Shown here: positions 1 to 41,185 of the stretch, in pieces | Position numbering within the stretch: the first letter of the stretch is position 1 | How the letters are laid out: every line of letters begins with the position of its first letter | Made by a program: the position numbers and the translations under genes | Assembly (NCBI GenBank): GCA_022759365.1 | Contig: JAEMPJ010000018.1 | Span: 1-41,185 of the forward strand | DNA from: Thermogladius sp. | GTDB lineage: Archaea > Thermoproteota > Thermoprotei_A > Sulfolobales > Desulfurococcaceae | Direction of reading: 5' to 3' | Length of the DNA: 41,185 nucleotides | Notes under the pieces: model-generated | The model's database searches: none | What the model saw: the letters and a program-made list of their open reading frames with translations, nothing else | What the model was told of the DNA's origin: nothing

Positions 1-36
1 GGGATGACTATCCCGATAAAGGGTAGGTATATACCA

Positions 37-93
37 TGAGTCAGTGGGAGGAGATTCGCTCATCTTTCACGGCGACCGAAAGCTCATCATCAA
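37..93 (-). ncRNA. Candidate C/D box guide sRNA
   Basis: Read on the minus strand, this stretch has a C box ATGATGA (90-84), a 13-nt spacer, a weak D' box GTGA (70-67), a C'-like AAGATGA (66-60, one mismatch), a 15-nt spacer and a D box CTGA (44-41). The total is about 57 nt, the usual size of archaeal C/D guide RNAs. An AT-rich element (minus-strand TAATTAAAAC, about 115-124) lies about 26 nt before the expected 5' end. C/D sRNAs direct 2'-O-methylation of rRNA or tRNA with L7Ae, Nop5 and fibrillarin. Weak points are the poor D' box, the 15-nt second guide (12 nt is typical) and no clear terminal stem. The target is not identified. Confidence 0.35.
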
Positions 94-98
94 AACCT

Positions 99-107
99 AG
101 ATATATC
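99..107 (+). promoter_or_regulatory. Candidate TATA box for iorA
   Basis: The sequence AGATATATC lies about 26-30 nt before the region where a GTG-initiated iorA reading would begin (about 133). This is the archaeal TATA-to-start distance for a leaderless or short-leader transcript. A palindrome, GGTATATACC, at 26-35 is a second AT-rich candidate further out. Confidence 0.35.
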
Positions 108-187
108 CCGCGCGGTTTTAATTAAGCAAGGGGTGGTCTGGTTTACACGGTTTATTCAACTCGCCCCCAGGCACCAGGCTCGCGTTA

Positions 188-2005
188 ATGGGTAACGAGG
201 CTATAGCCCGCGGAGCGTTCGAGGCAGGGGTCAGGGTCGTCACGGGGTATCCCGGCACGCCTTCAAGCGAGGTAATCATGACCTTCCACGAGGAGGGGCG
301 GGGGCTACCGATCTACGTTGAGTGGGCTGTCAACGAGAGAGTCGCGTTCGAGGTAGCCTACGGGGCGGCGCTGGCTGGGGTGAGGTCGCTGGTCACGATG
401 AAAGCACCCGGGCTTAACGTAGCGAGCGACCCCATCGTCTCAGCAGCGTACTCGGGGGTTGAGGGAGGGCTAGTGGTGCTCGTCGCAGACGACCCAGGCC
501 CACATACAACTCAGACAGAGCAGGACAGCAGGTGGTATGCCAAGCTGGCCAAGCTACCGATGTTCACAGCCTCAACCCCAGGCGAGGTAAAGGACACTGT
601 GAAGAAGCTGTTTAAACTCAGCGAGGAACTAAAGCTACCCGTAATGCTCCGGACGACCACGAGGCTCAACCACGCTGTCGGGGAGGTTGTCCTCGGCGAG
701 GTCGAGGTATTGAACCCCAGGCCCTCCTTCAGAAAGGATCCCCCGAGGTTCGTCAGGGCGGGGATGAAGTGGAACCTTGAGAGGCATATCTGGTTGAACA
801 ACGTTTTGGCTAGGGTTGAAGAGGCCGCTTCGAAGCTCTCTTTCAACAGCGCGGAGGGTGGGGGAGACCATTGTGTTGTGACGGAGGGCGTAGCTTACAC
901 CTATGTCAAGGAATCCCTCGGGTGGATCAAGGATATTGATGTGAGGGTCATCAAAGTAGACCAGATCTACCCACCGCCGAAAGCCTTCTTGAGGAGGCAT
1001 CTAGCTGAGTGCAGGAGAGTGCTCGTGGTAGAGGAGTTGGATCCCTACCTTGAATCCGAGGTTAAGAAGATCGCCTTCGAGGAAGGGCTTAAGCTAGAGG
1101 TCGCCGGCAAAGAGGAGGGGTTGCTCCCCCTTGAAGGAGAGCTGAACCCGGCCCTCGTAAGAGAGGCTTTATCCAAGTGGCTTAACAAAAACGTTGGAGG
1201 CAAGCCCACGAAGCTGTATGAAGCGGTAGTACCCGAGAGGCCTCCCCCACTATGCCCCGGTTGCCCGCACACCTTCAGCTACCTCGCCCTCAAACTAGGT
1301 ATCGCTAGGGCGGGCTTCAAGCTGAGTGAGGTGCCGATTTTCGGCGACATCGGGTGCTACGCTCTAAGCGTTAACAAACCGATTGAAGCCATTTGGACGG
1401 AGCACAGTATGGGGGCGAGCATTTCAATGGCCATGGGGTTGAAGATAGCGGGTTATGATAAGCCGGTTGTAGCCACGATAGGGGACTCAACCTTCTTCCA
1501 CGCAGGCATACCAGCGCTGATAGAAGCAGTGCACAAGAGGGTTGACCTGCTAGTGTTGATACTCGACAACAGGGTTGTAGCCATGACAGGACACCAGTCA
1601 ACTCCTTCATGGGAGGTGACGGAGTCTGGTAGGAGTGCCAGGAGGATTGAGATAGTTGACGTGGTGAAGTCGATCGGCGTCGACGAGGTAGTAGTCGTCG
1701 ACCCGTACGAGCTCGACAAGATGGTTGAGGCAGTCTCCTCGTTGATCAGAAGGCCCGGGGTGAAGGTGATTGTAGCCCGGCACCCGTGCCGGCTAATGGA
1801 GGTGAGGGAGCTGAAAACAATTAGGAAATTCAGGGTTCTAGAGGACAAGTGCACTGGCTGTAGAGCGTGCGTGAACGTCACGGGTTGCCCGGCTCTATAC
1901 TTTGAGGGCGGGAAAGTGAGGATACTGGGAGACGATTGCACTGGATGCGGCTTGTGCGCGAGGTTCTGCCCCTACAACGCTATAGTGGAGGAGGACGGGG
2001 GTTGA
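188..2005 (+). CDS. iorA: Indolepyruvate:ferredoxin oxidoreductase, alpha subunit
   Basis: Large subunit of the oxygen-sensitive enzyme that oxidatively decarboxylates aryl-pyruvates from aromatic amino acids to aryl-acetyl-CoA, reducing ferredoxin in the cytoplasm. It opens with MGNEAIARGAFEAGV and YPGTPSSE, the N-terminal TPP/pyrimidine domain. A conserved CPGCPH lies near residue 355. The TPP site is GDIGCYAL and GDSTFFHAG followed by DNRVVAMTG (about 385-465). The C-terminus has two [4Fe-4S] motifs, CTGCRACVNVTGCP and CTGCGLCARFCP (about 555-600). The 605-aa product is slightly short. Family members have about 15-20 more residues ending PGxRxLLMGNEAIARG, and that reading is present upstream but frame-shifted by one C in 164-168 (see findings). 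The stop overlaps the iorB start, so the two are translationally coupled. Confidence 0.95.
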   Translation: MGNEAIARGAFEAGVRVVTGYPGTPSSEVIMTFHEEGRGLPIYVEWAVNERVAFEVAYGAALAGVRSLVTMKAPGLNVASDPIVSAAYSGVEGGLVVLVADDPGPHTTQTEQDSRWYAKLAKLPMFTASTPGEVKDTVKKLFKLSEELKLPVMLRTTTRLNHAVGEVVLGEVEVLNPRPSFRKDPPRFVRAGMKWNLERHIWLNNVLARVEEAASKLSFNSAEGGGDHCVVTEGVAYTYVKESLGWIKDIDVRVIKVDQIYPPPKAFLRRHLAECRRVLVVEELDPYLESEVKKIAFEEGLKLEVAGKEEGLLPLEGELNPALVREALSKWLNKNVGGKPTKLYEAVVPERPPPLCPGCPHTFSYLALKLGIARAGFKLSEVPIFGDIGCYALSVNKPIEAIWTEHSMGASISMAMGLKIAGYDKPVVATIGDSTFFHAGIPALIEAVHKRVDLLVLILDNRVVAMTGHQSTPSWEVTESGRSARRIEIVDVVKSIGVDEVVVVDPYELDKMVEAVSSLIRRPGVKVIVARHPCRLMEVRELKTIRKFRVLEDKCTGCRACVNVTGCPALYFEGGKVRILGDDCTGCGLCARFCPYNAIVEEDGG

Positions 2006-2625
2006 GGGGGGTCGTCAACATCCTGATAGCCTCGGTGGGGGGTCAAGGAGGCTTAACGCTATCCAGGATCATCGCGGAGGCCTCCGTGATACAGGGCTTG
2101 AGCGTGAGGACGGGTGAGACCCTGGGTATGGCGCAGAGGTTCGGTAGCGTCCTAAGCTTCGTTAGAGTGGGTGAGAGAGTTTTATCCCCGATCTTCGGCC
2201 AGGGCGAGGCGGACTACCTCTTGGGCCTGGAATTAGTTGAGACGTTGAGGGCGGTCGGGTATTTGAGGAACAGTGGGTTGGCGATAGCCGCCGACGAATA
2301 CAAGCCGCCGGTTATCAGTAGCCTAAGGCCTGCCCCGGGCTGGAGTAAGGATAGTGTTGCCAGGACTTTAAAAGAGGTGCTTGGGGACAGGCTACTATTC
2401 ATCCCGGCTAGGAGGCTGGCCGTGAAAGCCGGGTCACACAGAGCTATCAACGTGGTTCTGCTAGGAGTGCTGAACGCTTCAGCACAACTATTCACCCACA
2501 GAGTTGTAGAAGAGGCTATCAGCCGAGTCCTACATGGTAAAGCCGCTGAAATATCCGTGAAAGCCTACTACGAGGGCTTCAACTTATACAGGGAGTCGGT
2601 GGGAGAGGGGTGTAGAGGAGGGTAG
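2002..2625 (+). CDS. iorB: Indolepyruvate:ferredoxin oxidoreductase, beta subunit
   Basis: Small (gamma-domain type) subunit that pairs with IorA. The TTG at 2002 is the chosen start. It overlaps the iorA stop in TTGA, has GGAGG at about 1988-1993 as ribosome-binding site, and puts the conserved NILIASVGGQGGLTLSRI at the N-terminus. An open frame reaching back to 1936 is only the other frame of the iorA ferredoxin region. The product is 207 aa, the normal family length of about 200. GETLGMAQRFGSV is a typical IorB segment. The order iorA-iorB followed by a DUF84 gene at 6-nt spacing suggests one transcript. Confidence 0.93.
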   Translation: MRGVVNILIASVGGQGGLTLSRIIAEASVIQGLSVRTGETLGMAQRFGSVLSFVRVGERVLSPIFGQGEADYLLGLELVETLRAVGYLRNSGLAIAADEYKPPVISSLRPAPGWSKDSVARTLKEVLGDRLLFIPARRLAVKAGSHRAINVVLLGVLNASAQLFTHRVVEEAISRVLHGKAAEISVKAYYEGFNLYRESVGEGCRGG

Positions 2626-2631
2626 GGGGTC

Positions 2632-3177
2632 TTGGAGATAAGGCTCTGCGTAGGCTCCCTAAACCCAGCTAAGATTAGAGGTGTAGTATCCGCTTTCGAA
2701 AACTACTTCAAAGTGGTTGATGTCAAGGGATTCAGGGTTGAAACCGGCCTCCCGCCGCAGCCTATTGGATTAGACTCCATTATTAGAGGAGCCGAGCTGA
2801 GGGCTAGAGGGGCTATGAAAGAGGGTTGCGACTTCAGCGTGGGTGTCGAGGCAGGCTTCTACGAGTTGAACTCAGCGTTCTACGATGTTGAGGCATCGTA
2901 CGTTGTCTCGAGGGAGCACGGCGAGTCATTAGGCTTCTCCCCGTCCTTCCCCATCCCAAGGTGGTTTGTAGATGAGATAAAGCGGGGTAGGTTTAGAGAG
3001 CTGGAGGAGATAGTAGACTACCTTTTCTCAACGAAGAACATCGGGGATAAAACAGGGTTTATATCAATCTTGACTAAAGGGGTGGTGGTTAGATCCGAGC
3101 TCTCGAAACTAGCAACGCTAATGGCTTTAACGAAGATCTTGAATAAAGACCTGTATGAGAAGCCTGTTGAAGGCTAG
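2632..3177 (+). CDS. DUF84/NTPase_I-T family inosine/xanthosine triphosphatase
   Basis: Predicted house-cleaning phosphatase hydrolysing non-canonical purine nucleoside triphosphates (ITP/XTP) to protect nucleic acids, as in the YjjX and Methanocaldococcus MJ0226-like folds. The start has GSLNPAKIRGV (residues 8-18), then VETGLPPQPIGLDSIIRGAELRA. The acidic FSVGVEAGFYEL and the GDKTGFISILTKGVVVRSELS segment with a basic/Thr-rich loop are family landmarks. Its 181 aa match the family. It starts with TTG 6 nt after iorB. Its stop TAG and the stop of the opposing gene both lie in one CTAG (3174-3177). Confidence 0.85.
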   Translation: MEIRLCVGSLNPAKIRGVVSAFENYFKVVDVKGFRVETGLPPQPIGLDSIIRGAELRARGAMKEGCDFSVGVEAGFYELNSAFYDVEASYVVSREHGESLGFSPSFPIPRWFVDEIKRGRFRELEEIVDYLFSTKNIGDKTGFISILTKGVVVRSELSKLATLMALTKILNKDLYEKPVEG

Positions 3178-4598
3178 CTCTTCCTCTTAGCTGAAACATA
3201 CTTATCTATCTCCTCGGCAGCCCTCTTCCCATCAGCCATAGCCTCAACCACTGTCGACTCCCCTCTAATCGCGTCGCCTCCAGCGAAGACGCCGGGGATG
3301 CTTGTCATCAAGTGCTCGTCTACTACAATTGTCCCGTCCTCCCTGAACTTCAAGCCTGTTTCAGCCATTAGCAACTTATTCGGCTCCAACCCTATGGCTA
3401 TTACCACTGTGTCAGCCGGTATCTCCACAAACCTCCCAGTCCCCCTGATCTTCTTCTTACCCCTCCCGTCCACCTCGCCTGTAGGCTCCATCACCTCGAA
3501 CTTGACTGCTTTAACAAACCCGTTCTCATCGCCTATGAACTCGACTGGCTGGAGGTAGTACTTGAATTCAACGCCCTCCTCCTCCGCGTGGAGCACCTCA
3601 TCCCTCCTCGCAGTCTTCAACATGTCTTCTCTACCCCTCCTGTAGACGATTACAGGCCTGCTACCCATCCTCAACGCGACCCTGGCAGCGTCGATACCCG
3701 TGTTCCCCCCACCTATGATGACCGTTGTCCTGCCTACAGTGATAGGCGTGTCCCACTCGGGGAACAAGTTTGCTCTCATCAAGTTGACCCTTGTGAGGAA
3801 TTCGTTCGCCGTGTAAACGTTGTTTAAATCGATGCCCGGTATCTCGAGCATCTTTGGGGCGCCGGCCCCAGACCCTATGAACACGGCATCGTAGTCTCTT
3901 GTGAGCTCGCTTAAAAGGACTGTCTTGCCGACGATGTGGTTTAACTTGAAGACCACCCCCAGCTTCTCGAGCTTCTTAACCTCGTTCTCCAACACGCGCC
4001 TAGGCAACCTGAACTCGGGTATACCGTATGCTAAGACCCCGCCCGGCTTGTGTAGGGCCTCGTATACGTCGACCTCATATCCTTTAAGCCTCAGCCAGCC
4101 TGCGGCTGTCAAGCCCGCGGGGCCAGAGCCCACTACTGCCACCCGGCCTCTAGGAGCCCCCTTAACCCTCATCTCCTCTAGGATCTTCTCCTCAAGCCCC
4201 GTCTCCCTCGCGTAGTCCCCTATAAACCTCTCCAGCAACCCGATGGAAACCGGTTCACCTATCCTACCCACGACACAGCTACCCTCGCAGAACCACTCCT
4301 GCGGGCACACCCTGCCTGTTATCGATGGGAAGAGATTGTCCTCGTAGACTGCTCTAACCGCTTTCTCCATATCCCCTTTCACTATGTTTTCGATGAAAGA
4401 GGGTATCTTGACGTGGAGCGGGCACGACTTAGAGCAGGGTGCGAACCATAGAGGGCACTTCAAGCATCTCCCGGCTTCCTTGACTGCCGTCTCGTAGTCG
4501 TATCCCTCTACCACCTCGTTGAAGTCCCTCACCCTAGCATCCGGCGGCCTCACCTTGGGCGGGAACCTCTTCTTCACAACGCGGGACAACCCCTTCAC
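3174..4598 (-). CDS. NfnL/SudA-like NADPH:ferredoxin oxidoreductase large subunit (glutamate-synthase beta-like)
   Basis: FAD/NADPH-dependent flavoprotein of the GltD family, expected to pair with the gene just upstream as NfnAB/SudAB-type transhydrogenase or sulfide dehydrogenase. The N-terminal Fe-S region has C45, C48, C55 and C59 (CLKC...CSKSCP) and GRVCPQEWFCEGSC. The FAD-binding GSGPAGLTAAGWL is near residue 155, the NADPH-binding GGGNTGIDAAR is near 295, and the C-terminal GVFAGGDAIRGESTVVEAMADG closes the FAD site. Its length (474 aa) is normal. The ATG overlaps the upstream gene by 4 nt (ATGA), indicating coupled translation. Whether the physiological role is electron bifurcation, ferredoxin:NADP reduction or polysulfide reduction cannot be read from sequence. 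Confidence 0.85.
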   Translation of the reverse strand: MKGLSRVVKKRFPPKVRPPDARVRDFNEVVEGYDYETAVKEAGRCLKCPLWFAPCSKSCPLHVKIPSFIENIVKGDMEKAVRAVYEDNLFPSITGRVCPQEWFCEGSCVVGRIGEPVSIGLLERFIGDYARETGLEEKILEEMRVKGAPRGRVAVVGSGPAGLTAAGWLRLKGYEVDVYEALHKPGGVLAYGIPEFRLPRRVLENEVKKLEKLGVVFKLNHIVGKTVLLSELTRDYDAVFIGSGAGAPKMLEIPGIDLNNVYTANEFLTRVNLMRANLFPEWDTPITVGRTTVIIGGGNTGIDAARVALRMGSRPVIVYRRGREDMLKTARRDEVLHAEEEGVEFKYYLQPVEFIGDENGFVKAVKFEVMEPTGEVDGRGKKKIRGTGRFVEIPADTVVIAIGLEPNKLLMAETGLKFREDGTIVVDEHLMTSIPGVFAGGDAIRGESTVVEAMADGKRAAEEIDKYVSAKRKS

Positions 4599-5419
4599 CT
4601 CGCGAGGTATTTCTCCAAGGCTAGCTTCTCAACCCTCTTGAACCTGGCATCTCTTCTAAGGACGTCATCCCAGTCCACGAGATGGGCGTCGAACCAGGGG
4701 CCGTCTCTACAAGCGTAGGCTATCCCCCCGTTGTACCTCACTCTACACGACCCGCACATACCTGTACCGTCAACCATGATCTGCCTTACGAGCGTGTAGA
4801 CCCTGACGCCCTTGCCCACGGTCGCCTCAGCTAGTTTCTTAAGGCTTGGCAACGCCCCTCCAGCGTACACAGCCTTCACATCCCTCCTCGCCAACAGCTC
4901 TCTAAGCAGGTCTATGAAATGGCCTTTGAACCCCGCGGAGCCGTCTAACGTGGTAATGTAATGCTCGTCCACAAGCTTCTTAGCCAGATATTTATCGGGG
5001 TAAACCTCGTTCTCGCTCTTGAATGTCTGGATAGAGATAACCTTGTTCCCCAGCTTGCTCAGCTCTACTGCCAAGCCAAGTTGCTCGGCGTGAGCGCACA
5101 CAGCGTCGGAGGCTAAGACGACTGTCCCGTAGTTGGCTAGGGGAACCGGGTTGCCTAGCGGGCCTGCCACCGCGTAGATGCTGTCGCCTACATTATACTC
5201 CCTGTACAGCTGGGTGGACGTCTTGCCCAGTTTCTTAATGAACATCCCGACCCTGCCGTCTTCGACGGTCGCAACAGACATCGGGATACGCTCCCCCCTA
5301 TCACTCACCATGATTATCACGAATTGACCCGGCCTCCAATGCCTCACTACATGAGGGGCCTCGACCTCTATGTAGTAGTCCTGGTCATTCAAGTCCTCCT
5401 TCCCGGTTATCTTATACAT
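4595..5419 (-). CDS. NfnS/SudB-like ferredoxin-NADP reductase small subunit
   Basis: FNR-type flavoprotein partner of the downstream NfnL-like subunit. The N-terminal FAD barrel has WRPGQFVIIM and ERIPMSV. The C-terminal cluster region is DGTGMCGSC...ACRDGPWFDAH, matching the unusual Asp/3-Cys [2Fe-2S] ligation of NfnS. The TLDGSAGFKG segment is also typical. The odd point is the second domain: NfnS normally has a glycine-rich GGGxGxAP loop for the nicotinamide nucleotide, and here the equivalent position reads VVLASDAVCAHAEQ. The NAD(H) site may therefore be lost or remodelled. At 274 aa it is full length. A TATA-like element at 5465-5473 precedes it. Confidence 0.8.
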   Translation of the reverse strand: MYKITGKEDLNDQDYYIEVEAPHVVRHWRPGQFVIIMVSDRGERIPMSVATVEDGRVGMFIKKLGKTSTQLYREYNVGDSIYAVAGPLGNPVPLANYGTVVLASDAVCAHAEQLGLAVELSKLGNKVISIQTFKSENEVYPDKYLAKKLVDEHYITTLDGSAGFKGHFIDLLRELLARRDVKAVYAGGALPSLKKLAEATVGKGVRVYTLVRQIMVDGTGMCGSCRVRYNGGIAYACRDGPWFDAHLVDWDDVLRRDARFKRVEKLALEKYLAR

Positions 5420-5464
5420 AATGACACCAATTGGCTAACCTAACAAACACTACATGACTAGAGG

Positions 5465-5473
5465 TATATAAAT
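5465..5473 (-). promoter_or_regulatory. TATA box of the nfnSL-like operon
   Basis: Minus-strand ATTTATATA lies about 46-54 nt before the ATG at 5419. This would place initiation near 5442 with a leader of about 23 nt. Confidence 0.5.
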
Positions 5474-5614
5474 GACTATCTGTAAACTAGTTCTCGTATA
5501 TATGCATTAAAATTAGGATGTCAAAGCCTCGCCACTCACTATCTTGCCAGGGTGCAGGGAAAAACGTGACAGGGTTGACCCAGGGGAGGCGGAAACCATG
5601 AGGACTACTCGCCT

Positions 5615-6559
5615 TCACTGCTTAACCCTAAAGTTCCTCAACAGGTAGACAGCCCCCTGATACTCTGCCTTCAAGAGTAGCTTCTCCCTGACAAGCCCCT
5701 CTATAAGCCCAGCTGGGTCTCCAACCCTGCCCTCCAGTGCCTTTAAAGCATGCTCGTACCTCAGCGGGTGGACAGCGGTGGTGTTCAGGAGCCAGGTAGC
5801 GGGGTCTCCTCCTATGATTCTGGGAGGAGGCTCAGGCATGTTGAGCAACTCCACCCTCCCCTCCCCGAGAGCCCTCTTGAACTCCTCGTACGCCTCTATT
5901 AAATCCCTCTCCGTCGGGGGCTTCACGAAGGGTTCCGCGGGGGGCCTTATTGGTATGGATATGTAGGCCTTGGAGGGGTTCAGTTCCCTGAGGAATAGGG
6001 CGATCTCCCTGTAATCATCACTACTCGTGTTTAAACCTTGGACAAGCATGGTCTCAGAGATAAGCGTCTTCTTGTAGCCTCTCGCGAACTCTCTGAGCCC
6101 CTCAAGTATCCTGTCCAGTCTGAGAGACGGGTGGGGCCTGTTGACCCTCCTCCAAACGCCCTCCTTCACGGCGTCGACTTTAACCGAGACTACGTCGGCG
6201 AGCTCCAGATCCCTGCGCACCTCCTCAGCCCAGAGGAGGGATGCGTTTGTTAGCACGGCTACCCTGGCATCTGTCTCCCTCTTAACGAACTCTATGGTCC
6301 TACCCATACACGCGTCTAGAGTGGGCTCCCCGTCGGGTACGAAAGTCACGTAGTCGACGCTACCCTTGTTCCCCGCCAGGAACCCCACTATCTCGCCCGC
6401 CACCTCCCTCCAGTCGTAGAAGCACTTCCTCTCCACGGTGAGATTATTCGTCCGGCCCAGCTGGCAGTAGACGCAACTGTAGGTGCAGGTCTTGTAGGGT
6501 ATGTTGTTGACACCGAGGCTACGGCCGAGCCTCCTAGAGTAGACTGGGCCGAAGACATA
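5615..6559 (-). CDS. Radical SAM protein (COG0731-like); start codon unclear
   Basis: Radical SAM enzyme of unknown substrate. The open frame upstream of the first standard start (GTG 6436) encodes YVFGPVYSRRLGRSLGVNN and then CTYSCVYC (codons 6487-6464), the CxxxCxxC that holds the [4Fe-4S] cluster. The family begins at exactly this FGPxxSRRLGRSLG block, so the functional protein must start near 6559. No ATG, GTG or TTG lies in frame between the upstream TAG (just beyond 6601) and 6436. An ATG at 6558 is one frame off, so a 1-nt indel or non-canonical start is likely. GEPTLD near the S-adenosylmethionine site and TNASLLW follow. The C-terminal part is about 70 residues of winged-helix-like sequence. 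The COG0731 label is by recognition only. Confidence 0.75.
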   Translation of the reverse strand, partial: YVFGPVYSRRLGRSLGVNNIPYKTCTYSCVYCQLGRTNNLTVERKCFYDWREVAGEIVGFLAGNKGSVDYVTFVPDGEPTLDACMGRTIEFVKRETDARVAVLTNASLLWAEEVRRDLELADVVSVKVDAVKEGVWRRVNRPHPSLRLDRILEGLREFARGYKKTLISETMLVQGLNTSSDDYREIALFLRELNPSKAYISIPIRPPAEPFVKPPTERDLIEAYEEFKRALGEGRVELLNMPEPPPRIIGGDPATWLLNTTAVHPLRYEHALKALEGRVGDPAGLIEGLVREKLLLKAEYQGAVYLLRNFRVKQ

Positions 6560-6601
6560 ACCCGGCGTATGAACACCAGTATAACCAACATTACAATAAG
6601 G

Positions 6602-6611
6602 CTATATATGT
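6602..6611 (-). promoter_or_regulatory. TATA box for the radical SAM gene
   Basis: Minus-strand ACATATATAG centres about 25 nt before position 6581. This agrees with translation starting near 6559 rather than at 6436. Confidence 0.4.
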
Positions 6612-6661
6612 TTTGTATCTAGCTGAGAACCATCCTCCCTGCCTCACGGTCTTATAGGAGT

Positions 6662-6949
6662 TCAAACCTCGATTATCTCGCCTGGTTGTATAAACCTCTT
6701 GTACCACCGCTCGTAGGCTTCAGGAGTCGCGACGTGTAGTTGTATCAGAGCATCCAGGAGCTCTATATATACCGGCACCATCATATCGTATTTCAAGCTT
6801 ATTTTCTCCGTGACCACGAGTAGGTCTATGTCGCTGAAAGCAGTATATCTCCCCCTTACAACAGAGCCGAAGACGTACACCCTCGCATCGGGGTCTATTC
6901 GCACCACTATTTCCTTCACTTTCCCGGCTACAGAGCGGTAATTCCTCAA
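6662..6949 (-). CDS. MNT-type nucleotidyltransferase domain protein
   Basis: Small minimal nucleotidyltransferase. The polymerase-beta-like motif is GSVVRGRYTAFSDIDLLV (residues 28-45), with G28-S29 and the metal-binding pair D40/D42. A third acidic residue probably lies in the IELLDALIQLHV segment. Such 95-130-aa MNT proteins are usually antitoxins that AMPylate or bind a HEPN RNase, but no HEPN gene is adjacent. The TTG start is the only one available. The open frame continues upstream (ERLRQRLDYLRN) in a way reminiscent of the family N-terminus, without any standard start, so the true 5' end is uncertain. The gene may be solitary or the remnant of a toxin-antitoxin pair. Confidence 0.75.
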   Translation of the reverse strand: MRNYRSVAGKVKEIVVRIDPDARVYVFGSVVRGRYTAFSDIDLLVVTEKISLKYDMMVPVYIELLDALIQLHVATPEAYERWYKRFIQPGEIIEV

Positions 6950-7205
6950 GTAATCTAGACGCTGGCGAAGCCTCTCACAGCTGTTTCCCGGGTTCTTATG
7001 TAGGGTTTGTGCTGCCGTGAACTTTTTGAGGAGATCTCTTTTCGAGACGGTGGTACCCTCCGCAGAGCTTCCGCGGGAGGATAGTTAGGGATGTAGAGTT
7101 CCTGAAAGGCCTGAAGGCTGATTGAGGTTGATGGAACCAGGGTGGTTGCGTGGGTAGTGATAGTTAGGCGATGATGATAAGGTTATGTGAACTCAGATGG
7201 GGGCC
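6950..7205. other. Non-coding gap, 256 bp
   Basis: No gene with recognisable features. The minus strand carries an open but start-less extension of the MNT frame up to about 7090. The plus strand has a short open segment ending in IVRDVEFLKGLKAD then a stop near 7125, too short and unmatched to call. This may be decayed sequence from a former toxin-antitoxin locus (inference). Confidence 0.3.
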
Positions 7206-8381
7206 CTATGGGTAGGAGAGGCGCGTCAACAATATTGCTGACGCGGCGTTGGAGAAGAGGGCGAATAAGAATATTAAGGCTGGTGATACCCCGGCCAGGT
7301 AGAGGGCTGTGAAACCCCCGACCATCCAGGCTAGCCCGAAGAAGAGGCTCATCAAACCGTAGGCCAGGGGCCTCAGAGACCTGTCTACAACACTTACTAG
7401 GGCGGCTCTCACAATGCTCTCCTCACCGCTCATCACAACACCCCAGAGGATTGAGGAGGCGAGGGCAAGGGGCCTCAGCCTGAGGGAGAGGAGTAGGGCG
7501 AACAACGCTGAGGAAATCGGGAGGGCTAGCAGGGTTTTAAACGAGTACTTATCGTAGAGGGCTCCCAGCGGGACTGCTACGAGGGCGTCCACCAGCATGG
7601 CGACCGTGTAGGATAGCCCTACCTCCACGTCGCTGAGCAAACCCCACGCCTTGTACAGGTATGAGGCGACAGACCAGTGGATGAAGCCCAGGCCGAGCAG
7701 GCTGATCGAGGCCGTGTAGACCCAGAACCCCCTGCCGAGCTGCCTGAACCCGGCTCCAACACTCTTCTTCACGACGCTTCTAACCCTCGGGTACATTACC
7801 GCTGACAGGGAGATGAGGATTATCGCTAGGATGCCTGGTACCAGGAGGATGCTGAATGCTAGGCTGTACCCACCTAGGCTTAGGCCGGCCACAACTATGA
7901 TTGGGCCTATGAAAGCACCGATCTGGTCTAGTAGCTCGTGGAGGCCGAACCCCTTCCCGACGCCCATGGGCTCCGCGACCTCTGATAGAATCACATCCCT
8001 GGCCGGGGCCCTCAAACCCTTCCCAACACGGTCGAGGGAGTAGAGTAGCACCGCTAGTTGCCACGAGGATGCGAGGGCGAGCATCGGTATGCTGAGGCAT
8101 GTGGTAGCATAGCCAAGTATTGTCAGACCCCATAGAGCGGCCGAGGAGCCTATAGTAGTTGCGAGAACCCCGCTGAGGAACCTGATAAGTGTTCCAAGGA
8201 ACTCGCCTACCCCTATCCACCCCACCATTATCTGCGGTGTATTAAGGTACTGGAGGAAAGCCCCGCTGACGCTCCTGCCTCCCTCGTAGACGATGTCTGC
8301 CAGTAGTGAGACGAAGCTGAGCATTAAGAAGACTAGGAGCGGCCTCTTCACACCCAACCACCTGAAACACTCATCCAGCAA
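7206..8381 (-). CDS. Major facilitator superfamily transporter
   Basis: Polytopic membrane transporter of 391 aa with about 11-12 hydrophobic segments along its length. The signature DRVGKGLRAPARDVILSEV (about residues 115-135) is the MFS loop 2-3/4-5 type G-x-x-x-R-x-x-R-D region found in a subgroup of prokaryotic MFS permeases, followed by a hydrophobic helix with GLHELLDQIGAFIGP. No substrate can be assigned from sequence. The ATG at 8381 follows a TATA-like element and gives a leader of about 10 nt. The neighbours do not suggest a pathway, and the gene seems to be transcribed alone. Confidence 0.85.
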   Translation of the reverse strand: MLDECFRWLGVKRPLLVFLMLSFVSLLADIVYEGGRSVSGAFLQYLNTPQIMVGWIGVGEFLGTLIRFLSGVLATTIGSSAALWGLTILGYATTCLSIPMLALASSWQLAVLLYSLDRVGKGLRAPARDVILSEVAEPMGVGKGFGLHELLDQIGAFIGPIIVVAGLSLGGYSLAFSILLVPGILAIILISLSAVMYPRVRSVVKKSVGAGFRQLGRGFWVYTASISLLGLGFIHWSVASYLYKAWGLLSDVEVGLSYTVAMLVDALVAVPLGALYDKYSFKTLLALPISSALFALLLSLRLRPLALASSILWGVVMSGEESIVRAALVSVVDRSLRPLAYGLMSLFFGLAWMVGGFTALYLAGVSPALIFLFALFSNAASAILLTRLSYP

Positions 8382-8407
8382 TACGAATTGGCAAGTAGGC
8401 TAGAGGG

Positions 8408-8417
8408 ATATTTTAAG
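8408..8417 (-). promoter_or_regulatory. TATA box for the MFS gene
   Basis: Minus-strand CTTAAAATAT is centred about 31 nt before the ATG at 8381, consistent with a very short leader. Confidence 0.45.
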
Positions 8418-8489
8418 CATTGCCCTAGCTCTCGAGACGGACTCCAGGCCTTTACTATGCGATGGCCCGACACTACATAGGCCGCTTCA

Positions 8490-9122
8490 TCACTTCCTAG
8501 CCTTCTCCAGCACTTCGACCACTATTTTGCCCGCTATGATTATTATCATGATGATCGTTAGGCCCCAGACCACTGGGATGAGTATCATGGTGAGGGTGTT
8601 AACGCTGAGCCCGCCGACGTCGAGGGCGAATATGAGTACTGCGAGGTAGAAGAGGAGCCTAAGGTACTCCCCGATAGGGGACAGGAACTCTAGTTTGTTG
8701 CCCTCCTCCCCTCCCTTGTAGACATACCCGATAAACGCGTCCGTCAGGAGGAACCCGACCACTACTATAATGAACGCTTTCACGAAGCCGTAGACGTAGG
8801 TGTTCACAATGTCGAGCATCAGCGTGGCAACGTAGGGGTAGTTCACGAGGGAGAACCATGTCGCAAGCCCAAAGAGAACCCCTGTTATGAGGATAAGCCA
8901 CATCGACACCTCCCCGAAGAACTCACCGACACTCATACCCGACCTCACGATCGCCTTGCCCAAGTGGAACTTGACCATCCAGTCAGAGAACCCTGTTCTA
9001 CCAGCCATGTATGTCACGAAGTATTTCACAAGCCTGCCTATAACGTATGTCACGATCACTATCCCGATCAATATGGCAGTGGCTGTCAGGTATTCAACCA
9101 GGATTTCAAGAGTTAAATTCAA
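8490..9122 (-). CDS. Conserved-TM-helix (MscS-like, PF05552-type) membrane protein
   Basis: Integral membrane protein of 210 aa with about five or six hydrophobic segments (about 8-30, 70-95, 105-130, 150-170 and 175-205). The part GRTGFSDWMVKFHLGKAIVRSGMSVGEFFGEVSMWLI has the pattern of the conserved TM helix repeat found in small mechanosensitive-channel-related proteins: a G-x-D near the first helix, then a Ser-Gly loop and a Trp-rich helix. No MscS beta domain is present. The ATG overlaps the end of the upstream HAD gene by 17 nt, so the two are co-translated. A role in osmotic or ion homeostasis is inference. Confidence 0.6.
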   Translation of the reverse strand: MNLTLEILVEYLTATAILIGIVIVTYVIGRLVKYFVTYMAGRTGFSDWMVKFHLGKAIVRSGMSVGEFFGEVSMWLILITGVLFGLATWFSLVNYPYVATLMLDIVNTYVYGFVKAFIIVVVGFLLTDAFIGYVYKGGEEGNKLEFLSPIGEYLRLLFYLAVLIFALDVGGLSVNTLTMILIPVVWGLTIIMIIIIAGKIVVEVLEKARK

Positions 9123-9819
9123 ATCTAAGCCACCTGGCTAAACTCCCATACTCAACCACATGGTCGAAGTTTAAAACGCTTATCAAACGCTTGTTGTACC
9201 GGTTTACCACAAGAATTTTCACGTCAGCCTCCTTGAACGCGGAAAGGTCGTCCTCACCGCCCCCGAAGTAGAATACCCTCTCCACCCCTAGTAATCGTCT
9301 CACAAGCTTCAAAACCCTTGATTTATCTGGTTTACTAGGGTAAACGTCTAGAAGTTGGCTACCCTGGTGTTCTAAAACCCATAGCCCAAGCCTCTTCGAC
9401 TCCTCGAGGAATACCCCGAGAGCAGGGGGTCTTCGACCGCACTCCCTGTAGTCTATGTAGACGCCTAACGGGATTCCCGTGATAGACTTCTCAACCTCTA
9501 CCTGGACGCAGTCCTCCCATCCAAACCTCTTCGAGAAGTCTTCTAGTTGAAGCGCCCTAGCTTTCAGCAAAGCCTCTTCATCAACCACGTACAAGTCCCC
9601 GAGCAACACCTCTAAGCCTGCTACAAGGCCGAGCACCTTAGCCCATGGAACCCTGTCTCTGAGAAACCAGTAGTCTCTCCTGCTCACTACACCGATCAGC
9701 CTGCTCGCAGACAAGTCTTTTAATACCTCGCTCAACCCAGGGGGCGGGATTGCTTTCTCCCCCGGCTTATCCAGCGGGGTCAGAGCCCCCTCGTAGTCGA
9801 AGATCAATGCCTCACGCAA
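9106..9819 (-). CDS. HAD-superfamily, trehalose-phosphatase-like protein with altered motifs
   Basis: HAD fold of 237 aa. Motif I reads DYEGALTP (residues 8-15), where trehalose-6-phosphate phosphatases have DYDGTLTP. The SGR-like motif II is VVSRRDYWFL. A cap with GVYIDYRE follows, then QLLDVYPSKPDKSRVL with the motif III Lys. Motif IV is YFGGGEDDLSAF where the family has GDDxTDExAF. The second motif I Asp is replaced by Glu and the first motif IV Asp by Gly, so catalysis is doubtful or altered. It starts with TTG 40 nt after the radical SAM gene and overlaps the membrane-protein gene. A dyad ACTAGA-N5-TCTAGT (9834-9850) sits just upstream. Confidence 0.65.
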   Translation of the reverse strand: MREALIFDYEGALTPLDKPGEKAIPPPGLSEVLKDLSASRLIGVVSRRDYWFLRDRVPWAKVLGLVAGLEVLLGDLYVVDEEALLKARALQLEDFSKRFGWEDCVQVEVEKSITGIPLGVYIDYRECGRRPPALGVFLEESKRLGLWVLEHQGSQLLDVYPSKPDKSRVLKLVRRLLGVERVFYFGGGEDDLSAFKEADVKILVVNRYNKRLISVLNFDHVVEYGSLARWLRFEFNS

Positions 9820-9833
9820 ACTAAAACCCGTGT

Positions 9834-9850
9834 ACTAGATAAACTCTAGT
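9834..9850. promoter_or_regulatory. 17-bp CTAG dyad upstream of the HAD gene
   Basis: Perfect inverted repeat ACTAGA-TAAAC-TCTAGT located 15 nt before the HAD start and 9 nt after the preceding stop. It could be an operator or a short processing hairpin. Another CTAG dyad of 17 bp lies at 10936-10952 upstream of the first gene of the same run. Confidence 0.3.
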
Positions 9851-9859
9851 TGCTTTATA

Positions 9860-10912
9860 CTATTCCACCAGCCTCGCAATATAGATGCCGTCCTCGTTGC
9901 TGATGATCCTCGCTTTAACCCTCCTCTCCGAGAAATCCCTTGCCCCCACGATGGTGACAACCACCCTGTTCTCCTCGTCTACGGCTATAACCTCGTTTTT
10001 AAGCCAGCCCGGTAGCTTCACGTCCAGCTCCACTATATCGTTCTTCCTAAATATTATGGGTATCCTGCTAGCCTTCCTGAAACCCATGTCAAGCTTCCTG
10101 TAGTCTAAGACCACCCCGTACCTCTCCTCCAGCCCTCGTATAAACTTGTAGAATTCACCCCACGAGGGCTCCCTGACGCCTGGTATTTTCCTTCCGTGCT
10201 TATGAACCTCATACTTCTGTATGCCGAAGCCCGGGAACCTCTTTCCAACACCTATTCTAAGACCCCACTCGACGATCTCCGCTATATCCTCGTCGTTGAT
10301 GCCGGGTATCCAGACTGGTGTAAGCATCACGTCTATACCAGTTTCTTTCACCGTGTACTCGACGGCCTCTTTCACCCTCCCCACATTAAACCACCTGACA
10401 CCCGTCAGATACCTCGCCTTCTCATCCTCTAGCGTGTCAATGCTCACGTTCAATCTATCCAGCCCGGCCTCCCATAGCCTGGTGATCAAATCCTTGGTGA
10501 GCAGGAAACCCCTTGTCTCCAGCGCGACCCTGGGGACGATCTTCTTCAACTCTCCCACGATTTTAGGGAGAGACGGGTGGGTCGCCGGCTCCCCAACCCC
10601 GTCTAGCAGGGCCTCCAAGACCTCGCCTCTCTTCAGCTTATAGGCTAGTCTAACCCACTTGACCAGCCAGTCGGCGTCTACTATGAACTCGCTCTGCCTC
10701 CTCGCCGAGTAGGGGCCTGCGTCCACGCTACAGTATACGCAGTTGAAGGGGCATATGGTTGTAGACCTGACCTGGAGGACGTTGGTACCCCTGTCGATGA
10801 CGCCGAAGGCTATGTGGCCGAATAGGGGGATATCGTCCACGTGTATGAGATACCTGTTGCCCCAAACCCTGGGTACCGCCAATATTGGGCACGCTCCTGA
10901 ATAATAGATCAA
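9860..10912 (-). CDS. Radical SAM protein (COG2100-like) with C-terminal TRAM-like domain
   Basis: Cytoplasmic radical SAM enzyme of 350 aa. The cluster motif is C54-PFN-C58-VY-C61, followed by DGVGEPATHPSL (SAM-binding GE motif) and LETRGFLLTKDLITRLWEAGLDRLNVSIDTL. The last 80 residues (VELDVKLPGWLKNEVIAVDEENRVVVTIVGARDFSERRVKARI) look like a small beta-barrel of TRAM type, which in other radical SAM enzymes binds tRNA, so an RNA-modification role is plausible but unproven. It starts with TTG. Two small hairpins at 10916-10952 lie directly upstream. It heads the run with the HAD and MscS-like genes. The assignment to COG2100 is by recognition. Confidence 0.75.
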   Translation of the reverse strand: MIYYSGACPILAVPRVWGNRYLIHVDDIPLFGHIAFGVIDRGTNVLQVRSTTICPFNCVYCSVDAGPYSARRQSEFIVDADWLVKWVRLAYKLKRGEVLEALLDGVGEPATHPSLPKIVGELKKIVPRVALETRGFLLTKDLITRLWEAGLDRLNVSIDTLEDEKARYLTGVRWFNVGRVKEAVEYTVKETGIDVMLTPVWIPGINDEDIAEIVEWGLRIGVGKRFPGFGIQKYEVHKHGRKIPGVREPSWGEFYKFIRGLEERYGVVLDYRKLDMGFRKASRIPIIFRKNDIVELDVKLPGWLKNEVIAVDEENRVVVTIVGARDFSERRVKARIISNEDGIYIARLVE

Positions 10913-10967
10913 CCAGCGGGGCTCGACCCGCCACGCTAGGTTGATATCCTAGACCAGGGAGATGGTT
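10911..10967. repeat. Nested inverted repeats between divergent genes
   Basis: An outer 5-bp pair (AACCA 10911-10915 with TGGTT 10963-10967) encloses two perfect stem-loops: GCGGG-6 nt-CCCGC (10916-10931) and CTAGG-TTGATAT-CCTAG (10936-10952). The layout resembles an incomplete cloverleaf but lacks a third arm and a proper T-loop, so it is not called a tRNA. It sits over the start of the radical SAM gene and before the rhomboid promoter, and could be an operator or a 5' leader structure. Confidence 0.35.
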
Positions 10968-11017
10968 TTATTGTTTATTAGCTGTTTAAGTAGAGAAGTA
11001 GGCTTGAGACTGAGAGG

Positions 11018-12361
11018 ATGTTTATACCTGGGAGTAGCTATAGGAGGGGGTCGCGGCCCTACGCTACTATAGGGTTGATAATAGCGAATGTTATCGTGTA
11101 CATTTACACAAGCTACCAGAACTTCCTGCTGGAGTCCACTCCACAGGCCGTATCCAGCCTTGGCTTCACGCCCTACCTGCTGCTCTCTGACCCTCTTGTA
11201 GGCGTCTTGAGAATATTCACCTCAATGTTCACGCACGCCGATATACTCCACATATTCTTCAACATGTACTTCCTCTACCTGTTCGGTTACAGCGTTGAGA
11301 ACTACCTGGGTAGGGCTAGATACCTCACACTATACTTCGCCTCAGGGGTTTCAGCAAGCCTATTCCACCTAGCCTTCTCATCCGTGTCTGACTGGAGCCT
11401 CCTGGTCACACCCGCAGTCGGGGCCAGCGGTGCTATATCTGGGGTGCTCGGAGCCTATTTGATCCTCTTCCCCAACACGAAGATGTCCATGTGCACGATC
11501 ATCATTCTAATACCACTGTGCTTCCCCATCACGGCCTACGCTTTCATGATAATATGGTTTGCCTTCCAGGTCATATACGGCTACTTCACCTCAACGACGA
11601 TCGCGACTTTCGCCCATGTAGGAGGCTTCCTCACAGGCATACTAGTGACTTGGCTGGTCGCTAGGAAGATGGCCCTTGAGACCAGGCAGACAACGGGGAT
11701 GTTTCTAGCCGAGATACTGGGGTCTCTTGGAATCGTCTTTAGAAGTAGGAGAGGGCTTGGCAAATGGGCTAAAGGGGTTTTAATCGCGCTCATAATAGCC
11801 GTGCTAATCGGCTACTCTTACGGGGCTTTAAACACAGTAGCCCAATCCCCGAGCGCCTACATCGTCAACGTCAACGCTAACGATCAAAGCGACCAGCTTC
11901 TAATGGTCGTATACAGTGACTCAGTGTATATCACTACAAGCCAGGTCGACGCTGTTAGAATACTCGTCAACAGGCTTCAAGACGTCTTCTTCTACGATAA
12001 AACAGGGGCGAACAGCGTTAGAAACCTACAGGAGACGTACTTGACGACTGTGTCGGGTGTAGTAGTGCCGGTGGAGCTTAACGCGGAGGTTAAATATGAT
12101 CAAACCGGTGTATTGGAGAGCGCTTCAGGGGTGATGGTGTCCCGCGTGGTCAACGTCAACCCGTACACGGGTGCAAGCAAGATGGGGCCTAGTATTCGGA
12201 TAGCCTTCACCATGGACTCCTCCGCTATAGGCGGGCTGTACACGGTGGCCCTCCTAGACGTGTTCGCCTCAGCCATCTCAGCCCTCGCGATCATCGCTGT
12301 CCTGAAGGCTGAGGAGGCAAGCGCTCTCGGTGAGGAGATCTCTCAGCTCCCATTCCTTTAG
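11018..12361 (+). CDS. Rhomboid-family intramembrane serine protease with C-terminal extension
   Basis: Membrane protease that cleaves transmembrane substrates inside the bilayer. The first 215 residues form the rhomboid core: TSMFTHADILHIFFNMYFLYLFG (the HxxxHxxxN-like helix), the catalytic Ser in GASGAISG (S137) and the catalytic His in FAHVGGF (H200). The core is of usual size. After it come about 230 more residues: a further hydrophobic helix (about 247-272), a soluble domain of about 135 residues rich in Val/Ser/Asp, and a final hydrophobic helix (about 410-435) with a short charged tail. The extension is not one I recognise. The ATG at 11018 is preceded by GAGAGG and an AT-rich TTTATTGTTTATTA (10967-10980). 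Confidence 0.88.
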   Translation: MFIPGSSYRRGSRPYATIGLIIANVIVYIYTSYQNFLLESTPQAVSSLGFTPYLLLSDPLVGVLRIFTSMFTHADILHIFFNMYFLYLFGYSVENYLGRARYLTLYFASGVSASLFHLAFSSVSDWSLLVTPAVGASGAISGVLGAYLILFPNTKMSMCTIIILIPLCFPITAYAFMIIWFAFQVIYGYFTSTTIATFAHVGGFLTGILVTWLVARKMALETRQTTGMFLAEILGSLGIVFRSRRGLGKWAKGVLIALIIAVLIGYSYGALNTVAQSPSAYIVNVNANDQSDQLLMVVYSDSVYITTSQVDAVRILVNRLQDVFFYDKTGANSVRNLQETYLTTVSGVVVPVELNAEVKYDQTGVLESASGVMVSRVVNVNPYTGASKMGPSIRIAFTMDSSAIGGLYTVALLDVFASAISALAIIAVLKAEEASALGEEISQLPFL

Positions 12362-12435
12362 GCGCATCCAGGATGGGAAAATAAGTCTTGAGACACACCG
12401 TATCAGGGTTGCCTGTCTTGGATTTGATAGTAGGG

Positions 12436-13071
12436 TTAAACCCTCGAGGACTCCCTTCCCTCCAGCATCCTCTTAACCTTTAAAGCCCTTATAGTCTCCT
12501 CCCTGTAAACCTCGTCGAACTTCAAGGACAAGTACCTGATAGTTCTCTCCAACCTCGGTATATAGACTTTCTCAAGCATGTTCACCACGCGTTTAAGCCT
12601 CGAGATCTCCGCGCCGATGCTGACAAGTGTTTTCTCGTACTCGGAGACCCTAGCCAGTGTTTCGACTATTTCACTCCTAGCCTTTTGGAGACCATACAGC
12701 TCTGGTACAAGGTTCTCCTGGGGCTTCAATTTGGCCGAGGGCTGGAATTCGAAGGTCCAGACACCTAGTATGTTCTTGTACACCGCCTTAAAGAAGACCT
12801 CTTCTTTAACAGACGCGGCTTCAGCCTCCATAGTCTTCCACCCGTGCAGGCTCACCGAGTTATAGTAGGATTGGTAGGCTTCTGCGAGGGCCTTGTTTAA
12901 ACGCCTCCTCTCCTCAATCAACTTCAACAGTGTTTCACGGAAGGTCTGGAGGAGGAGTGACTCCCTGTCCTTCAATATATTGTAGTACCTTCTCGCCAAT
13001 GCAAGCCTCTTCCTGAGCTTAATTAGCTCGAGTTTGGTGGGCCTGCTGATTTTGATCGCTGGCGCGCTCAC
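12436..13071 (-). CDS. atpD: A-type ATPase subunit D (central stalk)
   Basis: Central rotor-shaft subunit of the A1 sector. The 211-aa product is almost entirely helical. The N-terminal [30 protein letters not shown] is the D-subunit signature, and the antiparallel partner helix is [44 protein letters not shown]. It turns inside the A3B3 head and links to the c-ring through subunits F and C. The start overlaps the atpB stop by 4 nt. It is the last gene of the operon, and 74 bp follow before the convergent rhomboid gene. Confidence 0.95.
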
Positions 13072-14456
13072 CTGGACACCCTGTACTTCGGGTGGTACTT
13101 CTTTATCAGCTCATCCCTAATCTTCAGCTCCTCCTCCGGTAGGATCGCGAGGAGATCCCACGCTATGTCGAGAGTCTCCTCAATACTCCTCCTCTCGTTC
13201 TCACCCTGGTTGATGAACTTGGACTCGAACTCGTCCGCGAACTCAAGGTACTTCTTGTCCTTTTCGCTGAGCGACTCAACCCCGACGATCGCGATGATCT
13301 CCCTAAGCCTCTGCCCCTCAGCGTAGGCCGACATCAACTGCGAGAACACGTAGTGGTGATCCTCCCTCGTCTTCCCGGGGCCGATCCCCTCCTTCATCAT
13401 CCTCGAGAGGGATAGGAAGACGTCGACGGGAGGGTATATCCCCTTCCTCCACAAGTCCCTCGACAACACTATTTGGCCCTCTGTGATGTAGCCTGTTAAA
13501 TCGGGGATAGGGTGCGTGATATCGTCGTCGGGCATTGTCAGTATCGGCATAATCGTCACACTACCCTTCCTCCCCTCAACCCTCCCAGCCCTCTCGTACA
13601 TTGACGCCAGGTCTGTGTACATGTAGCCCGGGTATCCTCTCCTACCCGGCACCTCCTCTCTAGCGGCTGAGATTTCTTTAAGGCTCTCACAGTAGTTCGT
13701 CATGTCCGTTAGTATCACTAAGACATGCATGTCCTGCCTCCAAGCCAGGTACTCGGCTGTCGTCAAAGCCACGCGAGGAAGAGCGAGCTTCTCCACCGGC
13801 GGCGCCGAGGCCGGGGCTAGGAAGGCGACCGTCCTGTCGATCGCCCCCATGCTCTTGAGCTCGTTGATGAAGTACATCGCCTCCTCGAAGGTGACGCCCA
13901 CTGCCCCGAATACCACGGCGAAGCTCTCGCCGCTACCCTTAACGCTCGCCTGCCTCACTACCTGCATCGCTATCTTGTTATGCGGTAGACCCGATCCCGA
14001 GAATATGGGGAGCTTCTGCCCTCTAACCAGCGTCAGCATCCCGTCTATAACGGATACACCGGTCTCAATGAACTCTGAGGGAGGCACCCTCAGGGCGGGG
14101 TTCAAGGGGTCCCCGTGGATGTCGAGGTACTCTTCCGGGAGTATCTCCGGCCCCCCGTCCAAAGGCTTGCCCAGCCCGTTGAATATCCGGCCCAACATGT
14201 CTGTCGAGACAGGTATCTTAAGGGTCTCACCCCTCAACCTCACGGTTGTCCTACCCGGCGTTATACCAAGGGAGGAGCCGAAGACCTGGATTACCGTTAT
14301 GTCACGGCTGATGTCGACGACCTGCCCCAGCCTCGTCTCCCCCTCGACCTCTATTTCAACCAGCTCGCCGTAGGCTACCTCGGGGAGGGATTTGACGAAG
14401 ACCAGGGAGCCCTTAGCCCCTGTGATCTGCCTTGTCTCCTTCACGAGGAGCTTCAT
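13068..14456 (-). CDS. atpB: A-type ATPase subunit B (regulatory, non-catalytic)
   Basis: Non-catalytic nucleotide-binding-fold subunit of the A3B3 head. The N-terminal barrel is about 1-75. The degenerate P-loop region is [17 protein letters not shown], and the typical [31 protein letters not shown] follows. [32 protein letters not shown] is strongly conserved. The 462-aa length is standard. It has 4-nt overlaps with both atpA and atpD, consistent with coupled translation and equal stoichiometry. Confidence 0.97.
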
Positions 14457-16237
14457 TGCCTCACCCCCTCCATCAACCTGCCTGCCTCCTCATCTAGTGT
14501 TTTAACGTATTCGTCGTATACCTTCCCGACTTCATGCGGCGCGTAGAGTTTAAGCCTGTACACCATGTACGGGGATTTCAGCTCCCTGATCTTGAACAGC
14601 GGCACATTGCTCCTGATGAGTTTCAGGGCTGTCTCATGGAACCTCCGTATAGCCTCCATGATCAAGAAGCTCTTCTCCAGTGGGGAAAACGCGTCGTTCG
14701 GGTCGTAGGCGTATTGTTGGAGGAACCCCTCCCTTATCATCCTCGCGACCTCCAGGGTCAGCTTATCCTCCTCCGGCAACGCCTCGGGGCCCACGAGCCT
14801 CACTATGTCAAGTAGCTCCGCCTCCCGTTGGAGTATCTTGAGGAACATGCTCCTCGTCTCCTCCCATCTACCAGCCGAGCGCTCGTTCATGTAGTCCTTG
14901 ACGTAGTCCACGTAGAGGCTGTAGCTCATCAGCCAGTTTATAGCGGGGAAGTGCCTGCGGGTCGCTAGATCGTAGTCTAGGGCGTATAAAGCTTGGACAT
15001 ATCTAAGCGTATTCCTCACGACAGGCTCGCTGAAATCCCCTCCAGGGGGCGAGACAGCACCTAGAATAGTCACGCTACCAGTCCTCTCCGGCCGGCCGAG
15101 CGCTGAAACCCTCCCAGCCCTCTCGTAGAACTCGGCCAGCTTTGAGGCCAGGTAGGCCGGGTAGCCTTCCTCCCCGGGCATCTCCTCCATTCGCCCGCTG
15201 ATCTCCCTCATGGCCTCAGCCCACCTGCTCGTCGAATCAGCCACTAGGAGGACGTCGTAGCCCATGTCCCTGAAGTACTCTCCTATAGTAACACCTAGCA
15301 GGACGCTTGTCTCACGCGCTGCCACAGGCATGTTGCTTGTATTAGCTATGAAGATAGACCTCTCCATCATAGGCCTGTTCCTGCGGACATCGTGGAGCTG
15401 GATGAAGCTCTTCAAGGCGTCAGCCATCTCGTTCCCCCTCTCACCGCAACCCACGAAAATCGCGATGTCGGCGTAGGACCATTTAGCCAGGGACTGGAGT
15501 AAGACTGTCTTACCCGTCCCGAAGCCTCCTGGTACAGCCGCCTTACCGCCCTTCGCGATCGGGAACATCACATCGATGACTCTTATACCAGTCAGCAGGG
15601 GCTCGGCGGGAGGTAGTTTATCCTTGAAGGGCCTGGGCACTCTGACAGGCCACTTGTGGTAGAGCTTAACCTCGTATCTCCTCTCCCCAGATTCCACAAC
15701 AGCGACCACGTCCTCTACAGTGTACTCCCCGTCCCCCGCCCTCCACTTTAATACACCGCTCACGCCGGGGGGTATCATCACCTTGTGGGTTACGATAGGG
15801 GTCTCTTGCACGAGGCCTATAACGTCGCCTGGCCCGACTTTATCGCCCACCCTGATCTTCTCGTCAACAGCGTAGATCCACTTAGTGTTCCTGTTAAGCG
15901 AGTTGACTCTAACGCCTCTCCTGATGAATATGTCGTTCAGCGACCTAGCTATCTCGACCTCGGGTCTCTGGAGCCCGTCGTAAATCGACCCAATCAAGCC
16001 GGGGCCGAGCTCCGCTGAGAGAAGCTCGCCTGTAGCCTCAACCCTCTCGCCAACCGTCAACCCAGTTGTTTCCTCGTAGACCTGGATGTAGGCTTTATCC
16101 CCTCTGACGCTGATTACCTCGCCTATCAAACCTTCTTCCCCGACGTAGACGACCTCGTACATCATCGGCGTGGGTATATCCGTGGCGACAACAAGAGGAC
16201 CCGCTATCCTGTAAATCCTGCCAGTCCTGCCAGCCAA
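14453..16237 (-). CDS. atpA: A-type ATPase subunit A (catalytic)
   Basis: Catalytic ATP-binding subunit. The N-terminal barrel and the non-homologous bulge region (about 115-205) are present. The P-loop at 237-244 reads GGFGTGKT, where most archaeal A subunits have GPFGSGKT. The catalytic Glu lies in [14 protein letters not shown], then [29 protein letters not shown]. The 594-aa length is normal and no intein is present. The start is TTG at 16237, 2 nt after atpF, with AGGTG upstream. The P-loop Pro-to-Gly and Ser-to-Thr changes are conservative for catalysis but alter the arch that distinguishes A-type from F- and V-type enzymes. Confidence 0.97.
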
Positions 16238-16239
16238 GT

Positions 16240-16572
16240 TTAAACACCTAGCTCATAACCTATTATCTGCGAGGCAAATTTCAAGTAATAAGCTTTGGGA
16301 TCAGACTCCAGAGAAGCCTTCGAGTCAGGTATTACCGTGACCAGGGGGCCGAAGCCCTTCTCGTTTAAGCTGAACACGTCTAAGCCTGCTTCTCTCGCAA
16401 GGGACTCCTCGATCAGAATAACCGCCACATCCTTCTCCTTCTTGAGCTTGCTAACGAGTCCCCCCAACTCCCCCCTCCCAGCGACGACAACGTTCTTCAA
16501 CCCAAGTAGCTTGTAGAAAAACTCGTGTTCTCTGGAAGAAATGACTACCACACGCCTGCTCTCAACCGACAT
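16240..16572 (-). CDS. atpF: A-type ATPase subunit F (central stalk)
   Basis: Small Rossmann-like central stalk subunit that binds subunit D. I chose ATG at 16572 (110 aa, MSVESRRVVVISSREHEFFYKLLGL) because CCAGGAGG lies at the right distance upstream. A TTG seven codons earlier would read through the ribosome-binding site. GRGELGGLVSKLKKEKDVAVILIEESLA is the characteristic part. The start overlaps the end of atpC by 11 nt. Confidence 0.9.
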   Translation of the reverse strand: MSVESRRVVVISSREHEFFYKLLGLKNVVVAGRGELGGLVSKLKKEKDVAVILIEESLAREAGLDVFSLNEKGFGPLVTVIPDSKASLESDPKAYYLKFASQIIGYELGV

Positions 16573-17368
16573 TGAGGATCCTCCTGGAGACAAGTATCCT
16601 GAGGAGCTTTGCCTCGTAGAATCTGACGATAAAAAAGTGTGTTAGAATATTCAGTAAACCCCCACGGTAGTACAAGGCTGTCTTGGAAGCCTCCGTCACA
16701 ATTCTCGCCTCCTCGGCGGTGTACGTGAAGGGATTGTCAGCCCAGGTACCCGACTTCTCTTCGAGCTTGACCACGCTGTTGTAGTAGTAGATCGAGCCCT
16801 CCCCTCCTAGAGCTCTGGGGACATCCTCGAAGCCCGTCTCCAACTCTTCTACACGCTCCAAGCCGATCTTCCCTAACCCGAGTTTGTACCTGAGGTACAT
16901 GCCGTAGAGTACTAGCGCGACCATTGAGAGGGGCAACCCCGGTTGCTCGCCTGTAGCCTCCATCAAACCCGCCAGCCGGTTGAAATATGCTCTGAGAACG
17001 CAGGGCAGGGCCTTCCCAACGCATTCCTGGAAAACCCCGCTAGCCGTGCCGCCCCTCTCCAGTTCTGCTGGAAGGCCTTCGAGTTCGTGGAGCAGTCTCA
17101 AGAAATCCGCTATCCTTCTATAGGTCTCCGGCATATATTCCTCTATCTCCTCCACCTCCCTCCCCATCACGCTCCTCAACGCCTCGTCTAATTCCTGGAG
17201 GCTACCCGCAACCAGCACTTTAGCCAGCTCCAGCCTCGCGTAGGGCGTTGAGTTGAGGGATTGAACCTCTAGGTATGATCCCTCGATTACGTGTTTCACC
17301 AGGTCTTCGATGAAGGGTGGTTTCGAGAGCCTAACCAGTATGTTCGCAACCGCGTCGTTGCGGGTCAA
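16562..17368 (-). CDS. atpC: A-type ATPase subunit C (rotor-stalk coupling)
   Basis: Homologue of V-ATPase subunit d/A-ATPase C, the funnel that joins the central stalk to the c-ring. It is all-helical, with the family-like C-terminal NPFTYTAEEARIVTEASKTALYYRGGLLNILTHFFIVRFYEAKLLRILV. It is 268 aa, clearly shorter than the roughly 340-390 aa common in euryarchaeal enzymes. Identification rests on position between E and F and on the helical pattern more than on motifs. It overlaps atpE by 4 nt (ATGA). Confidence 0.8.
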   Translation of the reverse strand: MTRNDAVANILVRLSKPPFIEDLVKHVIEGSYLEVQSLNSTPYARLELAKVLVAGSLQELDEALRSVMGREVEEIEEYMPETYRRIADFLRLLHELEGLPAELERGGTASGVFQECVGKALPCVLRAYFNRLAGLMEATGEQPGLPLSMVALVLYGMYLRYKLGLGKIGLERVEELETGFEDVPRALGGEGSIYYYNSVVKLEEKSGTWADNPFTYTAEEARIVTEASKTALYYRGGLLNILTHFFIVRFYEAKLLRILVSRRILNVG

Positions 17369-17967
17369 GCTGACAGCTCCCTCAAAACCTCTTTGAAGAC
17401 CTCTACACTAGCCTTCCTGAGCCTCGTGTTGTATGTGTTGTCAACAACTACTTCACCCGAAGACACCTTTACACCGCCGATTATACTGGGATCCTCTATC
17501 ACCTTGAAGTCGACATTGCCACCCATCGTTCTAAGTAGTTCCTCGATGTTACTCTTATCCCCAGGGGATACGTAGACCTCCACCTTGTTCAGCGATGGAA
17601 CAGCTCTCCTAAGCTCCGCAAGCGACTCCTCCAGCAGGATCCTCAGGGAGGCGGCCCTCTTCTCGGGATCCAGGTTGCCCAGCTTTTCAAGAGCCTTCTC
17701 CTCGATTTCTCTCGCGATCTCCGCTCTCGCACTCGACAATACGAGCCTGGCCCTCCTCCTCGCCTCCCCGATCCTGCTCTCAACTTGGAGCTCCCGCCTA
17801 AGTTTGCTCTTCTCGCTTTCAATGAATCTTTTCCTCTTCTCCTCAGCCTCTCTAACAATCGCCTCGGCTTTCTTGTATGCTTCCGCGATAATCTGGTCTG
17901 CCTCCGCCCTGGCCTTCTCTAAGACAACCCTCTTTAACTCCTCAACGCTCATAACGCCTACCTGCAC
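17365..17967 (-). CDS. atpE: A-type ATPase subunit E (peripheral stalk)
   Basis: Peripheral stalk subunit pairing with H. The first about 90 residues are a charged coiled coil (ADQIIAEAYKKAEAIVREAEEKRKRFIESEKSKLRRELQVE). The globular C-terminal domain ends with IIGGVKVSSGEVVVDNTYNTRLRKASVEVFKEVLREL, a clear E-subunit signature. The 200-aa length is standard. The start is either GTG 17967 or ATG 17952, and neither has a decisive ribosome-binding site. Confidence 0.93.
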   Translation of the reverse strand: MQVGVMSVEELKRVVLEKARAEADQIIAEAYKKAEAIVREAEEKRKRFIESEKSKLRRELQVESRIGEARRRARLVLSSARAEIAREIEEKALEKLGNLDPEKRAASLRILLEESLAELRRAVPSLNKVEVYVSPGDKSNIEELLRTMGGNVDFKVIEDPSIIGGVKVSSGEVVVDNTYNTRLRKASVEVFKEVLRELSA

Positions 17968-17975
17968 ACGGGCGG

Positions 17976-18473
17976 CTACCAGCTAGTTAACAGGAACGCT
18001 ATTGTTAAGCCGAATACCATCCCCAGGATGCCGAACAGCTCCTCGTAGGCTGCCAGTATTAAGCCTGTGCCGAAGACTCCGCCCTTAGTCTTAATCAACT
18101 GGGCGGCTGTCTGCCCGCAGACCCTCCCCTGCATCCAAGCCGAAACCATCTCTGCTAATCCCACAAACAAGCTTATTCCCAGGACAGCTCCAGCTATCCC
18201 AGGCGGTAGCCCACCGGGATACTTCGCCAGGATGCCCGGTAGTATCATATAGTACATTAAGAACATGTAGACGAAGCCGTAGACCAGTGTCTGGGTCATG
18301 GGGAGGAATGCTAGTATGAAGACACGCCCCCTCTGACCTGGATCCTCGGCTACAACCGGTATTCCAGTGGTCGTTGCCTCCACGATTCCAATAGTGGTTC
18401 CGACCACAGCCAACGCCTCTGCGAGACCCGGGCCCATGAGACCTAGTGTGGTGATCCAGTCAGCCATGGACAT
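17976..18473 (-). CDS. atpK: A-type ATPase proteolipid subunit K (c), duplicated hairpin
   Basis: Membrane rotor subunit forming the ion-translocating c-ring. About 165 aa with four hydrophobic helices, i.e. two fused hairpins (V-type size rather than the 8-kDa form). The second hairpin has the ion-binding carboxylate in LAAYEELFGILG. In the first hairpin the equivalent position reads LPMTQTLVYG, with Met in place of Glu. One site per four helices with PMTQ resembles the Na+-binding c subunit of Pyrococcus. I prefer ATG 18473 over GTG 18488 because an AT-rich TATA-like element at 18503-18514 would give a near-leaderless start there. Confidence 0.92.
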   Translation of the reverse strand: MSMADWITTLGLMGPGLAEALAVVGTTIGIVEATTTGIPVVAEDPGQRGRVFILAFLPMTQTLVYGFVYMFLMYYMILPGILAKYPGGLPPGIAGAVLGISLFVGLAEMVSAWMQGRVCGQTAAQLIKTKGGVFGTGLILAAYEELFGILGMVFGLTIAFLLTSW

Positions 18474-18502
18474 CAGCCCGGTTCTCACTAAATGGTCGCT
18501 AA

Positions 18503-18514
18503 ATAATAAAAACT
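18503..18514 (-). promoter_or_regulatory. Candidate internal promoter before atpK
   Basis: The spacer between atpI and atpK is AT-only in its core (minus-strand GTTTTTATTATT). It lies about 30 nt before ATG 18473. An extra promoter would help make the c subunit in excess over single-copy subunit I. It could alternatively be a T-rich termination or processing site. Confidence 0.3.
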
Positions 18515-18515
18515 T

Positions 18516-20498
18516 TTATTTCACAGGGGCACCTATCTTGACCACGCGGGCTTTCACGCCGGCAGGCATTATCCTCCTGCCAGAACCCTCGTAGAACTTG
18601 GAGGAGACCTCGTACATTATCAGCCTCAGGGAGTGTACGAAGGGGCTTATCGAGGATAGCCCCAGGTTCACAATGTGTAGCGTGATCGCCATTACAAACC
18701 CGACTACGAAGGCTACAATTGAAGCACCGGCGAGGGCGGAGGTCGTGTTGACTATAACACCGTTGAGGAGCTCCGCCATTATCGCTGAGCCGATGGCTAT
18801 TCCCGCGATCCTGACGAAGGATAGAGTGTCAGCCATGACTCCGAGGACGTCGAATATCCAGAGGAGGGCGCCGAAAGGCCTGTCAACAAGAGACCTGAAC
18901 ACCGCGTATACTACCAGGAGGCTTAAGGCGGTTTTAACGCAAACATCCCCTGGTAGAAGCTTGAGCAGTCCCAGGACGTCCACGTTGAACCCGAACACCG
19001 TCTTTATCGCTGGGGGAGCAAATATCATTAGCGTGATTATAATCGCCTCAGACCCTACTCCAACCTTGTTCTTGAACACGATATTCTTGTATAAACCAAC
19101 CGCGTGGGCGAACAAAACCATGAAGTACCCTACCATCAGAGCCAGCCCTATGTAGCTTAGGATAGCCCTGCCAATGTCCCCCAACGCCGCTAGGCGTGGC
19201 GGCAGGCTGGGGAGCACTGGCGGGATGTAGGCTGAAATGTACTGGCCTAGCAGAGAGCCGAAGAAGCTCCCCGAGAGAACCCCTGTTATAATCCCGGTTA
19301 TCCCGGCGTATGTCGCTATTTTGATCAGCTTCGAGAGTGTCTCCTTGTTTTCCACGAAGTAGGGTAGGACAAGCCTGGATCCTATTATCAAGCCTATAGC
19401 GTACCCCACGTCGGGGAACATCAGCGAGAAGAACACGAGGTAGAGGTAGGTTAAGAGCGGCGTGGGATCCCACTCGTGAGGGGAAGGATAGCCCATTATC
19501 TCGGTGAAGAGCTCGAAGGGCTTGAAGGGCTTCAAGTTATTGAACTCGACGGGGGGATCCGGGGCCTCCTCCGCTATTAAGACGCCCTTCCTCCCGCGGA
19601 CAATTTTCTCTACTTCAGGTAGTTTTGATCTCAGGGTCCAGCCCGCTATAACAGTAAGGTACTTCGACTCGCGGGCCTCTCTCAGGATGCCTATCTTGGA
19701 TAGAACCTCCTCGGCTAAAATCTTGGCTGAGGCGATCTCGTATGCCTTACTGGCGACTACACTACTGATCTTCTCTCTTATTTCTTCAACCCGCCGGCTC
19801 AAATCACCCACTTGCCTCTCTACGAGCGCCAATAGCTCGCCTGGATCCCGTGTCCCCGTGGCTTTCAAGCCGACTTCGAACCGCGAGATCTCGTCTCTTA
19901 GCTCATCGTAGATCTTTCTCTCGAAGACTACTTGAATTATGAGCTTGCCGGGCTGTGCTTCAACTTTCATCAAGGTCTCAAGGGACTTCTCCTCAAGCTT
20001 CTTCAAATCCTCGGCGGGCCCGTAGAGCGTTTTCACTGCAACGAGTGAACCCTCGTAGTCTAGGATGATGCTTGTTGAGCGCGCTTCAACAGCTTTAGCT
20101 AACAGCATCCTCAACGCTACCAGCTTCTCCAATGTGCCCTCCAGCCTAGACAACTCCTCTTCCAGGGCTCTCACGATCCTCATGGTTTCTTGGAGCTCGT
20201 TGTGGAGTTTCATGAGGCCCTCGTCTAGATCCCACGGTAGTTCTTTCACCTCAACCTCAACCGCGCTTTTAAGCCTGCTCGACAACTCTTGAACCAGCTT
20301 CTCTGTCCTGCTGGCAATCTCCAGCCTCGCCTCCAGCTTCTCAACCTCCCTCTTAGCCTCGCCTGCTGGAAGAGGTTCGAGGATGCTCCTCCTGACAAGG
20401 TCGTCTAGGAGACTGTCCGCCTCCTCGGCTGGTACAACAATGTATGTTTTAACAGCCACATCCGGCCTGTTGAGGAATAGCTTAGAGAGCCCGGCCAA
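18516..20498 (-). CDS. atpI: A-type ATPase subunit I (membrane stator, a)
   Basis: Membrane stator subunit carrying the two half-channels. The N-terminal about 350 residues are cytoplasmic and coiled-coil rich (peripheral stalk anchor). The C-terminal half has about eight hydrophobic segments, starting at LLTYLYLVFFSLMFPDVGYAIGLIIG. The helix with the essential Arg reads SFVRIAGIAIGSAIMAELLNG, followed by HIVNLGLSSISPFVHSLRLIMYEVSSKFYEG, a strongly conserved end. I chose TTG 20498 (660 aa), 3 nt before the end of the overlapping H gene. An open frame extends to GTG 20549 but would overlap H by 49 nt and add non-family residues. Confidence 0.93.
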   Translation of the reverse strand: MAGLSKLFLNRPDVAVKTYIVVPAEEADSLLDDLVRRSILEPLPAGEAKREVEKLEARLEIASRTEKLVQELSSRLKSAVEVEVKELPWDLDEGLMKLHNELQETMRIVRALEEELSRLEGTLEKLVALRMLLAKAVEARSTSIILDYEGSLVAVKTLYGPAEDLKKLEEKSLETLMKVEAQPGKLIIQVVFERKIYDELRDEISRFEVGLKATGTRDPGELLALVERQVGDLSRRVEEIREKISSVVASKAYEIASAKILAEEVLSKIGILREARESKYLTVIAGWTLRSKLPEVEKIVRGRKGVLIAEEAPDPPVEFNNLKPFKPFELFTEIMGYPSPHEWDPTPLLTYLYLVFFSLMFPDVGYAIGLIIGSRLVLPYFVENKETLSKLIKIATYAGITGIITGVLSGSFFGSLLGQYISAYIPPVLPSLPPRLAALGDIGRAILSYIGLALMVGYFMVLFAHAVGLYKNIVFKNKVGVGSEAIIITLMIFAPPAIKTVFGFNVDVLGLLKLLPGDVCVKTALSLLVVYAVFRSLVDRPFGALLWIFDVLGVMADTLSFVRIAGIAIGSAIMAELLNGVIVNTTSALAGASIVAFVVGFVMAITLHIVNLGLSSISPFVHSLRLIMYEVSSKFYEGSGRRIMPAGVKARVVKIGAPVK

Positions 20499-20500
20499 CC

Positions 20501-20806
20501 TCAGCTGACCTCGACTCCAGCTACTATGGAGGCGAGCCTTCTCGCCCACAAATCTATTTTCGCTGAAGCCTTCTCCTTCAGAGCCTTCGCCCTCTCCTCC
20601 GCCTCGCTTATTATTCTCTTCACCTCTCTCTCAACGTAGTCTTCAAGCCTTCTCTTCTCCTCGTCTAGCAGAGCCTCATAAGACCTATCTCTCAAAATCT
20701 CCTCGGCGCGCTTTTGTGCGTCCCTTAAAATTTCGTCAGCTTTCTTCCTAGCCTCCTCAAGCAATTTGAGGGCTTCAGCCTCGATCTCTGAGGCGAGATC
20801 GCTCAA
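20501..20806 (-). CDS. ahaH: A-type ATPase subunit H (peripheral stalk)
   Basis: The 101-aa coiled-coil protein is made almost wholly of Glu/Lys/Arg/Ala heptads (ALKLLEEARKKADEILRDAQKRAEEILRDR), as expected for the H partner of E in the right-handed peripheral stalk. It is the first gene of the operon, starts with TTG, and has GGTGGAG upstream. The assignment depends on position and composition. Confidence 0.85.
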   Translation of the reverse strand: MSDLASEIEAEALKLLEEARKKADEILRDAQKRAEEILRDRSYEALLDEEKRRLEDYVEREVKRIISEAEERAKALKEKASAKIDLWARRLASIVAGVEVS

Positions 20807-20861
20807 CTACTCCACCTTAACCCCAGGTGTTAAGCCACTTTTTTCCAATGAAGCCCTATTC

Positions 20862-20869
20862 TTATAAAC
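20862..20869 (-). promoter_or_regulatory. TATA box of the ATPase operon
   Basis: Minus-strand GTTTATAA lies about 56-63 nt before the TTG of subunit H and predicts a leader of about 30 nt. A separate plus-strand GTTTAAAG at about 20884 could serve the divergent membrane-protein gene. Confidence 0.5.
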
Positions 20870-20956
20870 GTTGATACGCCAACGGTTTAAAGCTCACATT
20901 GATAATAGTAACGGTGTGAGACGGGGAATCCAATGAATGCAACTCCGGGGGTCTAG

Positions 20957-21406
20957 TTGAGGAGGCTCACCCACGCTTTCACAGGCTTCTCAATAGGCTT
21001 CCTGGCGGCAAGACTATGGGGAGGCAACCTAGCCCTCGCCGCCTACCCTCTCCTAGGCTTGCTAGGGGGTATATTCCCGGACTTCGACCTTAAATCCTGT
21101 CACAGGGTTTACCTCCACAACCTGTTCTCAAGCGTGGCGGTCACGAGTGGGCTCTACGGTGTGTTAGTGGGGAGTGGTTTACCGACAGTGGTGAGCGGCG
21201 TTGGCTCGGCGTGTTTTCTAGCAGGGTGGCTCAGCCACATTCTACTCGACTCCCTCACCTTGAGGGGCGTGGCCCTCTTATACCCCTTCGACAAGAGGAT
21301 GAGGGGTTTAAGGCTTATTAGATCAGGCGACTGGAGGGGGGAGGCCCTAGCCTGGCTTATAGGCCTCGGGTTAATCTACCTGGGCTTCATAGTGAGCCGA
21401 CCCTGA
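20957..21406 (+). CDS. YdjM/DUF457-like membrane-bound metal-dependent hydrolase
   Basis: Small integral membrane protein (149 aa) with four hydrophobic segments. It has the PF04307 pattern: an N-terminal His (LTHAFTGF), GGIFPDFDL with Asp residues (about 38-46), HRVYLHN (His-rich, about 49-55), GWLSHILLDSLTLRGVALLYPF (about 95-115). These His/Asp residues form the predicted metal site. The substrate is unknown; bacterial members have been linked to the LexA regulon, but nothing here indicates that. It starts at TTG 20957 (MRRLTHAF), divergent from the ATPase operon. Confidence 0.8.
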   Translation: MRRLTHAFTGFSIGFLAARLWGGNLALAAYPLLGLLGGIFPDFDLKSCHRVYLHNLFSSVAVTSGLYGVLVGSGLPTVVSGVGSACFLAGWLSHILLDSLTLRGVALLYPFDKRMRGLRLIRSGDWRGEALAWLIGLGLIYLGFIVSRP

Positions 21407-21469
21407 CCTAAAGAGCGGGGCTTCCAGTTGTAAAAACCTGATCCAAGCATTCCCCACAGTCTGTGCCTT

Positions 21470-23194
21470 TCACTCCGTGTACTTCAGCCCTCTTCTCAGA
21501 AGATAGAAGAGGCCGAGATCCACTGCTAACACGGCTACCAGGCCTATAGCCAAATACTCTCTAGCCTGGTTCAGCATGTTCTCGGCCCCATTAATCTTGT
21601 TCTCATAGTCCAAGAGCCTGACCGTTAGGTTGGCGACCGTCGCGTTACAGTTGCCTGCGTTCACGAGGAGCACGTTAATAGTCTCGTTCATGCTTGCTAC
21701 CTGGTGGTTCAAGCTGTCAACAGTCCTGGTCAAGTTGTCTATCATGTCCTGGAGCTGGAAACCTATTGAGACCAGGTTCGAAGCCGAAGGATAGTACAGC
21801 TTGGAGTAGGAGAGCAGGAGGTCTTCGAAGACATCTTCATCTACGACGCCGCTCAACGCCAGCGTCTGGTTGAAGCCGGCGGGCTTAACCAGTAGTGCGA
21901 AGCCCCGGCCAAACCCTAGCTTATCGTAGTCCAGGATCTTCACTAAGACCCGGCCCTCCTCCCTAACAACACTCAGGCTGTAGCCCTGCTGGACTAGCTC
22001 CGCGATATAGGCTTGATCCGAAGAAGCATCATATATCCCTGGCTTAACCACCGGCAACCCCACTCCACTGCCACCGCCTGCTCCAGTGTAGGGGTTGTAT
22101 ATGATCACCGTCGAGTTTACTCCCAGGTAGACCCTGAAGTCATTTATTATGTCGTTTAAGTTGTTTAACGTCAAGTTGATGAGATCCCTGTAAGTCGCCT
22201 CGTCGACGAAACCCCTAATCGAGTCCAGTCTCTGGAACAGCGGGTAGTACATCAAGTAGACTCCCCCGCTTGTAAACCACGTGGCTTTGACGGCTAGTGT
22301 GCTGTAGAATCTACAGGACTGGTTGAAAGCCCATTCCAGCGCCTCAGCCGGCAGGCTCCTCAGAAAGTCCTGGGGGTAGAGCTCGAGTAGGACAACGGGT
22401 TCGGTGAAGGACCCGTAGAATTTGTTCAGCCAGCCGCTCGCCTTGAGAGTCCCGGGGAAGAAGAGTGTTAGGTGAGTAGCGTTTGAACTTATGATCTTGA
22501 ACTTCAAGTAGTAGACTCCCTCAGAGATGTTGAGGCCTGAAGGCACTGAGACCGCGAAGCTGGGTGTCTCAAGAGTTGTGTTGTCGAAGGCTTCTACAAC
22601 ATTGTAGCTGGTTAGATTCACCACTATACCGCTGGGCGTGTTCGAGACCACTAGGCTTGTATTGAGGACATCCCACCAGGAGCTCTCGTTGAACTCCAAG
22701 GTGAAAACCGCTGGCGGGATGTAGTTGCCGGATATATTGAAGTACGGGTTGATGCTCATAGCCGTCGAGTTGGGGTCTACGCCTGGGACACCTATGAACA
22801 CCGTGAAGTTCCCTCCCCACAAGGTGTTCACGTAGGACTGGTTGACGAGGCTTGTTAAGTCGACGAGGCTCCCGTTTACAAACGCGTTTGTCTCGTTAAC
22901 GAACACAACTAGATCGCTTAGGGATGGATCCACGAGCTTCATTAAGTGGGATAAGTAGTCGTAGGGTGGGGTGGGGTTGATGTACTCTACTTCGCTATTC
23001 AATGTAGTCGTGTTCCCCATATTAAGCATAGTCAAATCGGCTCCGGGAGCGTATATGAGTATGAGCTTCATCGGCTGGACGAACCTTTGCGATACAGCAA
23101 TGCTTGGAGCTAGCAGGGCCAAGACAAGCATTGCTACTACCAGGATATCTCGAGGTCTAATCAACGTGACCACCGTTATTCCTAGTTTAAACAA
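21470..23194 (-). CDS. Secreted, membrane-anchored, sequon-rich surface protein
   Basis: I do not recognise the family. It has an N-terminal hydrophobic signal or anchor segment (about 17-36: ILVVAMLVLALLAPSIAV), a large extracellular domain with at least twenty N-x-S/T sequons, a predicted coiled coil (about 470-545, GFQLQDMIDNLTRTVDSLNHQV), and a C-terminal transmembrane helix (AIGLVAVLAVDLGLFYLL) followed by a basic tail RRGLKYTE. This is a type I-like cell-surface glycoprotein architecture, with the coiled coil as stalk, similar in plan to S-layer-associated stalk proteins of Desulfurococcales. The start is uncertain: TTG 23194, GTG 23173 and TTG 23164 all precede the signal segment. No enzymatic motif is visible. 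Confidence 0.7.
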   Translation of the reverse strand: MFKLGITVVTLIRPRDILVVAMLVLALLAPSIAVSQRFVQPMKLILIYAPGADLTMLNMGNTTTLNSEVEYINPTPPYDYLSHLMKLVDPSLSDLVVFVNETNAFVNGSLVDLTSLVNQSYVNTLWGGNFTVFIGVPGVDPNSTAMSINPYFNISGNYIPPAVFTLEFNESSWWDVLNTSLVVSNTPSGIVVNLTSYNVVEAFDNTTLETPSFAVSVPSGLNISEGVYYLKFKIISSNATHLTLFFPGTLKASGWLNKFYGSFTEPVVLLELYPQDFLRSLPAEALEWAFNQSCRFYSTLAVKATWFTSGGVYLMYYPLFQRLDSIRGFVDEATYRDLINLTLNNLNDIINDFRVYLGVNSTVIIYNPYTGAGGGSGVGLPVVKPGIYDASSDQAYIAELVQQGYSLSVVREEGRVLVKILDYDKLGFGRGFALLVKPAGFNQTLALSGVVDEDVFEDLLLSYSKLYYPSASNLVSIGFQLQDMIDNLTRTVDSLNHQVASMNETINVLLVNAGNCNATVANLTVRLLDYENKINGAENMLNQAREYLAIGLVAVLAVDLGLFYLLRRGLKYTE

Positions 23195-23301
23195 GGCGCT
23201 GAATTAAAAAAGCTATCCTAGATCGGGGCCGGAGCACAGTGATCCTACTTTAAGATGGCCTACTGCATTTCACTGTTTAGACGAAGGGGCGGTTCTGAGA
23301 G

Positions 23302-24174
23302 ATGAAGATCCTCATAGCTGGAATTCTAGCTTTCGAGTCGGGTAAAACCACTCTAGCCCTCGGTTTAGCCCGGGAGTTTAAGAGTAGGGGTTTCTCAGTG
23401 GGGTATTTAAAGCCTGTGGCAGGCCACAACGGGTGGTTTCAGCAGGATACCGTGGAGTACACTAGAGCAACCGGTGTTCTAGTAGGACACGACGCATATG
23501 TTGTCGCGAGTGAACTTGGATTAACCAGGGAGATACCTATCTTAAACCCCCTCGACATACTCACACTCCCATTAGACCCCTTCCTCGAGGATCTCACGCT
23601 GAGGAGATACCTTGATTACATGTCCTCGAGCCTGAGGACGGCTGTCCTGGTAAGGTTTTCCAAGATCGGTGGATCGGGTCTAGTAAACGACTACTTTGTA
23701 GTAGGGGAGAACGTCTCCAGGCTCTCCAGCGTCTCACTCGCACTATACAACACTATTATAAGCGTAATAGGGGAGAACAGCTCTTTCACCGAGATCTCGA
23801 TCAGGGAGCTGGAGGATTTAATGAACAACCCGGAGACGTATAAGGAGATAGATCGAACCACAGGCTTACTCGAGGAACGGGAGGTCATGCTCGTGGAAGG
23901 GTACAATGATGTCTCCGCCCCCACGCCCTCGTCCTGCGAGTCTGACTACGCTATTGCTGTCGCCCCGACGAGAGCGGCCTTGTACGATGGCTCGAAGTAC
24001 TGCAGGGGGATCCAAGTGCTCTCGCCAAACAGGCCGTGGCTCGCGAGGACGGTCAGCGTGCTGGAACTTATCGGCAAGCCGTTGAGAAAGTTCAACATAC
24101 CGCCTGAAGCCAGTGGTGCTGAGTTTAAAAGAAGCGTCAGCGATATAGTTGACACAATAATTGGAAAAGCGTGA
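23302..24174 (+). CDS. P-loop ATPase, dethiobiotin-synthetase-like fold
   Basis: The 290-aa cytoplasmic NTPase begins MKILIAGILAFESGKTTLALGLA: the Walker A loop is AFESGKTT (residues 10-17), with SGKTT as in BioD/CobB-type P-loop proteins. VGYLKPVAGHNGWFQQDTVEYTRATG is also like BioD (KP(V/I) after the second strand), and VMLVEGYNDVSAP resembles the Walker B region (VEG). The substrate is unknown, and no biotin or cobalamin gene is nearby. It is the first gene of a tight five-gene run with the eIF2B/R15P-isomerase paralogues, so a role in nucleotide or pentose-phosphate metabolism is a reasonable guess. Confidence 0.65.
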   Translation: MKILIAGILAFESGKTTLALGLAREFKSRGFSVGYLKPVAGHNGWFQQDTVEYTRATGVLVGHDAYVVASELGLTREIPILNPLDILTLPLDPFLEDLTLRRYLDYMSSSLRTAVLVRFSKIGGSGLVNDYFVVGENVSRLSSVSLALYNTIISVIGENSSFTEISIRELEDLMNNPETYKEIDRTTGLLEEREVMLVEGYNDVSAPTPSSCESDYAIAVAPTRAALYDGSKYCRGIQVLSPNRPWLARTVSVLELIGKPLRKFNIPPEASGAEFKRSVSDIVDTIIGKA

Positions 24175-24180
24175 AAGCTG

Positions 24181-25119
24181 ATGAGCGTGCTCCGTAGAGA
24201 GGGTTTTGCGGAGAGGCCTACTGGGAGCGAGCTGATAATGAACCTCTTAGACGCCGCTCAGGAAGCGGCGGCCGGGGGAGACTGCTTAAAGCTCGTCAAG
24301 TTCCTTAGAGACAGGTATATACAGTTCAGCAGGGAGAGGCCTGGGTCTGCTGGTTTGTTCAATGTTATTAGGCAGATATTAACCTACGTTAGAGACCACG
24401 GGTGCACTGGTGTAAGGGACTTCATCGCTGGTTTGAAGGAGGGATATGACAAGGCTCTGTGGAGCGCAAGCGAGGTTATGGCCAAGAGGATTGTCGACGG
24501 GGAGGTTTTGATGACGAACAGCAACAGCCTGGCTGTTAGGAGGCTCTTCGAAATCCTTGTGAGGAACAAGGTTAAGTTCAGCGTGTACGTCCTCGAGTCT
24601 AGGCCGGGTCTCGAAGGCCTGATCCTAGCCGACTACCTCGACAAGCTTGGTGTCGAAACCTACCTTATAGTCGACTCGGCCGCAAGGTTCTTCATGAAAA
24701 ACGTTGACAAGGTCGTCGCGGGCGCCGAGGCGGTCGCCGCGAACGGGGCTATCGTGAGCAAGGTTGGGACAAGCCTGATGGCCCTTGTCGCAAGCGAGGC
24801 CAGGGTGAGGTTCTTCACCATAGCCCCTACGCTGAAGATCAGCCTTGAGACCGTCTACGGCGAGCTGATCAAACTCCCCGAGGGGGACTGGAGGCTCCTC
24901 ATGGATGAGGAGACGAGGAAGAGTCTGCCGGAGAAGTATGTCGCTAAGGCACCCCTATACGACGTGACACCACCCAACATGATAGACGGTGTAGCGACAG
25001 AGCTTGGGTTGTACCCGCCGCAGTCGATCCCCATCCTCGTTAAGACTATCTACGGGTCTTACCCGCCCCAGTTGACCCCGCTTGAGAAGTTGTTCTCCGA
25101 GCTCCTGGGGGGTGGTTGA
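24181..25119 (+). CDS. eIF2B-alpha/R15P-isomerase family paralogue, catalytic residues changed
   Basis: The 312-aa member of the eIF2B alpha/beta/delta-MTNA-R15P isomerase family has a helical N-terminal domain (1-100) and Rossmann-like C-terminal domain. The pocket motifs are degenerate: where the isomerase has the catalytic Cys in THC(H/N)S, this protein has TNSNS (Ser114), and the catalytic Asp of GADT is Glu183 in GAEAVAANG. KVGTSLMALVASEARVRFFT and PLYDVTPPNMIDGVATELGLYPP are conserved structural parts. It is probably a non-catalytic, possibly regulatory, paralogue of the next gene, with which it overlaps or abuts. Alternatively it could have a different sugar-phosphate substrate. Confidence 0.8.
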   Translation: MSVLRREGFAERPTGSELIMNLLDAAQEAAAGGDCLKLVKFLRDRYIQFSRERPGSAGLFNVIRQILTYVRDHGCTGVRDFIAGLKEGYDKALWSASEVMAKRIVDGEVLMTNSNSLAVRRLFEILVRNKVKFSVYVLESRPGLEGLILADYLDKLGVETYLIVDSAARFFMKNVDKVVAGAEAVAANGAIVSKVGTSLMALVASEARVRFFTIAPTLKISLETVYGELIKLPEGDWRLLMDEETRKSLPEKYVAKAPLYDVTPPNMIDGVATELGLYPPQSIPILVKTIYGSYPPQLTPLEKLFSELLGGG

Positions 25120-25120
25120 A

Positions 25121-26116
25121 GTGGAGGGCATACCACGGGAGGTACTGGAGATAGCTGATGGAATAAGGAGTATGAGGATAAGGGGTGCTGGGAAGATAGC
25201 CAGGTCGGCTGCCGAGGCGTTGAAGATAGCGGCCGAGAAGTACGAGGGTGCTAGGGAGCCGGGGGCTTTCAGGAAGTACATGGCTAGAGTAGCCGACCTG
25301 CTGATAGAGACGAGGCCGACTGCCGTGAGCCTCCCCAACGCTGTGATGTACGTTATGCAAGCCGTGTTCACGCCGGCAAGCGATTTCGAAAGCCTGCGAA
25401 ATAGTGTTGTGTCGGCTGCCGCGAGGTTTATCGAGGAGAGCAATAACGCTGTCAAGAGGATAGCCGAGTTCGGGAGTAGGAGGATCAAAGAGAACTCTGT
25501 CATACTAACCCACTGCCACAGCACGGCAGCTGTATCCGTGATAACCGAGGCCTACAAGCAGGGGAAGGTTGTGAAGGTCTACAGCACTGAGACAAGGCCC
25601 TTCTACCAGGGCAGGATAACGACTAGGCAACTCCTCGAAAACGGCGTCCCGGTTGTCCAGATACCGGACAGCGCTGTCAGGTACTTCATGCATGAAGTAG
25701 ACCAGGTTGTGATAGGGGCGGACACGATCACCAGCAACGGGGCTGTTGTAAACAAGATCGGGACGAGCCAGGTCGCCTTAGCAGCACACGAGGCGAGGGT
25801 AAGAGTCTTCGTGGCAGCCGAGACCTACAAGTTCTCGCCTATGACGGTGATAGGCGAGCTCGTCCCCATCGAGTTCAGGGATCCAAGCGAGGTAGTGCCT
25901 CCTGAATGGCTCCAGGCCCACAGGAATGTCAGGGTGTTAAACCCCTCGTTCGACGTCACCCCGCCCGAGTACATTGACGCGATTATAACAGAGGTTGGCG
26001 TGATACCGCCCCAGGCGGCGATAATGATCCTGACCGAGAGGCTTGGGTGGGCGATAGATAAGATTAAACAGGCTGGTTTAACAAAGCTTAGATTTGAGGA
26101 CTTGGTGGAGGAGTAG
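25121..26116 (+). CDS. Ribose-1,5-bisphosphate isomerase (eIF2B-like)
   Basis: Converts ribose-1,5-bisphosphate to ribulose-1,5-bisphosphate in the archaeal AMP/NMP salvage route. I chose GTG 25121 (331 aa) because GGGGGGTGG lies 7 nt before it. This puts the catalytic Cys at residue 132 (LTHCHS) and Asp at 201 (IGADTITSNG), almost the same numbers as Cys133 and Asp202 of the characterised Thermococcus kodakarensis enzyme. MRIRGAGKIARSAAEAL is the R/K-rich phosphate loop. The C-terminus has FDVTPPEYIDAIITEVGVIPP. No AMP phosphorylase or RuBisCO lies in the window, so the pathway cannot be confirmed here. The upstream gene is a degenerate paralogue. Confidence 0.85.
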   Translation: MEGIPREVLEIADGIRSMRIRGAGKIARSAAEALKIAAEKYEGAREPGAFRKYMARVADLLIETRPTAVSLPNAVMYVMQAVFTPASDFESLRNSVVSAAARFIEESNNAVKRIAEFGSRRIKENSVILTHCHSTAAVSVITEAYKQGKVVKVYSTETRPFYQGRITTRQLLENGVPVVQIPDSAVRYFMHEVDQVVIGADTITSNGAVVNKIGTSQVALAAHEARVRVFVAAETYKFSPMTVIGELVPIEFRDPSEVVPPEWLQAHRNVRVLNPSFDVTPPEYIDAIITEVGVIPPQAAIMILTERLGWAIDKIKQAGLTKLRFEDLVEE

Positions 26117-26117
26117 G

Positions 26118-26444
26118 TTGGGCGAGGACGTCTCCGCGCTGAAGAGCGAGATCGCGAGGCTGATCGACGAGAGCAGGGATGTTGAGGTTAAGATAGCCTT
26201 CTACAGCGATGAGAGAGTCCAGGCGGTCATGGACCGGCTCAACAAGGAGTGGGAGAGGAACGGGTACAAGGGGATCCCCCTAGACTACGCTACAGTGGAT
26301 GAGATAAAGATGTTGAACGCGCTGGCCAAATACTACTCCACTCACCCCTCCAACGCCTACAGGAACTTTGTGAGGAACGCTTACGGAATACCCTCCCCTA
26401 AGATCGAGAGGAAGAGCTGGTGGAGGAGGCTACTGGGACTATAG
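26118..26444 (+). CDS. Small conserved protein of unknown function
   Basis: The 108-aa protein starts at TTG 26118 just after the R15P-isomerase stop, with GGTGGAGGAG just upstream. It is helical and charged, with DVEVKIAFYSDERVQAVMDRLNKEWERNGYKGIPLDYATVDEIKMLNALAKYY and a basic end KSWWRRLLGL. I know of no function. Its position between the isomerase and a DUF59 gene, with 1- and 9-nt spacings, indicates co-transcription. Confidence 0.7.
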   Translation: MGEDVSALKSEIARLIDESRDVEVKIAFYSDERVQAVMDRLNKEWERNGYKGIPLDYATVDEIKMLNALAKYYSTHPSNAYRNFVRNAYGIPSPKIERKSWWRRLLGL

Positions 26445-26453
26445 GTGGCGTCT

Positions 26454-26831
26454 ATGTCTAGCACCAGTAGCGGAGATGATCTGAAGAAGAAGGTCATAGA
26501 GGTGCTCGAGACCATAGCTGACCCGGAGATCGGTATAGACGTCTACAACCTCGGCTTAGTCTACGGGATAGAAGTAGCCGGCGGCAAAGTTAAGATCAAG
26601 ATGACCCTTACAACACCGTTCTGCCCATTGGCGAATATCCTCCCCATGATGGTTGACGAGGAGTTGAAGAAGAAGCTGGGCGTCGAGGTGGAGATAGAGC
26701 TCGTGTATGACCCGCCGTGGAACCCCTTGATGATGACTGAGAAGGGCAGGAGGATGTTTATAGAGAGGTACGGCTACGATATTGTGGAGGAATACAAGAA
26801 GCAGATGGAGTCGGAGAAATTCGAGTACTAG
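26454..26831 (+). CDS. DUF59/MIP18-PaaD-like Fe-S assembly protein
   Basis: The 125-aa MIP18-family protein (SufT/PaaD-like) is linked to Fe-S cluster assembly on target proteins. IADPEIGIDVYNLGLVYGIEV is the family signature, followed by KIKMTLTTPFCPLANILPMMVDEEL with the conserved Cys, and VYDPPWNPLMMTEKGRRM. ATG 26454 is preceded by AGGTGG; a GTG 3 codons earlier (26445) also opens the frame. It is the last gene of the 23302-26831 operon. Confidence 0.85.
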   Translation: MSSTSSGDDLKKKVIEVLETIADPEIGIDVYNLGLVYGIEVAGGKVKIKMTLTTPFCPLANILPMMVDEELKKKLGVEVEIELVYDPPWNPLMMTEKGRRMFIERYGYDIVEEYKKQMESEKFEY

Positions 26832-26841
26832 AGACCAAAAC

Positions 26842-26850
26842 GTTTTTACA
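26842..26850 (+). promoter_or_regulatory. Candidate serS promoter
   Basis: GTTTTTACA lies 38-46 nt before the serS start; with usual spacing it gives transcription from about 26871. It could also serve as the terminator of the preceding operon. Confidence 0.35.
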
Positions 26851-26887
26851 ATCAAACCCTTTCTCCTAATATCAAACACGCCTGGGG

Positions 26888-28279
26888 TTGTGGGAAGTGA
26901 GCTGGAGTATACTCAAGCTTCTCCGTGAAAACCCCGACGAGCTGAAGAAGCATGTGAAGAAGAGGTTTATGGATGAGGGGATCGTGGATGAAGCCTTGAA
27001 GCTAGACCTCGAGTGGAGGAAGCTGCTCTCCGAGATACAGGAGCTGAGGCATAAACACAACGTTATAAGCAGGGAGATATCTAGGCTCCAGGGAGCGGAA
27101 AGAGAGGAGAAGATTAAGGAGGCGAAGGAGCTCCTATCCCTGTTGGAGGAGTATGAGAAGAAGCTCAACGAGCTCGAGGCCAAGAGGGAGGAGGCCCTAC
27201 TCAAGCTACCCAACATAGTCCACGACTCAGTCCCCGTGGGCCCCGACGACTCGTATAACCTGCCCATCAGATTCTACGGTAGGCCGAGGGTCTGGACGGG
27301 TTACCTCGATCAGTTTAGGCAACAGACCGAGAGGTACGGCTTTAAAGTAGAGTACGAGCTCATCGACTGGAAGCCTGTGGGACACGCGGATATGCTCGAG
27401 CTTGTCCTCGGGATGGGTAATACTGTGAAGGCTGGTGAGGTCGCTGGGAGCAGGTTCTACTACTTGTTCAACGACATAGTCTTCCTCGACATGGCTCTAC
27501 TAGCCTACGCCATAGATCACCTGACCTCCAAAGGCTACACGCTGGTGCTACCACCCTACATGCTGAGGTTCAAGTACATACAAGGCGTAATAGACTACGC
27601 TACTTTCAAGGACGCCATCTACAAGATCGAGGGGGAGGACTTGTACCTGATAGCGACAGCCGAGCACAGCCTCGCCGCCCTCCACGCGGACGAGGAGATA
27701 CCTGAGGAGATGTTGCCCCTGAAGTACGTGGGGGTTAGCCCCTGCTTCAGGAAGGAGGCTGGTGCCGGGAACAGGGATTTAAAGGGGATCTTCCGAGTCC
27801 ACCAGTTCCATAAAGTAGAGCAGTTCATATTCGCGAAGCCTGAGGAGAGCTGGGATCTAATGGAGGAGCTCATATCAAACGCCGAGGAATTGTTCAAGGG
27901 GTTGAACCTCCCCTACAGGGTCGTCAACATCGCGAGCGGTGATCTAGGGGCCCCTGCGGCCAAGAAGTACGACCTCGAGACCTGGATGCCCGCCCAGGGC
28001 CTCTACAGGGAGATGGTTAGCTGTAGCAACGTGACTGACTGGCAGGCCTACAGGCTTAAGATAAGGCTTATCAGGAGAAAGGGGATGATTAGAGAGCTTG
28101 TCCACACGCTCAACTCAACGGCCATCGCGAGCACTAGGACTATTACTAGCATACTCGAGAACTACCAGGAGCCCGACGGCGTTGTTGTGATCCCGAAGGC
28201 TCTGAGGAAATACCTTGAGCCGTTCAACAAAGCCCCCAAGGACGCTATACACCCCGTTAAGAGAGAGAAGTCGAGTTAA
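26888..28279 (+). CDS. serS: Serine--tRNA ligase
   Basis: Class II aminoacyl-tRNA synthetase charging tRNA-Ser. The N-terminal long antiparallel coiled coil (residues about 10-100) binds the tRNA variable arm: [35 protein letters not shown] and [16 protein letters not shown]. Motif 1 is around [14 protein letters not shown]. Motif 2 is [30 protein letters not shown]. Motif 3 is [33 protein letters not shown]. It is the standard bacterial/archaeal type, 463 aa, not the rare methanogen type. The start could be TTG 26888 or GTG 26897. Confidence 0.97.
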
Positions 28280-28320
28280 CACAACTGTTTTCCCGTTTAA
28301 AATACTCTCTTGAACCATTC

Positions 28321-28381
28321 CCGGCCTCCCCCGCCATAAGTGCCGGGGGGTTCCCTATAAGGGGTTCACGGGCTACTCGCC
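28321..28381 (-). mobile_element. Solitary IS200/IS605-type right-end-like structure (relic)
   Basis: On the minus strand, a TAG stop is followed by CCCGTGAACCCC, a small stem-loop CCCT-TAT-AGGG, then AACCCCCCGGC-loop-GCGGGGGAGG. A stop codon, a GTGAACCCC box and a G/C-rich hairpin with a short TTAT-like loop ending in GGGGGAGG is how the right ends (and guide RNA scaffolds) of TnpB-carrying IS605 elements look in many archaea. No intact tnpB or left end is present. The hairpin may instead belong to an unrelated RNA or a serS terminator. Confidence 0.35.
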
Positions 28382-28489
28382 TAACTGGTTCGCATCCGCT
28401 GATTCCCCTTCCCAGAGCGTCGGCTCTGGAATGAGCCGGGCTTCCCTGGGTTCATCGGGAGGTTGATGAATTCTCTTAAGCTCCCTCGT
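28373..28489 (-). pseudogene. Possible TnpB C-terminal tail remnant
   Basis: A 38-codon open frame (ELKRIHQPPDEPREARLIP, then EPTLWEGESADANQLGE and stop) directly precedes the IS605-like end. It is acidic and proline-rich, like the variable C-terminal tails of archaeal TnpB proteins, which end at the right-end structure. It is not conclusive: no conserved TnpB catalytic motif survives, and the frame is closed by a stop at 28490-28492. Confidence 0.2.
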
Positions 28490-28537
28490 TTAAAAGAGAT
28501 CCCTGCAGTTAATTCATCGTCTAGTAGGGTGTGATGC

Positions 28538-28900
28538 TTGGAGGAGCCGGATGTAAAAGCAGAGGTCTACCTAGTCCTCGGGTTCGACGAGGAGAGCGAT
28601 AAAGCCCTGAGAGTAGCCTGGAGTGTTGCGGAGAAGATGCTTGAGAAGGGTGTCTGGGTTGTTGTAACACCGACACACGAGTGGCTGACGGATCCAATGC
28701 TTGCGGAGATGTCCGACTACCCGAAGGTCTTCGTTAACGGGAGGCTGATGTTCATAGGTAGAGCCCCCTCGGAAGACGAGCTTGTTAAGGCGATTGAAGA
28801 CAGGCTTGGCTTGAAGGTTAAGCCGAGAAGCGAGGAGACCGCTATTCAGGGCTCGAGGAGTGACGAGGGGTTTCGTGAAGTAGTTTTCACGCTCGCATAA
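28538..28900 (+). CDS. Thioredoxin-fold-like small protein without CxxC
   Basis: The 120-aa protein's second half, YPKVFVNGRLMFIGRAPSEDELVKAIEDRLG (about 60-92), has the thioredoxin/glutaredoxin end pattern: cis-Pro-like P before VFVNG, then G-x-x-P and a final helix. The first half (VLGFDEESDKALRVAWSVAEKMLEKG) lacks any Cys, and the whole protein has no CxxC, so no dithiol chemistry is possible. The C-terminal about 25 residues are an extra tail. The TTG at 28538 is the start. Function unknown. Confidence 0.55.
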   Translation: MEEPDVKAEVYLVLGFDEESDKALRVAWSVAEKMLEKGVWVVVTPTHEWLTDPMLAEMSDYPKVFVNGRLMFIGRAPSEDELVKAIEDRLGLKVKPRSEETAIQGSRSDEGFREVVFTLA

Positions 28901-29096
28901 CCCGCGTGTTTTAAGCTTATAAGGGTGTTTTAACAAAAAAGCTATTGCAGAGCGGGGCTCACCCGGAGTATTTGAGCTAAACCGATAGTTTACGAGGAAT
29001 CCCGTAAGAGAATTTGGCAAACAGGGGCTTTTTAGGGATCCCCGATAACCACAGTGTTTTCAAGGCATCCCGGCGAGGGCTTTAGATGTACAGTAT
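28901..29096. other. Convergent intergenic region with T-rich runs
   Basis: The 196-bp 3'-to-3' gap. It has repeated GTGTTTTAA (28907 and 28926) and GTGTTTTCAA (29053), and a hairpin GGGG-CTTTTTAGGGAT-CCCC (about 29027-29042). The T-rich runs fit archaeal terminators for the plus-strand gene. Nothing else is visible. Confidence 0.35.
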
Positions 29097-29948
29097 TTAA
29101 TAGAAATCTGAGAAGGGTGAAGCCCCGCGATGAAGCAACTTATCCTCCCCACGGTTAAGCCACCGGTCTGTCTCCTCTAAAGCTGATTCAACAGCCTCCC
29201 TTGGCTTCATGCCCTCCATGATCCTTAGGAAGAGTTTTCCCAGGAAGTAGTCCCCAGCCCCTGTTTTATCGTCAACTCTCCTCCTCTCAGAGCCGACTTC
29301 GCTCACTGAACCACCTGTAACTAGTATAGGAGGTTTAACTCCTTCTGTGACGACAACAAGGGACTCCTTCACCAACCCGCTCAGCCTCTTCAACGCGTCG
29401 TGCTTGCTCTCAGCCCCTGTTAGAGCGATAGCCTCCTCTACATCCATGTGAAGTATGTCGAATAAGCCGATCACATCGATTAGTAGACCTCCCACCTTAT
29501 ACCTCAGGGTGCCCCGCCTCCTCTCCCTTACAAACCCCTGGATGTCGCCCGCTAGGAGAGCCGACTTAACCCTCAGCTCCTTCAACAAGCTGAAAGACAC
29601 CTCGCCTAGGACGGGGTTGACTATTGTGTAGCACACCCCTGTATGGGTGTCACCGCTCGTGAGCTCCGGCGAGAGCTCTAGAACCTCCATTACACGGCTT
29701 GAGTTGAGGTAAGTTATCTTGAAAACCATTGGGGAGGCTGAGTAGGCTGAGTTGGCCTTGAAAGACCACAGCTTGTTCGCCATGAACAGCCAGTGGGGGC
29801 CGACCGAGTAGACCTCTGGTTGAACCCCTTCGTCTAGTAAAGCCATAGTCGAGTAGTAGACTCCCCCACCATACTTTTGAGCTATCCCTGCCTTCGAGTA
29901 AATGTAGTCGACAGTGGGGTTCCCGTAAACGCAGACCCTCCTCAACAT
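29097..29948 (-). CDS. PfkB-family carbohydrate/nucleoside kinase
   Basis: Ribokinase-fold kinase of 283 aa. It starts CVYGNPTVDYIY (first strand, substrate side), with GGGVYYSTMAL as the early glycine motif. The C-terminal ATP site and catalytic base are in DDKTGAGDYFLGKLF (GAGD at 230-233). HMDVEEAIALTG and VVVTEGVKPPILV are typical. The substrate cannot be inferred; members in hyperthermophiles phosphorylate sugars, nucleosides or ADP-dependent substrates. It starts with ATG, 11 nt downstream of the zinc-finger gene, in the same operon. Confidence 0.85.
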   Translation of the reverse strand: MLRRVCVYGNPTVDYIYSKAGIAQKYGGGVYYSTMALLDEGVQPEVYSVGPHWLFMANKLWSFKANSAYSASPMVFKITYLNSSRVMEVLELSPELTSGDTHTGVCYTIVNPVLGEVSFSLLKELRVKSALLAGDIQGFVRERRRGTLRYKVGGLLIDVIGLFDILHMDVEEAIALTGAESKHDALKRLSGLVKESLVVVTEGVKPPILVTGGSVSEVGSERRRVDDKTGAGDYFLGKLFLRIMEGMKPREAVESALEETDRWLNRGEDKLLHRGASPFSDFY

Positions 29949-29959
29949 GGTGGAGAACC

Positions 29960-30208
29960 CTACTTACTCTTCCCCCTGAAAGCGTTCCTCGCATGAAACT
30001 CTTTCAAGTGATATATGAGGTCGTCCACAGAGTAGAAGAACACCGTGTTAGACCCTCCCCCCTGCCCGCCGCCGAGGCAGGCCTCGCGGGCGTTAACGCA
30101 TATAGGGCAGGCGATCATACCTGTGATCCTGTCGCGGCAAGTCCAAAAGACAATCCCATGCGACTCTACCTTAAACTTCTCCCACCTAGGCTCCCATGTA
30201 TAACTCAA
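29960..30208 (-). CDS. Small zinc-finger protein
   Basis: The 82-aa basic protein has WTCRDRITGMIACPICVNARE and then a C-terminal HLKEFHARN. The ACPIC pair plus two His residues 40 residues later suggests a C2H2-like zinc site. It also has a glycine-rich linker (LGGGQGGGSNT). It may bind nucleic acid or act as a partner of the PfkB kinase with which it is co-transcribed. The TTG start is supported by the short leader from the TATA-like GTATTAAAT upstream. Confidence 0.55.
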   Translation of the reverse strand: MSYTWEPRWEKFKVESHGIVFWTCRDRITGMIACPICVNAREACLGGGQGGGSNTVFFYSVDDLIYHLKEFHARNAFRGKSK

Positions 30209-30223
30209 ACTGAAACAGCCCCG

Positions 30224-30254
30224 TGGATTAATCCATCCCGAAGGGATTTAATAC
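30224..30254 (-). promoter_or_regulatory. TATA element with overlapping palindromes for the zinc-finger/PfkB operon
   Basis: Minus-strand GTATTAAATC (30254-30245) is 26 nt from a likely start near 30223. Two dyads lie between it and the gene: ATCCC-GAA-GGGAT (30235-30247) and the perfect 12-bp palindrome TGGATTAATCCA (30224-30235). The palindrome would cover the initiation site, as expected of a repressor operator. Confidence 0.4.
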
Positions 30255-30448
30255 GTTTGCGAGCATAGCAGTCCTGCCCAGTTCACGTGGTGATCCCTGC
30301 GGGAAATCATATGAGGGAGCTTCCTCGGCTACCGGCCTGACCAAGGGGGCGCGGCCCCGAAATCTATCTAATCCCAAGTGTAGCCCACCTGAAATCCCAC
30401 ACTACGAGATCCGTGGAGCCAGTCCTCGAAGGGGTCTCTAAACATTGT
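30255..30448. other. Intergenic region with GC-rich hairpin
   Basis: The roughly 195-bp gap has no coding potential that I can support. It contains a perfect hairpin GGGGC-GCG-GCCCC near 30346-30358 and other GC-rich segments. The minus strand has GAGGAAGCTCCC, which resembles but does not match the RNase P RNA CR-I motif. An unidentified structured RNA is possible. Confidence 0.3.
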
Positions 30449-30694
30449 TCAGCCGGTTGATCCCTCTTCATCGCTTGAACTCGGCGGCCTAAAGTATTCA
30501 TCACTCCTCCTAGACCATCTGAAATAGTCTCTTATAATATTCCACGCCAGGGAAGCCTCGTTGACTCTAATCTCTGCCTCTACCCTCTTCAGCCTCATCC
30601 TCTTAACAATGAACTCGAGGGAAAGCCTCCTCAACTCGTCGAGCTCCACACTAATCGACTCGTAGTGCTTTATCTCCTCAGCCAAGCCTATCAC
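30449..30694 (-). CDS. Small helical protein, unknown
   Basis: The 81-aa protein overlaps the end of the MBL gene by 4 nt (ATGA), so it is translated with it. It consists mostly of one or two amphipathic helices (IKHYESISVELDELRRLSLEFIVKRMRLKRVEAEIRVNEASLAWNIIRDYFRWSRR) and an acidic tail SSSDEEGSTG. No motif is recognised. It could be a partner of the hydrolase. Confidence 0.55.
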   Translation of the reverse strand: MIGLAEEIKHYESISVELDELRRLSLEFIVKRMRLKRVEAEIRVNEASLAWNIIRDYFRWSRRSDEYFRPPSSSDEEGSTG

Positions 30695-31353
30695 GATGGC
30701 GGCGCGGGAATTATTATTTTACCCTTGAAGTCCTCGAGTTTAAAGCTGTTTGAGTCCAGCCTAGCTACCTCGTACCCTTTAACATGCTTCAGGAAGTCGT
30801 CGACGGGCGCGAGGGGGAGGTTTAAACCCTTGACCCAGTAGTGTATCGGCATGACGTTGACTGGTTTAACCTGGCTCACGATCTCCCACGCCTCAGCGGC
30901 ATCGATTGTGAAAGTACCTCCCACAGGGGGCATCAGCAAGTCGACTCCTCTAAGCTCGTTTAAAACATCTTGAGAGGGTATGTGGCCTAAGTCTCCTAGA
31001 TGGGCTACACTGAAGCCTCCGGCTCTCACAACGTAGACGTAGTTCCTGCCACGCCTCCTCCCCTGGGCTTTGTCGTGGTATGTTAATAGTCCTTTCACAT
31101 ATACGTCGTCGAGCCTGCTCTCGCCCGCGAACTCTATTAAAACCCTGCTCTTGTCCTTCTTGACGACTTCGACAGCGTTGTGGTCGAAGTGCGTGTGGGT
31201 TACAAGTATTAGATCCCCTTTAACGCTAGGCGGCTTCAGCCCCAGGCTACCCCCGTCGTGGGGGTCGAATACAATAGTGTACCCGCTTGGCAGGGTTAGG
31301 GATACGCATGCGTGGCCGTGCCAGGTTACAGTAACCAAAAACCCGCACCTCAC
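30691..31353 (-). CDS. Metallo-beta-lactamase-fold hydrolase (UlaG-like)
   Basis: Cytoplasmic MBL-fold hydrolase. WHGHACVSL opens the first strand, metal motif HTHFDH is at 53-58, with HLGDLGH later and MPPVGGTFTIDAAEAWEI, VMPIHY. These match the UlaG/YcbL-like short MBL group (substrate often a sugar lactone or phosphoester) but no substrate is assigned. The start is GTG 31353 or TTG 31338; the latter gives a five-residue shorter N-terminus with GAGGTG upstream. A dyad GGTTAC-A-GTAACC (31324-31336) lies in the first codons. Confidence 0.85.
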   Translation of the reverse strand: MRCGFLVTVTWHGHACVSLTLPSGYTIVFDPHDGGSLGLKPPSVKGDLILVTHTHFDHNAVEVVKKDKSRVLIEFAGESRLDDVYVKGLLTYHDKAQGRRRGRNYVYVVRAGGFSVAHLGDLGHIPSQDVLNELRGVDLLMPPVGGTFTIDAAEAWEIVSQVKPVNVMPIHYWVKGLNLPLAPVDDFLKHVKGYEVARLDSNSFKLEDFKGKIIIPAPPS

Positions 31354-31391
31354 GCTAAAATAGCTCCAACCAATCTATTAAGTCTAACCTG

Positions 31392-32807
31392 GTGTTCGCG
31401 TTGAACGCTTTAACGCTCACTGGTTTAATCGGCGTCATCCTGCTCTTCCTACCCTCCACGGTTTTCCTATTAACATACAGCATCCTAGGCTTTCAGTCCA
31501 AAAAGTATAAGGAGAAGAGGGGGCTCAAGCAGTACTCGGGCGAGCTCGTCTCAATTATAATACCTGTGAGAAGAGAGCCCGTTGAATACATTGAGAGAGC
31601 TCTGGCGAAGCTCGCGGAGTTGAGGAACCTTATAAACATTGAGGTGATCATAGTCTCAGACGACCCGCCTGAATTCCTAGGCGAGCTTAGAAGCCTTGTG
31701 GATAAGTGGAGGGGGGTTCTGAGAGTAAACTATATTTGGAGGATGGAGCCGAGGGGGTTCAGAGCTGGTGCTCTGAACACAGGTCTCTTCGCCTCTATTG
31801 GAGACTACGTTTACGTGATGGACGTGGACTCCTTCTTCGACCCATGCCTCATCACGGAGGGAGTCTCCCTCTTGAAGTCGGAGGAGAGGCTTGCTGCTGT
31901 GGTAGGCAGGTGGAGCGTGTGGAATACTGGGAGCAGGCTGAGCGATGCGATAGGGGTCAACATGGACTACGTTGTGAACGTCTTGTTTAAGGCTAGGTCA
32001 GCGCTAGGGTTGAACGTGTTCCCACTGGGGACGGGGACGATATACAAGGCCTCCGTGCTCAGAGACGTCCTGAAGGGTTGGGACGAGAATAGGATTCAGG
32101 ACGACATGGATCTAGGTGTCAGGTTGCACCACAAGGGTTTCTCAGTGGAGTACCTTGACTCTTGTAGAGTGTATGTCGAGGCCCCGACGAGGTATAGCTC
32201 GCTGAAGCTACAGCAGGAGAGGTGGGCCTACGGGGCGACCGACGTTGTTTTAACTAGGCTTAGGCTCATACTTGAGAGCCCCCTCAGCTTAGCGAGCAAG
32301 CTGGAGTCCATCTTCTTCCTCAGCCAGTACATCACTATCCTCTTAATGTGGATCGGGTTTGCATTGACTGTTGTAGCGAGCCTTCTAGCAGGAGTGGATT
32401 TTGCTTCAAGGTACCTATACATGCTTCTAGCCTGGCTGGTGGCGGAGGCTTTCTTCAGCCTCGTTGAGGTAAAGACGTTGAAAGGGGATTACAAGTTCAT
32501 AGCCGTCAACCAGGGGAGGATAGCCGCTGTCACTACAGCCCTCTCCACGCCTGTCGTGAAGGGGGTTGTGAAAGCACTCCTCAGAGTGAAGCTGGAGTAC
32601 AAGAGGACTCCCAAGGGGTTCTTCGAGAAATCCTTCATTGGGAGAGGCCTGTCAGGCGAGGTCGTCCACACCGCCCTCCTCGCCGCGGCGCTGACACTTA
32701 TACTCCCGCGTAGGTATACTGTCCTCGCCCTTGTTACAAGTATGTATCTTGCCGGGCTTGTTTATACTTTAATAAGGTGGCCTAAGGATATACTCGGGTT
32801 GGGTTAG
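31392..32807 (+). CDS. Membrane glycosyltransferase, GT2 (cellulose/hyaluronan-synthase-like)
   Basis: Integral membrane processive-type GT-A glycosyltransferase of 471 aa. It has an N-terminal transmembrane helix (8-32), then the GT domain with SIIIPVRR, VSDD, DVDS (D144/D146, metal and UDP), QDDMDLGVRL (catalytic D) and QQERWAYG (the QxxRW motif), and several C-terminal helices (from about 303). This fits synthesis and export of a surface polysaccharide or glycolipid. The substrate cannot be read. No partner synthase genes are adjacent. The start is GTG 31392. Confidence 0.85.
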   Translation: MFALNALTLTGLIGVILLFLPSTVFLLTYSILGFQSKKYKEKRGLKQYSGELVSIIIPVRREPVEYIERALAKLAELRNLINIEVIIVSDDPPEFLGELRSLVDKWRGVLRVNYIWRMEPRGFRAGALNTGLFASIGDYVYVMDVDSFFDPCLITEGVSLLKSEERLAAVVGRWSVWNTGSRLSDAIGVNMDYVVNVLFKARSALGLNVFPLGTGTIYKASVLRDVLKGWDENRIQDDMDLGVRLHHKGFSVEYLDSCRVYVEAPTRYSSLKLQQERWAYGATDVVLTRLRLILESPLSLASKLESIFFLSQYITILLMWIGFALTVVASLLAGVDFASRYLYMLLAWLVAEAFFSLVEVKTLKGDYKFIAVNQGRIAAVTTALSTPVVKGVVKALLRVKLEYKRTPKGFFEKSFIGRGLSGEVVHTALLAAALTLILPRRYTVLALVTSMYLAGLVYTLIRWPKDILGLG

Positions 32808-32825
32808 CCCGCCTTAAACACAAAA

Positions 32826-32834
32826 CTTTTACTA
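32826..32834 (+). promoter_or_regulatory. TATA-like element for the Lhr gene
   Basis: CTTTTACTA lies about 24-32 nt before the ATG at 32858, consistent with a nearly leaderless transcript. Confidence 0.35.
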
Positions 32835-32857
32835 TGAGTAGAGTAGAAGGGGTTTGA

Positions 32858-35521
32858 ATGCCAATGGAGTTTGCGGAGGACAAGTTTAGCGACGAGGAGG
32901 TACTGGGCGCGCTCCTCCCTTTCGTGAGATCCTGGTTTACCAAGAAATACGGGAAGTTGACCCCACCCCAGAGGATGGCTATACCCCACATCAAAAACGG
33001 GAGGAACGTCCTCATATCATCCCCAACTGGGACGGGTAAAACATTAGCCGTCTTCCTCGGCATCATAGACAATTTGTACAGGGAGTATTTGGATAAGGGC
33101 TCCCTACCCGAAGGGGTTTACGCAGTCTACGTAAGCCCACTGAGGGCGTTGAACAACGATATGAGGAGGAACATCTACGAGCCGGTCAAGGAGATCGCTG
33201 AAGAGGCCAGGGGGATGGGGGTTGAGCTCCCGGAGATCAAGGTGGCTGTGAGGACGAGCGACTCTAAGGCAAGCGATAAACAGAGGATGCTCAGGGATCC
33301 GCCACACATACTGATAACCACGCCCGAGAGCCTAGCCCTCTCGCTGAACGCCCCTAGGTTCAGGGAGAAGCTCAAGAACACAAGGGTCGTGATCGTCGAT
33401 GAAATACACGAGCTCGCTTCAAGCAAGCGTGGAAGCCACTTAAGCCTCAGCATCGAGAGGCTTGAGAACCTGGCTGGGAGGGAGCTCCAGAGGATTGGTT
33501 TAAGCGCTACAATAGCGCCGCTAGAGGAGGTTGCCTTATTCCTCGTCGGTTACAGGGACGACGGCCAGCCAAGGGACGCCGTCATAGTTGACGCAAGGTT
33601 CTCCAAGCCGATCGACATCGGAGTCGTAACGCCCGTTAAAGACCTCATACACACGCCTGCGGAGGTCGTGAACGAGGCCATCTACAAGACCCTGATCTCG
33701 ATGATAAAGAGGCATAAGACTACGCTTGTCTTCACCAACACGAGGAGCGCAACTGAGAGAGTTGTCTACAAGCTTAGGAAGATCATGGAGAGCGAGAAGG
33801 TCGTTGACGCTGACAAGATTGAGGCCCACCACAGTAGTCTAAGCAGGGATGTGAGGCTGGAGATAGAGGAGAAGTTGAAGAACGGTTCCTTGAAGTGCGT
33901 TGTCAGCTCGACGTCCCTAGAGCTAGGGATAGACATAGGATACATAGACCTCGTGGTTCTATTGAGTAGCCCGAAGAGCGTGACCCGCCTCCTCCAGAGA
34001 GTGGGGAGGGCTGGGCACCATATAAGGGAGGTCAGCAAGGGGAGGATAATTGTCGTGGACAGAGACGACCTCGTGGAGTGCACAGTGCTAGCCAAGGCAG
34101 CTATGGAGAGGAGGATCGACAGGATAAGAATACCGAGGAACCCGCTTGACGTCCTCGCGCAACATATAGTCGGGATGGCTCTGGAGAGTAAGTGGAGGCT
34201 GGACGAGGCTTACAGGCTCGTCAGGAGATCCTTCAGCTTCCACACCCTCCCCTACGAGGACTTCCTTAGTGTGGTCAAATACCTCGCCGGCCAGCTCGGC
34301 GACTTCTACGAGCATAACAAAGTCTACTCTAAGATATGGTTGGACGAGAAGGAGGGGGTTTTCGGTAAGAAGAAGACCACGAGGATGATATACTACCTTA
34401 ACCTCGGCGTAATACCAGATGAGAGTAAGGCGCACGTCTTCACCACGGATGGAAAGTATGTGGGGGATCTAGAGGAGGCTTTTGTGGAGTACCTGACGCC
34501 GGGAGACCTCTTCGTGCTGGGAGGGAGAGTCTACGAGTATCTGGGTAGCAGGGGGCTTAAAGTCATCGTGAGGAGGACAGAGGGCGCTAGGCCTACTGTA
34601 CCCAGCTGGTTCAGCGAGATGCTCCCCCTAGCATTCGACTCAGCCCTAGAGGTGGGCAGGTTCCGGAGGATTATTGCGGAGAAGCTCGCAAGAGAAGGGT
34701 TCGAGGAGACAGTGGACTACGTTGCCCGGGAGTACAACCTTGACAGGGATGCCGCGAAGTCGATCGTCGGATACGTGTGGGAGCAGTACACTTACACAGG
34801 CGGGCTGGTGCCAAGCGACAAGCTGATCTTGATTGAGATCTTCGACGAGGAGAACAGGAGGAACATCATCGTCCACAGCTTGTTCGGGAGAAGGGCGAAC
34901 GACGCCTTGTCGAGGGCGTACGCTTACATGGTTTCAAAAACCGTGGGCGTGAACGTTAGGATAACTGTTACGGACAACGGGTTCATGCTCACAATCCCGG
35001 GACACCCCTACGCGGACTGGGCGGGGATCTTCAAGTCGATCAACCCTGATGAGATCTATGATATCCTGGTGAGAGTCCTCAGGAGGACGGAGCTCTTGAA
35101 GAGGAGGTTCAGGCACGTGGCCACGAGGTCATTCATGCTGTTGAAGAGGTATAGGGATGTGGAGAGGAGCGTTCAAAAACTCCAGGTCAACGCGGAAGCA
35201 TTGCTTAACGCCGTCGAGGAGATCGAGAACTTCCCAGTGCTGAAGGAGGCTTACAGGGAGATACTCGAGGACTACATGCACATAGATGAGGCTAGGAGAG
35301 TGCTCGAGTGGGTTAGAGAGGGTGAGGTTGAGGTGAGGCTCTTCGGCCCCGTCGACGTGCCGAGCCCCTTCGCCCACTCGATCGTGGTTCACGGCTACAG
35401 TGACGTGGTGTTAATGGAGGACATGAGGAAGATGCTCGCCACCCTCTACGACCAAGTGATAGAGAGGCTCAGGAAGCTTGGATACCAGATTCAGCCCGGT
35501 GGTGCCGTGGGCGTCTCTTGA
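32858..35521 (+). CDS. lhr: Lhr-type superfamily 2 helicase
   Basis: Large ATP-dependent 3'-5' helicase involved in nucleic-acid repair and/or RNA metabolism in archaea. Walker A is SSPTGTGKT (K61), the DEIH box is VDEIHELASSKRG (about 190), motif III is LSATIAPLEEVALFL, motif V has STSLELGIDIG, and motif VI is QRVGRAGHHIREV. A long C-terminal part with winged-helix and Lhr core domain follows (from about 420 on). At 887 aa it is of usual length. The start ATG 32858 gives MPMEFAEDKF. Its 3' end overlaps the tail of the opposing gene by 31 bp. Confidence 0.93.
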   Translation: MPMEFAEDKFSDEEVLGALLPFVRSWFTKKYGKLTPPQRMAIPHIKNGRNVLISSPTGTGKTLAVFLGIIDNLYREYLDKGSLPEGVYAVYVSPLRALNNDMRRNIYEPVKEIAEEARGMGVELPEIKVAVRTSDSKASDKQRMLRDPPHILITTPESLALSLNAPRFREKLKNTRVVIVDEIHELASSKRGSHLSLSIERLENLAGRELQRIGLSATIAPLEEVALFLVGYRDDGQPRDAVIVDARFSKPIDIGVVTPVKDLIHTPAEVVNEAIYKTLISMIKRHKTTLVFTNTRSATERVVYKLRKIMESEKVVDADKIEAHHSSLSRDVRLEIEEKLKNGSLKCVVSSTSLELGIDIGYIDLVVLLSSPKSVTRLLQRVGRAGHHIREVSKGRIIVVDRDDLVECTVLAKAAMERRIDRIRIPRNPLDVLAQHIVGMALESKWRLDEAYRLVRRSFSFHTLPYEDFLSVVKYLAGQLGDFYEHNKVYSKIWLDEKEGVFGKKKTTRMIYYLNLGVIPDESKAHVFTTDGKYVGDLEEAFVEYLTPGDLFVLGGRVYEYLGSRGLKVIVRRTEGARPTVPSWFSEMLPLAFDSALEVGRFRRIIAEKLAREGFEETVDYVAREYNLDRDAAKSIVGYVWEQYTYTGGLVPSDKLILIEIFDEENRRNIIVHSLFGRRANDALSRAYAYMVSKTVGVNVRITVTDNGFMLTIPGHPYADWAGIFKSINPDEIYDILVRVLRRTELLKRRFRHVATRSFMLLKRYRDVERSVQKLQVNAEALLNAVEEIENFPVLKEAYREILEDYMHIDEARRVLEWVREGEVEVRLFGPVDVPSPFAHSIVVHGYSDVVLMEDMRKMLATLYDQVIERLRKLGYQIQPGGAVGVS

Positions 35522-36240
35522 CCCCCCTCCTCTAGGTTGAGAACCTCTTTCAACTTCTCCTTTGGCACCCCGAAGACGTTCTCAGCTATGACAGCGATGT
35601 AGTCATCGCTTGGAGTAGACTTCGGGAACCCCAGCCTAATCGCCATAGCCCGCTTGAAAGCCTCCTTGAAGGCCTTATTCCTTATCTCGCCTCTCCTAAT
35701 ACCCTCCGCTATCCTGAGAGCTATGAAGAACCTCACGTAGCTTCTAACAGTCTTCTCCTCCTCTCTCAATGCCTCTGAGACAACCTTGAATATCTTTGAG
35801 ACCTCCTCCTCGCTCATGAAGCCTAGAACGTACTTCACCAGAGGTAGCCTGAGCATCCTCGCTACAGTGTTGCTGTCGACCACATTACTCGGGGAAATAC
35901 TCTTCAGAACACTCTTCGCCTTCTCGACATCCCCTGACATAAGGCTCTGTAGGGCTTCCTCCAGGGCTTCCTCAACGTAGAATATCTTTCTCATAACCTC
36001 CGGGTAGTCCCTGCCTATATCCAGCCCGTGTTTCGCGACAACGTATACTGTAGCCATCTCCTTGTCGTATATGTCGCTGGGGACAGCCTTCCCCATGATG
36101 GGCTTCAACCCATGCCTCTCATACTCCCTTCTCAACATTTCGACGACGTCAGCCCTACTAATGTTCTCTATGTTGTGGATGATCCTGCTCAGCAGGTACA
36201 CCGCTAGTTTAATCCTCTCTCTATAGGGGCTTGTCTCCAC
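35491..36240 (-). CDS. Crenarchaeal conserved protein (possibly DUF2192)
   Basis: The 249-aa helical protein: METSPYRERIKLAVYLLSRIIHNIENISRADVVEMLRREYERHGLKPIMGKAVPSDIYDKEMATVYVVAKHGLDI. I recall this as the DUF2192-type crenarchaeal family, without known function. The start could be 36261 (ATG) or 36240 (GTG with GGGTG upstream); I prefer GTG. It is the last gene of the four-gene minus-strand operon and its 3' end overlaps lhr by 31 bp. Its C-terminus is Pro/Thr-rich. Confidence 0.6.
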   Translation of the reverse strand: METSPYRERIKLAVYLLSRIIHNIENISRADVVEMLRREYERHGLKPIMGKAVPSDIYDKEMATVYVVAKHGLDIGRDYPEVMRKIFYVEEALEEALQSLMSGDVEKAKSVLKSISPSNVVDSNTVARMLRLPLVKYVLGFMSEEEVSKIFKVVSEALREEEKTVRSYVRFFIALRIAEGIRRGEIRNKAFKEAFKRAMAIRLGFPKSTPSDDYIAVIAENVFGVPKEKLKEVLNLEEGGQETPTAPPG

Positions 36241-36505
36241 GGTTAGCACCCTTGCGGTCAATGACCCTCTTTATAGCCCTCTTCAAGCCTAAATCAAGGC
36301 TTGTCCTACCCGAGTAGACTCTAATATCTTTTTTCCTTATATTAACGACTACTTTTACAGCCGTGGTGTCCGGTAGCTTGAAAACGAAAAGTACCTTCGA
36401 CTTCTTCAACTCGACTCTCACCACCTCAGCGTGGCCAAACCTCCTCTTCAGGAATCTCAGGGACTCGTCGGCGATGTCTTCCAAGAGCTCCCTGCCGGCA
36501 ATCAA
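36221..36505 (-). CDS. Small conserved protein, unknown
   Basis: The 94-aa basic alpha/beta protein: MIAGRELLEDIADESLRFLKRRF, then ELKKSKVLFVFKLPDTTAVKVVVNIRKKDIRVYSGRTSLDLGLKRAIKRVIDRKGA. A strand-rich middle and basic end suggest nucleic-acid or protein interaction. It is one nt after the preceding gene's stop and overlaps the following one, so it is firmly in the operon. Not recognised. Confidence 0.6.
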   Translation of the reverse strand: MIAGRELLEDIADESLRFLKRRFGHAEVVRVELKKSKVLFVFKLPDTTAVKVVVNIRKKDIRVYSGRTSLDLGLKRAIKRVIDRKGANRGDKPL

Positions 36506-36506
36506 C

Positions 36507-36902
36507 CTACCCGGGCCTCCAGCCCTCTTTGACCTTGATCAACCCGAGGGCCTCGCACGCCTCGACGAGCCAGCCAGCGTAGAGGAAGGCCATGTAGTCG
36601 CATGCCTGGCTCTCATCCAGCTTAACACCCTTACTCTGGGCTAGCGCCTCCACCGCTGTCTTACAGTCGATCCTGCCCTTGAAAACCTTCTTCAACTCCT
36701 CTATCAGCTCCAGCATGCTCTTCTTCTCTTCAACCAAGCGGGCGACGTAGTCTAGGTCTCCCCTAGTTATAGTGTAGGCCTCCGGCTTCAAGCCCTTCTC
36801 CTTGGCAACCTCGAAGTATCTAAGCAGGGGCTCGTAGTCCTCGACTACCCTGCCTGTAGCTAACAGCGGCCTCCTACCGCTCTTATCCTCTGACCGACTC
36901 AA
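36507..36902 (-). CDS. Helical protein of unknown function
   Basis: The 131-aa protein with mostly helical sequence (EPLLRYFEVAKEKGLKPEAYTITRGDLDYVARLVEEKKSMLELIEELKKVFKGRIDCKTAVEALAQSKGVKLDESQACDYMAFLYAGWLVEACEALGLIKVKEGW). Three Cys residues occur but not in a metal-binding pattern. It overlaps the HTH gene by 20 nt, so it is co-translated with it. The C-terminal half resembles a small winged-helix or CTD-like segment only loosely. Confidence 0.6.
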   Translation of the reverse strand: MSRSEDKSGRRPLLATGRVVEDYEPLLRYFEVAKEKGLKPEAYTITRGDLDYVARLVEEKKSMLELIEELKKVFKGRIDCKTAVEALAQSKGVKLDESQACDYMAFLYAGWLVEACEALGLIKVKEGWRPG

Positions 36903-37203
36903 TTATCCTCTCTCTCACAATATCCCTATATTTCGGGTCGTCTATCAACTCTAAAAGACTTCTTATGGAATTTATTAAGTCTCCCAGCAGGATGTCATAC
37001 ACTTTCTCCTTCTCGTAAGGTGCTACCACGCTGAGAAGCCTCGCTAAAACCTCGTCATCCGGGCTAGCCCTCCCGTTAGCATACTTCCTCACGGCAGTCG
37101 GGGACACGCCTATCTCTGAGGCGAGCTGTTTTATACTCCTCGACGAGAGGAGGGTCTCCACTATCTTCAACCTCGCTTCCCTGCTGACCCAGCTGAGGCT
37201 CAT
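36883..37203 (-). CDS. HTH (XRE-like) transcriptional regulator
   Basis: The 106-aa DNA-binding protein. The helix-turn-helix is SIKQLASEIGVSPTAVRKYANGRASPDDEVLARLL (about 22-58), with SRSIKQLASEIGVSPTAV as positioning and recognition helices. A helical second half (INSIRSLLELIDDPKYRDIVRERIIESV) likely mediates dimerisation. It is the first gene of a four-gene operon, so it may regulate it. ATG 37203 lies about 35 nt from a TATA-like element shared with the divergent gene. Confidence 0.8.
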   Translation of the reverse strand: MSLSWVSREARLKIVETLLSSRSIKQLASEIGVSPTAVRKYANGRASPDDEVLARLLSVVAPYEKEKVYDILLGDLINSIRSLLELIDDPKYRDIVRERIIESVRG

Positions 37204-37237
37204 AGGGCTTCATCATAGTTAAGACCGTTGGAGGCTA

Positions 37238-37246
37238 CATAAATAC
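37238..37246. promoter_or_regulatory. Shared TATA-like element between divergent genes
   Basis: GTATTTATG on the minus strand (CATAAATAC on the plus) is 35 nt from the HTH gene ATG (37203) and 37 nt from the MDR-like gene GTG (37283). It is the only AT-rich element in the 79-bp gap, so it may serve one or both directions. Confidence 0.4.
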
Positions 37247-37282
37247 TTTGAAGCCAATAGGAGTTGGGAAGGTGCTTTCAGG

Positions 37283-38167
37283 GTGAGGAACAAGCTCATA
37301 CTGTTCGACGGGGGTTTAGAGCACGTCGATCTACCTGCCGTAGCGTTGAATAAAGGTATGATCCTCGTGAAAAACAGCCTCATATACCTCGGCTTCCAGG
37401 ACGAGGCTCTCCTGGAGGGCGTTGAACCAGTATTACTGCCCAAGACCCTGGGGTCGGTGTGCGGGGGGAGGGTGATCGAGGCGGTTGACAACCCTTCTCT
37501 AACAGGCAAGTTCATTGTCACGAACCCCCTCGTCGAAAACTCTAGGAGCGTCCTTGACGTTGATGGCTGCCTCTCACAATACTTCCAGGTCGAGGCTAGG
37601 AGGGTCTACAAGACAGCCCAGTCCCTCGAGCCCGTTGACCTCCTCGAGCCCTACGCCTCACACGCAATTGAGCTTGCAGGCCTAGCTAGGGGTGGAGCCG
37701 TGATAGTTGGTTGCAACATAGTGGGGTTGATGACAGCGCTGTCTTTAAGGGGGAGGAGCGTGGAACCGTACATGGTCTGCGAGAGGCGCCTAAGCCATGC
37801 TAGGAGCCTCGGGCTGAGAGTCTACAAGAATGCGAGCGACATACCACCCGACTTGGACACGTTGATCGTCGCGGAAGGGGGGTCGCTGGTGTGGGACATC
37901 ATGGAGAGGACGGGTGTGAGGAACATTGTTGTCTCCGGGTTATCTGGTTTGAGAAGCCTGAGAATCGTTTCCCCTAGGCAGCTTAACGTGGCTTACATCG
38001 GCTCGATAACGCAGAGCGGCGGGGATGATGCGAGGAGGCTGGCGGGTATGCTTCTGGATTTCGTGAAGATAGTGGAGGTTAGAAGCCTCGAGGAGTCCCT
38101 GGGCTATCTGCCTCCAAGATCCCAGGGGGTTATAATAAGGTTATCAAGCCCTGAGAAAAGCCCCTAG
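37283..38167 (+). CDS. Divergent MDR (zinc alcohol dehydrogenase-like) protein
   Basis: The 294-aa protein has the two-domain MDR layout but lacks the catalytic and structural zinc sites: no CGTD or GHE motif, and the equivalent of GHExxGxVVEVG reads LGSVCGGRVIEAV. A Rossmann segment VIVGCNIVGLMTALSLRGRSVEPYMVCERRLSHARSLG (about 139-175) could still bind a nucleotide, but its glycines are altered. It could be a non-catalytic or differently specialised member. It starts with GTG 37283. It has no operon partners. Confidence 0.65.
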   Translation: MRNKLILFDGGLEHVDLPAVALNKGMILVKNSLIYLGFQDEALLEGVEPVLLPKTLGSVCGGRVIEAVDNPSLTGKFIVTNPLVENSRSVLDVDGCLSQYFQVEARRVYKTAQSLEPVDLLEPYASHAIELAGLARGGAVIVGCNIVGLMTALSLRGRSVEPYMVCERRLSHARSLGLRVYKNASDIPPDLDTLIVAEGGSLVWDIMERTGVRNIVVSGLSGLRSLRIVSPRQLNVAYIGSITQSGGDDARRLAGMLLDFVKIVEVRSLEESLGYLPPRSQGVIIRLSSPEKSP

Positions 38168-38317
38168 AGGGATACACCTCCACTAGAAGCCACTACTTGA
38201 AGACAGGGGTGCTCTCAGCGTGTGCCGGCTAGCCTGACTCTTTAAAAACCCTGTTGATAACTCAACTCTTGGCTGATGCAAGCCCCGGTGGATTGGAGAC
38301 CCGAGAGTGGAAAACTG
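38168..38317. other. Intergenic region, 150 bp
   Basis: The gap between convergent genes. It contains CTTTAAAAA (38240-38248), which would be a good TATA box for a plus-strand transcript from about 38270, in front of an ATG (38276) that reads 138 codons antisense to the aminotransferase gene. I found no support that this is expressed. No other feature is visible. Confidence 0.3.
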
Positions 38318-39532
38318 CTACTCGCCTTTTATGAGTCTCGCCAGCCTTCTCACACCCTCATATATCTCGTCGTGGGATGGGTAGCTGAAGTTGATCCTCA
38401 TAGTGTTGAAGCCTGTCCCATCGACGAAGAAGTTCGCGCCTGGGACGTAGGCTATCTTGTACTTCGTGATAGCTGTCTCAAGCATTTTGGTTGTGTTGAA
38501 GCCCTCTTTATTCACCCATACAAACACGAAGAGGCCCCCAATAGGCCTTGTGAAATGCGCGTAGTCTGGGAGGTAGTCCTCCATTGCGGAAAGCATGGCA
38601 TCCCTCTTCGACTTGTAGTAAGGTGTGGCAACTTTCACCATCCTGTCGATCAGTCCCTTCTTGATCGCCTCAGCTACAATGAACTGTGTTAGAGTTGGGC
38701 TGTGTAGGTCAAGGTACTGTTTCACAAGCTCGAACCTCCTAGTTAGATCCCTCGGCGAGACTATCCAGCCTATTCTAAGCCCTGGGGCAAGTATCTTGCT
38801 GACCGTGCTCAAGTAGATTACTCTATCATACTTATCCATTGATTTAAGCGATGTTGAGTCCACGCCGTCCTCGTAGATTATGTAGCTGTAGGGGTCGTCC
38901 TCGACGATAAGGACATCGTGCTCCTCAGCAAGCTCTAGGATGTGCTTCTTCCTGTCGAGTGTCAGAGACGTCCCAGCAGGGTTGTGGCCGACTGGGATTG
39001 TATATATGAACTTCACTCTCTCCCCATTCTTCTTCAAAGCCTTCAGCTTCTCCTCAAGCTTCTGCGTGTCCATCCCGTTGTCGTCCATCTCAACACCCAC
39101 CAGCCTCGCACCCGCCATCTTGAAGCTACCTATAGCGGCTAGGTAGGAGGGGTTCTCGGTTACGACCACGTCCCCTGGGTCTATCAGGGTTCTCGCAACG
39201 ATGTCTAGAGCCTGCTGGCTACCGGTTGACACAAGTATGTCCTCGGGGTCTGCCTGGATACCCTTCACCCTCCTCATGAAGTCTGAGAGGATCTCCCTAA
39301 GCTCTATCAGCCCCTTGGTCTCGCTGTACTGTAGGGCTTCATCCCCGTACTTCAGTATGACCTCCCTCGAGATGTCTGCCAGCTCGCTCTTTGGAAACAG
39401 CTTTGGATCCGGGATGCCGCCCGCGAAGCTTATGACGTCTCTCCTATGCTTGATTAAAGCCAGCAACTCCCTTATATCAGAAGCCTTGATCCCCATGGCG
39501 AGCTTGCTACAAAACTTTTCATAAGCAGGCAT
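38318..39532 (-). CDS. PLP-dependent aminotransferase (class I/II, LysN/2-aminoadipate type)
   Basis: The 404-aa fold-type I aminotransferase. FAGGIPDPKLFP opens the family N-terminus. STGSQQALDIVARTL is the PLP phosphate-binding loop. NPAGTSL (Asn binding PLP O3'), IVEDDPYSYI (Asp to pyridine N) and STVSKILAPGLRIGW with the Schiff-base Lys are all present, with RINFSYPSHDEIYEGVRRLARLI at the end. It resembles the archaeal multi-substrate aminotransferases (2-aminoadipate/aromatic). It would supply the oxo acids used by IorAB. ATG 39532. Confidence 0.92.
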   Translation of the reverse strand: MPAYEKFCSKLAMGIKASDIRELLALIKHRRDVISFAGGIPDPKLFPKSELADISREVILKYGDEALQYSETKGLIELREILSDFMRRVKGIQADPEDILVSTGSQQALDIVARTLIDPGDVVVTENPSYLAAIGSFKMAGARLVGVEMDDNGMDTQKLEEKLKALKKNGERVKFIYTIPVGHNPAGTSLTLDRKKHILELAEEHDVLIVEDDPYSYIIYEDGVDSTSLKSMDKYDRVIYLSTVSKILAPGLRIGWIVSPRDLTRRFELVKQYLDLHSPTLTQFIVAEAIKKGLIDRMVKVATPYYKSKRDAMLSAMEDYLPDYAHFTRPIGGLFVFVWVNKEGFNTTKMLETAITKYKIAYVPGANFFVDGTGFNTMRINFSYPSHDEIYEGVRRLARLIKGE

Positions 39533-39561
39533 CTCTCAACCCATCTCATCCTATTTTGATC

Positions 39562-39572
39562 GTATATTAAAA
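39562..39572 (-). promoter_or_regulatory. TATA box of the aminotransferase gene
   Basis: Minus-strand TTTTAATATAC lies about 35 nt before the ATG at 39532, giving a leader under 10 nt. Confidence 0.5.
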
Positions 39573-39587
39573 GCTTTACCTTAACGA

Positions 39588-39640
39588 ATGTGTATGTATT
39601 GTATGGATACGTATGGTCGTCGCGTTTAATAAATAAACGC
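39588..39640 (+). promoter_or_regulatory. Promoter region with inverted repeats before the B12-radical SAM gene
   Basis: The inverted repeat GCGTTTA-ATAAA-TAAACGC (39622-39640) overlaps a TATA-like TTTAATAAATA. Just upstream, GTATG occurs repeatedly, with GTAT-GG-ATAC and ATACGTAT dyads (about 39588-39616). Such nested dyads over a TATA box are typical of operator sites in archaea. No regulator is assigned. Confidence 0.4.
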
Positions 39641-39695
39641 CTCGACTAAGCTTCAGAGATAGTGGTGTCCGGAGCTGGTTGAAGTAAACAGAGTT

Positions 39696-41185
39696 GTGAA
39701 GAACCCGTTGAGAGTCAACGCTAGGATAGCGTATGTCTACCCCGGGAGCTACGAGGTGATGACTTCCTCCCTAGCACACGACCTGCTCTACACCTATGTT
39801 AACAAGAGGGATGACGTATACCTCGAGAGGTTCACGCTCGACAGCGGAAGCGGGCTGAGGAGTATTGAGACGGGTAGCCCCCTAAAAGACTTCGACGCTA
39901 TCCTCACCACACTACACTACGAACTCGACATAGCCAACCTTGTCAGACTACTATCATCCGCGGGCCTAGACCCCAGGCGGGGCGGCAGGAGTATACCAGT
40001 AATAGCTGGAGGGCCGGTCGTCATGGCCAACCCTATGCCCTACACGGGAGTCGTTGACGCCTTCGTGGTGGGTGAGGTTGAGGCCACTATAGGCGGTGTG
40101 GTCGACGCTATATCAAAAAGAGCGGGCGAGGGCAAGAAGGCTGTACTCGAAGAGCTATCCGACTTGAGCTATGTCTTCGCCCCAGGCTTCAACGAGGGTG
40201 CTGAGAGGAGGTATGCCGAAGACCTTAACGGGGTGGAGTACCCTCTCAGGCAAGTCTACGACGCTGAGAGAGAGCCGGCTTTTGGGCTGGGCTTCAAGCT
40301 CGAGGTCTCGCGTGGATGCCTATTCCACTGCTCCTTCTGCATGGAGACAAGGTTGTTCCAGCCTTTCAGGCACAGGTCTATGGGTAGGATTAGGGAGCTT
40401 GTTGAGAGAGGCCTCGAGTACAACGGGTTGGACAGGGTCGTAGTCTACGCGCTCTCATTCCCCGTGGTCCGCGAGGATGTTGAGCTACTCGAATACCTCG
40501 CCGAGAGGGGTTTGAGAGCTGTCTTACCCTCTATTAGGCTTGAGAAAGTCAGCGAGGGAGTCCTCGAGTTGATCAGAGGCATCGGGCAGAGGGAGCTGAC
40601 TCTAGCGCCAGAGTCCTTTAGTTTCTTCACGCAGAGAGCCCTGATGAAATACCCTGGGCTAGTAGATCTCCTCCCGGAGAAGATAGAGAGCGTCCTCAAT
40701 GCTGGCTTCGACGTAAAGCTCTACCTGATCTACGGGGTGAAAGGAGAGAGCTTGAGCGACCTGGAGGAGACGTTGAGCGTGCTCAGAGACCTAGCTGGGA
40801 GGGCCCGGTCAAGGGGTAGGAGGCTGATAGCCTCCTTCAACCCCCTCATACCCAAAGCCAGGACTCCCTTCGCCTACATAGGTATGAGGCCGCTTGAGGA
40901 GCTCAGGGCGATGAAAAAGCTCATCGAGAAGGAGCTGAAGGGGGTTGGCGTGGTCAGGGAGCTAGATATAAAGGAGGGGCTTATACAAGCAGCCCTATCA
41001 CTAGGCGGCGGGAGCCTAGCGGACGCCGTGGTCGAGTGGTCTCTCCGAGGCGGAGGCTACTCCAACTGGGTCAAGGTAGTAAGAGAGAAAAACCTCGACT
41101 TAAGCTACGTGCAAAGAGGTTTAAACCCCGAGGAAGAGCCGCCATGGCACCAGATCGTCATAGACAAAACCGAGGAGAAAGTGCT
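39696..41185 (+). CDS. B12-binding-type radical SAM protein, 3' end cut by window
   Basis: At least 496 codons are open to the window end with no stop. The N-terminal part (NPLRVNARIAYVYPGSYEVMTSSLAHDLLYTYVN, then IAGGPVVMANPMPY and VDAFVVGEVEATI) is the cobalamin-binding-like Rossmann fold of the B12-radical SAM group. C208-LFH-C212-SF-C215 (GCLFHCSFCMETR) is the [4Fe-4S] motif. LAPESFSFFTQRALMKYPG and YLIYGVKGESLSDLEETL follow, as in the YgiQ/COG1032-type enzymes. The substrate is unknown. No standard start other than GTG 39696 (or TTG 39708) exists, since TAG closes the frame at 39658-39660. Confidence 0.85.
   Translation, partial: MKNPLRVNARIAYVYPGSYEVMTSSLAHDLLYTYVNKRDDVYLERFTLDSGSGLRSIETGSPLKDFDAILTTLHYELDIANLVRLLSSAGLDPRRGGRSIPVIAGGPVVMANPMPYTGVVDAFVVGEVEATIGGVVDAISKRAGEGKKAVLEELSDLSYVFAPGFNEGAERRYAEDLNGVEYPLRQVYDAEREPAFGLGFKLEVSRGCLFHCSFCMETRLFQPFRHRSMGRIRELVERGLEYNGLDRVVVYALSFPVVREDVELLEYLAERGLRAVLPSIRLEKVSEGVLELIRGIGQRELTLAPESFSFFTQRALMKYPGLVDLLPEKIESVLNAGFDVKLYLIYGVKGESLSDLEETLSVLRDLAGRARSRGRRLIASFNPLIPKARTPFAYIGMRPLEELRAMKKLIEKELKGVGVVRELDIKEGLIQAALSLGGGSLADAVVEWSLRGGGYSNWVKVVREKNLDLSYVQRGLNPEEEPPWHQIVIDKTEEKV

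Follow-up and report, generated by a model that had tools for sequence, protein, structure and literature searches.

A Conserved Noncatalytic Paralogue as a Candidate AMP-Sensing Subunit of Archaeal Ribose-1,5-bisphosphate Isomerase

Two adjacent genes of a Thermogladius genome, here called B and C, probably encode the two parts of a heteromeric ribose-1,5-bisphosphate isomerase (R15Pi) that is controlled by AMP through B, a reading in which we place moderate confidence. R15Pi recycles sugar from the building blocks of RNA and is regarded as a homohexamer, every chain of which both catalyzes the reaction and helps to bind the activator AMP. In the pair described here, B has preserved the AMP site and C the active site, a pattern for which a mixed B–C hexamer is the best explanation. 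If this reading is correct, a large archaeal group uses a split enzyme in the pentose bisphosphate pathway, with one chain for the chemistry and another for sensing AMP. The two genes belong to a run of five genes on the forward strand (A to E, positions 23302–26831, with spacers of 6, 1, 1, and 0 nt) within the 41,185-nt stretch of DNA that we analyzed, referred to below as the window (Table 1). Gene D most likely starts at the TTG at 26118, as opposed to position 26094 in the program-made list of open reading frames.

Table 1. Positions of the five genes and of the codons at the catalytic positions
Feature	Position	Strand	Family match
A: BioD/MobB-like P-loop protein (AAA_26), 290 aa, first gene of the operon	23302..24174	+	PF13500
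B: R15P-isomerase paralogue without catalytic residues, proposed AMP-binding regulatory subunit	24181..25119	+	PF01008, E = 2e-48
Ser114 codon of B (AGC), catalytic Cys position	24520..24522	+	
Glu183 codon of B (GAG), catalytic Asp position	24727..24729	+	
C: predicted ribose-1,5-bisphosphate isomerase (R15Pi), catalytic subunit; GTG start at 25121 adopted	25121..26116	+	
Cys132 codon of C (TGC), catalytic	25514..25516	+	
Asp201 codon of C (GAC), catalytic	25721..25723	+	
D: small protein, 108 aa, TTG start	26118..26444	+	No family above its cut-off
E: DUF59/MIP18-family (SufT-like) protein, 128 aa	26445..26831	+	PF01883, E = 5e-19

Judged from its sequence, C is a true R15Pi, predicted to convert R15P to ribulose-1,5-bisphosphate, and a PF01008 paralogue of B. 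It scores 406.7 bits with the NCBIfam R15Pi equivalog TIGR00511, above the cut-off of 314.1, and matches PDB entries 3a11 and 5yfj with E values of about 1e-105. Every substrate residue is retained: the catalytic Cys and Asp, the RGAG motif and Gln that hold the 1-phosphate, and the Asn and Lys that contact the sugar. This active site is invariant among the 45 C proteins that are paired with a B. AMP phosphorylase and type III RuBisCO, both of which were looked for elsewhere in the same genome, are also encoded there, so that the pentose bisphosphate pathway is complete.

The initial annotation described two intact tandem paralogues, the second with Cys132 and Asp201 and the first with Ser114 and Glu183. 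Codons and alignment agree with this description, the two pairs aligning with Cys133 and Asp202 of the Thermococcus kodakarensis (TK) enzyme, and both reading frames are open, with dN/dS values against a congener of 0.074 for B and about 0.10 for C. The label "degenerate" that it gave to the first copy is the wrong word, since B is one ancient clade across Thermoproteia that is strongly constrained by purifying selection and seldom occurs without C. All 63 B sequences form a single clade (SH-aLRT 98) that falls inside the R15Pi tree and apart from the aIF2B-alpha-like proteins, in a tree built without eIF2B sequences. The low dN/dS, the single deep origin, and the near-invariant motifs rule out a pseudogene or a simple duplication.

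B has the PF01008 fold without the catalytic residues, the combination that marks the regulatory subunits of eIF2B and aIF2B. Its predicted structure (AlphaFold pLDDT 91.7) finds an R15Pi, 5yfs, as the best Foldseek match, with a TM-score of 0.83. B scores 189.6 bits with TIGR00511, below the same cut-off, and likewise falls short with NF006210 (aIF2B-alpha, PRK08335; 90.3 against 339 bits) and with the MtnA profiles TIGR00512 (88.9 against 279) and NF004326 (106.5 against 271); the Cys/Asp pair of MtnA is replaced by Ser/Glu. These scores, together with the tree, rule out the assignment of B as aIF2B-alpha or MtnA. The catalytic and 1-phosphate residues are absent from B, and the sugar and 5-phosphate pocket is retained. 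What remains of the pocket in B (R63, S135, E202, K213, and K238 in TK numbering) probably still accommodates a sugar 5-phosphate or nucleotide, like its counterpart in eIF2B-alpha.

Among 61 genomes, B and C occur together in 45 and are both absent from 14; only one is found in the remaining 2, which are incomplete cases. Where relatives carry the pair, B is almost always encoded upstream of C in the same orientation, usually no more than about 25 nt away, and this constancy of order, strand, and spacing argues that the tandem is not a product of chance. The pair thus displays the obligate co-occurrence and tandem genes expected of an enzyme–pseudoenzyme heteromer. Its neighbors in other genomes include ribose-1-phosphate-kinase-like PfkB genes, PRPP synthetase, and uridine phosphorylase, which favors the proposed role. 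Against it, two genomes of one family retain the pair but lack both AMP phosphorylase and RuBisCO.

The R15Pi of Pyrococcus horikoshii is a hexamer that binds AMP across three protomers, with R124, D290, R229, and W231 contributed by one chain, N209 and V251 by a second, and R190 and K194 by a third (PMC5789824). A residue-level comparison indicates that B keeps the whole of this three-subunit activator site. In the window, the equivalents are R103, R169, K173, N188, R208, R210, and D269 of B; in TK numbering, R122, D288, R227, N207, R188, and K192 are all present and W229 is replaced by Arg. We compared residue frequencies at TK positions among 63 B, 45 paired C, and 13 solo R15Pi sequences, given here in that order. 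The catalytic positions C133 (0, 1, 1) and D202 (0.14, 1, 1) and the position Q164 (0, 1, 1) distinguish B from the other two groups. At the AMP site, the values are 0.98, 0.62, and 0.92 for R122; 1.00, 0.71, and 0.92 for R227; 1.00, 0.91, and 1.00 for D288; 0.97, 0.93, and 1.00 for N207; and 0.97, 0.89, and 1.00 for R188.

Of 286 positions in B, 37 are conserved in at least 95% of the sequences, and six of the seven AMP-site side chains belong to this set (hypergeometric p = 2e-5). The core of the site is missing from 21 of 45 paired C proteins, from 2 of 34 solo R15Pi, and from 3 of 63 B proteins; by locus, it is lost in C alone 18 times and in B alone once. Because proteins of the same lineage are not independent, these counts and p-values overstate the significance, and the 8–9 changes on the C tree to which the losses in paired C correspond are the fairer figure. 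The C protein of the window itself has R122, R227, and R229 and has lost only K192 of the AMP site (to His), so it could bind AMP unaided. Taken at the sequence level, the pattern suggests that in these heat-loving archaea the sensing of AMP has been retained by B and has in part passed to it.

In the mechanism that we propose, the C chain would convert R15P to ribulose-1,5-bisphosphate within the pentose bisphosphate (AMP degradation) pathway, and the pseudoenzyme B would assemble with it into the hexamer expected of the fold, at a B:C stoichiometry of perhaps 3:3. B would carry the AMP site and bind AMP, and the AMP level would control the isomerase through B by allosteric activation of C. 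This physical association and regulation are what the comparisons above lead us to infer. For a B–C contact, we predicted that loss of R227 in C would go with loss of E285 in B, and no such correlation appeared among the loci compared; charge swaps at the putative salt bridge K153/E273 gave a mixed, uninformative pattern. In one family, C has lost R122 and R227 and B has lost K192, from which one would expect AMP pockets with R122, R227, and D288 supplied by B and R188 and K192 by C. As an alternative assembly, B alone could form an AMP-binding hexamer.

We regard it as unlikely that B forms homo-oligomers of its own, with AMP or a sugar phosphate as ligand, and controls another process, such as translation initiation in the manner of aIF2B, its cotranscription with C reflecting only a shared response to nucleotides. 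In favor of this reading, B lacks the catalytic Cys and has Glu in place of the Asp, as eIF2B-alpha does, and eIF2B-alpha binds fructose 6-phosphate (F6P) through E198, A129, and K234 (PMC8187479). The profile of B ranks eIF2B delta (163 bits), alpha (148), and beta (136) above MtnA (124), and that of C has the opposite order (MtnA 219; eIF2B 172, 149, and 119), although the relationship to eIF2B is here a matter of profile ranks, the tree containing no eIF2B. A Haloferax homologue of R15Pi is a hub in a pull-down network of translation factors; the same study, however, argues against a heteromeric aIF2B (PMC8576121). The co-occurrence with C also speaks against this reading, as do the neighbors of B, which belong to ribose and nucleoside metabolism and not to translation, with the exception of SerRS in one family. 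Moreover, a C protein that has lost its AMP site would be unregulated unless B compensates.

Still less probable is that B is a second isomerase that uses its Ser/Glu pair on another substrate, with B and C as sequential or parallel enzymes. B shows high conservation of both the pocket (R63, S135, E158, R160, K213, and K238) and the Ser/Glu pair, and the near-invariant Glu at the Q164 position would fit a ligand without a 1-phosphate. The same Cys-to-Ser change (C135S), however, abolishes the activity of the P. horikoshii enzyme, which still binds R15P (PMC5789824). The Ser is also not universal, Ala, Thr, or Gly taking its place in some B proteins, and conservation is stronger at the AMP site. 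We assign a similarly low probability to a B–C heteromer in which B binds no regulatory ligand and acts solely as a scaffold or as a stabilizer of C against heat. Because the AMP site is formed between subunits, a role in assembly could account for the retention of its arginines, and R229 of P. horikoshii also bonds to E287/Y288 of the neighboring chain. The conserved residues nevertheless touch the ribose (R124, D290) and phosphate (R190) of AMP and not protein alone, and the R15Pi of hyperthermophilic Thermococcales works as a homohexamer without any B.

The idea that A, D, and E belong to the isomerase as further subunits, or help it to mature, is very improbable: the order A-B-C-D-E is kept in most Desulfurococcaceae genera, but three genera of that family have B-C-D-E together with A far off, and in other families A and D are encoded away from B–C, also in genomes without B or C. 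In those families, D is linked to SerRS and DUF59 genes, and in one genome without B or C it lies beside E. A, D, and E are therefore poor candidates for the complex, and A is probably not an obligate partner of B–C. A itself matches PF13500 at 27.9 bits, barely above the cut-off of 27, has the conserved motifs GLLPYDSGKT and KPVAGHNGWYQ, and is predicted with a pLDDT of 92.5; its Foldseek matches, to dethiobiotin synthetases and ParA-type proteins, are weak (E > 0.01). The heteromeric, regulated complex that the initial annotation preferred to a simple duplication thus survives as a proposal for B and C, on the strength of their co-occurrence, conserved tandem order, and complementary retention of AMP site and active site; its inclusion of the ATPase, the small protein, and the DUF59 protein does not, as these join B–C only in Desulfurococcaceae.

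We found no heteromeric or paired R15Pi in the open-access literature, which our search covered. C is a member of the R15Pi family (TIGR00511), and B has the family's fold and AMP-site residues along with some of the substrate pocket. In the known homohexamers every chain has both catalysis and AMP site; in the present pair the two functions are split across paralogues, B having neither the Cys nor the Asp nor the 1-phosphate residues. Since B can readily be taken for a second isomerase or for a translation factor, R15Pi gene counts in these genomes may be wrong. B has the PF01008 fold of archaeal aIF2B-alpha (PH0440, PRK08335), from which its profile score and its separate place in the tree set it apart. 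The AdoMetDC/prozyme pair (PMC5201418) likewise includes a catalytically dead paralogue; its fold and pathway are different, and prozyme activates its active partner, whereas activation of C by B is our proposal. As two small thermostable proteins, B and C make the split-enzyme reading directly testable.

The regulatory subcomplex of eIF2B (alpha, beta, and delta) similarly places noncatalytic relatives of R15Pi in a heteromer, as we infer for B and C, and eIF2B-alpha, which binds sugar phosphates and AMP, shows the same change of Asp to Glu and loss of Cys as B. Unlike eIF2B, B adjoins an active isomerase in a metabolic setting, and archaea are not known to have partners equivalent to eIF2B gamma or epsilon. 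It is an unlikely but conceivable extension that B is the archaeal forerunner of the noncatalytic eIF2B regulatory subunits. On this view, the R15Pi family would have become heteromeric and lost catalysis in archaea of the TACK lineage, before eukaryotes arose, with its sensing of nucleotides or sugar phosphates retained, and B–C would survive today as a stage between an AMP-activated isomerase and the stress sensor eIF2B. If the split-enzyme reading holds, the pair would also illustrate the route by which an enzyme of the R15Pi fold turns into a multisubunit sensor such as eIF2B, and its proposed division resembles that of eIF2B in human cells into working and sensing parts.

The five genes A to E of this hyperthermophilic archaeon lie consecutively in the window with gaps of 6, 1, 1 and 0 nt and are followed by the SerRS gene. 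Two further genes border the operon at a position kept in most Desulfurococcaceae genera, and a PfkB-family kinase gene lies a short way downstream of SerRS; PfkB kinases adjoin B-C in other families too.

Features of the operon and its surroundings in the window
Feature	Coordinates	Strand	Description
Bordering gene	20957-21406		149-aa protein
Bordering gene	21470-23194		divergent 574-aa protein
A	23302-24174	plus	BioD-like P-loop protein
B		plus	PF01008 paralogue
C		plus	PF01008 paralogue
D	26118-26444	plus	108-aa protein
E		plus	DUF59 protein
SerRS	26888-28279		SerRS
PfkB	29097-29948	minus	PfkB-family kinase

Gene C scores above the NCBIfam equivalog cut-off for ribose-1,5-bisphosphate isomerase (R15Pi), matches the solved R15Pi structures at an E-value of about 1e-105 and retains all substrate residues of the enzyme. 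We assign it as a normal R15P isomerase. The residues named in the initial annotation, Ser114 and Glu183 in B and Cys132 and Asp201 in C, indeed align with Cys133 and Asp202 of the T. kodakarensis enzyme. AMP phosphorylase (610 bits against a cut-off of 535) and type III RuBisCO (675 bits against 497), which the same annotation had suggested looking for, are each encoded on another contig of the genome, completing the route from AMP to 3-phosphoglycerate. Two f5-family genomes (G050 and G060; loci L043 and L044) carry B and C without full matches to AMP phosphorylase or RuBisCO, so RuBP there must have another fate, perhaps by analogy the non-carboxylating pathway of halophiles. Three f3-family genomes (G038, G048 and G058) have type III RuBisCO and lack B, C and AMP phosphorylase.

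Judged by its sequence, B constitutes a family of its own that is conserved and non-catalytic. All 63 B rows form a single clade (SH-aLRT 98) in a tree of 130 proteins; the clade nests within the R15Pi proteins, apart from MtnA and aIF2B-alpha-like proteins. The family spans Desulfurococcaceae, several further families in that order, Thermofilales and unnamed Thermoprotei; the B proteins that branch deepest belong to a Geoarchaeota MAG and to archaeon RBG_16_50_20, where a PRPP synthetase gene sits between B and C. At one such locus (L146:3910-6804), a deep-branching B, PRPP synthetase and C form a single run, and this B, which keeps an Arg at its 1-phosphate position, may be a transitional form. 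The dN/dS of B is 0.074 against one congener, and its AlphaFold model has the R15Pi fold (pLDDT 91.7), with 5yfs, the C135S mutant, as best match. Among 61 relatives, B and C occur together in 45, neither in 14 and one alone in two: G014, where B is cut off at a contig end, and G059, which is 87% complete in 330 contigs. The two genes adjoin in 43 of the 45 genomes having both; in family f4 they lie on separate contigs.

In P. horikoshii R15Pi, AMP is held between three protomers by R124, D290, R229 and W231 of the first chain, N209 and V251 of the second and R190 and K194 of the third, and the C135S mutant has no activity and still holds R15P (PMC5789824). The catalytic Cys is present in none of the 63 B sequences, which have also lost the RGAG loop and substituted the 1-phosphate Gln, mostly with Glu; the phosphate- and sugar-binding R63, S135, K213 and K238 (T. 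kodakarensis numbering, as below) are kept in 97-100%. AMP-site residues are retained at the same level, except K192 (86%). When the 286 positions of B are ranked by conservation, the top 37 include six of the seven side chains of the AMP site (p 2e-5 with positions treated as independent, a value that is too small because the sequences share ancestry).

The active site of the 45 paired C proteins is invariant, and 21 of them have lost the AMP site, scored as at least one of R122, D288, R227, N207 and R188 missing, through 8-9 changes on the C tree. Such loss occurs in 2 of 14 and 0 of 20 solo R15Pi proteins and in 3 of 63 B. Per locus, the site is missing in C alone 18 times and in B alone once. 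The loss in f4 is reciprocal, with C lacking R122, R227 and R229, and B lacking only K192, which C retains. This pattern would be expected if a single hexamer held both chains, with the AMP pockets mainly on B. A test for interface co-loss at R227-E285 was negative. The window's own C has a nearly intact AMP site, and the dependence of C on B is argued here from the relatives. As the most likely mechanism, we propose that B and C co-assemble, that C would isomerise R15P within the mixed assembly and that AMP bound at B-based interface sites would activate this assembly.

The initial annotation suggested that all five products form one complex, a reading that the distribution of A and D does not support. 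A occurs in 54 of 61 relatives, including genomes without B or C, and is encoded away from B-C throughout the remaining families as well as in three genera of Desulfurococcaceae; D (51 of 61) follows the same pattern and, where B-C is missing, adjoins SerRS or DUF59 genes. The window operon thus unites an isomerase pair with one or more older units unrelated to it. A carries invariant GKT, KP, H-x2-W-x-Q and GxDxY motifs across the 54 genomes (loci L163-L168), and no close PDB relative of this BioD-like protein was found. D, a small protein linked to SerRS, shows the invariant pattern K-x2-FY...W...P...A; it lies beside SerRS also in R15Pi-less genomes, in one case with DUF59 alongside (L169, L171).

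At several loci outside Desulfurococcaceae, B-C adjoins a ribose-1-phosphate kinase-like PfkB, PRPP synthetase or uridine phosphorylase gene. Halophile R15Pi genes likewise share operons with PfkB-type R1P kinase and uridine phosphorylase genes (PMC9700705), and this common company supports a metabolic role for B-C. Profile ranks put eIF2B subunits closer to B than to C, which could be due to a common loss of catalytic residues. The leftover pocket of B, which retains Lys238 and has Glu for Asp, is similar to the one in eIF2B-alpha, where fructose-6-phosphate is bound by E198, A129 and K234 and where AMP-type ligands act (PMC8187479), and by this likeness B may in addition sense sugar 5-phosphate.
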